This document shows positions 1 to 64,000 of a DNA stretch of 64,000 bases, piece by piece. The stretch comes from Owenia fusiformis (taxonomy: Eukaryota > Annelida > Polychaeta > Sabellida > Oweniidae), in contig CAIIXF020000009.1 in assembly GCA_903813345.2 (NCBI GenBank), positions 2,666,001-2,730,000 on the forward strand, in the 5' to 3' direction. Numbering within the stretch: the first letter of the stretch is position 1; every line of letters starts with the position of its first letter. The notes beneath the pieces were generated by a model, which saw only the letters and a program-made list of their open reading frames with translations, was not told the origin of the DNA and searched no databases. The translations under genes were made by a program, and so were the position numbers.

Positions 1-927
1 TAGAGAGATTTAAAACAAGGTAAATACCGGTCGTACTTTGTTCAATATCAAATAGGATAAGATGTGGCATTAACAATGTTGACTTTGGTTGATAAGTTGA
101 TAATTTAGCGTCTGTCAACCAATTAGTTCATTTACTTTAATTTGTTACTTCACGAAGTAATAATCCGATTGACACTTTGTATAACCTTTTTGCCATACAT
201 TATTAAGTGATATATACCCTCATGTACCAAAGGAGTAAAATTGCTACAGAACCCAGCACGAAGAAGAAAACATCTAAGCACTCCGGGTTTCTAAAATACA
301 CGCATGGCCTAAGTTATGGATAATAAGTTTTAACGGACGTCTACAATATTAAATTATTTTACTTGATTTATACAAAAATAGTCAGAGAGCACTTAATATA
401 GTAATATGACCCATAACAAAACAATTTTATTCTTCGTAATAATTCAGTAATACGCTCACAACACGTCAAAAATTGAGTCATCCTGCCATAGAGAACATTC
501 TGGAATTTAAAATTACATAATATCGATAAGAAGTTATGTAACCCCATTTCGTGGGGCCCATCAATTACGAATGCCGTTGAGATTGTATTTTCGCTACGTT
601 ACTCCGTGTACTTACCCCTTTATGTGACAGATAATCTTGAGTAGTTGCAAAAATATCATTAAGGCTCATGTTTTCATTGTAACGGCTTCATTTTAGAGCA
701 ATAGTAGACGCGAGAAATCAGTCGTATCACGATATCATTAACTACCGAGTCCCTTAGTTTATGAATCGGTATGCCATCAAAGTAAATATTGAAAAGATAG
801 CTTACTCATGACCCAGAAATTCAACTAGTGCCTTGAAGCATTTGCATAATAAAAAATACTAAAACATAAAACAAAACAAAATATTTCTTTAATTCGTAAA
901 ATAATTATAAACAGCTAATGAACGGAG
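1..927. other. Intergenic, nothing recognised
   Basis: AT-rich sequence with no open frame of protein-like character, no tandem repeat and no inverted repeat that I could see. Confidence 0.5.
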
Positions 928-932
928 AATAC

Positions 933-1150
933 AAAATGGATATACTCGAGAATTCGTTTGAATTAGTTTATTCAGTTAAACGTTATGTCATCGTACTCGT
1001 AAAACAATATTTCAAATCTGTTATAATTAACAGATCATCGACCAGATGGCACGTTAATAACAACAGATTTGAATTATTATACCGAGAGTACGATGACATA
1101 ACGTATGACTGAACAAACTAATTCGAGCGAATTTTCAAGTGTATCGATTT
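933..1150. mobile_element. Hairpin MITE-like inverted repeat
   Basis: The left arm (about 933-1032) and right arm (about 1052-1150) are reverse complements over ~85-100 bp with roughly 80% identity by eye. Both carry the block CGTTATGTCATCGTACTC and the block TTCAAATCTGTT, around a ~20-nt loop. The short open frame here is a by-product of the hairpin. The structure fits a non-autonomous DNA transposon. No target-site duplication is clear and the family is unknown. Confidence 0.7.
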
Positions 1151-1157
1151 TGTGATT

Positions 1158-3772
1158 TTTAATTCATTAACTTTTGACACTTTTAGTGTGTTTTTAGCCT
1201 TCCTTATTATCGAATCACGCTCATTGACATTTATATATCATCGCCAATTATATAAATGTGAATGAAACCATGGCAAGAGTAATCTTTAAGATACATTCAT
1301 AGAATATCAAATTGTAAAATTAACCCTGACAACATACTTTGAAATATGCCTTTGAAGAATGTTAGTGTGTTCCTCAGAGTATACATCAAGAACACATTTG
1401 AATTAGGAGTAGTGAACCCAAATATTTTTTTATTGAATTGATATCTTACTCATTGCAATTGACTTCACAGTTCAATATAACTTACTATTCCAAATGTCGA
1501 AAAATAGAAATTATGCATACGCAAGCTTTTTACCCGACATGGAATGACAAGTCGGAATTGAGTATAAATTCGTTCACACGTCGATCTTTTTGACTGACTG
1601 TCATCTTTGACACTAGACATTCGATCAGTTGTACTTTCCTTTCAATGTCACGATACGTGGGCACAGGGCTATATCTTGAGTTGATACGCACACTCGGGGA
1701 TGCCTGATTGCGTGGCCGAAGGCCGCGTATCGCGGGGGTCCAGGGGTATGCTCCCCAGAGGATTTTTTTTCAAGTATGTTATTTGATGGAATCTACTGTA
1801 AGCGTTTTTATCAACTTTAAATGTTGACAATGGTAAAAATACAGATACGGTAGGAAGCATTAATAAATTTGCAAATAAATAAATGCATTTTAACACATTT
1901 TTTATTGTTTTCAAATTCATTTGGTACGCCTGTGCGTATTTTGCGTAATAGGCGCTACGCCCATGACGAATATACATGTACAATATAGAATACCTTATTT
2001 ACTGTACTTCAATAATTACGGCTAAGTTGTAATTTATTTTTAGTCAACGTTTGAGTATGGGCAGTATTCGGGTTCTAAACAAGTTTGAGAAGTTACGTTT
2101 ACCAATCGTTTTATATTTTGTATTGGGAACTTACTACTGACAGAAATAGGTAAAGGGTGACGAGTTGCAGGCCAAATATTACCAGATATGGTACATACGC
2201 ACCTGAGAGCAAAACCTGAAGATATACCAGGAAGGCCGTACTAAGCAAGGCAGGCAATTTGAATATGATACGTCAATTAGACTGTTCCGTAATAAGCATT
2301 ATGACATTAAAGCATTGCTGGGTTTCAACTAGAAATACATAAAAATTGTTCTTCATAAAAACTGTACTTAATTAATTATTTATTAATGATTTAATGTTGA
2401 ACACGGATTAGAGGGTGACCATCTATAAATCATGAACACTTAACTCAGATGAAAGAGCAGTGCAGCAAGAGAATGAGAAACTACTACAAAAATAAAGAAA
2501 ATATCAAATTTTATTAAGGATAACGTAAGATCGACTAGGTTGTTTTTTTAACATACGAAGACATGTAACCCCTTTTAATTGTTTTCCGTATTTGTTAATT
2601 AGCTGAATTGAGACAATAAACAATTTTTTTGTCAACAAGATTAAAACAGTCTAAAATGTTGGTCTATTTTTCTTGAGTGACATATGTCATTATTGAAAGT
2701 GTAGTTTGAAATAGACAAGGGAGAAAATGCTAAATATGTACTTTATCAGAATCAATTAATAGAGAGCATTCAACAAGAAATATGTGAGTTAAATACATTG
2801 ACATACACATATGACACTCAGGCACTCGGGTGTGGTGATTCCGTTATTGCTTGTTGGTCAATGAACTATACACAGCCCTCTTTCCACTTAATGCCATTTG
2901 CAATGATATCGGCTATTCATCCTCAATTCACACCACTCAGGTTTTCAAGCAAAAAAGTTGAAGTGTATGGTAACATGTTTATGGTTCCATGATAGTCACT
3001 GTGGTTTCCATCTGTTTTGGAATCAAATCCTTACGTGTTATCATCAAGACAGACACCTTTAAACGTAGAATGTGGTTGGTTATCTGCATTGATACCAAAC
3101 AAAAGTGCTGAATAATGATAAGCAACTCTCAGGTTCTCAGATGTACATTTTAAGATGTGGATTCATGTTGGTCCATTGATTATCTTTTGAAATAAAACCA
3201 AGATTACATTCCTCTAAAAGCAGATCAAAGATAAACATACTGGGATATGTTTATTAGATCATATTTTGATTCTGATTTATGCAGTGGTTATCGTGCTAGG
3301 CTTTAAATTATCAGGTAGTATATTATGATTACGATTAAGCTACTTAGTGATTTCCAAACATGTTTACAACGTTATTTGTTAGACCATATTTTTCTACGAT
3401 TGACCGATTCTACTCTGAGTTATTTTTGAATATTTTTTTTCTGTAAAACTCTTTAGCATTTCCACTTTTCGGCATCGTTCTTCTTTTCAGACTATCTTTA
3501 TGAGAGATGTCATCAATAAGAAATGATATTCTTTCATTATTAAGTGCAAGAAACAATATGACTCTGATTAGGTTAACCACGAATGAACGGATAAAGAAAG
3601 TGATATTGTATTTGATTCTCAAGTTGCCTCAATTTATCATTACACACAAGTAATGAGGAATGCTGCTGTAAATACGCTGATACAAACACATGCGAATAAT
3701 GTAAAAGACAATATGAAATCTAAGATAAAAACACAGGCATAACATAATGTAACGGTATAACCACATACATAT
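1158..3772. other. Intergenic with a GC-rich repeat-like patch
   Basis: AT-rich and without recognisable genes. At about 1690-1765 there is an abrupt GC-rich patch containing the palindrome-like CGTGGCCGAAGGCCGCG, followed by a G-rich stretch and a T-run. It looks like a piece of a dispersed repeat, and a 104-codon minus-strand frame across it is not protein-like. The rest holds nothing I can name. Confidence 0.4.
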
Positions 3773-3773
3773 A

Positions 3774-3965
3774 CAGTGAAACTTGTAAAGTGGAACACCT
3801 CTAGATATGGAATACCTCTGTTAGTGGAACTCTTTTCAGAGTCCCAAGACCAACTGACTGTAGTGTTAAATGAAACTCTGTATGTGGAACACCTCCCAAG
3901 TGGAACACTTTTTAGAGGAACAAATTGTGTTCCACTTAGGTGTTCCACTTAGTAAGGTTTTACTG
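3774..3965. mobile_element. Pogo/Tigger-like MITE
   Basis: The left end CAGTGAAAC(TT)..AAGTGGAACACCTC and the reverse complement of the right end, CAGTAAAACC..AAGTGGAACACC, are terminal inverted repeats. Dinucleotide TA lies immediately outside both ends (3772-3773 and 3966-3967), as expected for a Tc1/mariner/pogo TA target duplication. At ~192 bp it has no coding capacity. The motif GTGGAACACCTC recurs inside. Assignment to pogo/Tigger rests on the CAGTRAAACC end type. Confidence 0.7.
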
Positions 3966-3967
3966 TA

Positions 3968-4554
3968 TATTGGACAATGAAACATTGTCGAAATCCTTCA
4001 ACCTCTACCACGAATTCTGAAATCTTGCTTATGTAAGGTACATGACATAGGGCTTGGTGAAGCCAAATGCCAAACTGTGAATGACTAAAATCAATTAAAA
4101 TGTTCAACGTTCAGCTTTCTCTCAATAGTATTTTCTATTTCTGCAACTCAATTATTTGTAGCATAGCTTGGAAAGTAGAATCTTTACCGTGACTAATTAA
4201 ATAAGCCAGTGTACCAGGTACATGTAGATAGTGCTATCATATTGAATTAGCCAATTCGATTGCCATCTATTTGCAAAACTATTTTCAACTGAGTTATTCG
4301 ATATGACATGGTTATATAGGAAGCTACGTTGCCAAATATAAATATTATTTGAGTCAAAGAACCATAGCGTTTAAGATGAAAAAGCATTAAAAGACTAATA
4401 GATATGAATGAATACGAAGTCAGAAACAATCATTATGGACTTTAAGCTTGCATATTTAATCGAAACGCCAACCTTTACGTATGACCAATTGCCAATATAA
4501 ATGCATCGTTTTAATATTTTCCGTTCACGTTTAGGTTTTGAAAAACATTGTAAG
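3968..4554. other. Intergenic, nothing recognised
   Basis: AT-rich. Short open frames here lack protein character and splice context. Confidence 0.4.
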
Positions 4555-5776
4555 CTTAAAGAGACTCTATTGAGACTTCTCTGTGGCATTTTTTCTTTAT
4601 TCCTTTTTGTTTTGAATTTTTAACACCATAACATTAAATAACTATTCCACATGCAACTTTTCACCGCGTAGAATTTTAAAATATTAAGTTTGAAAATTCC
4701 ATTTTTATAATGGAGCTCAATGGGAAAACTACATAATTTGAATTATTATCAAACGTAGCGGCGCGATTTTGATAAAATTGACAGATATAATAAATATTGG
4801 TAAGACAAAATGTTTGATGAAAAATGAAGAAAATTCACAGTCCTGGTTACGCAAACTATAGAAAAATCTGAAATAATCATAAAATCCTGTAAAAATAGAT
4901 TGAAGGGGATGATATTCATTTTTAATGTGCCTTTCACTACTACAGGGTAACCATAATTTTGGTACTGATTTGATTTTTCAATGAAAATCATTTCTATAGT
5001 GTATAGTCAGTTTAAATAATACAATTGGTATATTTCTTTACTGAACAGTGCAATCATTTATTTATTTATCAACAGTAATGCAAACTACATATTATACACT
5101 TAGTAAAATATTAAAATAATTCTATTAAAATTAAAGCATTGCCAGAATGTGTTGACAGCTGGCAAAAAATTGAAGAATTTGAAGAAAAATAGCCACCCAA
5201 AGACACTAACACCTGCTAATTGCCACTTTGCAAGAGTTTATTCAAGCAAGAAAACTATTTGGAAAAACGTAATTTCGGGTTGAACATGGTACCCACCACT
5301 CTGGTTACCTTAGCAACCATCTCTCAAGAACCAATCAAAATTGAGGTCCCAAAGGACCTTATACACCCTCCATTGGGATCTCCCTATGAGAAAAAAATAA
5401 TTCATCTGATTTTTCAAAATGAGTATTCTGCTTTAATTATTACATTTACATGCACACTAGTATCTTGTTGACCTATATTCAGCACTGTATTGATGTATAG
5501 GCCACTTATTAGGGTCATAATTCAATCATGAAGTGTAGAGGCATATGATTCCAAACCAGGAAGTATTTTTGTGTCTGTCAAAATCCATTTGCATCCTACG
5601 CATCCCTACATCTTATCCAAATATGTGACTACATAATGAAATAAAATAGTATATTCTTTGGTTTTACAAAGTTGTATGATTTTTGATAAGTGTAAGAGTT
5701 GTTTTTTGAGCATTTTTCTATAGCCATTTTGTAGGGAAAAAATGATGAAAACATGTACAATCTTTTAATTTTAAGT

Positions 5777-5877
5777 ATGACCTGAATCGATTGCAAACTT
5801 CATATTTGCACATTTGATGAGATAAACCAGTAGTGCCATATTGTGAAATTATTAAGTTTGCAATCGATTCAGGTCAT
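5777..5877. repeat. Short inverted repeat, 25-bp arms
   Basis: TATGACCTGAATCGATTGCA plus CAACTT... on the left (5777-5801) is reverse-complemented at 5853-5877 almost without mismatch, around a ~50-nt loop. It may be a small MITE or the end pair of a deleted element. Confidence 0.7.
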
Positions 5878-6251
5878 AGTGTATTTTTGGTATTTGTGTG
5901 ATAATCAATAGAAACCAATGGCCTCTTTGGGGATCTGCTGATATCCTCATGATAAGTCAATGAAGCACAGCCCCATGTAAGGCAATACAACCTTACTAAA
6001 CTAAATGGCCCCTATCTCAGCCTATGTGTGCCCGAGCATTTTAATATTTTCCAAAGAGTTATATGACATTCTATTCTTCATGTTACACCTAACAATTATT
6101 CATTTTGACAATAGGGGTATTTGCCAATAATCGCACCTCTTCCTTTTAACATATAATGTATAAATGTATAACACATATGTGTACCAAGTTTCATTGTAAA
6201 AGTCCCATTTTCCTTTAAGTTATGGCATCAACTGCAAACCTTTTGAACCAC

Positions 6252-7350
6252 CTAAGTATATACCTTATTAGATGCAGTGAAGGAGTTAAATCATTGGGAT
6301 ATGAATAAATCGTGCAAAACATATTTTGTACATATTTCTCATCATTTAGGGTTACCCAGTAGTTTACAAGCTGACCTTTGCAAAATATATTTCACTTACT
6401 ATTCTCATTCGCTATCTCGCTATCTAGTTTCTTTCCAAATTGGCCTGGATTGCCTGGTTTATTGGTTTTAGCGAACCGTCCATTTCGTCGAACCATCATT
6501 TTGCTAAGGTTGTTTGTGATGAATATACAATATTCAGTTACATATAACTGTACAGCAACTTTATGCAAGGGAAGGTAATTGTGTGAGAGCACATAAAGTA
6601 CATGAAGTATTGACCCACTTGTCTCAGTGAATCTTATAAACAGTGCATAAAGTTTTTTCTATGCAATGATTGGCTCACAGTTACTTATAGTGTAAGTTAT
6701 TTTATTTCTATACAGTGTGGAATAGAGTGTATACACTTTTACAGTTTCAAGCATCTTTAAAGATATGCTATACAGATATGTAGGTCAGTATTACATAATC
6801 GTGAAATGAATAAGTCTGAATATATCATTGGTCAGAAAACACTAAAACCTGCTTGAAACTGTAAAAGTTTATACACTCTATTCAACACTGTATAGAAATA
6901 AAATAACTTACACTATAAGTAACTGTGAGCCAATCATTGCATAGAAAAAACTTTATGCACTGTTTATAAGATTCACTGAGACAAGTGGGTCAATACTTCG
7001 TGTACTTTATGTGCTCTCACACAATTACCTTCCCTTGCATAAAGTTGCTGTACAGTTATATGTAACTGAATATTGTATATTCATCACAAACAACCTTAGC
7101 AAAATGATGGTTCGACGAAATGGACGGTTCGCTAAAACCAATAAACCAGGCAATTCAGGCCAATTTGGAAAGAAACTAGATAGCGTGATAGCGAATGAGG
7201 ATAGTAAGTGAAATATATTTTGCAAAGGTCAGCTTGTAAACTACTGGGCAACCCTAAATGATGAGAAATATGTACAAAATATGTTTTGCAGGATTTATTC
7301 ATATCCCAATGATTTAACTCCTTCACTGCATCTAATAAGGTATATAGATA
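6252..7350. mobile_element. Inner near-perfect palindrome (~1.1 kb)
   Basis: Arms of ~500 bp (about 6252-6757 and 6848-7350) with only scattered mismatches surround a ~90-nt spacer. Apparent open frames on both strands (6277-6592 and 7011-7326) are mirror images of each other and are not evidence of genes. Higher arm identity than the outer arms suggests it is younger than, or corrected independently of, the 4.4-kb structure. Confidence 0.85.
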
Positions 7351-7659
7351 CTAATTACGGGACATTTAGGAAGTGACAAAGCAAGCATGTTTGAGATTTT
7401 AATGATTTTAAATAAATTACCACTTCATTATTTGCTTTTAGACATTCAATCAGTTTTATTTGTCCAACAAACCATATTCACAATTGTTCAATCCAACGAA
7501 GATTAGGGGATAAGCTATAGAGACCCCTCCATTTGTCCGTCCATCCATCCTTCAACTAGACAACAGCAACACCAAAGTGTAGCAAATCCCATCGAACAGC
7601 CATGGCTAGCATTTTTTTACAAAGTATACAGCAAAAATGGCAGCCATTTTTCAAAATGG

Positions 7660-8025
7660 CCACCTTCTACCAAAAGTGTCATTAGACAGTGTGCCACGCT
7701 TATAGTATTCACGCATCAAATATGAACAAAATCTCTCTACTATTTTTCGAGTTATAGTAAAATACGTTAAAATGACGCCCATTTTTCAAAATGGCTGCCT
7801 TCTACCAAAATTGTCATTAGACAGTGTGCCATGCTTATAGTATTCACATACCAAATATGAACAAAATCGCTCCACTACTTTTCGTGTTATAGAAAATACG
7901 TTAAAATGGCCGCCTTCTACCAGAAGAGTCATTAGACAGTGTGCCATGCTTATAGTATTCATATACCAAATATGAACTAAATCGCTTGACTACTTTTCGA
8001 GTTACAGGAAAAATCGTAAAATATC
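7660..8025. repeat. Three-copy tandem repeat, ~135 bp
   Basis: The phrase CTTCTACCA..A followed by GTCATTAGACAGTGTGCCA recurs at about 7664, 7799 and 7914. The first interval is 135 bp. The second is 115 bp, because the segment around CCATTTTTCAAAATGG is missing from the third unit. It lies in the unpaired right half of the 4.4-kb inverted repeat. Confidence 0.85.
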
Positions 8026-8946
8026 GAGTAAAGGCTGCCATAGTTCAATTCTTTGAAGCAAATGATTCTAAAAGTACAACATATCTTTGAAAAAATATCA
8101 TTCTGTTAAGTGAAATTGTAAAAAATATTTTGCATTGTGTGAAATTGTATTAAAGCACATGATTCAATGAATAGTCGATGCTTTAATTCACGTATGTCTT
8201 CTAGTCTAGGCTTTGAATTCGGACTACCACCCTCGTTCATAGTCTAGAATCAGGACATATGTTAAATTTAATCATCTACAATGCATTGAGTCACTGGCTT
8301 AAATCCTATAATATAATATGCCTATCAATATAATATGTAATTATTTAAGTATCATCTCAATGCTTAAATTTTGACAGAATTATTTTAATATTTTACTAAC
8401 TGTATAATATGTAGTTTGCATTACTGTTGATAAATAAATAAATGATTGCACTGTTCAGTAAAGAAATATAGCAATTGTATTATTTAAACTGACTATACAC
8501 TATAGAAATGATTTTCATTGAAAAATCAAATCAGTACCAAAATTATGGTTACCCTGTAGTAGTGAAAGGCACATTAGAAATGAATATCACCCCCTTCAAT
8601 CTATTTTTACAGGTTTTTATGATTATTTCAGAGTTTTCTATAGTTTGCGTAACCAGGACGGTGAATTTTCTTCATTTTTCATCAAACATTTCGTCTTACC
8701 AATATTTATTATGTCTGTCAATTTTATCAAAATCGCGCCACTACGTTTGAAAATAATTCGAATTATGTAGTTTTTCCCATTGAGCTCCATTATAAAAATG
8801 GAATTTTCAAACTTAATATTTTAAAATTCTGCGTGGTGAAAAGTTGCATATTGAGTAGTTAGTTAATGTTATGATGTTAAAAATTCAAAACAAAAAGGAA
8901 TAAAGAAAAAATGCCACAGAGAAGTCTCAATAGAGTATCTTTAAAC

Positions 8947-11864
8947 TCCCTATTATCTTGAGCTAACCGTACACCGACGAGACATTGTCTAAGGTACAAT
9001 AAAATAAAATAAAAATACCAGAACATGTAACAGTTGAAATATAACTTTCAAATACATTTTGCTACATAAAGGAACTTGGATAATACTCATGATGACAAAA
9101 CTTGTAAAATGAAATAAGAATATAATCAACTCATTGCTGTTTTACAAAAACAGCCATTAAAATGTTAATTGCTCGATACAAAAATGGCGTCATAAATGTG
9201 GCGAATATCTTCTCGCGTATTTGGTTTAGCAAAATGTGGTAGGTTTTATTGGAGAATCGTGTTATTGGAGTATGTTGAAGGAAGCTTGTTGGAATACAAA
9301 CAATGTTTCATTTAAAGCAACATAGATTGTTGGATATATTGCGTTCATGATCTGATATTAAAAGAACCCCGGGGGTGTTTTTCAAAGTATTGATGTATCG
9401 AGAGGCGTATTCGTTGATAAACAACCGACGTTTATCAATGTTCCGTATTATTTATGTCTTAATAAGACTAAATCAGATGTATTTCAATTAACCAATTGTT
9501 TTGCAAAATTGTGTGTCGCATCCATTGACATGGACAGTTATATTCTGATTAACAATTGTTTGAAACATGTATGAGTATCTCGTTACTATTGCCGAGATTA
9601 CATGGCGTGTTTATTAAATTGTTCATACGGTTGTTCCCCTTATGTTTTCCCGTTAGTATTGTGTAATTTAAATATGCAAAATATCATATCGGAAATATAA
9701 GTTATGTGTGTTATATCTCCTTTGGGATATTGGGACGTGACGACTGATTGTACTCTCGGTGTTGGACTAGCGCCATAGGTCAGCATGGAAGGACACTAAA
9801 CGTCGTGAATTGTTATATATCCCAAGAACATGTACACGTTTTTATAGATTTTCTTACATAAAATATATTAACATATTCACAAAACATTTTGGCCAGGGGA
9901 GACGGCTATCTAGAGCTTGCGTAATGGTATACAAAAGAAAACGATTACGTAATCATGAGATAATGTTACGCAATGACAGCGTAAAATCATGATTATGCAA
10001 CCTTATATGATAATTAATCTTTGGGATAAGAGCCCCGTGGGGACTGAGTGCTGAAAGAGATAGTCGACTCTGAAGTCCAGGCCACCCGATACCCCCTATT
10101 AAGGGGGCGAAGGGGTGGGGGCTAAGCGTCCGACTTCCTCAAGATGCGAAGCTAAAGACTGTGTAAATCAAACTATTACAGAACAGGTGGTATAGCATTA
10201 AGATAAGTTATTGTCCCGGCCTAATTGGATATGTCAACAGATTTTTAATTGGGCTGGTAGGACAGACACCGTTCTCTGTGATATAAACCAGATTTAACAA
10301 ATTACTTGTTAAATCACAATGAAGGTAGAATAAACCAGGTACGCTTAAAATAATTTCTATGTTTTGTAAAAGTTGAATATCGATATCTCTAATAGAGCAG
10401 ATCGTTGTAATTCCTTCTTCAAAAGAGGAGACACGAAAATCTTTTCTTATAAGGTCAAACTATTTTCCATGATGCAGTTCGCGGAGGAACAAATTCATAT
10501 TTCCTTTTTCCCCATAGGTTTAACACGGGGATTTTCACACCTATTTTCAAACGATATATTCGTTCATATTCCCGTACGAGAGCACAAAAAAATTATCAGA
10601 AACGATTGATCTCTTATGAATCTTTATAAAATAGAATTTTTTCATTATATTCGTGCACACTTCACATGTTTTCTAAGCAGGGAGACATGGAATACCTCTA
10701 AAAAAATTTAGTCACATGGTATCTAATTGACCAATGAGAGAACGAGTATCTCGGCATGGAAATAATAATATAAAATAAGGAGTAAAGATTTAAACACTGC
10801 GTTCACACAATGAAAATCAATAGTCAAAATCAGGTTGCCACTGTAGACACTAAATGAAGAGAGTGTATGAATGTCAGATTAAAGGTTCCAACGTTGTGTT
10901 CGAATTCAAGACCGATGATAATAGCCGACTGTGTGGCGATTTTATGTCGCAATAAATGTGCCAAAGATATTCTGAAATACGACCTTTATCTTCCAGGTAT
11001 TACTGTATTTAGAATATAATTTTATCAAGAAAAAACTCTAAAATCTCGTGCTAAAAGTTTAGTACTGTATTACCGACTTTGTGCCGTCAAAAGATAAATA
11101 TAGATCATCTAGATCTTTGCAGTGTTGTTTTAAATTAGTAAAATTAATAACAACACTGGTTCTATATCTAACGCATTTTATATCTTTGCCCTAATCGTAT
11201 TTCACGCCGCTCGGGTATATTTTTTATTTAGTACCTCATTAACTCCGTGTTTTAGCGCAAATAGCCTATTATTTTTACTGTGATATGCTTGGAGTGTCTG
11301 TAGTTATTGTCATATGTCTAAAACTTTTTTTTATTAATTCTGTGATATTAATTTTGTGCAGATAAATATTCCATTAAATGAATCAAAAAGTTATTAACTG
11401 CTTTGACTTATTCATTTCGTTAGTCGAATTTTTCTGATTGAATTCAAATTGATGGAAATATGTTTTGTTAATGACTGGTAACTAGAGTCTTATTGTTCTG
11501 AGAATCAATTTCATTCCGATGACGTGAGTAATTTCATCAGTTACTATTATTCATTGCATCGTTGTCGCCCTTATTTGAACGGGGATACAATTGTTGTTTT
11601 TGCTAAACAAAATAAGTTCATGTCATTGATGTTAATCAACAATAGAACCCAATACTCTGGAGTTACATATTATTGTGCATGGTAAGTGAGTTAGTCACAT
11701 ATCATCTCCATATCCTAGCATTTCATAATGTCGATCAGCCATGGTAATTTTCAACCTATTTGATGTCCTTTAAATGCGACATACGACCTTGACAGGAGTT
11801 AGAAAGAGTATAATATACTAACGATCATAAACAAGTCGTCAACATTAGAATGACGTTCATTATA
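8947..11864. other. Intergenic with one G/C-rich patch
   Basis: No gene recognised. Around 10030-10140 a GC-rich patch with G and C runs interrupts AT-rich DNA and may be repeat-derived. Short frames near 9810 and 10373 look spurious. Confidence 0.4.
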
Positions 11865-12707
11865 CACTCCACTCCATAAGTTTGGCAACCCTAGCTCCCC
11901 CATTCAACTACGTGTTAAAGCCTCTCTACTTTTTAATTTGTATTTACTTAACCTGCGATGAAAATACTAAAACGTAATTTGACTTTATTTCAGATACCTC
12001 CAAATTTTCTCAATTTTTTCCTCAATAACAATAGGTCGAAAATTGATAACAAATTTGATCAATTTTTGAAAATCGACATTCCCATGTTAACCAATGGAAA
12101 ATGAAAGGATTGCCGCAAGTCATATGACAGAATATCCATCACTCTGAGTCCTTGCAAAAAATACAAGTTAGGAAGGCAATTGAATTTGCTTACTTTATTT
12201 AACAAAAAATTGATACCTTTCTTCAGGATCAGCAAAGTTATGCGTCTTTAAAAAACCTCTCCAATTGAAATGACACAGGAGGCGAAAAGTGATTTTCAAA
12301 AATGACTTTGAAGCTCTGTAACTTTAGTATTCGTCAAGTAAGCTAAACACTCAGTGCACAAAAAAGTTAGACAATTCAATTTTCTATATACAAATATTTT
12401 TTGCTGAATCTTTTACTTAATAGATATCCTGATTTCTGATGTGCCCCGAACCCACCTCTTCCCATTGATTTACATGGGAATGACGATTTTCAAAAATTCA
12501 TCAAATTTATCATCAATTTTCGACCTATTGTAATCGAGGGAAAAATTGGGAACATTTGAAGGTATTGGCTATAAAGTCAAGTTACGTTTCCATTAATATT
12601 ATAAGTTATTTCATCGCCGGTTAAGTAAATAAAACTTCAAACGTAAAGAGGCTTTAACACGTAGTTCAATGGGGGAGCTAAGCTTGTCAAACTTATGGAG
12701 GGGAGCG
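11865..12707. mobile_element. Long-TIR, TA-flanked DNA transposon (Tc1/mariner-type MITE)
   Basis: The left end CACTCCACTCCATAAGTTTG and the inverted right end CGCTCCCCTCCATAAGTTTG are bounded by TA on both sides. The inverted arms are ~240 bp long and share CGTGTTAAAGCCTCT and the block around TTTTTGAAAATCG. The centre has no transposase frame. End sequence and TA target suggest the Tc1/mariner superfamily. Related solo right halves lie at 12788, 38260, 62111 and 62952, so it is a dispersed family. Confidence 0.85.
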
Positions 12708-12787
12708 TACAGTGTTCATTAACAGTAAAAATAGCAATAAAGTAAAGAAAATAGGATTATATTCTTCAAATGACATATAAAATATTA

Positions 12788-12841
12788 CGATTTTCAAAAA
12801 TTCATTAAATCAAAGGTTGGCAAACTTATGGAGGGGAGTGT
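12788..12841 (+). mobile_element. Solo right-end fragment of the CACTCCCCTCC family
   Basis: It begins ACGATTTTCAAAAATTCAT and ends GGCAAACTTATGGAGGGGAGTG, followed by TA. This matches the right terminus of the element at 11865-12707 with the middle of the arm deleted. Confidence 0.75.
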
Positions 12842-13151
12842 ACTACCTCATCAATGAATCGATCAACCACGTCTCAAATCGATTTCTAAACACACGTGGA
12901 TAGCTTTTGTCAGGTTTACGTTCGTTGAACGATTTTTGTTTCATGGTTTTGAAAATAAAATAGCGTCTGAATCATGTTCATTGCTCATCTCTATCCAATT
13001 GAAACGCACGTCGTTTTTTGCTGGAGTTGCATTATTCATGATGATTACTGTAAAATCATACTCATCATGCCAAACATTGAACGGTTCGCTAAACACCCCT
13101 ACACACATAAGAACAATCGTTTAAATACAAATTGAATCGTTAGTCCACATG

Positions 13152-13629
13152 GTAGTAAGTTTGCTTGAGACTGTCTGAGTTTCATTTTACTTGGTTCATT
13201 GGTAGTGACACAGATTCAATACATATTTCCAATGACTGAATTAGGTGGAGCAGCGTTTTTTATAAAAAATTGTGCAAAGCTGCAGTTTTGGAAATTTCTA
13301 ATACCAAGTAGTGTCATCTGTCAACAGACTAGTTTAATCATGTTTAATTAGTTTTTCTGCTTATATTCATTCTCATTCAAAATATTCAACCCCAGTTGCA
13401 ATACACTTCCATATCTGTCCACTCGATCCTAAAACATATGTTTAAGGCCTTCCTATATGAGAGGTTTGAAACGATGTCGGTAAATTTCCAGAACCACAAA
13501 ACTCAGCAGATATTTTATATAAAAAACACTGCTCCACCTAACTTTGTCATTGAAAGTTTGAATTGACTCTGTGTCACTACCAATAAACCAATTTATATGA
13601 AACTCGTACAGTTTCAAGCAATCTAACTA
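13152..13629. mobile_element. 475-bp inverted-repeat element
   Basis: The left arm (13152-13275) and right arm (13495-13629) are reverse complements sharing TTGGTAGTGACACAGA and TTAGGTGGAGCAG-GTTTTTTATA. The unpaired centre (about 13384-13460) matches, on the same strand, a segment next to the LINE fragment at 29218-29300, so the element either carries or received a LINE piece. Confidence 0.75.
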
Positions 13630-15611
13630 TCCTGTCTCATGTTAAAGTTTGAGCTTCCAACTCCTCTTATGATAAAATTGAGAGCCAACGGTAAGAAACT
13701 TTTTGATCGGCCCTTGTACATGTCAAAATGTTGTTTTCTATAGATTGCCTCGTTTATTTACGATGTTGTAATGCCAACAAACGGTTAGTTTGGTATTTCG
13801 ATCGGGTTTCATATTTTTTTCTTAATCTTGTTTATTTTCAATCAGTTTCCCTTTGATTCTGTTTAGGGATTTTTGTTTTGATTGCTATTTTGACGTCAAA
13901 CCCGTCTGCATCAATTTACAACTGTAAAGAAGTGTCTGGTGCACGTCATTGAAAAGGTTCTGTATTCGAATCTGTCAATTTGAAATCATGGTGACCCAAT
14001 CAGCGTTAACGAGACTCGACATTGCTTTATTTTGCGCAATTGTCGTTCTGTTAGAACTTGACTTAAGATTACAAGAGCGTGCTTTCTATCAATCTGATGT
14101 CAATTGAATCAACTATCTAATTTGCGAGAAAATTAAAGACCTTGGCGTTTTTGCTTATTTCTTCTGCGATATAATCTGTAGGGAGATATTTAAAGCAGTC
14201 ACAATATGAAGATGAGCTTTAACGTTTAGTACTATGTAGGCCATTCAATGACCTGGTTGCCGTGGAATTTTTAGGTCAGATAGTGAATTCGAAGGAGTCG
14301 CATATGAAATGTGACAACTGTTGGTTAGTGGTCTTAAATTATAGCTTTGTATGATACAACTATGTTACACTCTTGCAATCATGTTTCTTCTTTTACCATG
14401 TTGCAACTGTTGTATTTGTAGAATTTTTCCATGTTTGTCTTGGTACACTTTTGGGACTTTGGTAAATTCTACGTCCGGTTAAGATATATATTTTCTTAGC
14501 TGGGTGGACGGTGGTTCTTACAATTGCACCTTACTTCGATTTAGGTTTGCGAAGTTTTTTGCTCAATCTTGCTGAATATGGGATTTCATAAAACCATGCG
14601 CTATTGGAATAAGGTTACAACAACCTAAATGGTCCTTTTTCCACATAGCTTTTAAATCTCGTTAAAGTCTCGTTTTTAATGAGATTTTAGGAGATCTTCA
14701 TTTTAACCATTAAAGACTAATATTTTCTTCTATTTGATGGCATATTTGAATTCTGTGTGTAATTTTCTGCCGAAACAATTTTGATTTGCACCATTATTTA
14801 CCTTTATTCAAATGATTTTATAGTTGTCTAACAAGGTCGGGCTAAATCCCTATTGACACAATGCTGAAAAACCTTTAAAAGTTCACAAGGATTACAATTT
14901 TAATGTGGAATAACAATCCACATGTCAATAATATTATATAGTTATATTCCAATGGTGTTTTAAGTTGATCCAAATGGAATTACTTCTTGAATCAAGAAAT
15001 TAAGTGACACTGGCAATACATTTACATGTATTCTAGCCCTACCCTAGCCCTACCAATACCCATGATGCCATCTATTTTCCATTTATATGGAAAAGGGTCA
15101 AATAGATCAGTCCCGTAGATTGTATATAGTTTGCTCTTCGATTGTTTTCATACGCTACTTAATTGTGATGCCGATATATAATCATTAAGTCGGGTCGGGT
15201 GACAGGTACATTGTCATTATTCATAATTATAAATGGCTGTTCAGTCTAGAATAGCAACAATCACCAATTATTTTGACACATTAAACAGATAGTAAACAGC
15301 AAGTTTGTTGATTATCGTCAATTTTGACATATAGGGTAAACTGTTATTCAAATTATAAAGAATTATTCTGATTGAGGTATCCGATTTTGTGATTCATCAA
15401 TTTTAAAGGCATGACAAATAAGAAATTAAACTTACAATACATCATTTTATATTAAACAACGTTATTATTTTCTGTGCTGACGACACAATGTTTAAGTGCC
15501 GCTGTTAACAGCATTTGTCAACAATGGTACATTCTCTGTATAAACATGTACAGTATATTGTAAAATGCTGTCCCAAAATAAGCATTCCTTACAATTCCTT
15601 CCATATAATTA
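13630..15611. other. Intergenic, nothing recognised
   Basis: AT-rich DNA without gene-like frames. A minor local duplication of CCTAGCCCTACC occurs near 15040. Confidence 0.4.
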
Positions 15612-17225
15612 TTTACGATACCCCAAAAGACCACGTGCAGTATGGCAAGTGATTTTAGACAGTCATATCTTTCACCATGAGTACTTTCTGGCCATAAATA
15701 CAGTGGCTTTTATTAAAACAATATGTTTTCTTTCAAGTGAAGTCCCCATGCTAGAAAAATATTAATCCAACTCTCTGAAAAATTATGAATTAGGGCCCCA
15801 CCTTGGCACTTTTTGAAAATGTTTAGGCTTATTTTCTAAAAAGAGGATCTCGTTTTTCTTAATTTAAACAAAACCCATCCCCTTCTGAAATGAGTTACAT
15901 TTAAAACCACATATTCCATGTTATTTTACCATAGGGAAAACTCGTGCTATCCATTGTTTTCAGTATAATTTTGGTCATCAAAAACTAATATCTGCAAAAC
16001 TAGATTTCCAATGCCATTATATTTTTGAACATGTCTTAGACCCCTTGTTGAATAATGTTTTCATGCAATAAAAATCAGAAAAAGAAGATCCTCTTTTGAG
16101 TAGAAAGGTTCAATATTTTGAAAATATGTTGACATGGGGTCCCTATTCATACTTTTTCGAATTGTTTGATTTATATTTTCATCATCATGGGTACTTCACT
16201 TGAAAGATATATATTTATGACGTGCACGGACCTGGGGACAATTCGGGAAATACGGTTTGATCTCAGCTTTGAGCGTTAATCTCTGCCTTATTTAAAAAGC
16301 TAACTATGTGTTTTATATATCATTTTGAAGCATTTTTTATTCGCATTTCAGTGAAATTATTTTTCCTTCAAAATTTTGATGGGATCAAACATATTTTTAA
16401 AGTTAAATATATCCCGACATCGTCAAGTAGGCTGTAAGACGTAACACTTTACGCTTACAGGGCTCGTTTAAATTGGGATAACTTTTGAAATAAGGATCAA
16501 AATTCCCCTAAAATTTCAAAATTTATTCAATGGAACATGTTCATTTATGACGTCACGATTGCTTAACGGCTACAGTTAAAATTATCTTATATGAACGCTT
16601 TTAAAATTTTCAAAATTGTGTAAGGTTTTGAAGGCGAATGGGACGAGCAATAAGTTTACCTTCATTTAACCTTCTAATTTAAGTCTGATTTGAAAGAAAA
16701 ATTAACTGCACAATTTTGTCATGGTGAAATTTACAAAACAATAACCAGTTTGTTTATTTTGCAAATAATATCGGAATGAGAGCTGGTTTTCGAGACTTGA
16801 AAAAATGTGACGCATCGATTTTTTACCACAAATTCCATACATATCAATTTTTACCAACGCCCCAAGTGGATTATTTGACCGTTTTTCAAAATTCAAAAAC
16901 ATTTTAGATATATTGTCCTCGAGATCTTGCTACCCTGTGAATTTTGTCATGATTAGATAAGGATACAGTATTTTATTTTTAGGGTGACTAAACTTGACAA
17001 AAATGTGACGCTTGTCGTTTTTGACGTTGTAAGGCTGTTTGCGCCCTATGCTGCTCATTGTTTTGTCTCTGTTTTTGACGCCATAATGTTACGCTAATTG
17101 TCCCCAGTTTCGTTCGACGTGTAATTGTTTTAATAAAAACACTGTATTTATGCCAAGAAAGTACTCATGGTGAAAGATACGACCGTCTAAAATCACTTGC
17201 CATACTGCACGTGGTCTTTTTAGAT
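15612..17225. mobile_element. TIR element interrupted by a nested MITE
   Basis: About 110 bp at 15625-15725 is the reverse complement of 17109-17219; both contain AAAGACCACGTGCAGTATGG and CACCATGAGTACTTTCT. The arm resumes at 16217 with CGTGCACGGACCTGGGGACA, matching the inverted right arm around 17090-17120. Removing 15726-16215 therefore restores a continuous left arm and leaves an element of ~1.1 kb. No transposase frame is evident. Confidence 0.8.
15726..16215. mobile_element. Nested MITE (~490 bp) with 4-bp TATG duplication
   Basis: The ends TTCTTTCAAGTGAAGTCCCC and (inverted) ATCTTTCAAGTGAAGTACCC are terminal inverted repeats. Subterminal matches include GAATTAGGGCCCC versus GAATAGGGACCCC, and AAAAGAGGATCT. 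TATG occurs directly on both sides (15722-15725 and 16216-16219), consistent with a target-site duplication in the left arm of the host element. Confidence 0.75.
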
Positions 17226-17489
17226 CCCCGATGTCATACAGAACTGGCCCAGGAATGAATCAAAGTGGCAATTTCGAGTAAGATATCTCGAGATGAGCAC
17301 TAAATCCAAGAAGCTTAAACTGGCAAACTCGATGAAAATCAAAAGATTATTTCCAATACAGAGATAATCCGAATGAATAATATTGATGTTATTATTTGAC
17401 CCAATGATAAGATCAACATTTTCACCGCCCTTATCTGTCCCCCCTCCCCGGATAAATGGCAACCAGGATTTACCTTCTGACTCAATTCC

Positions 17490-17900
17490 CCCGTCCGAGC
17501 ACGTACATGAAGTACGTACATATATCGTGGAAAGTTGCAGCTACGTTCATCTCGCTCTCACACAGTTTAAAACCTGTTCGGCAACGTTTTGAACAACGCA
17601 ATGACAACTAGTTTGGTGTGATAGCTATTTTCGCTAACTCGTTTGACCCTACTATCACACCAAACTAGTTCTCACTACGTTCTCGAAAACGGTCCTATAC
17701 TATGTACGAACGGATTGGATGTACGTATAACCGTTTGAGGCTTATTTACAAACTTCATTGAAAATACTCGAATGAGTAGGTCGGCCAGAACTAATTACAA
17801 CGTACTTGACGAGCTGGACGTACTGTGACTGGAACTGTCGTACTTTAATCCTACTAAGGACGTTTTTAGAACGAGTTGAGCTGTCTTGGGGCGTATTGAG
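17490..17900 (+). repeat. Dispersed repeat, left copy, with a 19-bp perfect hairpin
   Basis: It shares GCTACGTTCAT, CACAGTTTAAAACC and GTGTGATAGCTAT with copies at 20884-21125 (inverted) and 26440-26880. The second half, containing GACGAGCTGGACGTA and AATCCTACT..GGACGTTTT, matches the reverse complement of 26740-26860. At 17606-17624 and 17652-17670 a 19-bp perfect inverted repeat (AACTAGTTTGGTGTGATAG) forms a stem with a 27-nt loop, likely the junction of two facing ends. Probably a non-autonomous transposon. Confidence 0.75.
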
Positions 17901-17929
17901 ACCAGTAAGCAAAAATATACACTTGGTAA

Positions 17930-18224
17930 AAAAGTAAAAATAATATAGAATAAAATGTTTAATATACTGCTAAATAAGTTGCATTAAGAGAGAATCGTAG
18001 AGAATATTTTTTCCTGTATAATAGGCAGTTATTTCTTTTATTATAACGGAAAAAAATATAATACGTATTTTTAAGAATTATTTTTGATTTAATAATATTA
18101 TTTGTGTATTATTTAAAGGGAACAACATATAATGCCAAATAATATAGAATAATATTCCTGTCAGGAGCAAATAATATGTTGGCATTTGCAATCAAAAACC
18201 TATTATACGCGGTTATTTTCGAGC
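17930..18224. repeat. AATAATATT-rich low-complexity flank
   Basis: Extremely AT-rich DNA with many AATAATAT-type words. A compositionally similar block lies on the other side of the tandem array (20380-20880). Confidence 0.6.
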
Positions 18225-20170
18225 CGTTAATCCCTAATTATTCAATTCCTATGAAATGAGTTTCATTCATACTGATAATTAATCTGTTTGTTAGGGTTAA
18301 TGGATTAATCTCTACAGCTGATGGCTCTTAATTTCACAAAAATAATTTGCAAAATAAGTTTTTACATACATATTTGATTGTATAATGTCTCTCATGTTAT
18401 GATTAACATTGTGTTAAATTTTTGATTCAATCAATTAATTCATTGTTAAGTTAATTTTTGAATTTTTAATTAATTTGTTTTCCTCACATTTTTATCCATT
18501 GTTTCTTTGTCACATTAAGTTTATAGCAAACAACATTTAAATCGATCCCCTCTTACACAGGTACAAACAACCACCTGTATTCACTTTGCCAACCGGAAAA
18601 ACAGTCATGACAGGGAACTGCTCAATATTCAATAAACACATTACGCATTTTATACAGACCCGTAGCTGAGGTCCCCCTCCCCGTGGCCAACAATTCTGTC
18701 AAAATCATGTAGTTTTTCACCATTCACATACATGTATTGACATTCCAGAGCAATATAATAAGTCAAACTTTAATCCCTAATTATTCAATTTCCATGATTT
18801 GAGTTTTGTTCACACTGATAAATAATCTGTTAGGGTTAATGGATTAATCTGTACATGTATTGCTCCGATTTCTTCTGGCAAATCGCTGATAATAAATAAG
18901 AAAGGTACATTAGGTTAACTGATACAAGTGGTGTTAAGCCATGCTAAAACAAAATTAAAACGTGTATTCTCTCACATTTCACAATTCATGCGTTTTCTGT
19001 TATCCATATATCTGAGCTAAAACTGGGGATATAAACAACATATTAGTCCATGATGTAATACATTTGTTTCTACTACAATTGGACCATTTTAATTAAAGCT
19101 GGTTTTGATTAATTTTTTGTTTTCCATTTCCAAATGTATATTCGGTATGTTTAGTTGTTTGATAATGAAAATAAAGAAGCGGGCACATTTTACATTTATT
19201 CCTAATGTTTCATCTGACATAGCGATGATTACGCTTTGAGCAAATTGGTGCATGGTAGAACAAACTGATGTAAATAACATGACATACAGTACATGTATGT
19301 CAGAGCAATATGATAAGTAAAACTTTAATCCCCAATTATTCAATTTCTTTAATATGAGTTTTGTTAACACTGAAAGCTAATCCGTTTGTTAGAGGCGATG
19401 GATTAATTTCCTACAGCCAACAGTTCTAAGTTCCACAAAAAAATAATTTAAAAACCAAGTTTTTCATATTTATTTGATTCTATAATGTCCCTTATGTTAT
19501 GATTAACATTGTGTTAAAATATGGATTAAATTGATTGACTCAACGGAAAGTTAATTTTTAATCAATGGGTTTCCTCACATTTTTACTCCATTGTTTCTCT
19601 GCCATATAAAGTTAACAACAAACAACATTTAAGCGCCACTCTTACACAGGCACAAACAACCACCCATATTCACTCTGCCAACCACAAAAATAGTCTTGAC
19701 ACAGAACTGCTCAAATTTGAGCTAAAAACATTACGCATTTTATACAGGCCCGTACCTAACGAGTAACGATCCCCTCCCCTTGGCCAACAATTCTTTCAAA
19801 ATCATGAAGATTTTCACCATTCACATACATGTACATGTATTGATGACAGAGCAATTTATGTAATACTTTAATCTCTAAGTCTTTTTCAATTTCTATGAAA
19901 TGAGTTTTGTTCACTGATAACTAATCCGATTATTAGAGTTAATCCGTTTGTTAGAGTGAATGGATTAATATCTAGAGCCGATTGTTTTATTTTCCACAAA
20001 AATAATAATTTGTAAATTAAGTTTTTCATATTTGTTTAATTGTATAAAATCCCTCTTTCTATGATTAACATTGTGTTAAAATTTGGATTGAATCGATTAA
20101 CTCATTGGAAAGTTAATTATTTGATTTTTAATTGATGACTTTTTCACATTTTTACTCCATTGTTAACATT
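18225..20170 (+). repeat. ~545-bp tandem array (about 3.5 units)
   Basis: Unit starts, marked by CTTTAATCCCTAATTATTCA or close variants, lie near 18226, 18768, 19322 and 19864, spacing 542-554 bp. Units 1 and 3 match along their whole length; both contain TTATGATTAACATTGTGTTA, TTACGCATTTTATACAG and CCATTCACATACATGTA. Unit 2 keeps its ends but is diverged or replaced from about 18860 to 19300. Unit 4 is cut off near 20170. No open frame spans the array. Confidence 0.85.
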
Positions 20171-20379
20171 AATTTAAAACAAGTTAAATTTCTTTCTTCT
20201 AAACATTTATTTGTAAATATTTTTCAAATAGAAATAGAACAGTCAAAATAAAATATGTGTGACATGTGTAAGTAATAGAGATGAGAAGGCCAGTAGAACG
20301 GTTAATCCTATTAACTGCCATGCTGTGCATTCTTTGTTTTGTTTGGTTAAGTAATTAATCAGATGGATTGTACATCAAG

Positions 20380-20880
20380 TTGGACGAGAATAATCGAGTA
20401 TAATATTTTTTAGAACCCAAATAATACAATATAATTTGATATATTCTGCTTAGATTGGAAAATACTAGAAAATAATATTTTTTAGAATAGAAAAAAATCT
20501 AAATAGACTGCAATCATCAGTTTGGATTGATAAATATGACCAAATAATATTTTAGAAAGACAGAATAAATATAAATTGGCGCAAATAATTCTAAAAAAGA
20601 ATATTATACCGGGAATAAAACATTCTGCTACATTTTCTTATTGAGATAATCGGATTTGGTAAATGTTTATATGTACAAATAATATATTTGGATCTCACTT
20701 ATTTCTAATTATATTATATTAATCTCTATATAATGCAGTATATTATGCTGATTATATTTTTTTCCTTCATAATATAATATAATAATTACAATACTGAATG
20801 GAAATACTGTATTATTACGCATCTTTTTACACAAATATCCGAAAATAAAACATCTTTTTATATATTATTTTATCGATTTC
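20380..20880. repeat. AATAATATT-rich low-complexity flank
   Basis: AT-rich block resembling 17930-18224, rich in AATAATATTTT and ATAATATAAT words. Confidence 0.55.
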
Positions 20881-20883
20881 ACC

Positions 20884-21125
20884 AAGTGATAGCTATCACA
20901 TCAAGCAAGTTGCCACTGCGTTCTTCAAAACTGGTTTTAAACTGTGTGCGAACGGAATGAACGTAGCTACAACGTTTACGAACTTCATGGACGCGACTTT
21001 CCTGGACGGGGGATGTGATTTAGAATTTTGAATCGATTCAAAGTTCGATGGCGAACATTTTAGTAGGACTATAAAGAACGGTCGAGAACTTTGTCCCGTC
21101 TTCAATACGCCGTTGACTTTTTAAA
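20884..21125 (-). repeat. Dispersed repeat, inverted copy
   Basis: Read on the minus strand it contains GCTACGTTCATTCCGTTCGC, CAGTTTAAAACCAGT and TGTGATAGCTATCAC, matching 17490-17640 and 26560-26660. It faces the 17490 copy, so the two bracket the tandem array as inverted ends about 3.6 kb apart. A 69-codon frame here recurs in degraded form at 26456, but reflects shared repeat sequence. Confidence 0.75.
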
Positions 21126-22049
21126 GGACATGGACATACCAGCTTGATGAGAGTTAATTTATCAAAATGTTAAAAACTCGTTAAAATGAATAGTTTGACG
21201 TCACTTTCGGTATTTATCTTTTTCCTTGCACTCCTTCTTTAGTCATGCTGTTCAACTAATTATATTCGAACAAATTACCTTCTATATCGTACAAACGTGA
21301 TCAAGTACAATGAAGTCAGGTGTCAAGGTTGACATATTTTAATAAACACTGACATTATATCTACAAGATCAGAATGACCTTGAGGATATTGGCACGTTGT
21401 AGAAATACTACGACGTAAAACCTTTTTTGCAAATCCCTTGTTAGTATTGCGGGCCCTGTTCAATTTGTACTTAATGTACGATAATACCCCTTTGAGGAAT
21501 TCATATACGAGAAAACAAAATTACATTTTGAATCTGATATCTATGAAAAATGAATAGACCGTATCGTCCCCAAGGCGTAAAAGAGTACTTTTGAATCAAA
21601 GTGGTAAACCGCTCGAGTATTGGCATTACTTTAGAGTTTTTTATTTGTTTTCTTATACATAGGTTCTTAGGTACGTCGATGTTTAATGGTATCCGCCATT
21701 TTTTCATTTTATCTAATATCCAGTTGATGATTGTTAAAAGCGACGCAACAGTAATCTCATAAAATCAAAGATGAATGTTCTGAGAATATTTTCTCTGATT
21801 CTTTGCCAGTTAGTAATATCCCTACAAAAGCTAATAAGCATGACGACCGATTATTGCGAGCAATCTATAAAGACCGTAAGTTCTCATTATTTTATATCGC
21901 ATCCATTGCTCATATCACGCCAAAGAAACAAAATGCATTTGTTTGCAAAGCTAAATAATTGAACGCATCAGACGATAGATTAGTTCATTATTTCCATACG
22001 TCTGTTTATGCAATATGTCAACAGTCAGTATCCGGATGATTATCTGTAA
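21126..22049. other. Intergenic, nothing recognised
   Basis: AT-rich DNA with short chance frames only. Confidence 0.4.
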
Positions 22050-22557
22050 TAGTCCATTTGTCATTTTCTGAACGTAGAAATATGTAAAAGTATGATGTTT
22101 TATTGTGTAATCACTATTATTAGGGACTCATGAAGTAATTCAGCTGGGTTGCACAAAAATCAACTTTGGGGAAAATATGATATATGCAAATAAAGGTGGC
22201 CATTATCGAATAAGTGATTATCTTTAATATTTTGAAAACCAAACACATAAACATCATAATGTCGGTATCTCAACCTAGGTTTTCAGGGTCGGGGAATAAG
22301 ATAAAATTATGAATATCAAGATTAGATCAATTAATAAAAAAATATTAAAACAATATATATCCAAGATATCGATAAAAATCAACATTTCGATAATGGCCTC
22401 CCTAATTAGCCTAGTATATAATTTTTCCCCAAACTAAATGTTTGTGCAACCCAGTTAAGTTCAGAAAACCCTAATTATCATAAATTGACCATAAAAGATC
22501 GTACTTTTAATCATTTATAGGTTCACTCTAGGATGTATGGGGGTGACAAATGGACTA
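22050..22557. mobile_element. Long-TIR MITE (~508 bp)
   Basis: The ends TAGTCCATTTGTCA and (inverted) TAGTCCATTTGTCA match exactly. The arms run ~150 bp inward through CTGGGTTGCACAAA and TTTGGGGAAAA to GGCCATTATCG. There is no coding capacity. The innermost arm segments are better conserved than the region between about 22065 and 22140. Confidence 0.8.
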
Positions 22558-23528
22558 TACTTAGAATGGATAACAAGATGGAAACAGTTAACGTATGAAT
22601 TAACAAATAAAGAAGTCAATTGCTTTTAACAATATTTTCAACTATAGTTTTTTTTCGACGAGAACAAAATATTTTAACCCGTGGCCTAAAGTGCAATCAT
22701 TTTATGCGGGCATTCCTTTTTCAATTATATTCAAATATAGTCAACATCTATCTAACGAAACGTAAATTTATGGGTGGCGATGATGTGCAACCGAGAAATG
22801 AAAATTGAAACGGGTCATAATGTAAACAAATCCCCAAAATCCCAAAATATTATTAAACATAAAAATATCAATATTTAACCTTCTTTCCTTTTTAGTGTTC
22901 TTTTTGGATTGCGTTGTTATTTATTTTGATATTACATCAGATGTTGTTTTAGTTTATCCGGTGAAAGAAATATGAAAGACAAGCAATAAAGCTTATAATG
23001 TACTGTATGCGTAATACCTTTCACAAGGAGTATCGAATTGTAGCAACAATACAAACGTGACATTTTGATCTGCACTTAGGTTGAGATGTCCCAATTCACT
23101 AATCTGATTGTTGCATAACGAATGACCCACATGGTTCTGTCGATCAATTATCAGAAGCTTCCTAGCAGTTTTACTCTTCTAATAATCTCTTACTTTATCT
23201 GATTTATTATTTTGCTCTCAATTGCTCCCAATAAGGATAACGAAAGGAAGTAGTATATTTGTCAAAGTCATGGATAAAAGAGATATACGCAGATTTCGTA
23301 TGGCATATATTTACCTCTGTAAATGTTCTTTGATGTTATATTTTAATGGAATGTTATATACATGTACATCTTCCGAACTTCAACATGCACATTCGGCCTT
23401 CGATCTGCGAGTTATTGCATCTCAAAATAATTTTGAATGCAGGGTTGGAAATACAAAAAATATTTTAAATCGTTCACTGTTCAGTGTTATTCATGAAAGG
23501 TTCCACAAGTTTTGAAGATCCCCATACT
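22558..23528. other. Intergenic, nothing recognised
   Basis: The longest open frame (23222-23515, plus) has no recognisable domain and no supporting splice or promoter signals that I trust. Confidence 0.35.
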
Positions 23529-23529
23529 A

Positions 23530-23870
23530 CAGGGTGGTCCAAAACATGGGACACTCGTATTTCAAAAATAAATATTGATTTTCTTGATGGAAACATGTCA
23601 TATTATATACAAATGTATAGGAAATTTACTCATCTTTAATTTGGTATATCATAAGTTCAAATTTATTATAATGCCTGTCAACCAGCGTCCATAATATAAA
23701 TGACGTCATTTTCATTTCAAAACGGGTTTTCCAAAACTTGCAAAAAACAAGTTTTATTGTCAACTTTATTTACATAAACAGACGTTGAATATGTCCACCA
23801 TTTTGATCAATTGTAGCCCTAAATTTTGGCCTAAACTGGTCAATAGCATCATTATTTAATTAAGTTTAAT
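23530..23870 (-). pseudogene. 3' tail of a DDE transposase element
   Basis: The minus strand between about 23857 and 23770 reads as a short C-terminal peptide with the sequence FRPKFRATIDQNGGHIQRLF before a stop. The GGHI(E/Q)xLF ending is typical of Tc1/mariner/IS630-type transposases. Upstream the frame is closed by a stop, so only the tail survives. ACAGGGTGGTCCAAAAC at 23530 resembles the ends of the element at 47309-48306 and is probably its terminus. Exact family uncertain. Confidence 0.6.
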
Positions 23871-25309
23871 CAGACTATCCATTCAACAACGTGGAATAAT
23901 ATTCACTACTCTAAAGATCGTGTTTACATTTTAACTATCTTTATCTTAAAATTGCCATAAATGACTGTAAATGCAGAAAGTGGAGTTAACGATCGAGAAG
24001 GGATATTTTTGGACACGTCTAAATAGTTAAATCCAAAAAGGTATTGCTACTACAATTGCAACTTATTTAAGCTCTTAATTTGTGGTTTTCGCCCATATTG
24101 TGAGTACTTTCCTTATGAATCGATGTATTCATTGAATACAAGACAGGCTAGTGATTTTCAGGCAAAGATATGTATAACACTGCAAGAATCGCTCATTTTT
24201 TGATCTAACAAGGCTATTGCATAAGATTCGTGCAAATAACGCGTTTGCGGATACCTGAAGTTAGGATATATATTATGGTAAGCAATATAAATTACTTACA
24301 TTTACCTAAAGTTAAGTGACAGCAATTCCATAACCAAATTTATCAACCTACCTTTCAAGTTTTTCAAAAACACGTCTAAATCGTTTGAAAAAACACGTCC
24401 GGGACAATCTCCACTATTAACACTTGGTCACCGTGCCGCGGGTGCAATTTGTTTCCCTTCTCGATTTGAAGTGACTACAGTTATAAACATTTTCAAACCG
24501 ATATACTTTAGAAAGTCTATGTTTGGCCTAACAGCCTGGGGTATACTTCTCGAAAATGTTTAAAGTTGCGATTGGTTATTTTTCCAAAAATTGCGAATTA
24601 CTCAGTCCATTGGTCCATCCTCGCTCCCCTAAGAAGAAAAAGATTGAAACAAATCTGAATTTCTGTGATGTTGTGTGATATTGAACTGGTATAAAAATCC
24701 TCGGGTAAACATTTATGCCCTTCTAGCACACCCTCCCCCTATTCCAACCTTTCCCCAAATTGCTTATACAATATTAAGTCTAAAACAGTACGAAAACAAT
24801 AAACTACTACAAAATAGGCTAAGAGGCCCCAATAGAGGGAGTAACCGACTCCCCCTCTGACTTACGCGATTTGATTCATCAAAAAATGACAATTTTATAT
24901 TCTCTTTAGTAAAAACCGCACCCACCTTTGAGAAAAGTGTCTCACGGGCCTGCAAAGAATTAGCATTTGTCCAGTCCAAAGTAAAAGAAATATAGCAAAT
25001 GGATCACTCATAGCTAATGTTGCTATATGTTAGATTGGATTGTGTATTTTTCTTACTCTACAGTGTATAGTACCACTTCCAATTTTGTTTGACACCAGAC
25101 ACCATACGTCAAAGGTAAATTATGCCGATATATCAAGGTTGGTAAAAAAGACTGGGTGTGGATACCAATCACCTACCCTCCACATGGGTTTCTGAAAAAG
25201 AAAAACAGGGTAGTGGATACCTTTCTTATAATCTATTTGAGTATATTCGTGGGATAAATACTGTACTGTTAAATGCCCCTCTTGCACTAACAGTCCCCCC
25301 TCAGTGAAG
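23871..25309. other. Intergenic, nothing recognised
   Basis: No convincing frame, hairpin or tandem repeat seen. Confidence 0.4.
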
Positions 25310-25660
25310 ATCCGTGTCTTGTGAAAACCCGAATCTACTAGCGTTCACTAGGCGCCGGACTTCATCATGACAGGTTTTACTGTATTGCAATCATCACTGT
25401 GAATGGGTGACCCTTCACTATACACAGGTGTCCAAGAGAGTAGACGCATGTGTTTACTAGCCACAGATATTCACCAAAGAGGCGTTCATTATGACAATTT
25501 TAACTGTACTAAAATCACTAGCTGGGAATCGGTTTTCACTATTCAACTATAGATGTTCAATAGAATAGACTCGTGTGTTCATTGGACACAGGCCTTCACT
25601 AAAGAGGTGTTCGTTATGACAGTTTTACTGTACTGTAATCACTCGCTGGGAAATCACTTT
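25310..25660 (+). repeat. ~125-bp tandem repeat, three units
   Basis: The phrase TGACA(G)TTTTACTGTA followed by AATCACT..CTGGGA recurs at about 25368, 25492 and 25617, giving periods of 124 and 125 bp. Units are moderately diverged. Confidence 0.75.
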
Positions 25661-26439
25661 ATAAAAAAATGGAATGTGTATATCCTGCTATCCCTGCAAA
25701 ATAATGGACTCGCAAACTCGGTCTCTTGAAGTCACTTGCAAAATATATAGAACCTTTTTTAGTTAGGCCTCAACATAAGTCAATACTAATGCTAAGATTC
25801 ACTTTTTATCGAAAATGTGTTTCACATCGGATAACCAGATGGATAAACTATGCTTCAATCATTGATAGTGACAATTTCAATCTCGCAATCTTAAATGAGC
25901 ATTTCAAAGGTATCATAGTGTCGATTACATTTACATAGAATAGGGATCAGATTGATTTTTCATTAGTTTAATATATCACTTTGGTGAAGTTTGACAGCTT
26001 TTCCTTTCTGAATGTATTTTACTTTGACAGATTTGATATGCGCTTGGTCACAGTCACCTTACGTTCAAGTTATCCTTGGTTATACAAATACCCGTGATTG
26101 CCAAACGTTTATCTGGTCGCTGGCAACTTATGATTTAATAGCTCAAGTGCCTCAAGAAAGATATTCTGCACATCGTATTACATGTTGGTGACCACATTTG
26201 AAAGTTTATATTCAGACCACTATTTTCCAGATGTATGTCAGTATTGTAAAACATTTTTACTACTACTTCTACTTCGTTCATAAACAGACTTCAATACGTC
26301 CATCTCATTTGTATGGTTCAGATCGCACCATGTGTGCATACGTATTGCAATTGATATCCGATTGTACAACGTTGTATAACACGTTGGTAGGGTTGAAGTA
26401 TGGCGATTACGTGCCTGGTCTAGTAGGTCATCTCGTCTG
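25661..26439. other. Intergenic, nothing recognised
   Basis: Only short overlapping frames on both strands, without domain character. Confidence 0.35.
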
Positions 26440-26880
26440 AAGTTGTCACACGAAGTTGTCACACGATTTGATTACAGAACGATGTGGTTGCCATCGGATT
26501 TTGAATCATTTCGAAATTCTAAAATCACTTTCCCGTCTGAGAATGTTCATGAAGTTCGAAAATTACTTTAAAAAGTTAGTTTCAGCTACGTTCATTCCGT
26601 TCGCACATTGTTTAAAACCAGTGTTGAAGAACTTAGTGGCAACATGTTTGGTGCGATGGCTATATTTTTGCTAATCGTTTATTAGCAGTCTTTAATACGT
26701 TCTTAATCAGTTTAAACCCGTTTGCAATAAGTTCTACCTCGTTCTCAATACGTCCTCGGATAGGTAAACTCATTGTAAAACGTCCCCAGTAGGATTGAAG
26801 TACTACGAACTACGTCCAGCTCGTCGTTAGTACGTTGTCACTCGTTCTAATTGTAGAACGAAGTGTGATATGGGGGTTAG
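26440..26880 (+). repeat. Dispersed repeat, third copy
   Basis: The first half matches 20884-21125 (inverted) and 17490-17640: GCTACGTTCATTCCGTTCGC, TTTAAAACCAGTGTTGAAGA and GTGCGATGGCTAT. The second half is the reverse complement of the 17760-17890 type. It ends GAACGAAGTGTGATATGGGGG. TTGTCACACGA is duplicated at its left edge. A possible complete short element of the family. Confidence 0.7.
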
Positions 26881-28908
26881 CCCTTACGTCAGCACGTTTT
26901 AAGAATGTAGGTAAAGTTTCATGTGACTTGGGAATTTTGTCATTCTGTCATTGATTTCTGTGGAAAATATATATCAAGAACTTTGGGGCATAGTTCTATA
27001 ATTGCACTTCATTATAGTCTGCTGTGGGCTGATAAATTCGTGATTAATGGAAAGAATATACCATATAGAAAAGCCATTGGGTCATTTGAGGGAGTCATTA
27101 TGATATTGTTCTCTCACTGTTAGGGCATTCACATTTTTTTACGAGGACGTAAATTGGCAATTTATAAAAATTAATGAGAAATCAACTCCTCTGTAGGATT
27201 TATTCATCGTGTATACGTCCATTAAACAACGGCGTTTTTTCTTAAAATAGATTATTGAAACGATGTCAACCTGCTATAACAATCTTACCATGGATTGTCC
27301 ACCGAATTTTTGAAATAAATAAACTTGAAGACACTAACCCCCTCTATCGTCAGATTTCTCAGAGAATTCTGGTAAAATCACCAAGGTCAAAATCACTCCG
27401 CCGCCAGCTTAAAATGAGATTTCCCACTGAACTCTGACATGTTTTCAGATAAATTAGGACCTACCCTATAAATATTTAGTCCCGATTCACTTCCCAAACG
27501 CCAGATGGCGCTCCAATGGGGTAGGGAAGGAGAAAATGACTTTTTATTCAGAAAACCAAATCACCGTAAAAATCGTTTAGACAAGCAATCCTTGAGATTT
27601 TCAACTCGGTAATTTCTATACCCGAAACTTCCATCACGGGCTTACAAATCCATGTGTATGAAGCCCAGCAATTTTAAAGGTCAAGGCTCTTTGGAGTTTG
27701 AGTCCCCCAGACTTTTTATAAAACTATTGATCCACTAAAATCATTCAAACTTGCCCTTAAGTTGTCATATTTTCTGCGCTTTTGATATTCAAACGTTTAA
27801 TCCTAAAATAGGAGTATCAAGGCTGAGTGTTTTCTTAGTATAGTTGGGTACGTCATTTCTATTTACATATAAATTGATGATTGAAATGACTTATTATAAC
27901 CTAGGGAGTATTGATGCCTTCTGTAGCGGCAAGTGAAACGAGTGATATATCATTTTTATAGCATAGGACATCAACGTGGTCAGTCTTCCATAAATATTTA
28001 CTTTCATTGAACAAAGGCATATTATTTACATATACAATTAACCGTGACTATCTTAATTATCAAACATACTTCAGTTGTGTTCTCTTATCAACGTAATTAA
28101 AACTGGACTAATGTCAGTTTTTTATAACAGTTCCAATAACAGTTCCAATAAATACCAGTGGTTATAGAACAAAGCGTTCGGAATAATTGTTTTAATTGAA
28201 CATTTTCTTTATAGATCTATGGATTTTTTATTATTAAAGGGGCTCTATACCATAGAATAGCACAACCAAGACCCCTCTGGACTTTTTTGCATATTGAGTT
28301 TAACCACATATATACCCATCTACTTACCCAAATCCCCTTCTTTCAGTGCTAATTTTGCGATTGTGATTCCAGGAAAGTCCTCCTGTTATCTGATTGGTGG
28401 TTGAATTTGTTTATCATAAACCTGATTGGCTCCCTGGTTCAAGGCCTTTGAGGGCGCTTGTGTGACTCAGTTGGGATTCCCCTCGATAGCCGAGGAATCG
28501 ACTGTGTTTAATTGTGGAGTTTGGTTGTTCTGTTGATTTTTCTCCGATATTTCGGCAATACTATACCCCAAAGTTATTCTCAGTATATATCCATGTAATT
28601 TGAGATATTATATGAGCAATAACAATAGAACACCATTGATTGTCTGGGAGCGAAACCTATGGCATTAATGCATCTTGAACTTTTTTATTTCAGAAGAAAT
28701 ATGTTAAAGCAATCGCAAATTACAAATCAGTTACATGGAACACTCACATTTTAAACAACAGTTTTAGGTACACTTAAGTGTTTAAGAAATGTATACCTTT
28801 TGCGATTTAAGGGGAAAATCCTCAGTATCTTTGTTTAATTTTACTTCCACGAGTTTCCACTTATTACCCCTGCCAACTCGTTTGTCCATAATAAAATATT
28901 CCTTCACA
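26881..28908. other. Intergenic, nothing recognised
   Basis: AT-rich; the 14-mer AACAGTTCCAATAA is duplicated near 28125-28155. Moderately GC-rich patches near 27500 and 28400 contain no convincing exon. Confidence 0.35.
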
Positions 28909-29340
28909 TTACTTATAAAACCTGTAATTGTTTTGTTTTAGCATAGCGTATTTGCACAAATTAACATATATTTTAAAAATACATAACATATTATTTAGGA
29001 TGATTGTTTTATCATTTATACTCTCAGATCCTATCAATACATTTTGTTTAGTATATAGCACTGTGACTCTTTGTGAGCTCAAAGAGAGCCATTGTTTAAT
29101 TTCATTTAATAAAGCACGTCTTACAATAGGACATTTATACAGAAGATGGCAGATCGTTTCAGGGATTACTTTACAAAATGTGCAAATGTTGGACTCTACT
29201 AGTCCATGCATTTTTTTGTTGCAATGCACTTCCTATATCTGTCCACCCAATTCAAAAACACATGTTTAAGACCTTTGTACTTGGGATTATAGTTTCTTAT
29301 ACGAGTTTTAACATTACTTTGATAAATGTTAAAATGTTAA
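28909..29340 (-). pseudogene. LINE reverse-transcriptase C-terminal fragment
   Basis: A 106-codon minus-strand frame (28909-29229) contains CTFCKVIPETICHLLYKC, a C-x2-C-x8-H-x4-C zinc-binding pattern followed by P(I/L)V. This pattern is typical of the region after the reverse-transcriptase domain in many non-LTR retrotransposons. After it comes NVLIGSES..IILNNMLCIFKIYV, resembling the conserved tail of L1/Tx1-like elements. Upstream the frame is broken; the segment up to ~29340 probably continues the element in another frame and has a related copy at 13384-13460. No RT core or endonuclease is present, so this is a 5'-truncated, dead copy. Clade uncertain. Confidence 0.75.
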
Positions 29341-29428
29341 TGCATTCCTATTCATATTGTCTAAAATTGCCGCTAATGTTTTTATAAAAACTTTGGCAAT
29401 ATATTACATGTCTGTTATTGTTTACTAA

Positions 29429-29912
29429 CACCCCAGTCACATTTCCTACGGCGACCTTGCGGTCTATCATTTCTGCGGCCAGTAACATTTCTACGCTCGC
29501 CGTGGAATTTCTGCGCTCTCATACTTTTGCAGTCACATTTCCCACGGCAGCCGCACGGTGAATTTTAAATTTCTGTTGAGAAATAATACTTTTTTCATTT
29601 TATTTACATCGGGACAATTTATAAATGTTATTCATAGTGCTAGGATGTAATATCAAATGAAAAGTGATCGTGAAACATTGACAAATAATGATTCAATCTT
29701 GTTGAGTCAATTGATTTCTACGGGGACCTCAGAAATGAACAAATATCACAACTCCGAGTTGTAATTTCTACGGCGACCCTGCGGCCTGTAAAAAACTGGA
29801 TACGCCGTACGGAGGCAGCAAGGCGAGCGTAGTTTTCCTACGCTCGCCGCAGAAATACACTGATTTAATTGATCTGCGGTCGACGCACGACCTCCGTACG
29901 ACAAATGTCCCA
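29429..29912. repeat. CpG-rich GC island of repeated C(T)ACGGCGACC motifs
   Basis: Against an AT-rich background this stretch has clusters of CpG and recurring phrases such as TTTCTACGGCGACC(C/T)TGCGG, CTACGCTCGCCG(T/C)GG and CACATTTCC(C/T)ACGGC, in both orientations. It looks like one or more ends of a GC-ended DNA transposon rather than a promoter island. A similar GCCGCCGTACGGTTGCCGTAG patch is at 44020-44050. Confidence 0.55.
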
Positions 29913-30109
29913 TGATAAGAAACTGGTTCAACAAGTTGAAGAAAGACATCTCAACAATCGAAGAAGAGCCAAGAAACGGGGGAAAGAGGACAGCGATACA
30001 GCAATTGCAAGCCACCGAGGAATGCTTTGGTAATGGGCTAGAAAATGCCTATATGAATTGTATTCGGAGGTTTAGAAAGTGCATTCTATTTGGGGAAAAA
30101 ATATTTTGA
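29912..30109 (+). CDS. Short frame beside the CpG block, possibly transposon-derived
   Basis: A 65-codon frame starts at ATG 29912 and reads IRNWFNKLKKDISTIEEEPRNGGKR... near its start. The N-terminal half is basic and amphipathic and reminds me of MADF/Myb-like DNA-binding segments in Harbinger-type transposons, but the similarity is weak. It lies directly beside the CpG-rich repeat block, which supports a mobile-element origin. It is too short to be a complete protein and may be an exon remnant or chance. Confidence 0.2.
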   Translation: MIRNWFNKLKKDISTIEEEPRNGGKRTAIQQLQATEECFGNGLENAYMNCIRRFRKCILFGEKIF

Positions 30110-31680
30110 AGGAGATAGAGAGCCCTAACTTAGTCCCATTGGCTTAGTGTTGTGGCAATGATAAGATAGGTGCATGGACTGCACATTGTGGTCGAATACA
30201 TTGATTGTGACGTAAAAGTATCCACATTCAAACTGCTCCACGGTATCGAGACAAGTATATTTCAAACGGATGTAAAACTGTGGCTATAAATGTCATATAA
30301 CACGCTATAATTGTCACAGCTTAATAATAAATCTTTTTAAACTATGCATCCTGCAAATATTGTCCTGTTCTGATCATTCCTTGTATTTTTAGAGCAAAAA
30401 GAAACGAACTTTTCAAATGCCCCTCGTACGTCGAACATTGTGATTTTTGGTATGTTTCCCCCATGTATTACATGTAGCTTGTTCAGCTCTCATTTTAGTA
30501 TAATGTTCGGCTTCTTTTGATTTCTGGTCTGTGTACCTTCTTAAAACATGGACAGAATATTTCCAAAAGTTATTCGATTTTTGAAGTGATTTTGAATCAT
30601 AAATGAAAAGCTCATTTTTTGATTTTACATTAATACTTTTTAAAGCAATTATCAAAGCAGACTTTGGTAGTTACACTATACGAAAACGTATAAAAGCTAA
30701 TTTCTTGTTTTTTGGTTGGGCAAGACTACCATGGCATAACATTTAACTTGCAATAGTCACTTAATTTTATGAGTTATCAAAAGTATTTTTTGAATCTGTC
30801 TTAACAGGTCTTAAACTGGAATGGCACACTACGGGATGGTTTTGTTTGCACCATGTGCTTTATATTTTCCGATCCTTCCCCTTCCGACAAGTTACGTAAA
30901 ATAATCTTAATGATTTACCTGCATTTTTCAAACAAAGGCAAAATTGGATCATATTTAACAGATAAACAGTTAATAATATGGAACTACAACATTTAGAATT
31001 CACATCTTAAAAACCTTCTTCTGGTAAAACATTTTCTTAAAGTGCAATGGTCATTAGCAGTAGACTTTTCATTATGTAAAACATTCCCTTCCATTATCTT
31101 CCCGACAACAAGGCATAAAATGTAATCATCTTGCAAATATGTTGGTCGTTAAAGCAAGACAACGTAATAAACAACCAGATAGGAGTCTTTTAATTCATTA
31201 AAATCTCATAGAGGATCTTATTATAATGTATATTGCGATTTCATTGTCGTTTATCACTTACATGTTGCAATTGTATTCTTATTAATGGTACCATTAAATA
31301 TATTAGATAAATGAGGATATAACTAATTAATGCTGTCATTGGATGAGCGTTGAATCGTGTTTGGTAGATTATCTGGCCTGTGTTGGTTAAATCCCACAAG
31401 GAAATAGTTATTGGAGTTTTAAACAAAATTCCTGAAACAAAGTAGACTGATATTTCTGAATTTTCACACATTGTAGAAAGTTATCAACCCTCGACTAACA
31501 ATATAGATACATCTATGTACCCCTTGTTCAAAACTGAAAGATGTTGATCATGTTTGGAATAAGATATGTGTGCCTAAAAACAGACTTATCAGATTCCATT
31601 AAAATGATACAGAATTACCTTAAACTAAATATGCAGACGTAGACTCGTGTCTGCTCGTGTTACATTGTTTTTTTTATAAA
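30110..31680. other. Intergenic, nothing recognised
   Basis: AT-rich with chance frames only. Confidence 0.4.
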
Positions 31681-31682
31681 GC

Positions 31683-31786
31683 TAAGTTCACACCAACGGC
31701 GTTTTGATGGCGCTTAAATGCAGCGTGCAAAGCGGCTTTGCACGTCGCTTTAAAGCGCCATCAAAGCACCGTTCGTGTGAACTCAC
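31683..31786. mobile_element. 104-bp GC-rich hairpin
   Basis: AGTTCACACCAACGGCGTTT at the left pairs with the end ...ACCGTTCGTGTGAACT. Inside, TTTGATGGCGCTT pairs with the inverted AAAGCGCCATCAAAG, and GCAAAGC with GCTTTGC at the centre. The whole 104 bp is one long, nearly perfect hairpin, unlike its surroundings. It may be a minimal MITE or a structured element end. Confidence 0.8.
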
Positions 31787-32965
31787 GCCCGGTGATCGTG
31801 AATATGGGACGGAGGGGGGGGGGGGGAACAGGCAATTTCTGCTAGGAAATTCAACAAATCTGGAAGATTTATTTTTTCAAGAAAAAGTTTACTATTGAAT
31901 TGCTAAATGGATAGGCGCACGGTATAGTAGAATATGTTAGGTTTTCTGGGATTTTTTCTGAAACGATACGCATCTAAGGTATGAGATCTATTAAAAAAGG
32001 CGCAAGGCCATCAACAGGCACAAATCAACGTTTTTGCTATAAATCAAGCAACAATGGTCTGGACGACCTGTAATAAATACTTGTAAGTGATGTTATCATA
32101 ACTAAATTAATGTCATTGCTGAATTTATAAAATAAGTTTCCATATGTGAAATAAAAAATAATCGAAAATAATGAATTTGGGACGGAGGGGGGAGGGGACG
32201 GAGGGGGGGAGCAATATGTATATAAGACATGATTAGAGATGTTTCGCGACTTTAAGTCCTTTTACTCCAAATGTCCCCATTTTTCAGTCTCCAGGGGTAT
32301 ATCATCCAGTTTCTTACTAAGTTAAGTTAAGAAATTTTTCAAATACAAGAATTCGTGTGAAGTTGTTTCACTTTATAGAATTATTCTATTCATGATTAGA
32401 GATGTTTCGCGACTTTAAGTCCTTTTACTCCAAATGTCCCCATTTTTCAGTCTCCAGGGGTATATCATCCAGTTTCTTACTAAGTTAAGTTAAGAAATTT
32501 TTCAAATACAAGAATTCGTGTGAAGTTGTTTCACTTTATAGAATTATTACTCCCCCTCCGTCCCATTTTAATTATTTTCGATTATTTTTTATTTTACGTA
32601 TGGAAACTTATTTTATAAATTCAGCAATGACATTAACTTAGTTATGATAACATCACTTACAAGTATTTATTACAGGTTGTGTAGTCCATTGTTGCTTGAT
32701 TTATAGCAAAAACGTTGATTTGTGCCTGTTGATGGCCTTGCGCCTTTTTTAATAGATCTCATACCTTAGATGCGTATCGTTTCAGAAAAAATCCCAGAAA
32801 ACCTAACATATTCTACCATACCGTGCGCCTATCCATTTAGCAATTCAATAGTAAACTTTTTCTTGAAAAAATAAATCTTCCAGATTTGTTGAATTTCCTA
32901 GCAGAAATTGCCTGCCCCCCCCCCCCCCCTCCGTCCCATATTCACGATCACCGGGTGTGGAACTT
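31787..32965. mobile_element. Foldback element with poly-G/poly-C edges
   Basis: The left arm (about 31787-32215) is the reverse complement of about 32550-32965. CCCGGTGATCGTGAATATGGG with its adjacent G-run (31810-31827) pairs with the C-run ending near 32930 and CCCATATTCACGATCACCGGG. Further in, GGAAGATTTATTTTTTCAAG and ATGGCCTTGCGCC.. segments pair closely. The unpaired centre is a tandem duplication. Total about 1.2 kb, no coding capacity. Confidence 0.85.
32228..32548 (+). repeat. Exact 163-bp tandem duplication
   Basis: CATGATTAGAGATGTTTCGC begins at 32228 and again at 32391. The two copies are identical wherever compared, through CTCCAGGGGTATATCATCC to TCACTTTATAGAATTATT. The identity implies a recent duplication, or a collapsed or duplicated assembly error, at the centre of the foldback element. 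Confidence 0.9.
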
Positions 32966-33415
32966 AGCTTTACGTACATTGTCAATTATTACAAACAAAA
33001 TGATCTTCAGAAAGCGACTTTGTGTTTAAATTATGAGTCGTTTATCAAAACGTCCCTTATATGTTTTTATGAATTTGTAAGAAGAGTTTATTCATGTTGA
33101 CTTTTTCCAATGGGACGTTATAAAATGACACAAAATGTCTTTTTGATTTTGATAGATCAGTTTTCTATGTTTGTCATTCTCGATCGTGACATCAGCTGTC
33201 GGATGGTTAAGAATGATACGAGATTACTGCGATGAGGGATTCAAAGTAATGTGGTATTAAAGTGTCTCACATATTCGATCAAAACTTGCCATGCAAACAT
33301 GTTAGTTTACTTTACTGGCCCCCCTTGCTGTAACAAGGAACCCAAAACACATTAAAACGTAAACATAAACCAATTAGTCACTTCACTTTGAAAGTGGGGG
33401 TGTTAGCAAATGTGT
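32966..33415. other. Intergenic, nothing recognised
   Basis: AT-rich; no frames or repeats of note. Confidence 0.4.
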
Positions 33416-33856
33416 ATTAGGCCATAAGAAGTAGATTCTTTGTTTTGCGTCCTGGCAAAATCCAAATCATGCAAGGGTACAAGGAAAACAAACACAAACT
33501 CAAGAAAAAACACAAACTTGTTTGCTGAGAAATGTATACATTTTATGGCCATAAAAAGGGATGACATACCATTTGCAGTGATTACAAACACATATCTATA
33601 CATTTTATACAATATACTTTAACTTCGAGGGTAAAAAATAAGAAAATACACAAAGTATATGCCAAAATAATTATAACACTGTCAATTTTGACGCACATCA
33701 AATTATCCGCCATTTCGTCTGATTCTGATTGGACGAAATGTAATGGTACTTTCAGACCCTTGTGATTGCTATTTTGATGTGTTTGTTTTTTCTGATTTAC
33801 TCAAAATCGTGCAAGCAAGGGGACGCAAAGCGAAGAATCTACTGCTTATGGCCTTA
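33416..33856. mobile_element. ~440-bp TIR element
   Basis: The left end TTAGGCCATAAGAAGTAGAT and the inverted right end TAAGGCCATAAGCAGTAGAT begin imperfect terminal inverted repeats that continue through TTCTTTG/CTTTGCGTCC and AACAAACACA. Frames on both strands inside are not gene-like. Confidence 0.75.
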
Positions 33857-34522
33857 GCAGAATACGCTGTGTGCATGGACTAACACAATATCAGTGGTCA
33901 TTCACTGTGTCAACTTAGTAACCCTTGCATATCGTGCTCACTCAAGTATTGAATAATTTGTTTATGATCTAAATGTTTGTGGTTTATAAAAAATGTGATA
34001 TATTTTAGTTAGAAATACATTAATTAATATATTCATTCAAACAGCACTAGAATGCGGGAAGAAAGAGCAATGGTGACAAAATGCAGACAGAATTTTCCGT
34101 AAGGGTTTCAAACATTTCTGAACACAATCATACATGTACTTCATGTGTACTGTTATTTTTAGTGCTGTATTTATAGATATAATTTCACGTATTAAAATCA
34201 TATTTTCCAGCAATGACTTCAAATTCGGAACCACACCCATATCACATTTTCTTCAATAACTCCAAACATGTGTAAACATTGACCATGTGCATATAAATTC
34301 AGATTTCACGAGCTCTTTCCTATTCGAGTACCTCATACACCCCTGCATGGATTTGAGTTGGATTCGCCTTTTATACGTGAGCCGACACACTCGCAAACGC
34401 TGATTGGATAAAGATTGCGAGAATCTTTAATGCAATTATTTCGTATGAAATACACAATTGAATATAATACCGATCAAAAGTACAATAAGTGTCTTAAAAA
34501 TATGAATAAAATATAAAAATAT
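33857..34522. other. Intergenic, nothing recognised
   Basis: No gene or repeat structure seen. Confidence 0.4.
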
Positions 34523-35443
34523 ACGAGGGCTGTCCCAGAAATGTTGGACTATATGCTCTAACCTTCTTTAATATTCTTCAAATCACCTGAAATTTTGTGT
34601 ACAGGGTGTTTCATCTGTCATGTTATAAAACATTTCGTTTCTTATAAAAAGTTACATAGGCTTGCATAGTTTCAGAATCCAGGGTGTCTTTGAAAAAGAC
34701 ACAATGTTTCAAAGTATGTCGGAACGGGGTATTCAGGAGCAATTTCGGGTCATTTTTAGGGCAATTTAGGGAAAAAATGTAGTTTCTGTATCGCACGTTT
34801 CTAACAGTTGGCATTGCGACAGAGTTCAGTCCACATGTCTGTGACAGTTATTCACAAAGGTATGTAGACAGGATTCAAACAATGGCTTATAAGGAGATCA
34901 GAGTACCATCTTTATCACTGAAAATGGGTACTAGGGACAAAGTGAACAGATCATCGGGTGGGTCCAAAATTGCTTACAAAAATGATTATGAATTCCCCGG
35001 TACCTGCATATTTTGATACATTGTATCTTGTTTCAGGGATACCCTGATTTTGAAACTTTACAGTTTTATGTAACTTTTCATGAGGAACAAAATTATGTTT
35101 AACATGGTAGGATGGCAATGCTATTGCAACTAAAGTGATATATGTTATATCCTGAAGTGTCAGCATCATGCGTTAATTTAAGTATGAAAACAGATGCTAT
35201 GATAACATGGGTGTAGGGATGGCCGAGGCAGGTACCCGTTGTTCTAATCATGAAAAGCTCTACACAATTATTCTGTTTCTATATCTTTCTTTTAAATGAT
35301 CAAAACATTAGGGAAATTCGGAAAAATCAGGATAATAAAACTTTGTATAATAATCGAAATATCTCTAAGGAATATTCACTGAAAGTTTCATGGAAAAAAT
35401 CAACTAAAGATATATAGTGCATTACTTCTGAGACAACCCTCGT
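34523..35443. mobile_element. Mariner-like non-autonomous element
   Basis: The left end ACGAGGGCTGTCCCAGAAAT and the inverted right end ACGAGGGTTGTCTCAGAAGT match over the first ~40 bp with spaced mismatches, continuing to ACTATAT. The ACGAGGGYTGTC end type is common in mariner elements. At ~920 bp it is the right size for a degraded mariner, but no transposase motif is readable. An ACAGGGTGTTTCATCTG segment at 34602 may be a second, nested end. Confidence 0.65.
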
Positions 35444-36777
35444 TCTTAGATGCAAATAATATGTTTATAATGTGCATACTATGTGCATAATATTTCCATT
35501 GTAAGTGGTGAGAAACAAACATTATATTTACCCCGGATATTTGATTATTCAATTTTATTCCCTTAATATATCAACTTATAAGTTATAACTCAGTGTAGCT
35601 AACAGTAATTAAAGAACTTATAATGTCTGATAAAGTGGATTATATAATGATGTTCAAGTATCCAGCACTTGAGCGATATACAAAAAGGGTAGTGACGTGA
35701 ACTCTTATATTTGGATTATTTTGTAGATATAGTTTATCTCCTTCGCGATGAGCTCAATGCTTGCTCAATTGCCACATATCTCCCCAAACAGACCATGTCA
35801 TCCTAAAGATTTTTTCTAACATCCAAAGATTAGGCGTGCAACATCCCTCCTAAAACTAACCCAAAGAGTAGTTTGATAAAATCCGAGACATCATAGCTTT
35901 AATATTATTTAATTGGGTTGAAGTTTTCAATATTGACGAGCGACATTCATGACAAGCAAGACTAATAACTTAATAAGCATGACAACATCCTATAGACTAC
36001 TATCCAGGAACCTATTATTGCATGTAATCTATAAGAACCTCTAAATGCGTATGGACGTTATTATTCACAAAAATCTAACCGAGACGGACTGTCATTTGAA
36101 GCAACTATGGCATTTATCTTCAGAGCTGAGTAATTGGACTTAGTGAATGATGGATTCATTCAAAATGTCAATACTGACAGATGCGTCGCCGTGACCGGAT
36201 ACATCCCGATGATGACAAAAGTCCTAGAAATAAAACACAGTGATAACACCAATACACGTGTATAAGTAATGCTGTAACAGTTGTTATTTGTGGAATCTGA
36301 AATGACGCCTGGAGGTGAAACTCGGTGCTTTTGTTTTTATCTTTTGATATGATTCCCTTTTACGATTGATTATATCTCCTGTACTGTATTTGTTACTTCC
36401 ATCCATCATACATATCACCCTAGAGGTCGTTTAATCATTTTTTGACAAGGCATTTGTAAACGCAAGAGTCAGTTAAAGGAAAAGAAACATTGAATTCAAA
36501 TGCATGGGTTGCAGGAAAGAAAGCCGAATGTGCCAAGCAATTCTAATTGCACAATTCAACTATAGCTAACGCCTTTTGAACCCTCATCTCAAACCAAGTC
36601 AGAACCTATTTTCATTTAACAAAAACAACCATACTGCGGCACATTACGATCACACCAAATGCAAAAAGGAAATTGTAATTAGATGAAATGGAAAAAGCGT
36701 TTTAACCTATCCCACAACGTTTTCATCAAACGCGAAACATGGATATTTTTACTATTAAAATGAAGTAGGCGCAGTCT
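35444..36777. other. Intergenic or intronic, nothing recognised
   Basis: AT-rich with no convincing exon. It lies just downstream of the possible terminal exon at 36778-37200. Confidence 0.35.
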
Positions 36778-37200
36778 TCATTTTTGAAAAAGATAAATGA
36801 TTCTCCATACACAAATCGCAACACATAAAGAAGAGCAACAAATCCAAAATGTCACCGGTGACATCTCGCCTATTAAGCTCTCGGATAAGATTCCTTGAAG
36901 TAAAGTGGTGCATTTTTCACTGTTGTGACTCCATTTTTCAATGTTAGAATTGAATCTGTAACGACTCATACTATTCCCTTGATCAAGTATGACTGATATA
37001 CAAACCAACATTCCAATAAATATACCATGGCTGACTTTATCTAGCTGATTGCGCCACTCTAGGAGAAAATGTACACATTTGTCACAATCTCTGATAAAAC
37101 TTTTTTCTAAAGAGATATGTTGCTCATTAGAAAGATTTAGTAATTTGTAGTACTTCCATATGACAGTAATTTGCGATACATATATACACAACTCGTCAAT
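36778..37200 (-). CDS. Candidate terminal exon, unknown membrane protein
   Basis: The minus strand shows a good acceptor (pyrimidine-rich stretch ending CAGTCTTCAG) at 37200/37201, followed by 140 open codons to a TGA at 36778. The peptide opens IDELCIYVSQITVIWKYYKL and ends with a hydrophobic, probably membrane-spanning stretch (VTFWICCSSLCVAICVW) before a short basic tail. A second hydrophobic patch is HGIFIGMLVCISVIL. It is cysteine-rich and I do not recognise the family. Length, splice site and composition make it one of the better unexplained frames here, but chance remains possible in AT-rich DNA. Confidence 0.3.
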   Translation of the reverse strand: MDELCIYVSQITVIWKYYKLLNLSNEQHISLEKSFIRDCDKCVHFLLEWRNQLDKVSHGIFIGMLVCISVILDQGNSMSRYRFNSNIEKWSHNSEKCTTLLQGILSESLIGEMSPVTFWICCSSLCVAICVWRIIYLFQK

Positions 37201-38259
37201 CTGAAGACTGATTGATGAACAGAATGCAATTTGCCGTTCTGTTTATCATATGTGAAAATTGGAAATGTTGCGCAAACAAATGACGCTTGTTACCATATTA
37301 CTAAAGAGACTACCGTCATGAAATTAGAGGATTGTTGTATTGTTGTCAATCATGTATCAAACCAACGCGTTTAGAATCAAACCATTCGCATCTTTGCTTC
37401 TTGGACACCCTGAGGACAAAATGCTGCATATGTGCATACTTTTCGCACGTTTTAATTATCAAAGCTCGATTTTAAAACCTTTTAAGCCTAACATCTTTCT
37501 TTTTTTTTATAACAAGTCATTTGGAACCCCCCCCCTCTTCGTTTTTTCCATTACTTGTTACTTGTTTGGTTTCAATGATGCATATACTGTTATTGACCTT
37601 AGCCTCTTACCACTACAGACATGTATTGTTTTTTTTAGAAAAAAGGTAGGTCAGCGAAGGTCAAATCGAGGTCAATGTGACCTAGGGGAGGACGTTTTTG
37701 ATTGTTAATTGAGCCCCAACGTAGGAAAATCGGTCTCATCACAAAAAATCAAATTATGCAACAGAACCCAAAAAATGTGCCAAAGATTCAGAAAAATGTG
37801 CTAAAAGCAAATCCGTCTTCATGGTTTAGATCTATATCTCCAAGGAAAAATTGTTTACGTATAAGCCATGGCTTATTTGTAAGGTATATTTTTTTAAATA
37901 AACAAAACAATCGAAATTAAAAGACCGGTTTTACTGTGACGAAGCTCAATTTTATTTCAAAATAATATTTTTTGGTGCCAAAATGCCATGTATCTAAGAA
38001 GAAGTATTTCTATTATCATTCACTGAATCAAAAAATAACCAAGACAAAAACCTTTCAAGAACTGAACGTATGCACGTTCATATCAATTATATTATATTTC
38101 AAGATTTACTACAAATAGCGATCAGTGAAAAAATAGATAAATGCTACCCTTTGCATTCGTTTGATTTCACTTCTTAAAAGAGAGCTTCGTCTTCGTAGTT
38201 TAACTAGACTCTACACTAAGGGTAGATAATAAATGCGTGGGTTGATATAATTCCAACAT
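37201..38259. other. Non-coding interval with a receptor-site cluster
   Basis: It contains the half-site cluster at 37648. A segment at 37715-37800 (GGTCTCATCACAAAAA..AATGTGCCAAAGATT) has a diverged relative at 44130-44205, so part is a dispersed repeat. The 122-codon frame at 37340 is not protein-like. Confidence 0.4.
37648..37683. promoter_or_regulatory. Cluster of four AGGTCA nuclear-receptor half-sites
   Basis: AGGTCA occurs at 37648-37653, 37658-37663 and 37669-37674, and TGACCT at 37678-37683. The spacings are 4 (DR4), 5 (DR5) and an inverted pair with 3 (AGGTCAatgTGACCT). In known systems DR4 suits thyroid/LXR-type, DR5 retinoic-acid-type and IR3 estrogen-type receptors. No promoter or clear target gene is visible nearby, so function is inferred only from sequence. 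Confidence 0.5.
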
Positions 38260-38477
38260 ATTTTCAAAAATTCATCAGATTTATCATCGATTGTAATTGG
38301 GGGGGGGGAATTAATTGGGATAAATTTGGAGGCATTGAAAATAAAGTCAAGTTATATTTCCATCAATATTATAAGAGTTTTCCTCCCAAGTTATGTAAAT
38401 AAAAATTCAAACGTAAAGAGGCTTTAACACGTAGTTCAATGAGGGAGCTAAGGTTGCCAACATTTTGGAGGGGAGTG
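38260..38477 (+). mobile_element. Solo right half of the CACTCCCCTCC family
   Basis: It runs from TTTCAAAAATTCATCAGATT through GGCATTGAAAATAAAGTCAA and CTTTAACACGTAGTTCAATG to TTTTGGAGGGGAGTG, followed by TA. It matches the right arm of 11865-12707. A G-run occurs near 38300. No left arm is present. Confidence 0.85.
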
Positions 38478-38766
38478 TATCTCAAACCCCTAGATTTGTA
38501 CTCCAAAAATCCTATGTCTATGACTCAAGGTAAAAAATATCAGATGCACAAAAATAACCTTTAAGAAATCTACCTAACCAGACATTTGGGATCAATGGGC
38601 CAACTTTGCAATATGTTTAATGATAATTCTAATATGATACGTGACGTCACAATAACTATATCAAAATAATCGATTTACTGGTCTTTATTGGAGTATGCAT
38701 GACCGCTAAAATTCACAAATGCAAATATTTGTTTTTCTTGTTTATTTATCATATTAGAATCGTAAC

Positions 38767-38934
38767 AAAGACCTCGATTTTATGATTTATGTCAAATATG
38801 ACCTCGAATTTTATTCTGGCCATTGCCAAAGATCTCAATCGCTACGCGATTTCGGTCTTTTAACAATGAACAGAATACATTTTTCAGTCATAAATCACGC
38901 CATAATCATAAAATCTCGGTCTTTATTCCTTAAC
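38767..38934. mobile_element. 168-bp inverted-repeat MITE
   Basis: AAAGACCTCGATTTTATGAT at the left pairs with the right end, whose inverse reads AAAGACCGAGATTTTATGAT. Internal repeats of GACCTCGA/GATCTC are present. No coding capacity. Confidence 0.75.
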
Positions 38935-41689
38935 TGATTGACTGTCTTAACAAAATTTCAGCATTACATAATAGCGTTCATCTGAACAATGTTCACAGCG
39001 TTTCAAATGGTTTTCCATTACTCTTAAAAGTCATTCCATATGAAAAATAAAACCATATCTCAAATGAATCAGTTTCATCCATAATAGAGAGTAATTAATC
39101 AATGACAAAGATTAAGAATGGATAAAAAAGTGACAATATATAAGCCTTTTTACTAATATACCCGGGGTTCATTTACTTTGATGTAGCAAACGCACGGATA
39201 CAGTGCATTTATTTTACAGTCAATTCTGGGAATATACATCCAGGAGAGACATATTTGCTTTGCTATTGATGTGTTCTCCATCAGCAACTTGTAATTATAA
39301 TGGGAGAATCACTTTTGTCAAAACAAATGTCATGTCAGTCAGAAACTAAAGAGGTCAGGGAAAGATAAGCAAATACTATGAAGGGTGAACATTTTGATAA
39401 AATCTCCATTTTCTGCTATGGCTTATTTGTCATTATGTGCAGGATCAAAGCATAGCAAAACTATTTATTATAACAGCTACCAACTTATCTTAATTCCCAG
39501 GTTTAGTTTAGCAGAATTTGAAATGAGACGATTATTCACAATCTCTCTTGGAGACAGCGCCATACCTTATAATCAAAGGGGTTTGCATCAGATTAACATG
39601 CTAGTTCCCAGGCGGTATCGGTTTGGGGACAATCTCCCAAATGCAATGGTATTATACATTTGCTCTAAAGACATAGCCTCGGCAAATAAACATTTTGTAA
39701 TTTTCAAATGGCGGATGAATTTTAAAAACAGAATAACAGTGATCGAGGCAAACAAAAAGTAAATTACTGACACACATAGACTCATAAAGTATATGGGCAA
39801 GATGCTATAGCATCAGAGCCCAGAAAATAGTTAATTATAACGCTATGTGTTCGTGCAAAGGTTTTTCAGAAACTTTTGCACGAATGTCTATCATCAACCA
39901 ACCGATCGTATTGATAAATGATTCGTTTTTACCTTACTTTTATTGTACTGGAATTAAAAAGGGCCATTAATAAACAGTCGGCTCGTTCAGTAAGTTAGTC
40001 AACATTGGAAATTCGTATGTTCATCAATATTTACTGAGAATGGTGCCACAATTTGAAGCAAATCTCTGGTTTATTATTTTCAAAATACCTATACGCAAAC
40101 GTGGAAATGATAATTTTGATGTTCTGTTACACATTAGTGAAGTAATCTTTAAGATATGGTCTAAATTTCTGAATTTCCCCCGTTACCCTGTAGACCACTA
40201 CTGTTTTGTCATTTTTATCATGAAACAACCATAAATGTGTTTTTCTTGTTTAGATACAGAATGAACTTTCTGTTTTCGAATATTGAGAGATGGTACTGCA
40301 TTTGTTTTTTTATGATATGGAATAAACAAAGCCGTGTCAATTTACACTGTTATATCCAATATACTTATATTTCAAAGGTAGTTTTGAAGAATAATCAAGA
40401 AAATCCATGTTTTCAAATGGATTCATCCTTGTCAAAGAACGCGAATGAGGATATGCGGTTTGAAAAACTAACAACATATTTCAAGTTCTTATAATTCTTA
40501 GTTGAAGCAAATATTTTGAAAGTTGTAATTTCGAATGTAATCTCCTACTCAATGATCTTTCGGAATTAAAATTGCTGGATCACAGAACCTTGTCTTGCTC
40601 GAGATGCACGAGCATTGCTGTTAATACTTGATGTCGTTCGGATATTTGGGTGTAATTGATGTTTTCGGTAATATCCTACCAATGTTATATCCAACTTAAT
40701 TTTCGAAAGCCAAATATGATGGTCGCAAATTGATATTTAGGTCACACGTTGATGCATAAATTAAATATGTACATTAACTGTTGAATACACGCCGACTTAC
40801 ATTTATATAAATATAGTTTAACTCAAATCATAAATGCTTGAAACACTTTATCATCTAACTTGGTGAGTCTAATGTTTCATTTTAATTTAGAATTATGGTA
40901 TCGAATTTGAGTATGATTTTAGATGAGTCTCAAATAAAGCAATGAAAATGCATCAAACCTCTTGTAAAAATTCGAACGACTTTTCAAAAATCCTCCTTCA
41001 GAGCCCTATCAAAGTGCTCCCCGGGAATGAAAATTTCGTCTTGTGCAACCAAAATAACAGCGGGTACTTCGAATTTCTGTTTGAAGTTATAGCTTACATA
41101 TGTAAATTTAAAAACATCATCTCATTGAAAGGTACATGCAGTTTTTGGCGATCAATCATTATAAAAGGCTAAATATTGTGAAAAAACACGAGTTGACACG
41201 CTGACATTTGGAATTGCAGTTCCCTACATAATTGTCGACTCATGTTTAAAAGTCATGAAAACAAGGTTGAACATAAACTTTTGACCCAGTTACTGTCTAT
41301 TTATCATGGAATCGCAAAGGAATTTGTTACGGAGCGGTACATCTTAACGTACTTTTATCACACCTAACTCAAATATTTCGAATACTTATTTCGCGAACGT
41401 TTTGTTGAGAATGGATTCGTGGTATATTTATTATCTTAATAACCACCTCATGACTTATTTTGGAAATATCTACGATTTTTGAGATTTTTATTTTCGAATG
41501 TTGACTTAGTTACTGAACCTGATCATCAAGGACCTTTAACATTTGTTCTGAGCCCACCAAAGGGAGTCCCCCCTCAGCGGATCATTGATAGTCAAGTGTC
41601 CTACTACTTAGAAAATTACTTTTATTTAAGAACGTAGATTTCACTTCGAACCATATCGAAAGGGTTTTGAGACATAAATGATGCCATAC
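38935..41689. other. Intergenic or intronic, nothing recognised
   Basis: It contains a 125-codon plus frame at 39385-39762 without domain character and a small hairpin at 39850-39884 (TTCGTGCAAAG..CTTTTGCACGAA). No exon is convincing. Confidence 0.35.
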
Positions 41690-41807
41690 CTCGGCTGAGT
41701 CTTCAATAATAACAATTTGTTGATGTTCATGGTTATGAACGATATTGATAGCATCCTTAAGGAAGATACAACGCCCGGGATACAACGATCCCTTATTGCA
41801 AATATAT
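41690..41807 (-). CDS. Candidate exon with FCP1-phosphatase-like motif
   Basis: Minus-strand exon between a weak acceptor (TTGATAG) and a good donor (GAG|GTATGG). The peptide includes CIFLKDAINIVHN and HQQIVIIEDSAE. The pattern hydrophobic-IVII(E/D)D followed by E(V)W resembles the end of the FCP1/CPL-type CTD-phosphatase domain, where an Asp pair sits in IIDD(R/T)..VW. If so, the first Asp is replaced by Glu. Its donor phase (0) fits the start of the candidate exon at 37200. The similarity is short and I would not call a phosphatase from it. Confidence 0.2.
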
Positions 41808-43015
41808 CTATCAATAGAATTGTATAATGCATGCTAATTTACATTCAGCACAAACGGACGAATGGAAGTCTTGCTGATGAGGTGATAGAATGGCAATATC
41901 TAAGATGTTTCATTTTGAATACAGATCGGAAAAGAAAGGTCACCATAATCAAGTTGATAAAATAGAAAATAGTAAAACGATAGTATTACAATACAAAATC
42001 GATACAGAGCAAACATCGATGATGTTATCTAACGCATTTGACATTTTCATGAAGTAATAAACAAATGGATCCAAAGTTACCTAGCTATGCCCTTCTTAAT
42101 AGATAAAAATCGTTAATTATTCAGGCTTTCGAAATCAGCATACAATCAGTAGTTTTCAATCAACCAACAAAATCCAATTACAATTGTGTGACTTTTGTTA
42201 AGTTTAATTTCCTGATTTGTTTCAAATCCTTGATTAAGTGAGACGTATCGGACAGAATCATGCGAATATTTATCCAGAAGATTGCGGATGCTTTCTTTGG
42301 CCCTTTAATCATGCTGAAGAAACCTAAATTGAAAGAAGGAGATAATTTGATCTGAAAGTTTCCTTTCTTCTTTCAGTTTACCAAATAGCTTCCTATAGCA
42401 AGCAGTAAACATATGATGTTGACTTTCCTCCTTACATGTTTTTTCCATTAGGACTTCATTTGAAATCGGCTTGTTATGTGTAATCATCTCTTTTTTATCA
42501 TAATGACATTATTTGATCAAAATAATTAAGGATATTTACACAATTTTTGAATTACTGAGTATTGTTGAAGAGTTTTTTTGCAGCTGACACGCTGATCGTA
42601 AACCTAAATCCCACCTTTATCAAAAATTCCCAAAACACTAAGTATGTTTGGTTTCCAAGAATACACTTCATTGACCAAAATAAGAGGTTTTGTTCTATTT
42701 CAGGAATGTTGCTCCTGTGCAACCCCTTACCGGTCACAAATCTGGAAATAAATTGTTTATGTATAGTGAGTTTCTTCAGTAATCTCACATAAACGTCTCG
42801 GTCTATAATTCCTGAGTATTGCTTCCAGTTTTACTCAGGGGGATCTTTGCATATAAAGAGCGTCTGGGACGCTAGCTTCATTTTTAATTTGATTTCGGAA
42901 TCATGTACATTCCACGACATTCCTCCAAACTTAACTTGTTTTTTTAAATTCTTTATTTCTTTAAGTCTGCTCCTGAAAAGAAAATACCACGTTGGGGAGG
43001 ACGGAGGTTGGTTCC

Positions 43016-43033
43016 CGGGGGGGGGGGGGGGGT
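43016..43033. repeat. Poly-G homopolymer tract
   Basis: A long G run follows GGTTCCC, and a second occurs near 43180-43191. Similar G or C runs are at 31810-31827, 32916-32930, 38300 and 47888. They sit in or near transposon-derived sequence and are prone to length error. Confidence 0.8.
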
Positions 43034-43566
43034 TGCTCAACCCCTAATGGGATTCAAAGCATCCGTCGTGTTGAATGATAAAACTCTAAATCAAGCAGGC
43101 AATTTTAAGCAGTTACCAAATGTCAGTAACAAAACATTTTATCCTTTACAGTAACCACATCGGGGCGAGCGCCCCTCTGAAGGGGGGGGGGGTAAACACA
43201 CAGTACCATCGGAACAATAAAATCTTAAATCAAACCCAATACTCAAACGAAAAGTTAGCTGGTTATCTATCTATAAAATATACAAATAAATGTAGTCAAT
43301 ATTTGAAGATCAAAATAAATTTATTTATTTCAAAGTGATATTTTCTATCGTGATAGGTATTTTCTTCGCTTAGAATGAACGAGTCGATTAGTATCGCCCG
43401 TAGCTGACAATATTATTTCAAAAGACAGTGCAAAGACTAGTTCCTAGACGTGTCAAGAATTGGAATCCCATATTCCACGCAGTGTTAAATGTCAAACATA
43501 AATATGGATACAATCACATGAGTTATGAGATAATAAAAAGAAAAACAGTGGAAAGAGACAACTCAC

Positions 43567-43773
43567 GTAAGCTAATATATCGTTTCTTGAGATAAAAGCA
43601 TGGAACAAAGTGATGAACAGAAACGAAACAGTCAAAATTGGATGCGGATGCCTTAATTAGAGCAATTTCGGTTTTGATTATAACTGAAGGAATATGACGA
43701 CTCACGCAGGCTTCGAATAGTTGCTTTAAACTAAACGCTGGTTCAAAGTTCAGCCTCGAGCTCATGTATCCCA
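43567..43773 (-). CDS. Candidate internal exon, unrecognised
   Basis: A minus-strand segment of 207 nt (69 codons) lies between an acceptor (CTTGCACATAG) and a consensus donor (C|GTGAGT), both in phase 1. The peptide contains GYMSSRLNFEPAFSLKQLFE and later FDCFVSVHHFVPCFYLKKR. Codon use looks more mixed than surrounding chance frames. No domain recognised. It abuts a GC-rich patch (43780-44060) that may be mobile DNA, so a transposon origin is possible. Confidence 0.25.
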
Positions 43774-43779
43774 CTATGT

Positions 43780-44060
43780 GCAAGTGGTGCATGAGCACGG
43801 ATCTCTGTGCGCGAGATGAGAAACATGTTCGGGAGCAAGGAAAAGGTGGTGCTCAACTGAAGATTTTATGTTCGCGATGTGAGAATCGTGGTTCGAGTGC
43901 CAGAAACGTCGTAGTTCCCGAGGTCAGAACTGATGTTGGAAGTCTAAGAGGCCTGATATAGAAAATACACATTGCTTAACCTTACCTTTTATGATGCATA
44001 TTTCTCGATTTTGGGAAGCTACGGCCGCCGTACGGTTGCCGTAGATCAAATGTAACTGAG
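43780..44060. repeat. GC-rich patch, probable transposon fragment
   Basis: CpG-bearing sequence out of character with its surroundings, ending in a palindromic GCCGCCGTACGG..GCCGTAG cluster like that at 29429-29912. It is followed at 44116-44205 by a repeat related to 37715-37800. Confidence 0.35.
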
Positions 44061-44429
44061 GCAAACTGGCCATACGTGAATTTATATGCAGCCATATGTT
44101 GTGTCACTGGTACATATGAGCCCGGCCAAAGGAAAACAGGTCTCATTACAAAAATTGAAATTGTGCTACAGAGCCAAAAATGTGCCCAAGATTAAGAGGA
44201 AAAAAAACAAAATATTGAAAAATCTGGGATAAGACCCCCTTTCCTGTGGCCTGGCTCATATAATGACGGATGGAGGAACGAGTCAGTTCACGCGCGGCAA
44301 TTTATTGTTGTCTTTATTAACGTCATTGACCAGATTCCAAAATGAACTGCTAGCAATGAACATAACAACAAACGCAAACAGATCGATTTAGTGCTTGTTT
44401 TATGCTTTATTTATAGCCTTTCCATCTCA

Positions 44430-44560
44430 TCCCAGTTTCCTTCAACTCATCGCTAGCTATCTTTGTTAACTCATAAAAATGACATTACCAGTGACAATTA
44501 ATGTTTTGATGTACAATTAACATGCAGCAGAGCGATGTACTGGAAATGTACATGTTATTA
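44430..44560 (+). repeat. Left copy of a diverged duplication flanking the gap
   Basis: TTTCCTTCAACTCAT..GCTAGCTATCTTTGTTAACT, AAAATGACATTACCAG and ATGTACAATTAACATGCAGC have close counterparts at 45865-45965 across the gap, in the same orientation, roughly 75-80% similar by eye. Confidence 0.7.
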
Positions 44561-44592
44561 TGTTTTATTCTCTGTATTTCATTTCCACTGAA

Positions 44593-44841
44593 GATACATT
44601 ACAAATGTCCTTGGCAGGCTACTTTTATGGTCCTGCCATCTATAGATCTAAGCATCGACTCATTTTGTATGATATGCATGTTTTTGAAGGTAAATACAGA
44701 CAAATTGATGCCAAAGACTTAACCTCTGCTGACATCGCAGTGGACAAAATGAGGCAAGGAATCCGTACTAATTCCATTCTTAGTCGATACAAAACCGTGA
44801 TTGGTTTGTCTGATACTTTATGCAAGTATACCCAAACAAAG
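44593..44841 (+). CDS. Candidate exon, unrecognised protein
   Basis: The plus strand shows a pyrimidine-rich acceptor (TTCATTTCCACTGAAG at about 44592), ~83 open codons and a consensus donor ACAAAG|GTAAGG at 44841. The peptide includes GYFYGPAIYRSKHRLILYD, FEGKYRQIDAKDL and VDKMRQGIRTNSILSRYKT, and has ordinary coding composition. HRLILYDMHVFEGKYRQI superficially fits the beta-gamma crystallin Greek-key pattern (aromatic-x4-F-x-G), but what follows does not, so I leave it unnamed. The sequence just upstream is duplicated beyond the gap at 45865, where this exon is not found. Confidence 0.4.
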
Positions 44842-45117
44842 GTAAGGTCCGTATAGAAATGTGACTCATGAAGATCGTTCACTTATCAGTAAATTGAGAT
44901 ATGTTTATTGCGCGTCAGAATAGTTCGATTATCTATGTCTAGACAATGCTACTTGACACGTTAAAAAAGACAATTAAATTTCCGACGAGGTTAGGTAGAT
45001 AACTTTCTTGAATAACTTGTTGTTTCAAAGAACATCTATGGAGAGAACGGCGTCACGTTAGCTATTTTCTTTAGAACGTTTTCATTTGTCAATAACTTTG
45101 TCAAAAACTGAAAGGCT

Positions 45118-45617
45118 NNNNNNNNNNNNNNNNNNNNNNNNNNNNNNNNNNNNNNNNNNNNNNNNNNNNNNNNNNNNNNNNNNNNNNNNNNNNNNNNNNN
45201 NNNNNNNNNNNNNNNNNNNNNNNNNNNNNNNNNNNNNNNNNNNNNNNNNNNNNNNNNNNNNNNNNNNNNNNNNNNNNNNNNNNNNNNNNNNNNNNNNNNN
45301 NNNNNNNNNNNNNNNNNNNNNNNNNNNNNNNNNNNNNNNNNNNNNNNNNNNNNNNNNNNNNNNNNNNNNNNNNNNNNNNNNNNNNNNNNNNNNNNNNNNN
45401 NNNNNNNNNNNNNNNNNNNNNNNNNNNNNNNNNNNNNNNNNNNNNNNNNNNNNNNNNNNNNNNNNNNNNNNNNNNNNNNNNNNNNNNNNNNNNNNNNNNN
45501 NNNNNNNNNNNNNNNNNNNNNNNNNNNNNNNNNNNNNNNNNNNNNNNNNNNNNNNNNNNNNNNNNNNNNNNNNNNNNNNNNNNNNNNNNNNNNNNNNNNN
45601 NNNNNNNNNNNNNNNNN
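45118..45617. other. Assembly gap (500 Ns)
   Basis: An unbroken run of exactly 500 N, the conventional size for a scaffold gap of unknown length. Open frames reported across it are meaningless. Confidence 1.
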
Positions 45618-45864
45618 TTTTCTGTTGAATAGCGAGACACAAAAGTGAAGTACGCGTTTTCCCACAAACTTATTGAACGACCTGGTACACACAGGCCATT
45701 CCAATGTTGCCATCAGTCGATAAAGTATGGGACATGTGTACATGACGTATACGTTTTACAATCGTTATTCACCAGAATGCAAAATATCCATAGACAATAA
45801 ACATCATATTGGCAAACTGATCATTGTTGTTCTTATTTATGACCCGACTAATTCATGCAGTTTT

Positions 45865-45965
45865 CCTTCGACTCACTGCTACCGTAGCTATCTTTGTCAA
45901 CTAATAAAAATGATATTACCAGAGACAATAACCGTTCTGTGTACAATAATCATGCAAAAAAGCAA
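45865..45965 (+). repeat. Right copy of the duplication flanking the gap
   Basis: TTTTCCTTCGACTCA..GTAGCTATCTTTGTCAACT and GTGTACAATAATCATGCA correspond to 44430-44530. Similarity ends just before 46009, where ACAGGGTGGGGCAAAAAGGG begins, which looks like a transposon end. Confidence 0.7.
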
Positions 45966-46225
45966 TGAAGTGGAAACGCTAATGGTAATATGTACAGGGT
46001 GGGGCAAAAAGGGTAACACGGCAAATCATATTTGACACAATTTGACCCTGTCTTGTATTTGTTCTTTCCTTCTAGTTAAGTTCCAATAGTGTTTTGACGT
46101 TTGGTAATGCAATACCTAATTCTGCTTGAAAGCCATCGTGTTCTTTTTTTGTCATATTCTAAAAGTATTGTTTTCTCAATCCACAGCAATTTGTTGATTG
46201 TTTCACTCACAAATTGGAAGCGAAG

Positions 46226-46388
46226 TAATGCCTGGGTCACATTTGCTCCGATCCATCGGCCGGCGCCCGGCCGATTGAGTGTGTTTGAGTGTTTTGTTGA
46301 ATATTGTATTCATTTTTGAACAAAATTGAAAATACTCAATCGCCCGGGCGCCGTTGTGAAAATCGAAGCAAATGTGACCAAGGCATTA
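46226..46388. mobile_element. 163-bp GC-centred MITE
   Basis: TAATGCCTGGGTCACATTTG and the inverted right end TAATGCCTTGGTCACATTTG are nearly identical. The arms continue to GCTYCGAT and an inner CGCCCGG/CCGGGCG pair. The direct pentamer TAATG on both outer edges may be the target duplication. A deleted relative is at 59865-59888. Confidence 0.85.
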
Positions 46389-47308
46389 ATGTCGAATGCC
46401 CATTTACAAAACATGCTCAAAATGTTAAAACGTGCCTCACTCACCGGCCATAAATTCCACCTAACCAGATTTTTATATGTTGGGTTAATGTCTATACTAA
46501 AAACCCTTGAAACATTGACACTTAAGTGATAAGAAAGAAGCTCACCGTGTACATTTCTCTGAAAAACATTTTCACTTACAGACTTCTATTTTTAACAGGG
46601 TAATTTGTGCTGAACAAGACTCCTTCGTATGCCAGCGGGCGCAATCCACCCGCGCACCACTTAAAGAGCCTTGTCAGCAGGTATCACGAAAAAGAACAAT
46701 AAGCTCCGCGATGCAAATTACATGTTTTCCTGCTAAATGGTAGAAAACACTTTAAGCCCTTCAGATCAAGTCAAAGTAATAAGTGAGATGGAAAATATAT
46801 AGAGATAATTTTCAAGTACATATTATTATAGTCTCCAACTTTGTTATGGACCGTGTTCGGCATTCGGCGTTCGGTGGTTGGTGTTCGGCGTTTTGCTCGA
46901 AGTTTTGGATTGTAATTATTGCATCGTAGGTGTGACCATCAAAAGAGATTGAAAGTCTGTAATCACGTTTGTCATAGACTCCTGTATAAAATATTGACAA
47001 TGTGCAGATAAGGCACTCGTTACATTGGTTCATATCACACCAGGGACACATTAAACCATGTTTCAAATAACTTAGTCGCGTTGATATTGCACAAAACGCA
47101 GAGCGTAATCAACATTAAATGGAATGATAAGATGAGAAACAACTGTAAAAATGATTAAATGAGCCCTTCAAGAAATATATTCCCATAGATTCTATCTATT
47201 CCATTAGAATTGTGTACGGAAAATAAAATTATTACAATGTTGGTATACAATTATTGATTTCAGCCCTTTCGTGTTATTTGAAAATAAAACTATCTAATAC
47301 TATTTACA
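46389..47308. other. Intergenic, with a heptamer minisatellite
   Basis: At 46856-46903 the motif TTCGGCG/TTCGGTG repeats several times (GTGTTCGGCATTCGGCGTTC...). Otherwise nothing recognised. Confidence 0.5.
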
Positions 47309-48306
47309 GGGTGGTCCAAAAAGTGAGTCCCTGCAATGGGCCATATTTCCCCTATTACTTGCAGGAATTCTTTTAAATGTTCACATGTTGTAGAGGAAGG
47401 TCTTAAATTTATGTTGGTGTCATACATTCTTCTTAGTCTTGAAATTTGCAGAAATTATCAGCCCTAACCAAATATTACTGAAAATGGATAAAATGTGATT
47501 TTCAATATCTGTGATTCTTCAACCCTTCAACACCCTTCCACTGACATTTTTAATCGGGAGTCTTAAAGAACTAATATTTCTGACTTTGTTTGGTTTTGAA
47601 TCACGCACATTATGGCTTTTAAACCAGCATTCTGCCTTTGTTAGTCGCAAAATTATTGTGATCTTAAGAAATGTCCCAAGCTTCCATAGATGGTAACATT
47701 TTCCAGTGAAATCGCGAACATACGCCTATATGATCTAGAAATGTCAATATCTTCATAAATCATGAACCAATTCTCATGAAATATGGCTCAAAACATTGAA
47801 CATTGGATTTTCTTTTGATTTCTTAAAGATATTTGATGAAGGGCTTCTCAAATTCCTGGTCATAGGGGCCAACTTCCTTCCACAAGAGCCCCCCCCCCCA
47901 CTAACTGTTGGTGTAGGTAACATACCCCTGAACTGTTGAACGGTTAAAATTGGTCAAAATGATCAATGAAAGTCTGAGATGTGTTTTCTGCCTGAATATC
48001 TCTTTTTTCATGTGGTAGGGATTCAAACTTATATGTTTAACTGAAAGCTGTTCAAGATCATCCAATGTGTTTCAACAATTTCCGTGAATCACATTATTGG
48101 GTAAAATGTTGCACAATATCTAATTTTCAGGCATGTTTGTTAAACTCTTGTAATTTCTTCAAAATTTAAGACTGGGCATGAATAATGGCATCAACCACAA
48201 TTTTAGACCTTTCTCTACAATATGTGATGATATGAGTTTATTCATGTAAGTATTAAGGTAAACATAGCCTGTTGCAGAGGTTCACATTTTTGGACCCACC
48301 CTACCG
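47309..48306. mobile_element. ~1-kb long-TIR element (AGGGTGGTCCAAAA family)
   Basis: The left end ACAGGGTGGTCCAAAAAGTG and the inverted right end GGTAGGGTGGGTCCAAAAAT start arms of ~180 bp. The arms share CACATRTTGTAGAGRAAGGTCT and AGTCTT(G/A)AA.TTTG(C/A)AGAAATTA, ~70-75% similar by eye. No transposase frame. Related ends occur at 23530, 46009 and (inverted) 51712. A C-run lies inside at 47888. Confidence 0.75.
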
Positions 48307-50263
48307 TTGCCGGTTGAGCTTTCCGATATTCTGTTACTAACTAGTATGTATCTATAAACATGTTCCCTTTCTGTCATTGCTTAAAGGTTCAAGCTTAATT
48401 GTAATGATAAAGCAAAAGCAATTAGACAGGGGTATCGGAATTTTATTTTTTGATTAACACAATAACGCCGACATTTATTCACATGTTTCTTCTGCTTCGA
48501 ATTTGTTCAAAACTTCGGAGGCAGAGAAACCTTAAACAATTAGTTTTATCTTATTTTATACTCTAATTATATTCTAAATGAATTTTATTGTAGATAGTTC
48601 TTTGGAAAGGGTAGCATTCATTAAAAAACATGATCAAAAAGGAAGCGTGTCAATATTCATTTTGAGGTTTATAGGTAATTAACACAGGGTAGCATACCGG
48701 CGTGACAAACCCCAGCGTTACAAATATTAAAATAAAACAACGACTGAATCTGAAGAAACACCCTTCTGTTGAAAGAATTTTGAATGTGTTGTTCAAATTG
48801 ACTTTCATCCACACAGTCAACAACTTACATCGATATCTCCGAGTTTGGGTTCTAGTTTTATCGACAAAAATATAAAATTCAATTTGGTTTAATCCGAGGT
48901 GAAAAATGGGTCATATTTCAATTCTACTTAATCCGGTTCCAGAATGTCATATCCTATCCAGACAATCGCCAGAAGGCAAATACTAATCCCAGCCGATATA
49001 CAATGCCTCGGTTGGCTAGATCGTTCAATTAGAAAGAGATCCTTCCCAGAGCCTTTATTCCAGGTAGTACCAAGGGCAGCTTCTACCAATGACATGCCAG
49101 GATACACGTTACAAACTTGTTTCTCATAAATATCAATAAAACATATCAAGCGAGACTTTAGAACAACCATAAAGCTAATGGTCTTGTTAAATTAAGGTGC
49201 ATGATATAAATTGAAATTGATCAATGTTAAGTCAGAGACATTAAAAGAAAATATTAATGTTACCATAAACCAGAAACACAAATAAATCAGTCATGAGAAT
49301 GAACAAAAGGTTTACATAGCCTCTAAGCACAAAGGGGTAACTGACCTCATTGCCCTCGGTTGTTAAGAATATGATCGCATATATCACAAGCACATAATCA
49401 CCTAACATCGAATCACAATAGAAAACAAAACATGATTATAAAACATAATGTTGGAAAAAATTCACCAAACGTGTTTGTTTTTCACATCGTATTTTGCAAC
49501 ATGCATTATTTGGAAGTAAACCCTTGATATCAAAGTTGATTGATTGTGTCATTTTAAGTATATTTAGTAATTATATGTTTATTTTTGACAAATCTGTTGA
49601 TTTTTCTAATGAATACAAATGGCTGACAGATGAAAAAAGGCGGACATGTTCCTCCTCATGCCTGCAATGGTAAATACGTCATGTGAGCTGAAAGCCACAT
49701 TTATATATCAACTCGCAAAGCAATATGCATGATGGGCAATCACAACGGTTTAAATAATCTGCATTGTGTAATGAGAACTTCACTGACTGAATTTTGATTG
49801 AAGAAAAATGTTCTGATTTCTCAATATTTTCATTCTCCATTTATAAATCGTGTGATCTACATTCAGAATGAGGCGTTGACCTCGAAAACAGTACAGTGAT
49901 TCTACACATTTTTTGATGATGATATCCAGGTCATTTCACAATCCTAAATTTTGATTGTAAGTGTGAGATAAGTTTCAAAATGAGAAATATCCGATATTCT
50001 TTAATTATATAATCTAATATTATGCTAGTATCAAGGTATAGTGAACTTGAGAAGGCTAAGTCCTAGAACTGCCATACAGTTATTCTATATACTATATGAC
50101 TTAATTGATTGGTAAATTGATCAAGATAACTCTTTCAACTGCACATTAGAGGGACTCACGATCGGGTCATCGATGTCAACGCTGCACCTGATGAATAATG
50201 CTAACACTAAATACAGCTTTTTAAGAACGTGCGATCTGTTAAATAAATGAAATGATTATATCT
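48307..50263. other. Intergenic or intronic, nothing firm
   Basis: AT-rich. The only frame with coding flavour is 48928-49170 on the minus strand, listed separately. Confidence 0.35.
48928..49170 (-). CDS. Weak candidate exon with a membrane segment
   Basis: The minus-strand frame has higher GC than its surroundings. It includes MSLVEAALGTTWNKGSGKD, then ERSSQPRHCISAG and a hydrophobic stretch (ISICLLAIVWIGY) ending ILEPD before a stop. Upstream, TTGGTAG|AA or GAAACAAG|TT could be acceptors, but neither has a good pyrimidine tract. Family unknown; chance is quite possible. Confidence 0.2.
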   Translation of the reverse strand: MVVLKSRLICFIDIYEKQVCNVYPGMSLVEAALGTTWNKGSGKDLFLIERSSQPRHCISAGISICLLAIVWIGYDILEPD

Positions 50264-50301
50264 TTTATGAAGCTGTAGTGTTCTGGGTACATGCGCTCTT
50301 A
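50264..50301 (+). repeat. 38-bp exact direct repeat, copy 1
   Basis: TTTATGAAGCTGTAGTGTTC followed by TGGGTACATGCGCTCTTA is repeated exactly at 50714-50751, 450 bp away. The enclosed DNA has a GGTGGTGGTGGGG patch at ~50433 and no gene. Confidence 0.9.
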
Positions 50302-50713
50302 GGTAGGCAAAAGTAAAAGGAACAAAACTTAATAGGTTTGTAGTTGGCTATATAATATAATGACGTAATTTTATTATAAATTACATAATGTTATATAACA
50401 ATACTTTTTGCCGATAGGGCTAACAACCACGGGTGGTGGTGGGGAATGGGTGGCTTAAAATTTAAGCATATAATATAATCTAATAAATGAAAGTCTAATG
50501 TCCTGCAACAAGAAGTATATGTGTTGCTGTATCCTCAAATAAAAATATAGAATGGCGAGATAGGGTACCTCGTGGTATCTTTCAAATGATGTATGTAATC
50601 GAGGAGCCATATGATTGGCTGAATAGATAAACAATGTGTCTGACCCAGACGACAACAACACGTGGTCCCTCCACACTCACTTCACAAAACTTTTAATCGT
50701 CTATTAAAATGAA

Positions 50714-50751
50714 TTTATGAAGCTGTAGTGTTCTGGGTACATGCGCTCTTA
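50714..50751 (+). repeat. 38-bp exact direct repeat, copy 2
   Basis: Identical to 50264-50301; flanking bases differ on both sides. Confidence 0.9.
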
Positions 50752-53700
50752 ATTGTTCTGTTTACCACTTTAGTTAGACTGATATGATTCATGGTCAATC
50801 AATTTGTTTTAGAGATGCGAACTAAGGCACATTCGTGTTATTTATCTATGTATGCTCTAAAGGATTGTTATTATCAAAATCGTAGAATTGTATACTGACA
50901 TGCAATGGCAACTAATGGACATTTGAATACAACCAAATGAAATAATGTCAGTGCTGTCCAACTGTATAATGAAATAAGTAGAATTTATGGAACTATATTT
51001 CACATTGGAGCAAGACAAATGCACCTGATATCCCACTTTAATCAGTTTCAGAGTGGTTTCTCGTCTAATAATTACGTTGAATGCTGATTGCAATTTGTGT
51101 ATCGTGTGATATCTTTCTGACTAATTAGCTACTTTGTTCGAAACCTATTTTATGTGTCTCTTGTGTGATTTGGAAATATGTGTAATTAAATGTGGGATCC
51201 CTAAAAAATATGTTGATGATAATGCCACAAAGAACACAATGGCGCAATCTAATTTGTCACTATGAAGTTGCACCACTGAATTCTTAGATACTCGTCAGTA
51301 ACAGCATTAGATAACTACTGCTCATCCTTCTAAGGAATTCGAACATGTCAACCTTGTCGTTTCATGGAAGTCAAATTCACATTCAACATTGAGTTTTGAT
51401 GTGTATATCTTTTACCGCCTTGTTGCATTTATCATCCTGTATACTCTGAGCTCCACTTCCATATTTGTACATAATAATAATTTTGGGAACATCTACAGCG
51501 AACCTCGTGTCACGCCTTCTACCTTTTGCACATCTCGATTATCAATGTCTCTGGTTAAGATCGACTTGATCACAGATTTTATGATTTTATGTTACGCATA
51601 ATAATGTTCTATGTTATATGAAATCTTTTCGTCTTTAAAAAATCCTCAACTAAGTGTAGACAAAGCTAACTTTTAAGACGAAATCTTGAAAAAATGCAAA
51701 AAATAAAGTGTGGACCACCCTATCCCAAAACTCGAATTTCTGAAGCATTTGTGTCACGCGAAGAGTAGTGCGCTGTTTTGTGGCCAAGTGATGCCATTAG
51801 TACTTTACAAATACACATCGGTTGACTAAACAAATAACAGGAAATCAATTTGAAAAAGTCATAAATATATCGTTTCGCAGAGCGAGAAATGCCTTTTCTG
51901 ATGCAAAGTGATTGACGCCATAAATGGTGATGTCATCTTTTGAACATCGTACGGTTCTGACATTTAGTTATACTATTCTTTTGGACGTTTATGAGAACAA
52001 TATTCTTTATGTTTCGTTAAAAGCAGTTTTATGATTAAATTGCTATTGGCGTTCGTAAATAAATTGCATAATTCCAAACGAAGGTCTCATCTGTACCAAG
52101 GCGTATTTACTTTGCTTTCAAGACGTTATCAGTCCATTTACACTCTGTTGAAGTTCCATTTGAGAAACTTGATAAATGATTCGGAAATGTTATGAAATCA
52201 ATTAGTACTCTTTGCGAGGATGAATTATGTCCATGTCGCTGACTAGCATTTACCAAACTCTCGACAAAATCGTGATCTAATCTAGATTATATCTCGCATT
52301 GAATGACATCGTGCCCCAAATGCATTACATAACGGGCCTTTTTCTCAGTTCGTTGCGTTATAATACGGACTGTTAACTCTTAAGTCCACCCGACTAAGAT
52401 TTAATTTCCTCTGATTATCGTCGAAACGTAATTCTAAATGAAAGTAAAGAGGTGTCATAAGAAAATATGATTAATGGGGAACATTCAAATAGGAACTGAA
52501 ATCATGGGCTTTCAATAGATTAATATATTGATTAAATGATCAGCTTATCAAGCATCGTGAACATGGATTAAAAAATAATGAAAAGATTATCTTTTGACAT
52601 TGGACCTATTAATTACAAGCGACATTAATCGTTAAAGTGCGCAATATCCACCTCACGGTCAGCCATCAATATGATGTGGATTTAACGTGAGTTTTGTTAT
52701 TTTGCGGACACAGCCGATGATTGATGGGTATTGATTAATAATCGTTTTATCGCCACGTTTCTGTTATCTATTGATTAATCTCAATTTCTCATTTAAAAGC
52801 ATTAGTGAAGATCCAGCATCAATATTGCCGTGACTTTGTAAACAAAAAATAATCTCCATGCGATGACTATCAAATAATCATACTGAGAGAGGCAGTAAAT
52901 ATGTTCTGTGTGTCAATTTATCAAAACTACTAATTGCAGGAATAAAGTTTAATTTCGTGTGTGTTTATTATTATTATCATATTTATTTCGCCTCCATTTT
53001 TGGAGATAATAATAATTAATTATTACATAAAGAGATAACAGGTGGTAATGATAAAAACATGAAAAGAGACCAGACACAGATAGAGTTCATGGTCCACTTC
53101 CGTTTACCAAGGGGCACATCTTCCCCAAGGTTAACGCTCGCCTTTGGTAATTAGAAGCGAGACCGTGGTCTTTCAGTGAACACGGGGCCCTTGGTTGGCC
53201 CATGTACCCCCCTAAGGAGTACCCGTGTCACCAAAAGACATTCTAGTTACAATTGTATACTTTTTGTGCCAAGGTCAAGGTGAGAAACTACATAAAAATA
53301 CATTATGAAAGCTAAATATAAAAAATAGATGTATTACAGGCTCATCTTGGTAAAATAACTTTGCTAAAACCTATTCACATAACTAATTAGGTAAATTGTT
53401 GCATCGAATCCTCGGCAACCGATCACTACTCCCACCATTCTTATGTGGATTTCAGTTTTTCTCTGTTCTTTTAATATACATGTCACGTACATTACTGACA
53501 TTGCCTTGAGTTCATCATGACTGACACGCTCATCGCCTCCGTAGACCAATTTTAGTTTTAGATGTCGTCACGTGCTCATGATTCAAGTATCTGTTTATCA
53601 CTACTTGTATTTGGGTCCTGTTTTCATTTTTATTTAGACAAAACAACGTTAAGTGCTATAAAGTCTCAATTTCATGCAGACACAATTCACAGAGTCTATC

Positions 53701-54445
53701 CCGCATTGGAATTCCCTCCCATTCTCCAACCTCTTATACCGATCCTTATTCCAACGCAGTCAGTAACATATCAATATCTCTCCATTGCTTTGTTAAGCTT
53801 TGACAGAAAGTATCTGTAGCCATAAACAATCGAAATTGCTTGCTGACAACCAATGTTAAGTTACCCAATCTCGAAAGCCGACAAGATTAAAGGTATTAAG
53901 ACTTCTGATTTATTACGTCATTACTTCACTGTATTTCACAGCTAAAACGAAATGTGTCAATATATCAAAGTAGACATAAATAAACACGGGTTAAATGTCT
54001 AAATATATGAGCATCTTGATCGTTATTCCAAGGTTAGGCTGCTGTACAACACAGTTCATGTCTTAAACTTGAGTTGATTTAAATATATTTGCTCACTTTG
54101 TTACAAACATAACAGATTAACCCTTGCACAGTCAATTGCAATAAATTAACCCTTCCTTTTTATCTTATCAGAACTGAGCAAGCCCTACCTGAGGTTGACT
54201 CGCTACGCTCACTCGTAAAAAGATCATATTTGTTCGTTGATGAAATATATCACTTTAATGCTATCTTCTATTGATACAATATTTATTGACGCTTAGCACA
54301 ACAGAGTATTAGTTAAATGCTGCCATCTTTTAGATTCGACCTTTTACAATTTACTAACAAACCGATTGGGATGGGCTGACATCTTAATTTGAATGACATC
54401 ATTAAAACCACACTTAGGTAGCAAAATAAATATAACAAACGTTAG
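50752..54445. other. Intergenic, some repeat-like DNA
   Basis: At 51708 GTGTGGACCACCCTATCCC resembles an inverted end of the AGGGTGGTCC family. From about 52965 to 53250 an ATT-rich run leads into a GC-richer stretch (CACTTCCGTTTACCAAGGGG...), which looks like the 3' region of a retroelement but is unproven. Nothing else recognised. Confidence 0.4.
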
Positions 54446-54451
54446 TTTATT
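54446..54451 (-). terminator. AATAAA polyadenylation signal of the SLC22 gene
   Basis: AATAAA on the minus strand, ~115 nt after the TAA stop. Position and orientation fit, but the word is common in AT-rich DNA. Confidence 0.5.
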
Positions 54452-54565
54452 TTAAAGAATCTACTGTTGTACCCAAGGAAGAGTATTTCCTTTTCAATGG
54501 TTTTTCAAAACATCTAGAATCGTGTTCATAAAAAATACTGAAATTGTACTTCTCGTATGGTCAGG

Positions 54566-56404
54566 TTATAACATAGTGAAGTCGACAGAATCTTCAAAAC
54601 CCCTGTTGCGAATTCCATCATCAGATTTGTTTTTTAATCCATTGCTCATGGATTCGCCATTTTGCATCACACTTTGATTGGTGTCCGATCTCGTATTGTC
54701 AACAACGCTATTAGTGTCACTGTTAACTGATTCAATACCGTAAGTTGAACCATTTTTCACTACATCTTTGCACTCATCTTTGTTGCATTCCGTCGTCCCA
54801 GTACCAAATAGTTCCGCCTCTTTGAAAGTTTCGGGTAATTGTCTATCTTTCGTTTCTGGGAGAAGGAACGCCAACGCACCTGCAATCAAAGGGAAAACTC
54901 CCAAAACAACATACGGTAGTCCATACCAAATGCTTCCAAGTAGGGGAACATTCGGACTTATTAGGCCACCCACTCTTCCGAAACTGGAGCCGCTGCCGAT
55001 ACCAACATTTCTGGCGATGGTAGGAAATATTTCACCGCTGTATAGATACATCACCCTAAACACAATGCCGATGAGTAAGGCTCCACACAGGGCCGTGACT
55101 GTAGTTAACGCAGTTATCTTTGTTGGTAGAAGGCCAATCATTGCCAGTGATAAAATCCCATTGACGATGAAAAACGATATTATGATCGACTTCCTGCCCA
55201 TCTTGAATAACACAACCAACAGAAGCACTGGGGAAATAAGATCAGTTAGTCCGTTGACAATGAAATTGTTTAAATAGATGTCTCCGGGTATCAATGTGCC
55301 AATGTTTAGTCTCATAGCGTACGAACCAAATACAACAGCAAACCACTGAATCCATATTACTATTGTCCTTTTCCTAATGTTTGGAGTACGGAATAAGTCG
55401 AGAACTGACACTTTGTTTTGAGCATTTTTCATCGAACTTTCTTTTTGCGAAGTCACTTCATCGTTCAAGCTGAACTTTTCAGGCATCTTCGCTTTATTTA
55501 TTTTAGCAATTCTTCTGCATATATCTTCAGCTTCTTCATATCGTCCTTTCGCAATTAACCATCGCGGGGATTCGGTTAAAAAGATAACTCCAATGAAACC
55601 AGGAATGGTCACCAATGCTGATATGATCTGGAGCCACTTATGACCTCGTACTAGGAACGCCGTTAACGTCATAAACGATCTGAGAATGCGCAATATGGAA
55701 GCATAGAGGGTAGCGTGTGTCCGATGCACAGGTGGCATCAACTCGAGAGTGAGGACCCAAAGACACGTGTACGCCCCGATAGAAGTTAAAAGAGCAAGCA
55801 AACGCATCGCCAAAAACAGGATAAAATTCTCTGAAAATGCTCCACCGAGGATTGCAGCGATCGAGCAAAGAATCATACCGAGAGTTGTTCGCTTTCTTCC
55901 AAACTTATCTGAGATCAGCCCAGAGAGGAAAGCTCCAAATAAAAGACCAAGCATCTGGAATGTGGCTGGAAGCGTATACATCCAATCGTTTTCACACACA
56001 AGTCCAAATTCGCTTACAACGGTTGATTCTCGCACAGACTTATCAAACACCCATCCATTGTTACAAGCAATTTCAGCAGTTGTTCTATTGCTCACCCATG
56101 TGTCGATCGTGTCTGGATCAGTGAAATTGATTGCACTGTAGTTATAGTTGAACATAGTACATTGTTTGTATACCGTATCGCCAAGGGGACCAGTTGTCTG
56201 GGGAATAGCAATTGACTTCTGCATAGTTTCATTCAAATGTTGCAACTCAGGAACCTTGCACCAATGGTCCATTCTACCAGCGATAAATACAGTAAAGAGA
56301 TATTGCCAACCATTGCCTGCGTAGAATATATTCCAAACTATCATGACTAAAAGCTGAAACCGTCCAAATCCTCCAAACAGGACTAATGCCTCGTCAAACT
56401 TCAT
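54566..56404 (-). CDS. SLC22-family organic ion transporter, intronless
   Basis: A complete 612-codon frame, ATG (context GCCATGA) to TAA. It is a plasma-membrane major-facilitator carrier of small organic ions. TM1 is ~13-35. A large extracellular loop follows with four N-glycosylation sites (N58, N88, N93, N106) and several cysteines. The MFS signature GLISDKFGRKRT is at 162-173, ESPRWL at 278-283 before the long cytoplasmic loop, YSGEIFPTIARN at 455-466, and PETKDRQLPET at 516-525. The C-tail (~525-612) is hydrophilic. Length is slightly above the family's usual 540-570 because of that tail. In TM11 the segment SSFGRVGGLISP has Arg477 at the position that is Arg in organic-anion carriers and Asp in cation carriers of vertebrates. 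This favours an anion or zwitterion substrate, by inference. Vertebrate relatives have many introns, so an old retrocopy or intron loss is likely. No frameshift or internal stop. Confidence 0.95.
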   Translation of the reverse strand: MKFDEALVLFGGFGRFQLLVMIVWNIFYAGNGWQYLFTVFIAGRMDHWCKVPELQHLNETMQKSIAIPQTTGPLGDTVYKQCTMFNYNYSAINFTDPDTIDTWVSNRTTAEIACNNGWVFDKSVRESTVVSEFGLVCENDWMYTLPATFQMLGLLFGAFLSGLISDKFGRKRTTLGMILCSIAAILGGAFSENFILFLAMRLLALLTSIGAYTCLWVLTLELMPPVHRTHATLYASILRILRSFMTLTAFLVRGHKWLQIISALVTIPGFIGVIFLTESPRWLIAKGRYEEAEDICRRIAKINKAKMPEKFSLNDEVTSQKESSMKNAQNKVSVLDLFRTPNIRKRTIVIWIQWFAVVFGSYAMRLNIGTLIPGDIYLNNFIVNGLTDLISPVLLLVVLFKMGRKSIIISFFIVNGILSLAMIGLLPTKITALTTVTALCGALLIGIVFRVMYLYSGEIFPTIARNVGIGSGSSFGRVGGLISPNVPLLGSIWYGLPYVVLGVFPLIAGALAFLLPETKDRQLPETFKEAELFGTGTTECNKDECKDVVKNGSTYGIESVNSDTNSVVDNTRSDTNQSVMQNGESMSNGLKNKSDDGIRNRGFEDSVDFTML

Positions 56405-56446
56405 GGCGAAACTTCTGTTCGAAACAATAATTCACTTCTGAGTCGG

Positions 56447-56452
56447 TATATA
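56447..56452 (-). promoter_or_regulatory. Possible TATA box of the SLC22 gene
   Basis: TATATA within GCTATATACC on the minus strand, 43-48 nt upstream of the ATG. If used, the 5' leader would be only ~15-20 nt. A distant promoter with a leader intron is equally possible. Confidence 0.3.
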
Positions 56453-58418
56453 GCGTGTTATTAAGAAAAGAACAAACTTGACATGCCACATATCACGCAT
56501 ATAAACTCATACATTTATTAATTGTGTCTGGGCATTGTCTTTAAAGCTACATATTATCATACATGGACTTCTTCGGTGATGTCTTCACCCTTTTCAAAAT
56601 GTCTCGGTCAAGTGTACGTGTCTCAATGATAGTCTCAAGATGTCTCAAACAGACTAATTACATTTTTGAACGCAAAGTAAATAGTCTTTATATATTATGT
56701 TTGGATCTAAATTATGTGATAATTAAATTATTCGCTCAAAACATATAAAAATATCAAACGATTTTAATATTTATTATAAAGTAACTGGTTCTCGCGAGCA
56801 TTGCTAATTTATCTATTAGTTCTTCATTACCCACTGCTTTTATGTACAAAATAAAATTACTATTATAATTTCAATTGTTCAGTGTTATTATTTTGTACGT
56901 TATTTATCAATCTACATCAACGTAAGATATTATTGAAAATCAAATACAAAAGGTATCGCATTGATGGTACTAATAATAACTAAGTATCGACTCTATGGCT
57001 TTACATCTGCTTTATTCATTACTAAAAAGAGAAAACTATTTTATTTGATAAAATATGAGCTTCATGATTATGAGTATCTGTTGAATCACTAAAACAGTAT
57101 AGTCCTCAAAAACATGAATTCAATACATGATTACTATCATATGTGTTAGGGTTTCAAATCACAAGTGTTTATTACTTATTAACCTTGTATGTAATAGACA
57201 ACACTTTATAATATGTAAGTTAAGGATGACACAGTTCAATTAATTATCTCTAAACAACAAACACGCTCTAAACACGCAGACTTCGAATTATCAAAGGAAA
57301 TGGTATAAACCTTATTTCTAAAACTGGGTCATAGTTGTAATCATGCATTGTACTATGCACCGTCGATGTTAAATTATCAGACACGTATTAGATCAACGCT
57401 ATTATGTGCAACCTTGTGTAATACTCCTATTCGCTATCAGAGTTCAGGGGGTCATTTACATAAATATCTCCCGTGATGCATCGCTTTGGAAGGTTTCCAT
57501 ATCCAGAACCTCAAATATCAAATATCATTCAGTTCGCCTACAAAGACTTAATATACCATAGACAAGCTTGACACTGTCAAACTGATGTACATTTGACAGA
57601 TTTGACAGTATGTGTATAAAGGTCAGAAGTGCAATGATATACATTAGTTACATAGTATTGTAGTTTCATATGGCCTTAATTAGAGGTTGCTTTGGATCAT
57701 TATCGCAAAGAAATGCCTTGCCGGGGCCTTCTTCAAATTGGAATATGAGCTTTTTCCTGTGAAAGAAACTAATTTGGACCAATACCAGACTTGGATCAAG
57801 TCTTAAGTTAATACGAACATTTTGTGTGATGCATTGCCAAGTCTAAATGTGACAGTAATAAAGTGATAAAGAATACGCTGAGTTTTTTCTGTGATTCCAA
57901 GTATGCAACTGGCTCTATATTTTTATCGAACGTGCGGTGTTAGTCCTGTATTTGGACATCTGATCATTGGGCCACTGTTTGGAAATTTTGTTGGCTTTTG
58001 GGCGGGCTTTTGGGGTGTAATTTACAATTATATTGGGATATATTGACATCTGAGGACCAAGAAAATTGTCTATACAGTGAAACATCGGTTCAAGAATACG
58101 GAAATGACGACCAAAAACTCAATATTCAAATTTATCCTATGCCAACTAGAGTTTTAGGGAGATAAGTTGGTAAGATATATCCCGTATCCTGATTTTGAGG
58201 TTTTCATATCCAGAACCTCAATATCTCCCGCCATATTTCCAGATTCGGTGCATATCTTCCCGATTCGGTGCATATCTTCCCGCTTTCTGTAATTTCACTG
58301 AAAACTCTACTTGGTATAGGATAAAGCAGTTATGTACGGTCGGTTTGGATATTGGTTTCATCCCTCGTTTTAGTTTTTATGGTTTCTTTATTTTACTTTA
58401 CAATATGATTTACAAATG
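56453..58418. other. Intergenic with small duplications
   Basis: AT-rich. CATATCCAGAACCTCAA appears near 57498 and again near 58205, with a looser copy at 58864. GATTCGGTGCATATCTTCCCG is repeated in tandem at about 58241-58282. These are probably retroelement debris next to the LINE tail. No gene seen. Confidence 0.45.
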
Positions 58419-58456
58419 ACAGGGCCGAGGCTGAAATTCAGCATTATTGGCCCTGT
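58419..58456 (-). repeat. LINE 3' stem-loop
   Basis: ACAGGGCC (58419-58426) pairs with GGCCCTGT (58449-58456), and the inner palindrome GCTGAAATTCAGC (58430-58442) forms a second helix. It lies ~85 nt beyond the stop-side edge of the LINE fragment in the LINE orientation and is followed by an A/T-rich tail (AAAGTAAAATAAAG). Such stem-loops serve as RT recognition elements in some LINEs; here the role is inferred. Confidence 0.6.
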
Positions 58457-58540
58457 TAGTACAAAGTTTATTCAAATGTACAAAATAGCAACACAAATGA
58501 CTACCAACATGTATGTATGCATGGCAGGAATGTGTTAAAA

Positions 58541-58813
58541 CTATATAATTATATCAATGCATTCACACAAAAAGGATGTAAAATGCTTCAATATTGAAGA
58601 ATTGCATGTTATGCTAACTCCATCTCTGCCATACATTAAGATATTCTGCTTTTGCTCTATAGAGCATCCTGTAAAGAAAATGTTCATTTCTGGCATGTTC
58701 CTGAGTTCCCCCCAAAGTTTATCTCTTATAACATTCAACAGAGGGCATTTGAAGATTAGATGCTTTGTGGTTTGTTGTTTAAAACCACAGATGCATCCCT
58801 CGTGAGACAGCAC
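58541..58813 (-). pseudogene. LINE C-terminal zinc-finger fragment
   Basis: A 90-codon minus frame begins LSHEGCICGFKQQTTKHLIF, with C-x-C-x8-H-x4-C and then PL. This is the zf-RVT-type motif that closes reverse-transcriptase proteins of Jockey/RTE-like non-LTR elements, and the tail matches their usual length to the stop codon. The RT core is absent, so the copy is 5'-truncated. It differs from the fragment at 28909-29229 in sequence and finger spacing, so two LINE families are represented. Confidence 0.75.
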
Positions 58814-60094
58814 ATCTACCTTCGGTCCCTACGGTCCCTCGGGTAGATATGCATATCTCACTCTGGATAAACCTCATATCCAAAACCTCCCAGTACATAA
58901 CCCTAATGTATTAATACTGAAATATTCGGTAAGAACACTTATCAAAGTACTATCATTTTTTCACCAGAACAACGGACAGAACTTCAAGGCCGTCCTCACC
59001 CTGGACAATATGATTGGCTTCATCGAATAATTTACACCGATTACTATGGAAATGGAATACTCTTTGCCCTCTACATAACACTATATTTTATTCAAAGCAT
59101 TGACGTTTGATTTCTGCTAAAGTTTCAATATAAAAATTTAGTTAAAAGCAGTTAAAGCGAGAATCAGGTATAGCGATTTCAATTTTAGAATATTTCTTGC
59201 TCACGTCATTCCTTGTCATGTCTATTTTCTAAACACCACAAAAGTGCATATTTTATTCCAGGAAAACTAAAGATTTTTACAATAATGTATTATTCTTCCA
59301 TAAGAATGGTTACCATTCTTATTATTTGGAAGAATTTAACATTTTTCACTAATTTTTGCACTTTGAATCATTAATTAAATTCACCAATTTATAACATATT
59401 GTGAATCTTTTGGAAGATATTGTAAGGAATAGATTGGTAGGTCAATTATACATATTGCTTGTAATTTTGTCACCCCCTATAGATCAGATTCTGCCTTTAA
59501 ACAACAACACTTTAAGGAGAATGTTGTGACGTGTCTCCAAGGGAACTCCTAACGGTGTGTATTTCGAGACTGCTAAGGTGTCTTAAAGTATGCGTGTGGT
59601 AATAGTTGATACGATGAAAGTACTATTTTGATAAAAACTTAACTGATATTAACTCTTATCTTGTTTTTCAGACCAGAAGCGATGCATTGTACTTTGTAAA
59701 CAAAATAGCATTGTTTTAGTGAGTCAACTTGTATATATTTAGTTTTATATACTCAAACAACATTTGTGGGATTTACGAATTATTTTCGTAATTTGGAAAA
59801 TCTTATATTAAACACAATATATTAAACATTTTGAAGTCCATCGTTGTAATGTTTAGTCTCTTATGGTCACATTTGCTCCGAGGCATTAGATCATATTGTT
59901 GGCATGGCACATTGTATTCTTTTTAGACAGGTTTCACATCTGGAATGAAAGAGTTTGAATTAAAAGTATAATTTCTTCACATTTGAATAAGTTTAAGTAG
60001 AAACTAGAAGTCAGGTTTATAAACTAAATGCGTTCTTAGTTTATTACTGCAAAAAATGTCACGTCATTATATAAATGCATACGAGAATACATAC
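58814..60094. other. Downstream flank or intron of the VHL-repeat gene
   Basis: No further VHL-like exon of 60 codons or more on the minus strand. At 59865-59888 GGTCACATTTGCTCCG joins directly to AGGCATTA, an internally deleted relative of the MITE at 46226-46388. Confidence 0.45.
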
Positions 60095-60424
60095 CTTCTG
60101 CATTAATTATAACGTTTTGGTTGTTGGAACCTGTAGGCGAATAGGAACACCTCGCACCCCCTTCGGCTGTTCCCAGAGTAAAGCGCTGATTTGAATACAC
60201 TGAAGTAGCAATCCACGTGTGGTTAACCCAAGACGGGATTAGTTCAGTGGCGTCGGTTGGTATCATTTTAGTATAGGCGTCTGTGCCGTCAAAGCTCATC
60301 CATACTAGGTTGACAGGAGTATTGGCGTTGTTTGTTACATTGAACTTAGTTGTTTGACTTGAGCTCCCAGTTGATTTGGTTTGTCTGTTTGCGATTGAGG
60401 GACATCCGATATCTCTGGTTTTGT
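60095..60424 (-). CDS. VHL beta-like domain exon (third complete domain)
   Basis: An exon of 330 nt between acceptor TTTTATGTAG and donor GAAG|GTATGT, phase 1 at both ends, in frame with the preceding exon through a split GAC codon. A linker (TRDIGCPSIANR, then a Ser/Thr-rich stretch) leads to a beta-sandwich-like domain: FNVTNNANTPVNLVWMSFDG then ELIPSWVNHTWIATS. Hand alignment to human VHL places W, S, H and W at the positions of W88, S111, H115 and W117, with a Tyr one residue from Y98. The second half has an unusual Gly/Asn-rich insertion (GTAEGGARCSYSPTGSNNQ). If the donor is ignored, the frame runs 20 codons further to a TAA at 60036 that overlaps an AATAAA, so an alternative end is conceivable. 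Function unknown; protein or hydroxyproline binding would be inference. Confidence 0.75.
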
Positions 60425-60652
60425 CTACATAAAATTAACATACATCCAGTTTTCAAGCCCTTCCTCCAATACATACTAATAATCATGAACGAATGACGCA
60501 TCGCCATTTATTGATATAATAAGTTATTGAATGATTTAAAGTACAATCCTGTAATGCACTTCAAATTATTTAATAACGTTATTATCGTGTTATCTTAGGC
60601 CAATACATTTTACTCAGGAGATAATCCCTAAGCATTATTGGGTATTCTCACC

Positions 60653-60738
60653 ATTGCTACTGAGATTGTCCCCGCCTCCGTACCAATATTTTCTGTATTG
60701 CTATGGAGATGATCAACGGGGACAATCTCAGTAGCAAT
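60653..60738. repeat. Intronic 22-bp perfect inverted repeat
   Basis: ATTGCTACTGAGATTGTCCC CG (60653-60674) is exactly reverse-complemented at 60717-60738, around a 42-nt loop, inside the intron between two VHL-like exons. A minimal MITE or a strong RNA hairpin. Confidence 0.85.
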
Positions 60739-60931
60739 ACAGATTGGTACAGTACAAGAACTGACCAATCAGAGGGCTTTATTTTACAGATCATACGATA
60801 ATTTAGATTTTCGTCGATAACCAAATCTTACACAAAACATAACTCTATTCCAAAGACAAGTTATTAAAAGTAAATGTGTGATTTATGATTGGCAGTTCAT
60901 TTTTGAATATAACAGAAAAATAAGTCATTAC

Positions 60932-61237
60932 CCGTAACTTCTATCCATTGAACATCAGCGTCATTACGAACTGTAAAGAAGCAACTACCGTTGATCAGTA
61001 ATTGTTCCCCCGAGAACCAACTCTTGACACTGAGAGGATGAGAGGCGGCAGTACTCATCCAACTGGTGTAGTTATTTCCAGGAATGTAGAGAGCTTTCTT
61101 CATATTACCACTGTAGTCATACCAGTACATATTTACTGAGTATGATAGAGTGTTGGTGATGTACAGCTTGACGGGATTATTACCGGATTTTGATCTGAGT
61201 GCCCCATCCGCTTTTGGGCAGTATGGGCTGTTTTCAT
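60932..61237 (-). CDS. VHL beta-like domain exon (second complete domain)
   Basis: An exon of 306 nt between acceptor CAACTTACAG and donor ACGG|GTAATG, phase 1 at both ends. It joins the previous exon through a split GAT. A linker with a Cys-Pro (ENSPYCPKADG) precedes the domain LYITNTLSYSVNMYWYDYSG, an aromatic-rich strand, and then GEQLLINGSCFFTVRND, equivalent to VHL's LLVN..LF strand. The W88 and S111 equivalents are kept, while Y98, H115 and W117 positions read Ala, Ser and Pro in my alignment, so a canonical hydroxyproline pocket is not expected. Same gene and frame as the neighbouring exons. Confidence 0.8.
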
Positions 61238-61569
61238 CTGTAAGTTGAGTAGTAAATATTTTACAAAGTAAAATTGCACACAATGAACTTTTTGTCAGTT
61301 TTACCTATGTGCTATTCAAATATAAACATGTATACAACTGGTCATGGTTAAATAAGAATATCACAACAATATAATGACAGGCTTACTAGTGTCTAAAAAC
61401 TAAGGGTGTTCAATTGAGAAATGTCGAGAGAGAAATTACCATTCCCTGGAACACGAAAATATTAAATTAAGTCAGGAAAAAGGTCATATACGGTTGTTTT
61501 TCAATATGTTGGTCTCAGTGGTATAAGGGAGAAATGATATTTACAGTATCATTTTAATGTATTATTTAC

Positions 61570-61872
61570 CCCTTATGGTGACAGTCTCAACTTTTCTAGA
61601 GTCCGATATTCTTAATATCGAGCGGCCATTTAGTAGCAGTCGTTGTCTACTCCCGGCAACTCTCGCAATCCAAGGGGAGCTAACAGAAGTATAAATTGTT
61701 GTCGTAGAATCTGCAGCTACAGTCATTGACCAGGACGGGTGTCCCAGTAAGTTCAACCAAAACACCTTGACACTTCTGTCAAGCGTGTTCTCAATGTTCA
61801 TCGTTACCTGAGGGCTAAACTTTTGAGTCGCAAATGTCCCATCAACAGGAGCTGTTCGCTCATCTCGTTTTG
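61570..61872 (-). CDS. VHL beta-like domain exon (first complete domain)
   Basis: An exon of 303 nt between acceptor TTTTCAG and donor AGGG|GTAAAT, phase 1 at both ends. After a ~25-residue linker (KRDERTAPVDG...) comes VTMNIENTLDRSVKVFWLNL, the closest of the set to VHL's VWLN strand, then PSWSMTVAADSTTTIYTS, PWIARVAG and RLLLNGRSILRIS. The segment from the WLN motif to the W117 position has the same length as in human VHL with no gap. W88 and W117 equivalents are kept; Y98, S111 and H115 positions read Ser, Thr and Ser. No alpha-domain (elongin-binding box) follows, so this is a VHL-fold repeat rather than an E3 adaptor. Confidence 0.85.
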
Positions 61873-62110
61873 CTGAAAATACGATCGTAATTTGTTTGAT
61901 TATGTAAACGATCGATAATTTTTAATCATAAAAAGTTTATTTAACAATCCATTATTCAATCATATGAAAAATGTTCAAAACTCAACTATCATACCGTTGT
62001 TCAAAGTTTTATATGATATCTAATTGCCAACAGATTATCGAGATTTTTAAACTTCAAAGACCTAATTACAGATGGCCTGCGGTTGAATCTAATCTACTAA
62101 TTAAATAAAG

Positions 62111-62327
62111 AGCCCATTGGTTTCCCTTGGTTTACATGGGAATGACGATTTTCAAAAATTCATCTTTAGAAGAAAGGGAAATTGGGAAATTTTGGAGGCA
62201 TTGGAAATGAAGTCAAGTTACATTTTCATCATTATTATAAGTATTTTCTTCGCAGGTTATGTAAATAAAAATTCAAATATAAAGAGGAAGCAGGGAGCTA
62301 AGGTTGCCAAACTTTTGGAGGGGAGTG
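62111..62327 (+). mobile_element. Solo right half of the CACTCCCCTCC family
   Basis: It runs from CCCATTGGTTTCCC through TTTACATGGGAATGACGATT and GGCATTGGAAATGAAGTCAA to TTTTGGAGGGGAGTG, then TA. It starts at nearly the same internal point as the right arm of 11865-12707. Confidence 0.85.
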
Positions 62328-62951
62328 TATTTGCCAGAAAGACGAGAGGATTAGCCTACCACAAGTTTCAAATCGTGTGTCTAAAAAGGATTTTACAGCA
62401 TTCTTTAATAAGATAATAAAATGTTCATTTCTCAAAAACAAATTAACTTTTATACATGTTATAATGATTCACAAGTTCATCTAAAATGTTTTCATTTCTC
62501 AAAAAGCACAACAAATAAGTTTTTCAGCATTAGTTGTTCTTTATTTGTTGCAAGGCATTGGAATTTAAGAGAGATGTTTAATGTTAGAGCCTACAGAGCA
62601 CAGTGGATATTTTGTTATTTCAATTTGTTTTTTTAAAACCTATGTTTCATTCCATTAATACAATACTATTTGCCATCTGTCACTTCTATCGTCAGTACCA
62701 ATTGAGAGTATTCGTGCAGCCATTACGACTTTTATTGTGCGCCATGATTAAATAAGTATTACATTCTTCAAAAATATTTGCTTTTGGATATACTAGTATT
62801 CAGAAACTAACTGTAAGTTCATGAGGTCATTATGAACTCCTCTATTACAAAATGAAATGGCAGATAAAATTCTTTTGATTTGGATTCTTTTCAAAAATCA
62901 TCTAAAAGTGTGGGAATCGCATGCCAGAATTTGACATATCTTTGAATGATG

Positions 62952-63156
62952 AATTGGGAATGACGATTTTTCAATGGTAGCTCGTTAAAAAATATGTTCC
63001 TTAGAGATATGTTGTAATTTGCCCTTTACAAAAGTTGTCTCAATGTATGCCAACCCTTGATTTGGATTTCATTGAACAATTAAACAATTGTTATATAAAA
63101 TGTATGATTTTGCTACCAGATTTCAATATCTTGTTGCCAAACTTTTGGATGGGGGT
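62952..63156 (+). mobile_element. Degraded right half of the CACTCCCCTCC family
   Basis: GGGAATGACGATTTTTCAA at the start and TTGCCAAACTTTTGGATGGG at the end match the family; the centre is diverged. Confidence 0.55.
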
Positions 63157-63279
63157 AAATTGTATGTATGACAAATACAAAAAATACTTTTATGTGAGGT
63201 TCACCGATGATAGGGGAGATTTGTGGATACATAAAAAATCGAACCCCTGGTCACCAATTGCTGGCTACGCCACTGTATA

Positions 63280-63508
63280 GACAATAGACCAATCCAGTAA
63301 ATCATGCCATCTATTGGTTATGATGTCATTCTTACAATTTCAGTCCAGAAATAGGATTAAAATATTGCTAATTTTCAAAAACTTATTTCAATTTTGTTTA
63401 CAAACATTGCTGCCTGCAAAGTATGACATCATAAATCTAGCCAATATACCCTAGTTTCCTTGGTTCACAAATAGGGGTCAGGATTTACTGGAAAGGTCTA
63501 TTGTGTCA
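63280..63508. mobile_element. 229-bp MITE in the VHL-gene intron
   Basis: GACAATAGACCAATCCAGTA and the inverted right end GACACAATAGACCTTTCCAGTA are imperfect terminal inverted repeats, and a TTATGATGTCAT pair lies further in. A hAT-like terminus abuts its left edge. Confidence 0.7.
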
Positions 63509-63677
63509 GAATTTAAGAAAGCGATACTATCTTGAATCATATCAGGGCAGACATCGATGCCCAATACACCACAAAATGTGCTTTTGGCTAGCTCTTTTAG
63601 TTAATCTTATCAACGTAGTTATGGTGCTTCTGCAAACGTACATACTTGACCAACCGAAACATGCGATATATTCTTAC

Positions 63678-63837
63678 CTGTCAGATATATTAATGAATTA
63701 TTCAGGTATGTGTTCTGGAGAGTAAGAACACAAGAACCATTCAGCAAAACGCGTTCGTCATTCTCCGTCCTTGCAATGAAAGGCGCAGACCCATAACCGC
63801 CAAGTCGAATGATACCTCCGTTTGGTTGAACTACATC
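63678..63837 (-). CDS. Partial VHL beta-like domain exon (C-terminal half)
   Basis: An exon of 160 nt between acceptor TTTTGTTTCAAG and donor CTGACAG|GTAAGAA, entering in phase 0 and leaving in phase 1. The peptide, starting DVVQPNGGIIRLGGYGSAPF, continues IARTENDERVLLNGSCVLTL, the same LLNGS strand as the other domains. The N-terminal half of this domain, including the WLN strand, must lie on an exon beyond the window, so the intron cuts the domain near the Y98 position. The exon joins the next one through a split GCA codon without a stop. The gene's 5' end is not in the window. Confidence 0.75.
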
Positions 63838-64000
63838 CTTGAAACAAAACGCATATTATTAGAAACTGGCTTTTGGCATTTAATGTTATGTCATCACCAC
63901 AAGTGGTGACATATTGTAACAGTTTCCAATTATCTGTGTCCGGAATACGCCAATTGGCTTTCGGATATGAGTGTATGTAATGCCTTGATCACATTTTTTC

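Follow-up and report, generated by a model that had tools for sequence, protein, structure and literature searches.

A predicted array of nine tandem VHL beta domains in Owenia fusiformis suggests a use of the domain outside cells

Structure of the gene

The analysed window was a stretch of 64,000 nucleotides (G000:C9:2666001-2730000) within the 498 Mb genome of Owenia fusiformis. The end of the window contained the 3' part of a minus-strand gene (window 64000 to about 59923), which extended about 9.6 kb beyond the window end and ran in full from G000:C9:2739606 to about 2725923. A sequence-only reading had placed four minus-strand exons in this region, and each was found there with AG/GT borders and correct phases. 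The exons joined in frame, as that reading had described, through split Ala (G/CA), Asp (G/AT), and Asp (G/AC) codons. The 5' exons for which it had proposed an extension into the neighbouring sequence were located, with the gene reaching upstream to G000:C9:2739606. The short stop-codon exon, which started at 59939 and gave the tail DVKPV before the stop, was absent from its exon list. Its count of at least four beta-like domains held for the entire gene, which contained nine, and not for the window, which contained three whole domains and one half; the exon at 63837-63678 encoded the C-terminal half of a domain only.

The predicted product had 967 residues with no internal stop; in it, a candidate signal peptide was followed by nine VHL beta domains in tandem (D1–D9) and by a tail of five residues (Table 1). 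The exon joins were predicted from the sequence, and the phases of the 15 coding exons were consistent. Every interdomain join was in phase 1, which resembles the pattern of shuffled extracellular modules. The joins within D5 and D6 were in phase 2 and phase 0, respectively, and matched on both sides. The tandem VHL beta architecture of the predicted gene was considered very probable.

Table 1. Exons and domains of the predicted nine-domain gene (contig coordinates on G000:C9)
Feature	Contig coordinates	Window positions	Strand	Phase	Evidence
Signal-peptide exon (candidate)	2739606-2739555		-		
D1	2738334-2738008		-		
D2	2735766-2735590 + 2735392-2735252		-		
D3	2734349-2734221 + 2734086-2733916		-		
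D4	2733784-2733470		-		
D5	2733237-2733084 + 2732745-2732582		-		
D6, N-terminal half	2732287-2732130	beyond window	-		
D6, C-terminal half exon	2729837-2729678	63678..63837	-	0 in, 1 out	Splice sites and phase; independent profile E=9.7e-6
D7, whole VHL beta domain	2727872-2727570	61570..61872	-	1-1	Pfam VHL 23 bits (cut-off 21); independent profile E=8.7e-14
D8, whole VHL beta-like domain	2727237-2726932	60932..61237	-	1-1	Independent profile E=3.1e-16
D9, whole VHL beta domain	2726424-2726095	60095..60424	-	1-1	Pfam VHL 18 bits, slightly below cut-off; independent profile E=7e-15
Last exon (start)	from 2725939	59924..59939	-	1 in	Acceptor cattccag; Asp completed, then VKPV and a TAA stop; read from sequence

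An extra half-domain (ESNLVRLIGRCPVYRVLNKMVNRPVQSIWYNENGTSAHVKIFRQNSTFVQ) was located at G000:C9:2730949-2730791 (locus L007), in the D6 intron just beyond the window, with a score of 10 bits only. It was entered in phase 1 and possibly left in phase 0, like the first half of D6, and may represent a copy that has decayed or one exon of a mutually exclusive pair. Retroelement pieces were also present within the introns of the gene. The D8-D9 intron contained an inverted repeat (window 60762-60630; ctactgagattgtccccg ... cggggacaatctcagtag) that resembled a small foldback transposon. Just 3' of the gene, an ORF on the minus strand (window 58541-58828; CICGFKQQTTKHLIFKCPLL...) resembled the C-terminal tail of a non-LTR retrotransposon. 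The product of the upstream neighbour (L009, G000:C9:2752709-2746006, minus strand) was hydrophobic at its C terminus and contained a repeated stretch rich in Ser/Thr/Pro; by eye only, it resembled a mesenchyme-specific cell surface glycoprotein.

The extra half-domain in the D6 intron, whether decayed or alternative, and the retroelement pieces in the introns would suit a pseudogene, or two genes wrongly joined. However, all 15 coding exons were read without a stop or frameshift, and all phases agreed, including the unusual phase 2 of D5 and phase 0 of D6, which makes this explanation of the locus very unlikely.

Identity and fold of the domains

The identification of tandem VHL beta domains was confirmed by profile searches. 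The full gene model matched Pfam VHL (PF01847) over five stretches with 106.7 bits (E=6.1e-31, cut-off 21), and the spliced product of the four window exons matched it with 41.8 bits (E=1.1e-10, cut-off 21). The D8 exon alone gave no Pfam VHL match. An independent profile was built with domains outside the window only, to avoid circularity, and was compared with the 1,093 ORFs of the window. The top four ORFs were exactly these four exons (E of 3e-16, 7e-15, 9e-14, and 1e-5), followed by the next ORF at 0.09 and the best shuffled ORF at 0.65. When the domain profile was searched against the PDB, the only clear matches were pVHL (24 sequences, E of 8e-7 to 2.5e-6), and the next unrelated entry was at 0.005. 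A single-sequence phmmer search of the PDB with D1 gave a chance match only. The Pfam matches to Minor_capsid_2 (in D8) and GLEYA were under the cut-off and were rejected as chance.

The AlphaFold models of D9 and D8 were both all-beta, with low-confidence pLDDT values of 62 and 54, respectively; they were built from three sequences and were too weak for a verdict on the seven-strand beta sandwich of pVHL. With the D9 model, pVHL chains were among the weak Foldseek matches (E of 0.07-0.16), and pVHL was absent from the 50 matches listed in the VIA structural alignment. With the low-confidence D8 model, pVHL was among the matches, with Z scores of 5.0-5.5 over 69-75 residues and an rmsd of about 3. 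LecB lectins and C2 domains gave the top structural alignments, with Z scores of about 6-8 (a level that the tool calls common), equal to or higher than those of pVHL. A viral structure library gave no match. The support for a VHL-like fold thus came from sequence only, because LecB-type lectins and C2 domains scored as high or higher in structure.

Absence of the alpha domain

The sequence-only reading had seen no alpha domain, and VHL_C (PF17211) was indeed found neither in the predicted protein nor near the gene. The missing alpha domain would leave the nine-domain protein with no tie to elongin or ubiquitination. Across the genome, VHL_C was detected at two loci only, C6:24983537 and, weakly, C6:11181119. 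These belonged to two canonical VHL genes on C6, with the beta domains at 24982748 and 11175692, respectively. A further VHL beta-like exon, at G000:C6:37958929-37959249 (L033/L034), had no detected alpha domain and clustered with a canonical VHL in the tree (support 94/83). An exon that appeared Tudor-like by eye was located about 7 kb downstream of it.

Extracellular features

The candidate signal peptide was a hydrophobic N-terminal start (MKAFIVILIGLVLLYDT) with a phase-1 donor. A simple scan for hydrophobicity and donor sites, which is not a trained predictor, gave it as the sole candidate in the roughly 6.7 kb that lie 5' of D1. The C terminus of the predicted protein, NAEDVKPV, was without a hydrophobic tail. 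The protein contained 11 N-glycosylation sequons and 16 cysteines, distributed as 2, 2, 2, 2, 2, 2, 0, 2, and 2 across D1–D9. When cysteines were placed at random, every domain received zero or two in 73 of 200,000 trials. Two cysteines per domain match the expectation of one extracellular disulfide per domain, and D7 lacked both at once, as a disulfide predicts. The protein is predicted to be secreted with disulfides. The earlier guess of a secreted binding protein gained support from the candidate signal peptide, the paired cysteines, and relatives that adjoin secreted-protein exons.

Relatives in the same genome

The closest relatives of D1 were the VHL beta exons at C9:20632384 (59% identical) and C9:29312525 (48% identical), both flanked by C-type lectin-like exons. 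At C9:20632384, the 3' lectin exon and a PAN exon were both above the Pfam cut-offs. The corresponding region (L027/L028, G000:C9:20636796-20630713) had the VHL beta exon amid C-type lectin-like exons, followed by the PAN exon, and an intron there contained an apparent reverse transcriptase fragment (20634126-20633095). On C6, an astacin exon, a SUEL-lectin exon, and a VHL beta exon (C6:14062133) followed one another along about 2.5 kb of a single strand (L035/L036, G000:C6:14064670-14062133) and appeared to encode a secreted protease that carries a VHL beta domain. Three further VHL beta exons, all on C7 (C7:25447005, C7:26565775, and C7:26571289), were located 1-2 kb behind astacin exons. 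By their adjacency, the VHL beta exons and the adjoining lectin, PAN, or astacin exons likely form single genes. When bacterial genomes were scanned with the astacin-type domains, no relative was found; bacterial VHL beta proteins may still exist.

In the tree, the canonical domains, together with the exon at C6:37958929-37959249, were split from the extracellular-type domains with a support of 97/91, and D1 clustered with its two lectin-flanked relatives (94/93). The branching order among the array domains was not resolved, and all domains were very diverged.

These features bear on whether the protein could be an intracellular scaffold or decoy for hydroxylated HIF that acts independently of elongin. 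A partly conserved pocket and the absent alpha domain would suit such a role, but the candidate signal peptide, the paired cysteines, the 11 sequons, the relatives adjoining secreted-protein exons, and the separation of the clade from canonical VHL all argue against it, and it is extremely unlikely.

Conservation of the hydroxyproline pocket

In pVHL, the central hydroxyproline is surrounded by Trp88, Tyr98, His110, Ser111, His115, and Trp117 (PMC9528729). Its hydroxyl group is hydrogen bonded with Ser111 and His115 and its carbonyl with Tyr98, whereas Trp88 and Trp117 form part of the pocket lining (PMC9528729). The corresponding positions were compared in an alignment of the 11 extracellular-type domains outside the array, in which similar residues were merged. 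Twelve of the 70 columns were invariant, including W88, S/T111, H115, and W/F117. Tyr98, the backbone carbonyl contact in pVHL, was not conserved in these 11 domains. The chance that at least four of the five pocket positions (88, 98, 111, 115, and 117) fall among 12 of 70 columns was about 0.002 by simple counting, which treats columns that are not independent. The conservation of positions 88 and 117 may be structural.

Within the array, W88, S/T111, H115, and an aromatic residue at 117 occurred together in D1, D2, D3, and D9, with W88, S111, H115, and W117 in D9. Tyr98 was aligned in D2 only, and D9 had a tyrosine one place earlier. D8 kept W88, T111, and H115 with Leu at position 117, and D7 kept W88, T111, and W117 with Ser at position 115. 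Most pocket residues were gone from D4, D5, and D6, so that the loss was mainly in the middle of the array.

This decay in D4-D6, and in part in D7-D8, together with the strong divergence of every domain, is what a secreted structural repeat protein would show, in which the VHL fold is a mere building block with no functional ligand pocket. The joint retention of W88, S/T111, H115, and the aromatic 117 in D1, D2, D3, and D9 speaks against that explanation, which is rather improbable.

A secreted VHL-fold array could also re-use the pocket for a ligand other than hydroxyproline, be it a sugar, a different peptide, or a surface. An adhesion protein of immunity or of mucus would be one example. 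C-type lectin-like and PAN exons adjoined the nearest relatives of the array, and a SUEL-lectin exon adjoined a further one; Tyr98 was lost and the pocket rim divergent; and the D9 model, of low confidence, was as close to fucose-binding LecB-type sandwiches as to VHL. The LecB-like matches depend on that low-confidence model, however, and the hydroxyl-binding pair S/T111 and H115 was invariant in 11 otherwise very diverged domains. Such a protein is a real possibility, at distinctly less than an even chance.

Proposed mechanism

The reading preferred here, tentatively and at somewhat under an even chance, is that of a secreted, multivalent binder of hydroxyproline-bearing, collagen-like matrix proteins, the ligand being proposed from the pocket residues. 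Tandem domains, the lack of an alpha domain, paired cysteines, pocket residues, and relatives adjoining secreted-protein exons were observed at the sequence level. From a presumed transcript, a secreted protein with VHL-like folds would be produced, in which one disulfide would hold each domain except D7. D1, D2, D3, D9, and perhaps D8 would hold hydroxyproline-bearing chains in a pVHL-type pocket, and the ligands would be collagens or collagen-like secreted proteins. With pockets near both ends of the array, several hydroxyproline-bearing strands could be bound at once, and the worn D4-D6 would serve as spacers or with other partners. The conserved pocket residues may instead be kept for folding, which counts against hydroxyproline binding. 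The variable Tyr98, the decayed pockets of D4-D6, and the low-confidence models, whose fold searches did not single out VHL, also weigh against this reading.

The astacin family includes procollagen-processing members, and the VHL beta domains behind astacin proteases thus fit a matrix-targeting role. According to a passage of PMC7574549 that cites Kurban 2008, hydroxylated collagen IV alpha 2 is reportedly bound by pVHL. In a wider and more doubtful proposal, which may hold but is less probable than its converse, the extracellular VHL beta branch of animals would be a general module for recognizing hydroxyproline in collagen or similar matrix, carried on proteases, lectins, and the nine-fold array.

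Comparison with known systems

The protein pVHL is an intracellular reader of HIF hydroxyproline as an oxygen signal and is related to cancer. Hydroxyproline is far commoner outside cells, in collagen. The array, which appears to be secreted, suggests that animals also employ the domain extracellularly, possibly for holding collagen-like proteins. If this is true, a secreted family that conserves the residues in contact with the hydroxyl group would represent the same pocket at work in the matrix, the intracellular or extracellular origin of hydroxyproline reading would become testable, and the array could provide a natural, multivalent reagent with which to bind hydroxylated collagen. In the open literature, no description of animal VHL beta domains that are secreted or arranged in tandem was found; subscription papers and protein databases, which lay outside the search, may list such architectures. 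Two papers, one of which concerns the matrisome of a sea anemone, carry VHL InterPro or Pfam numbers.

The pVHL beta domain (PF01847) was alike in sequence-level homology and in W88, S/T111, H115, and W117, which were kept in several array domains. The predicted protein differed from pVHL in that it had the domain nine times in tandem, a candidate signal peptide, paired cysteines, and no PF17211, and in that Tyr98 was mostly lost. In the bacterium Litorilituus sediminis, the secreted protein EMK97_00595 has been described with a single predicted VHL beta domain (PMC9002001). By description only, it is similar in its predicted secreted VHL beta domain, and it differs in having a single domain and in its bacterial origin. 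The exons at C9:20632384 and C9:29312525 were similar to D1 in sequence (59% and 48%) and in the same two cysteines, whereas each had one VHL beta domain, set among domains of other types, and not a tandem array of nine. The exons at C6:14062133, C7:25447005, C7:26565775, and C7:26571289 shared the extracellular-type domain, with W88, S/T111, H115, and F117 invariant and the same late-strand cysteine, but occurred as a single copy per gene, seemingly joined to a metalloprotease.
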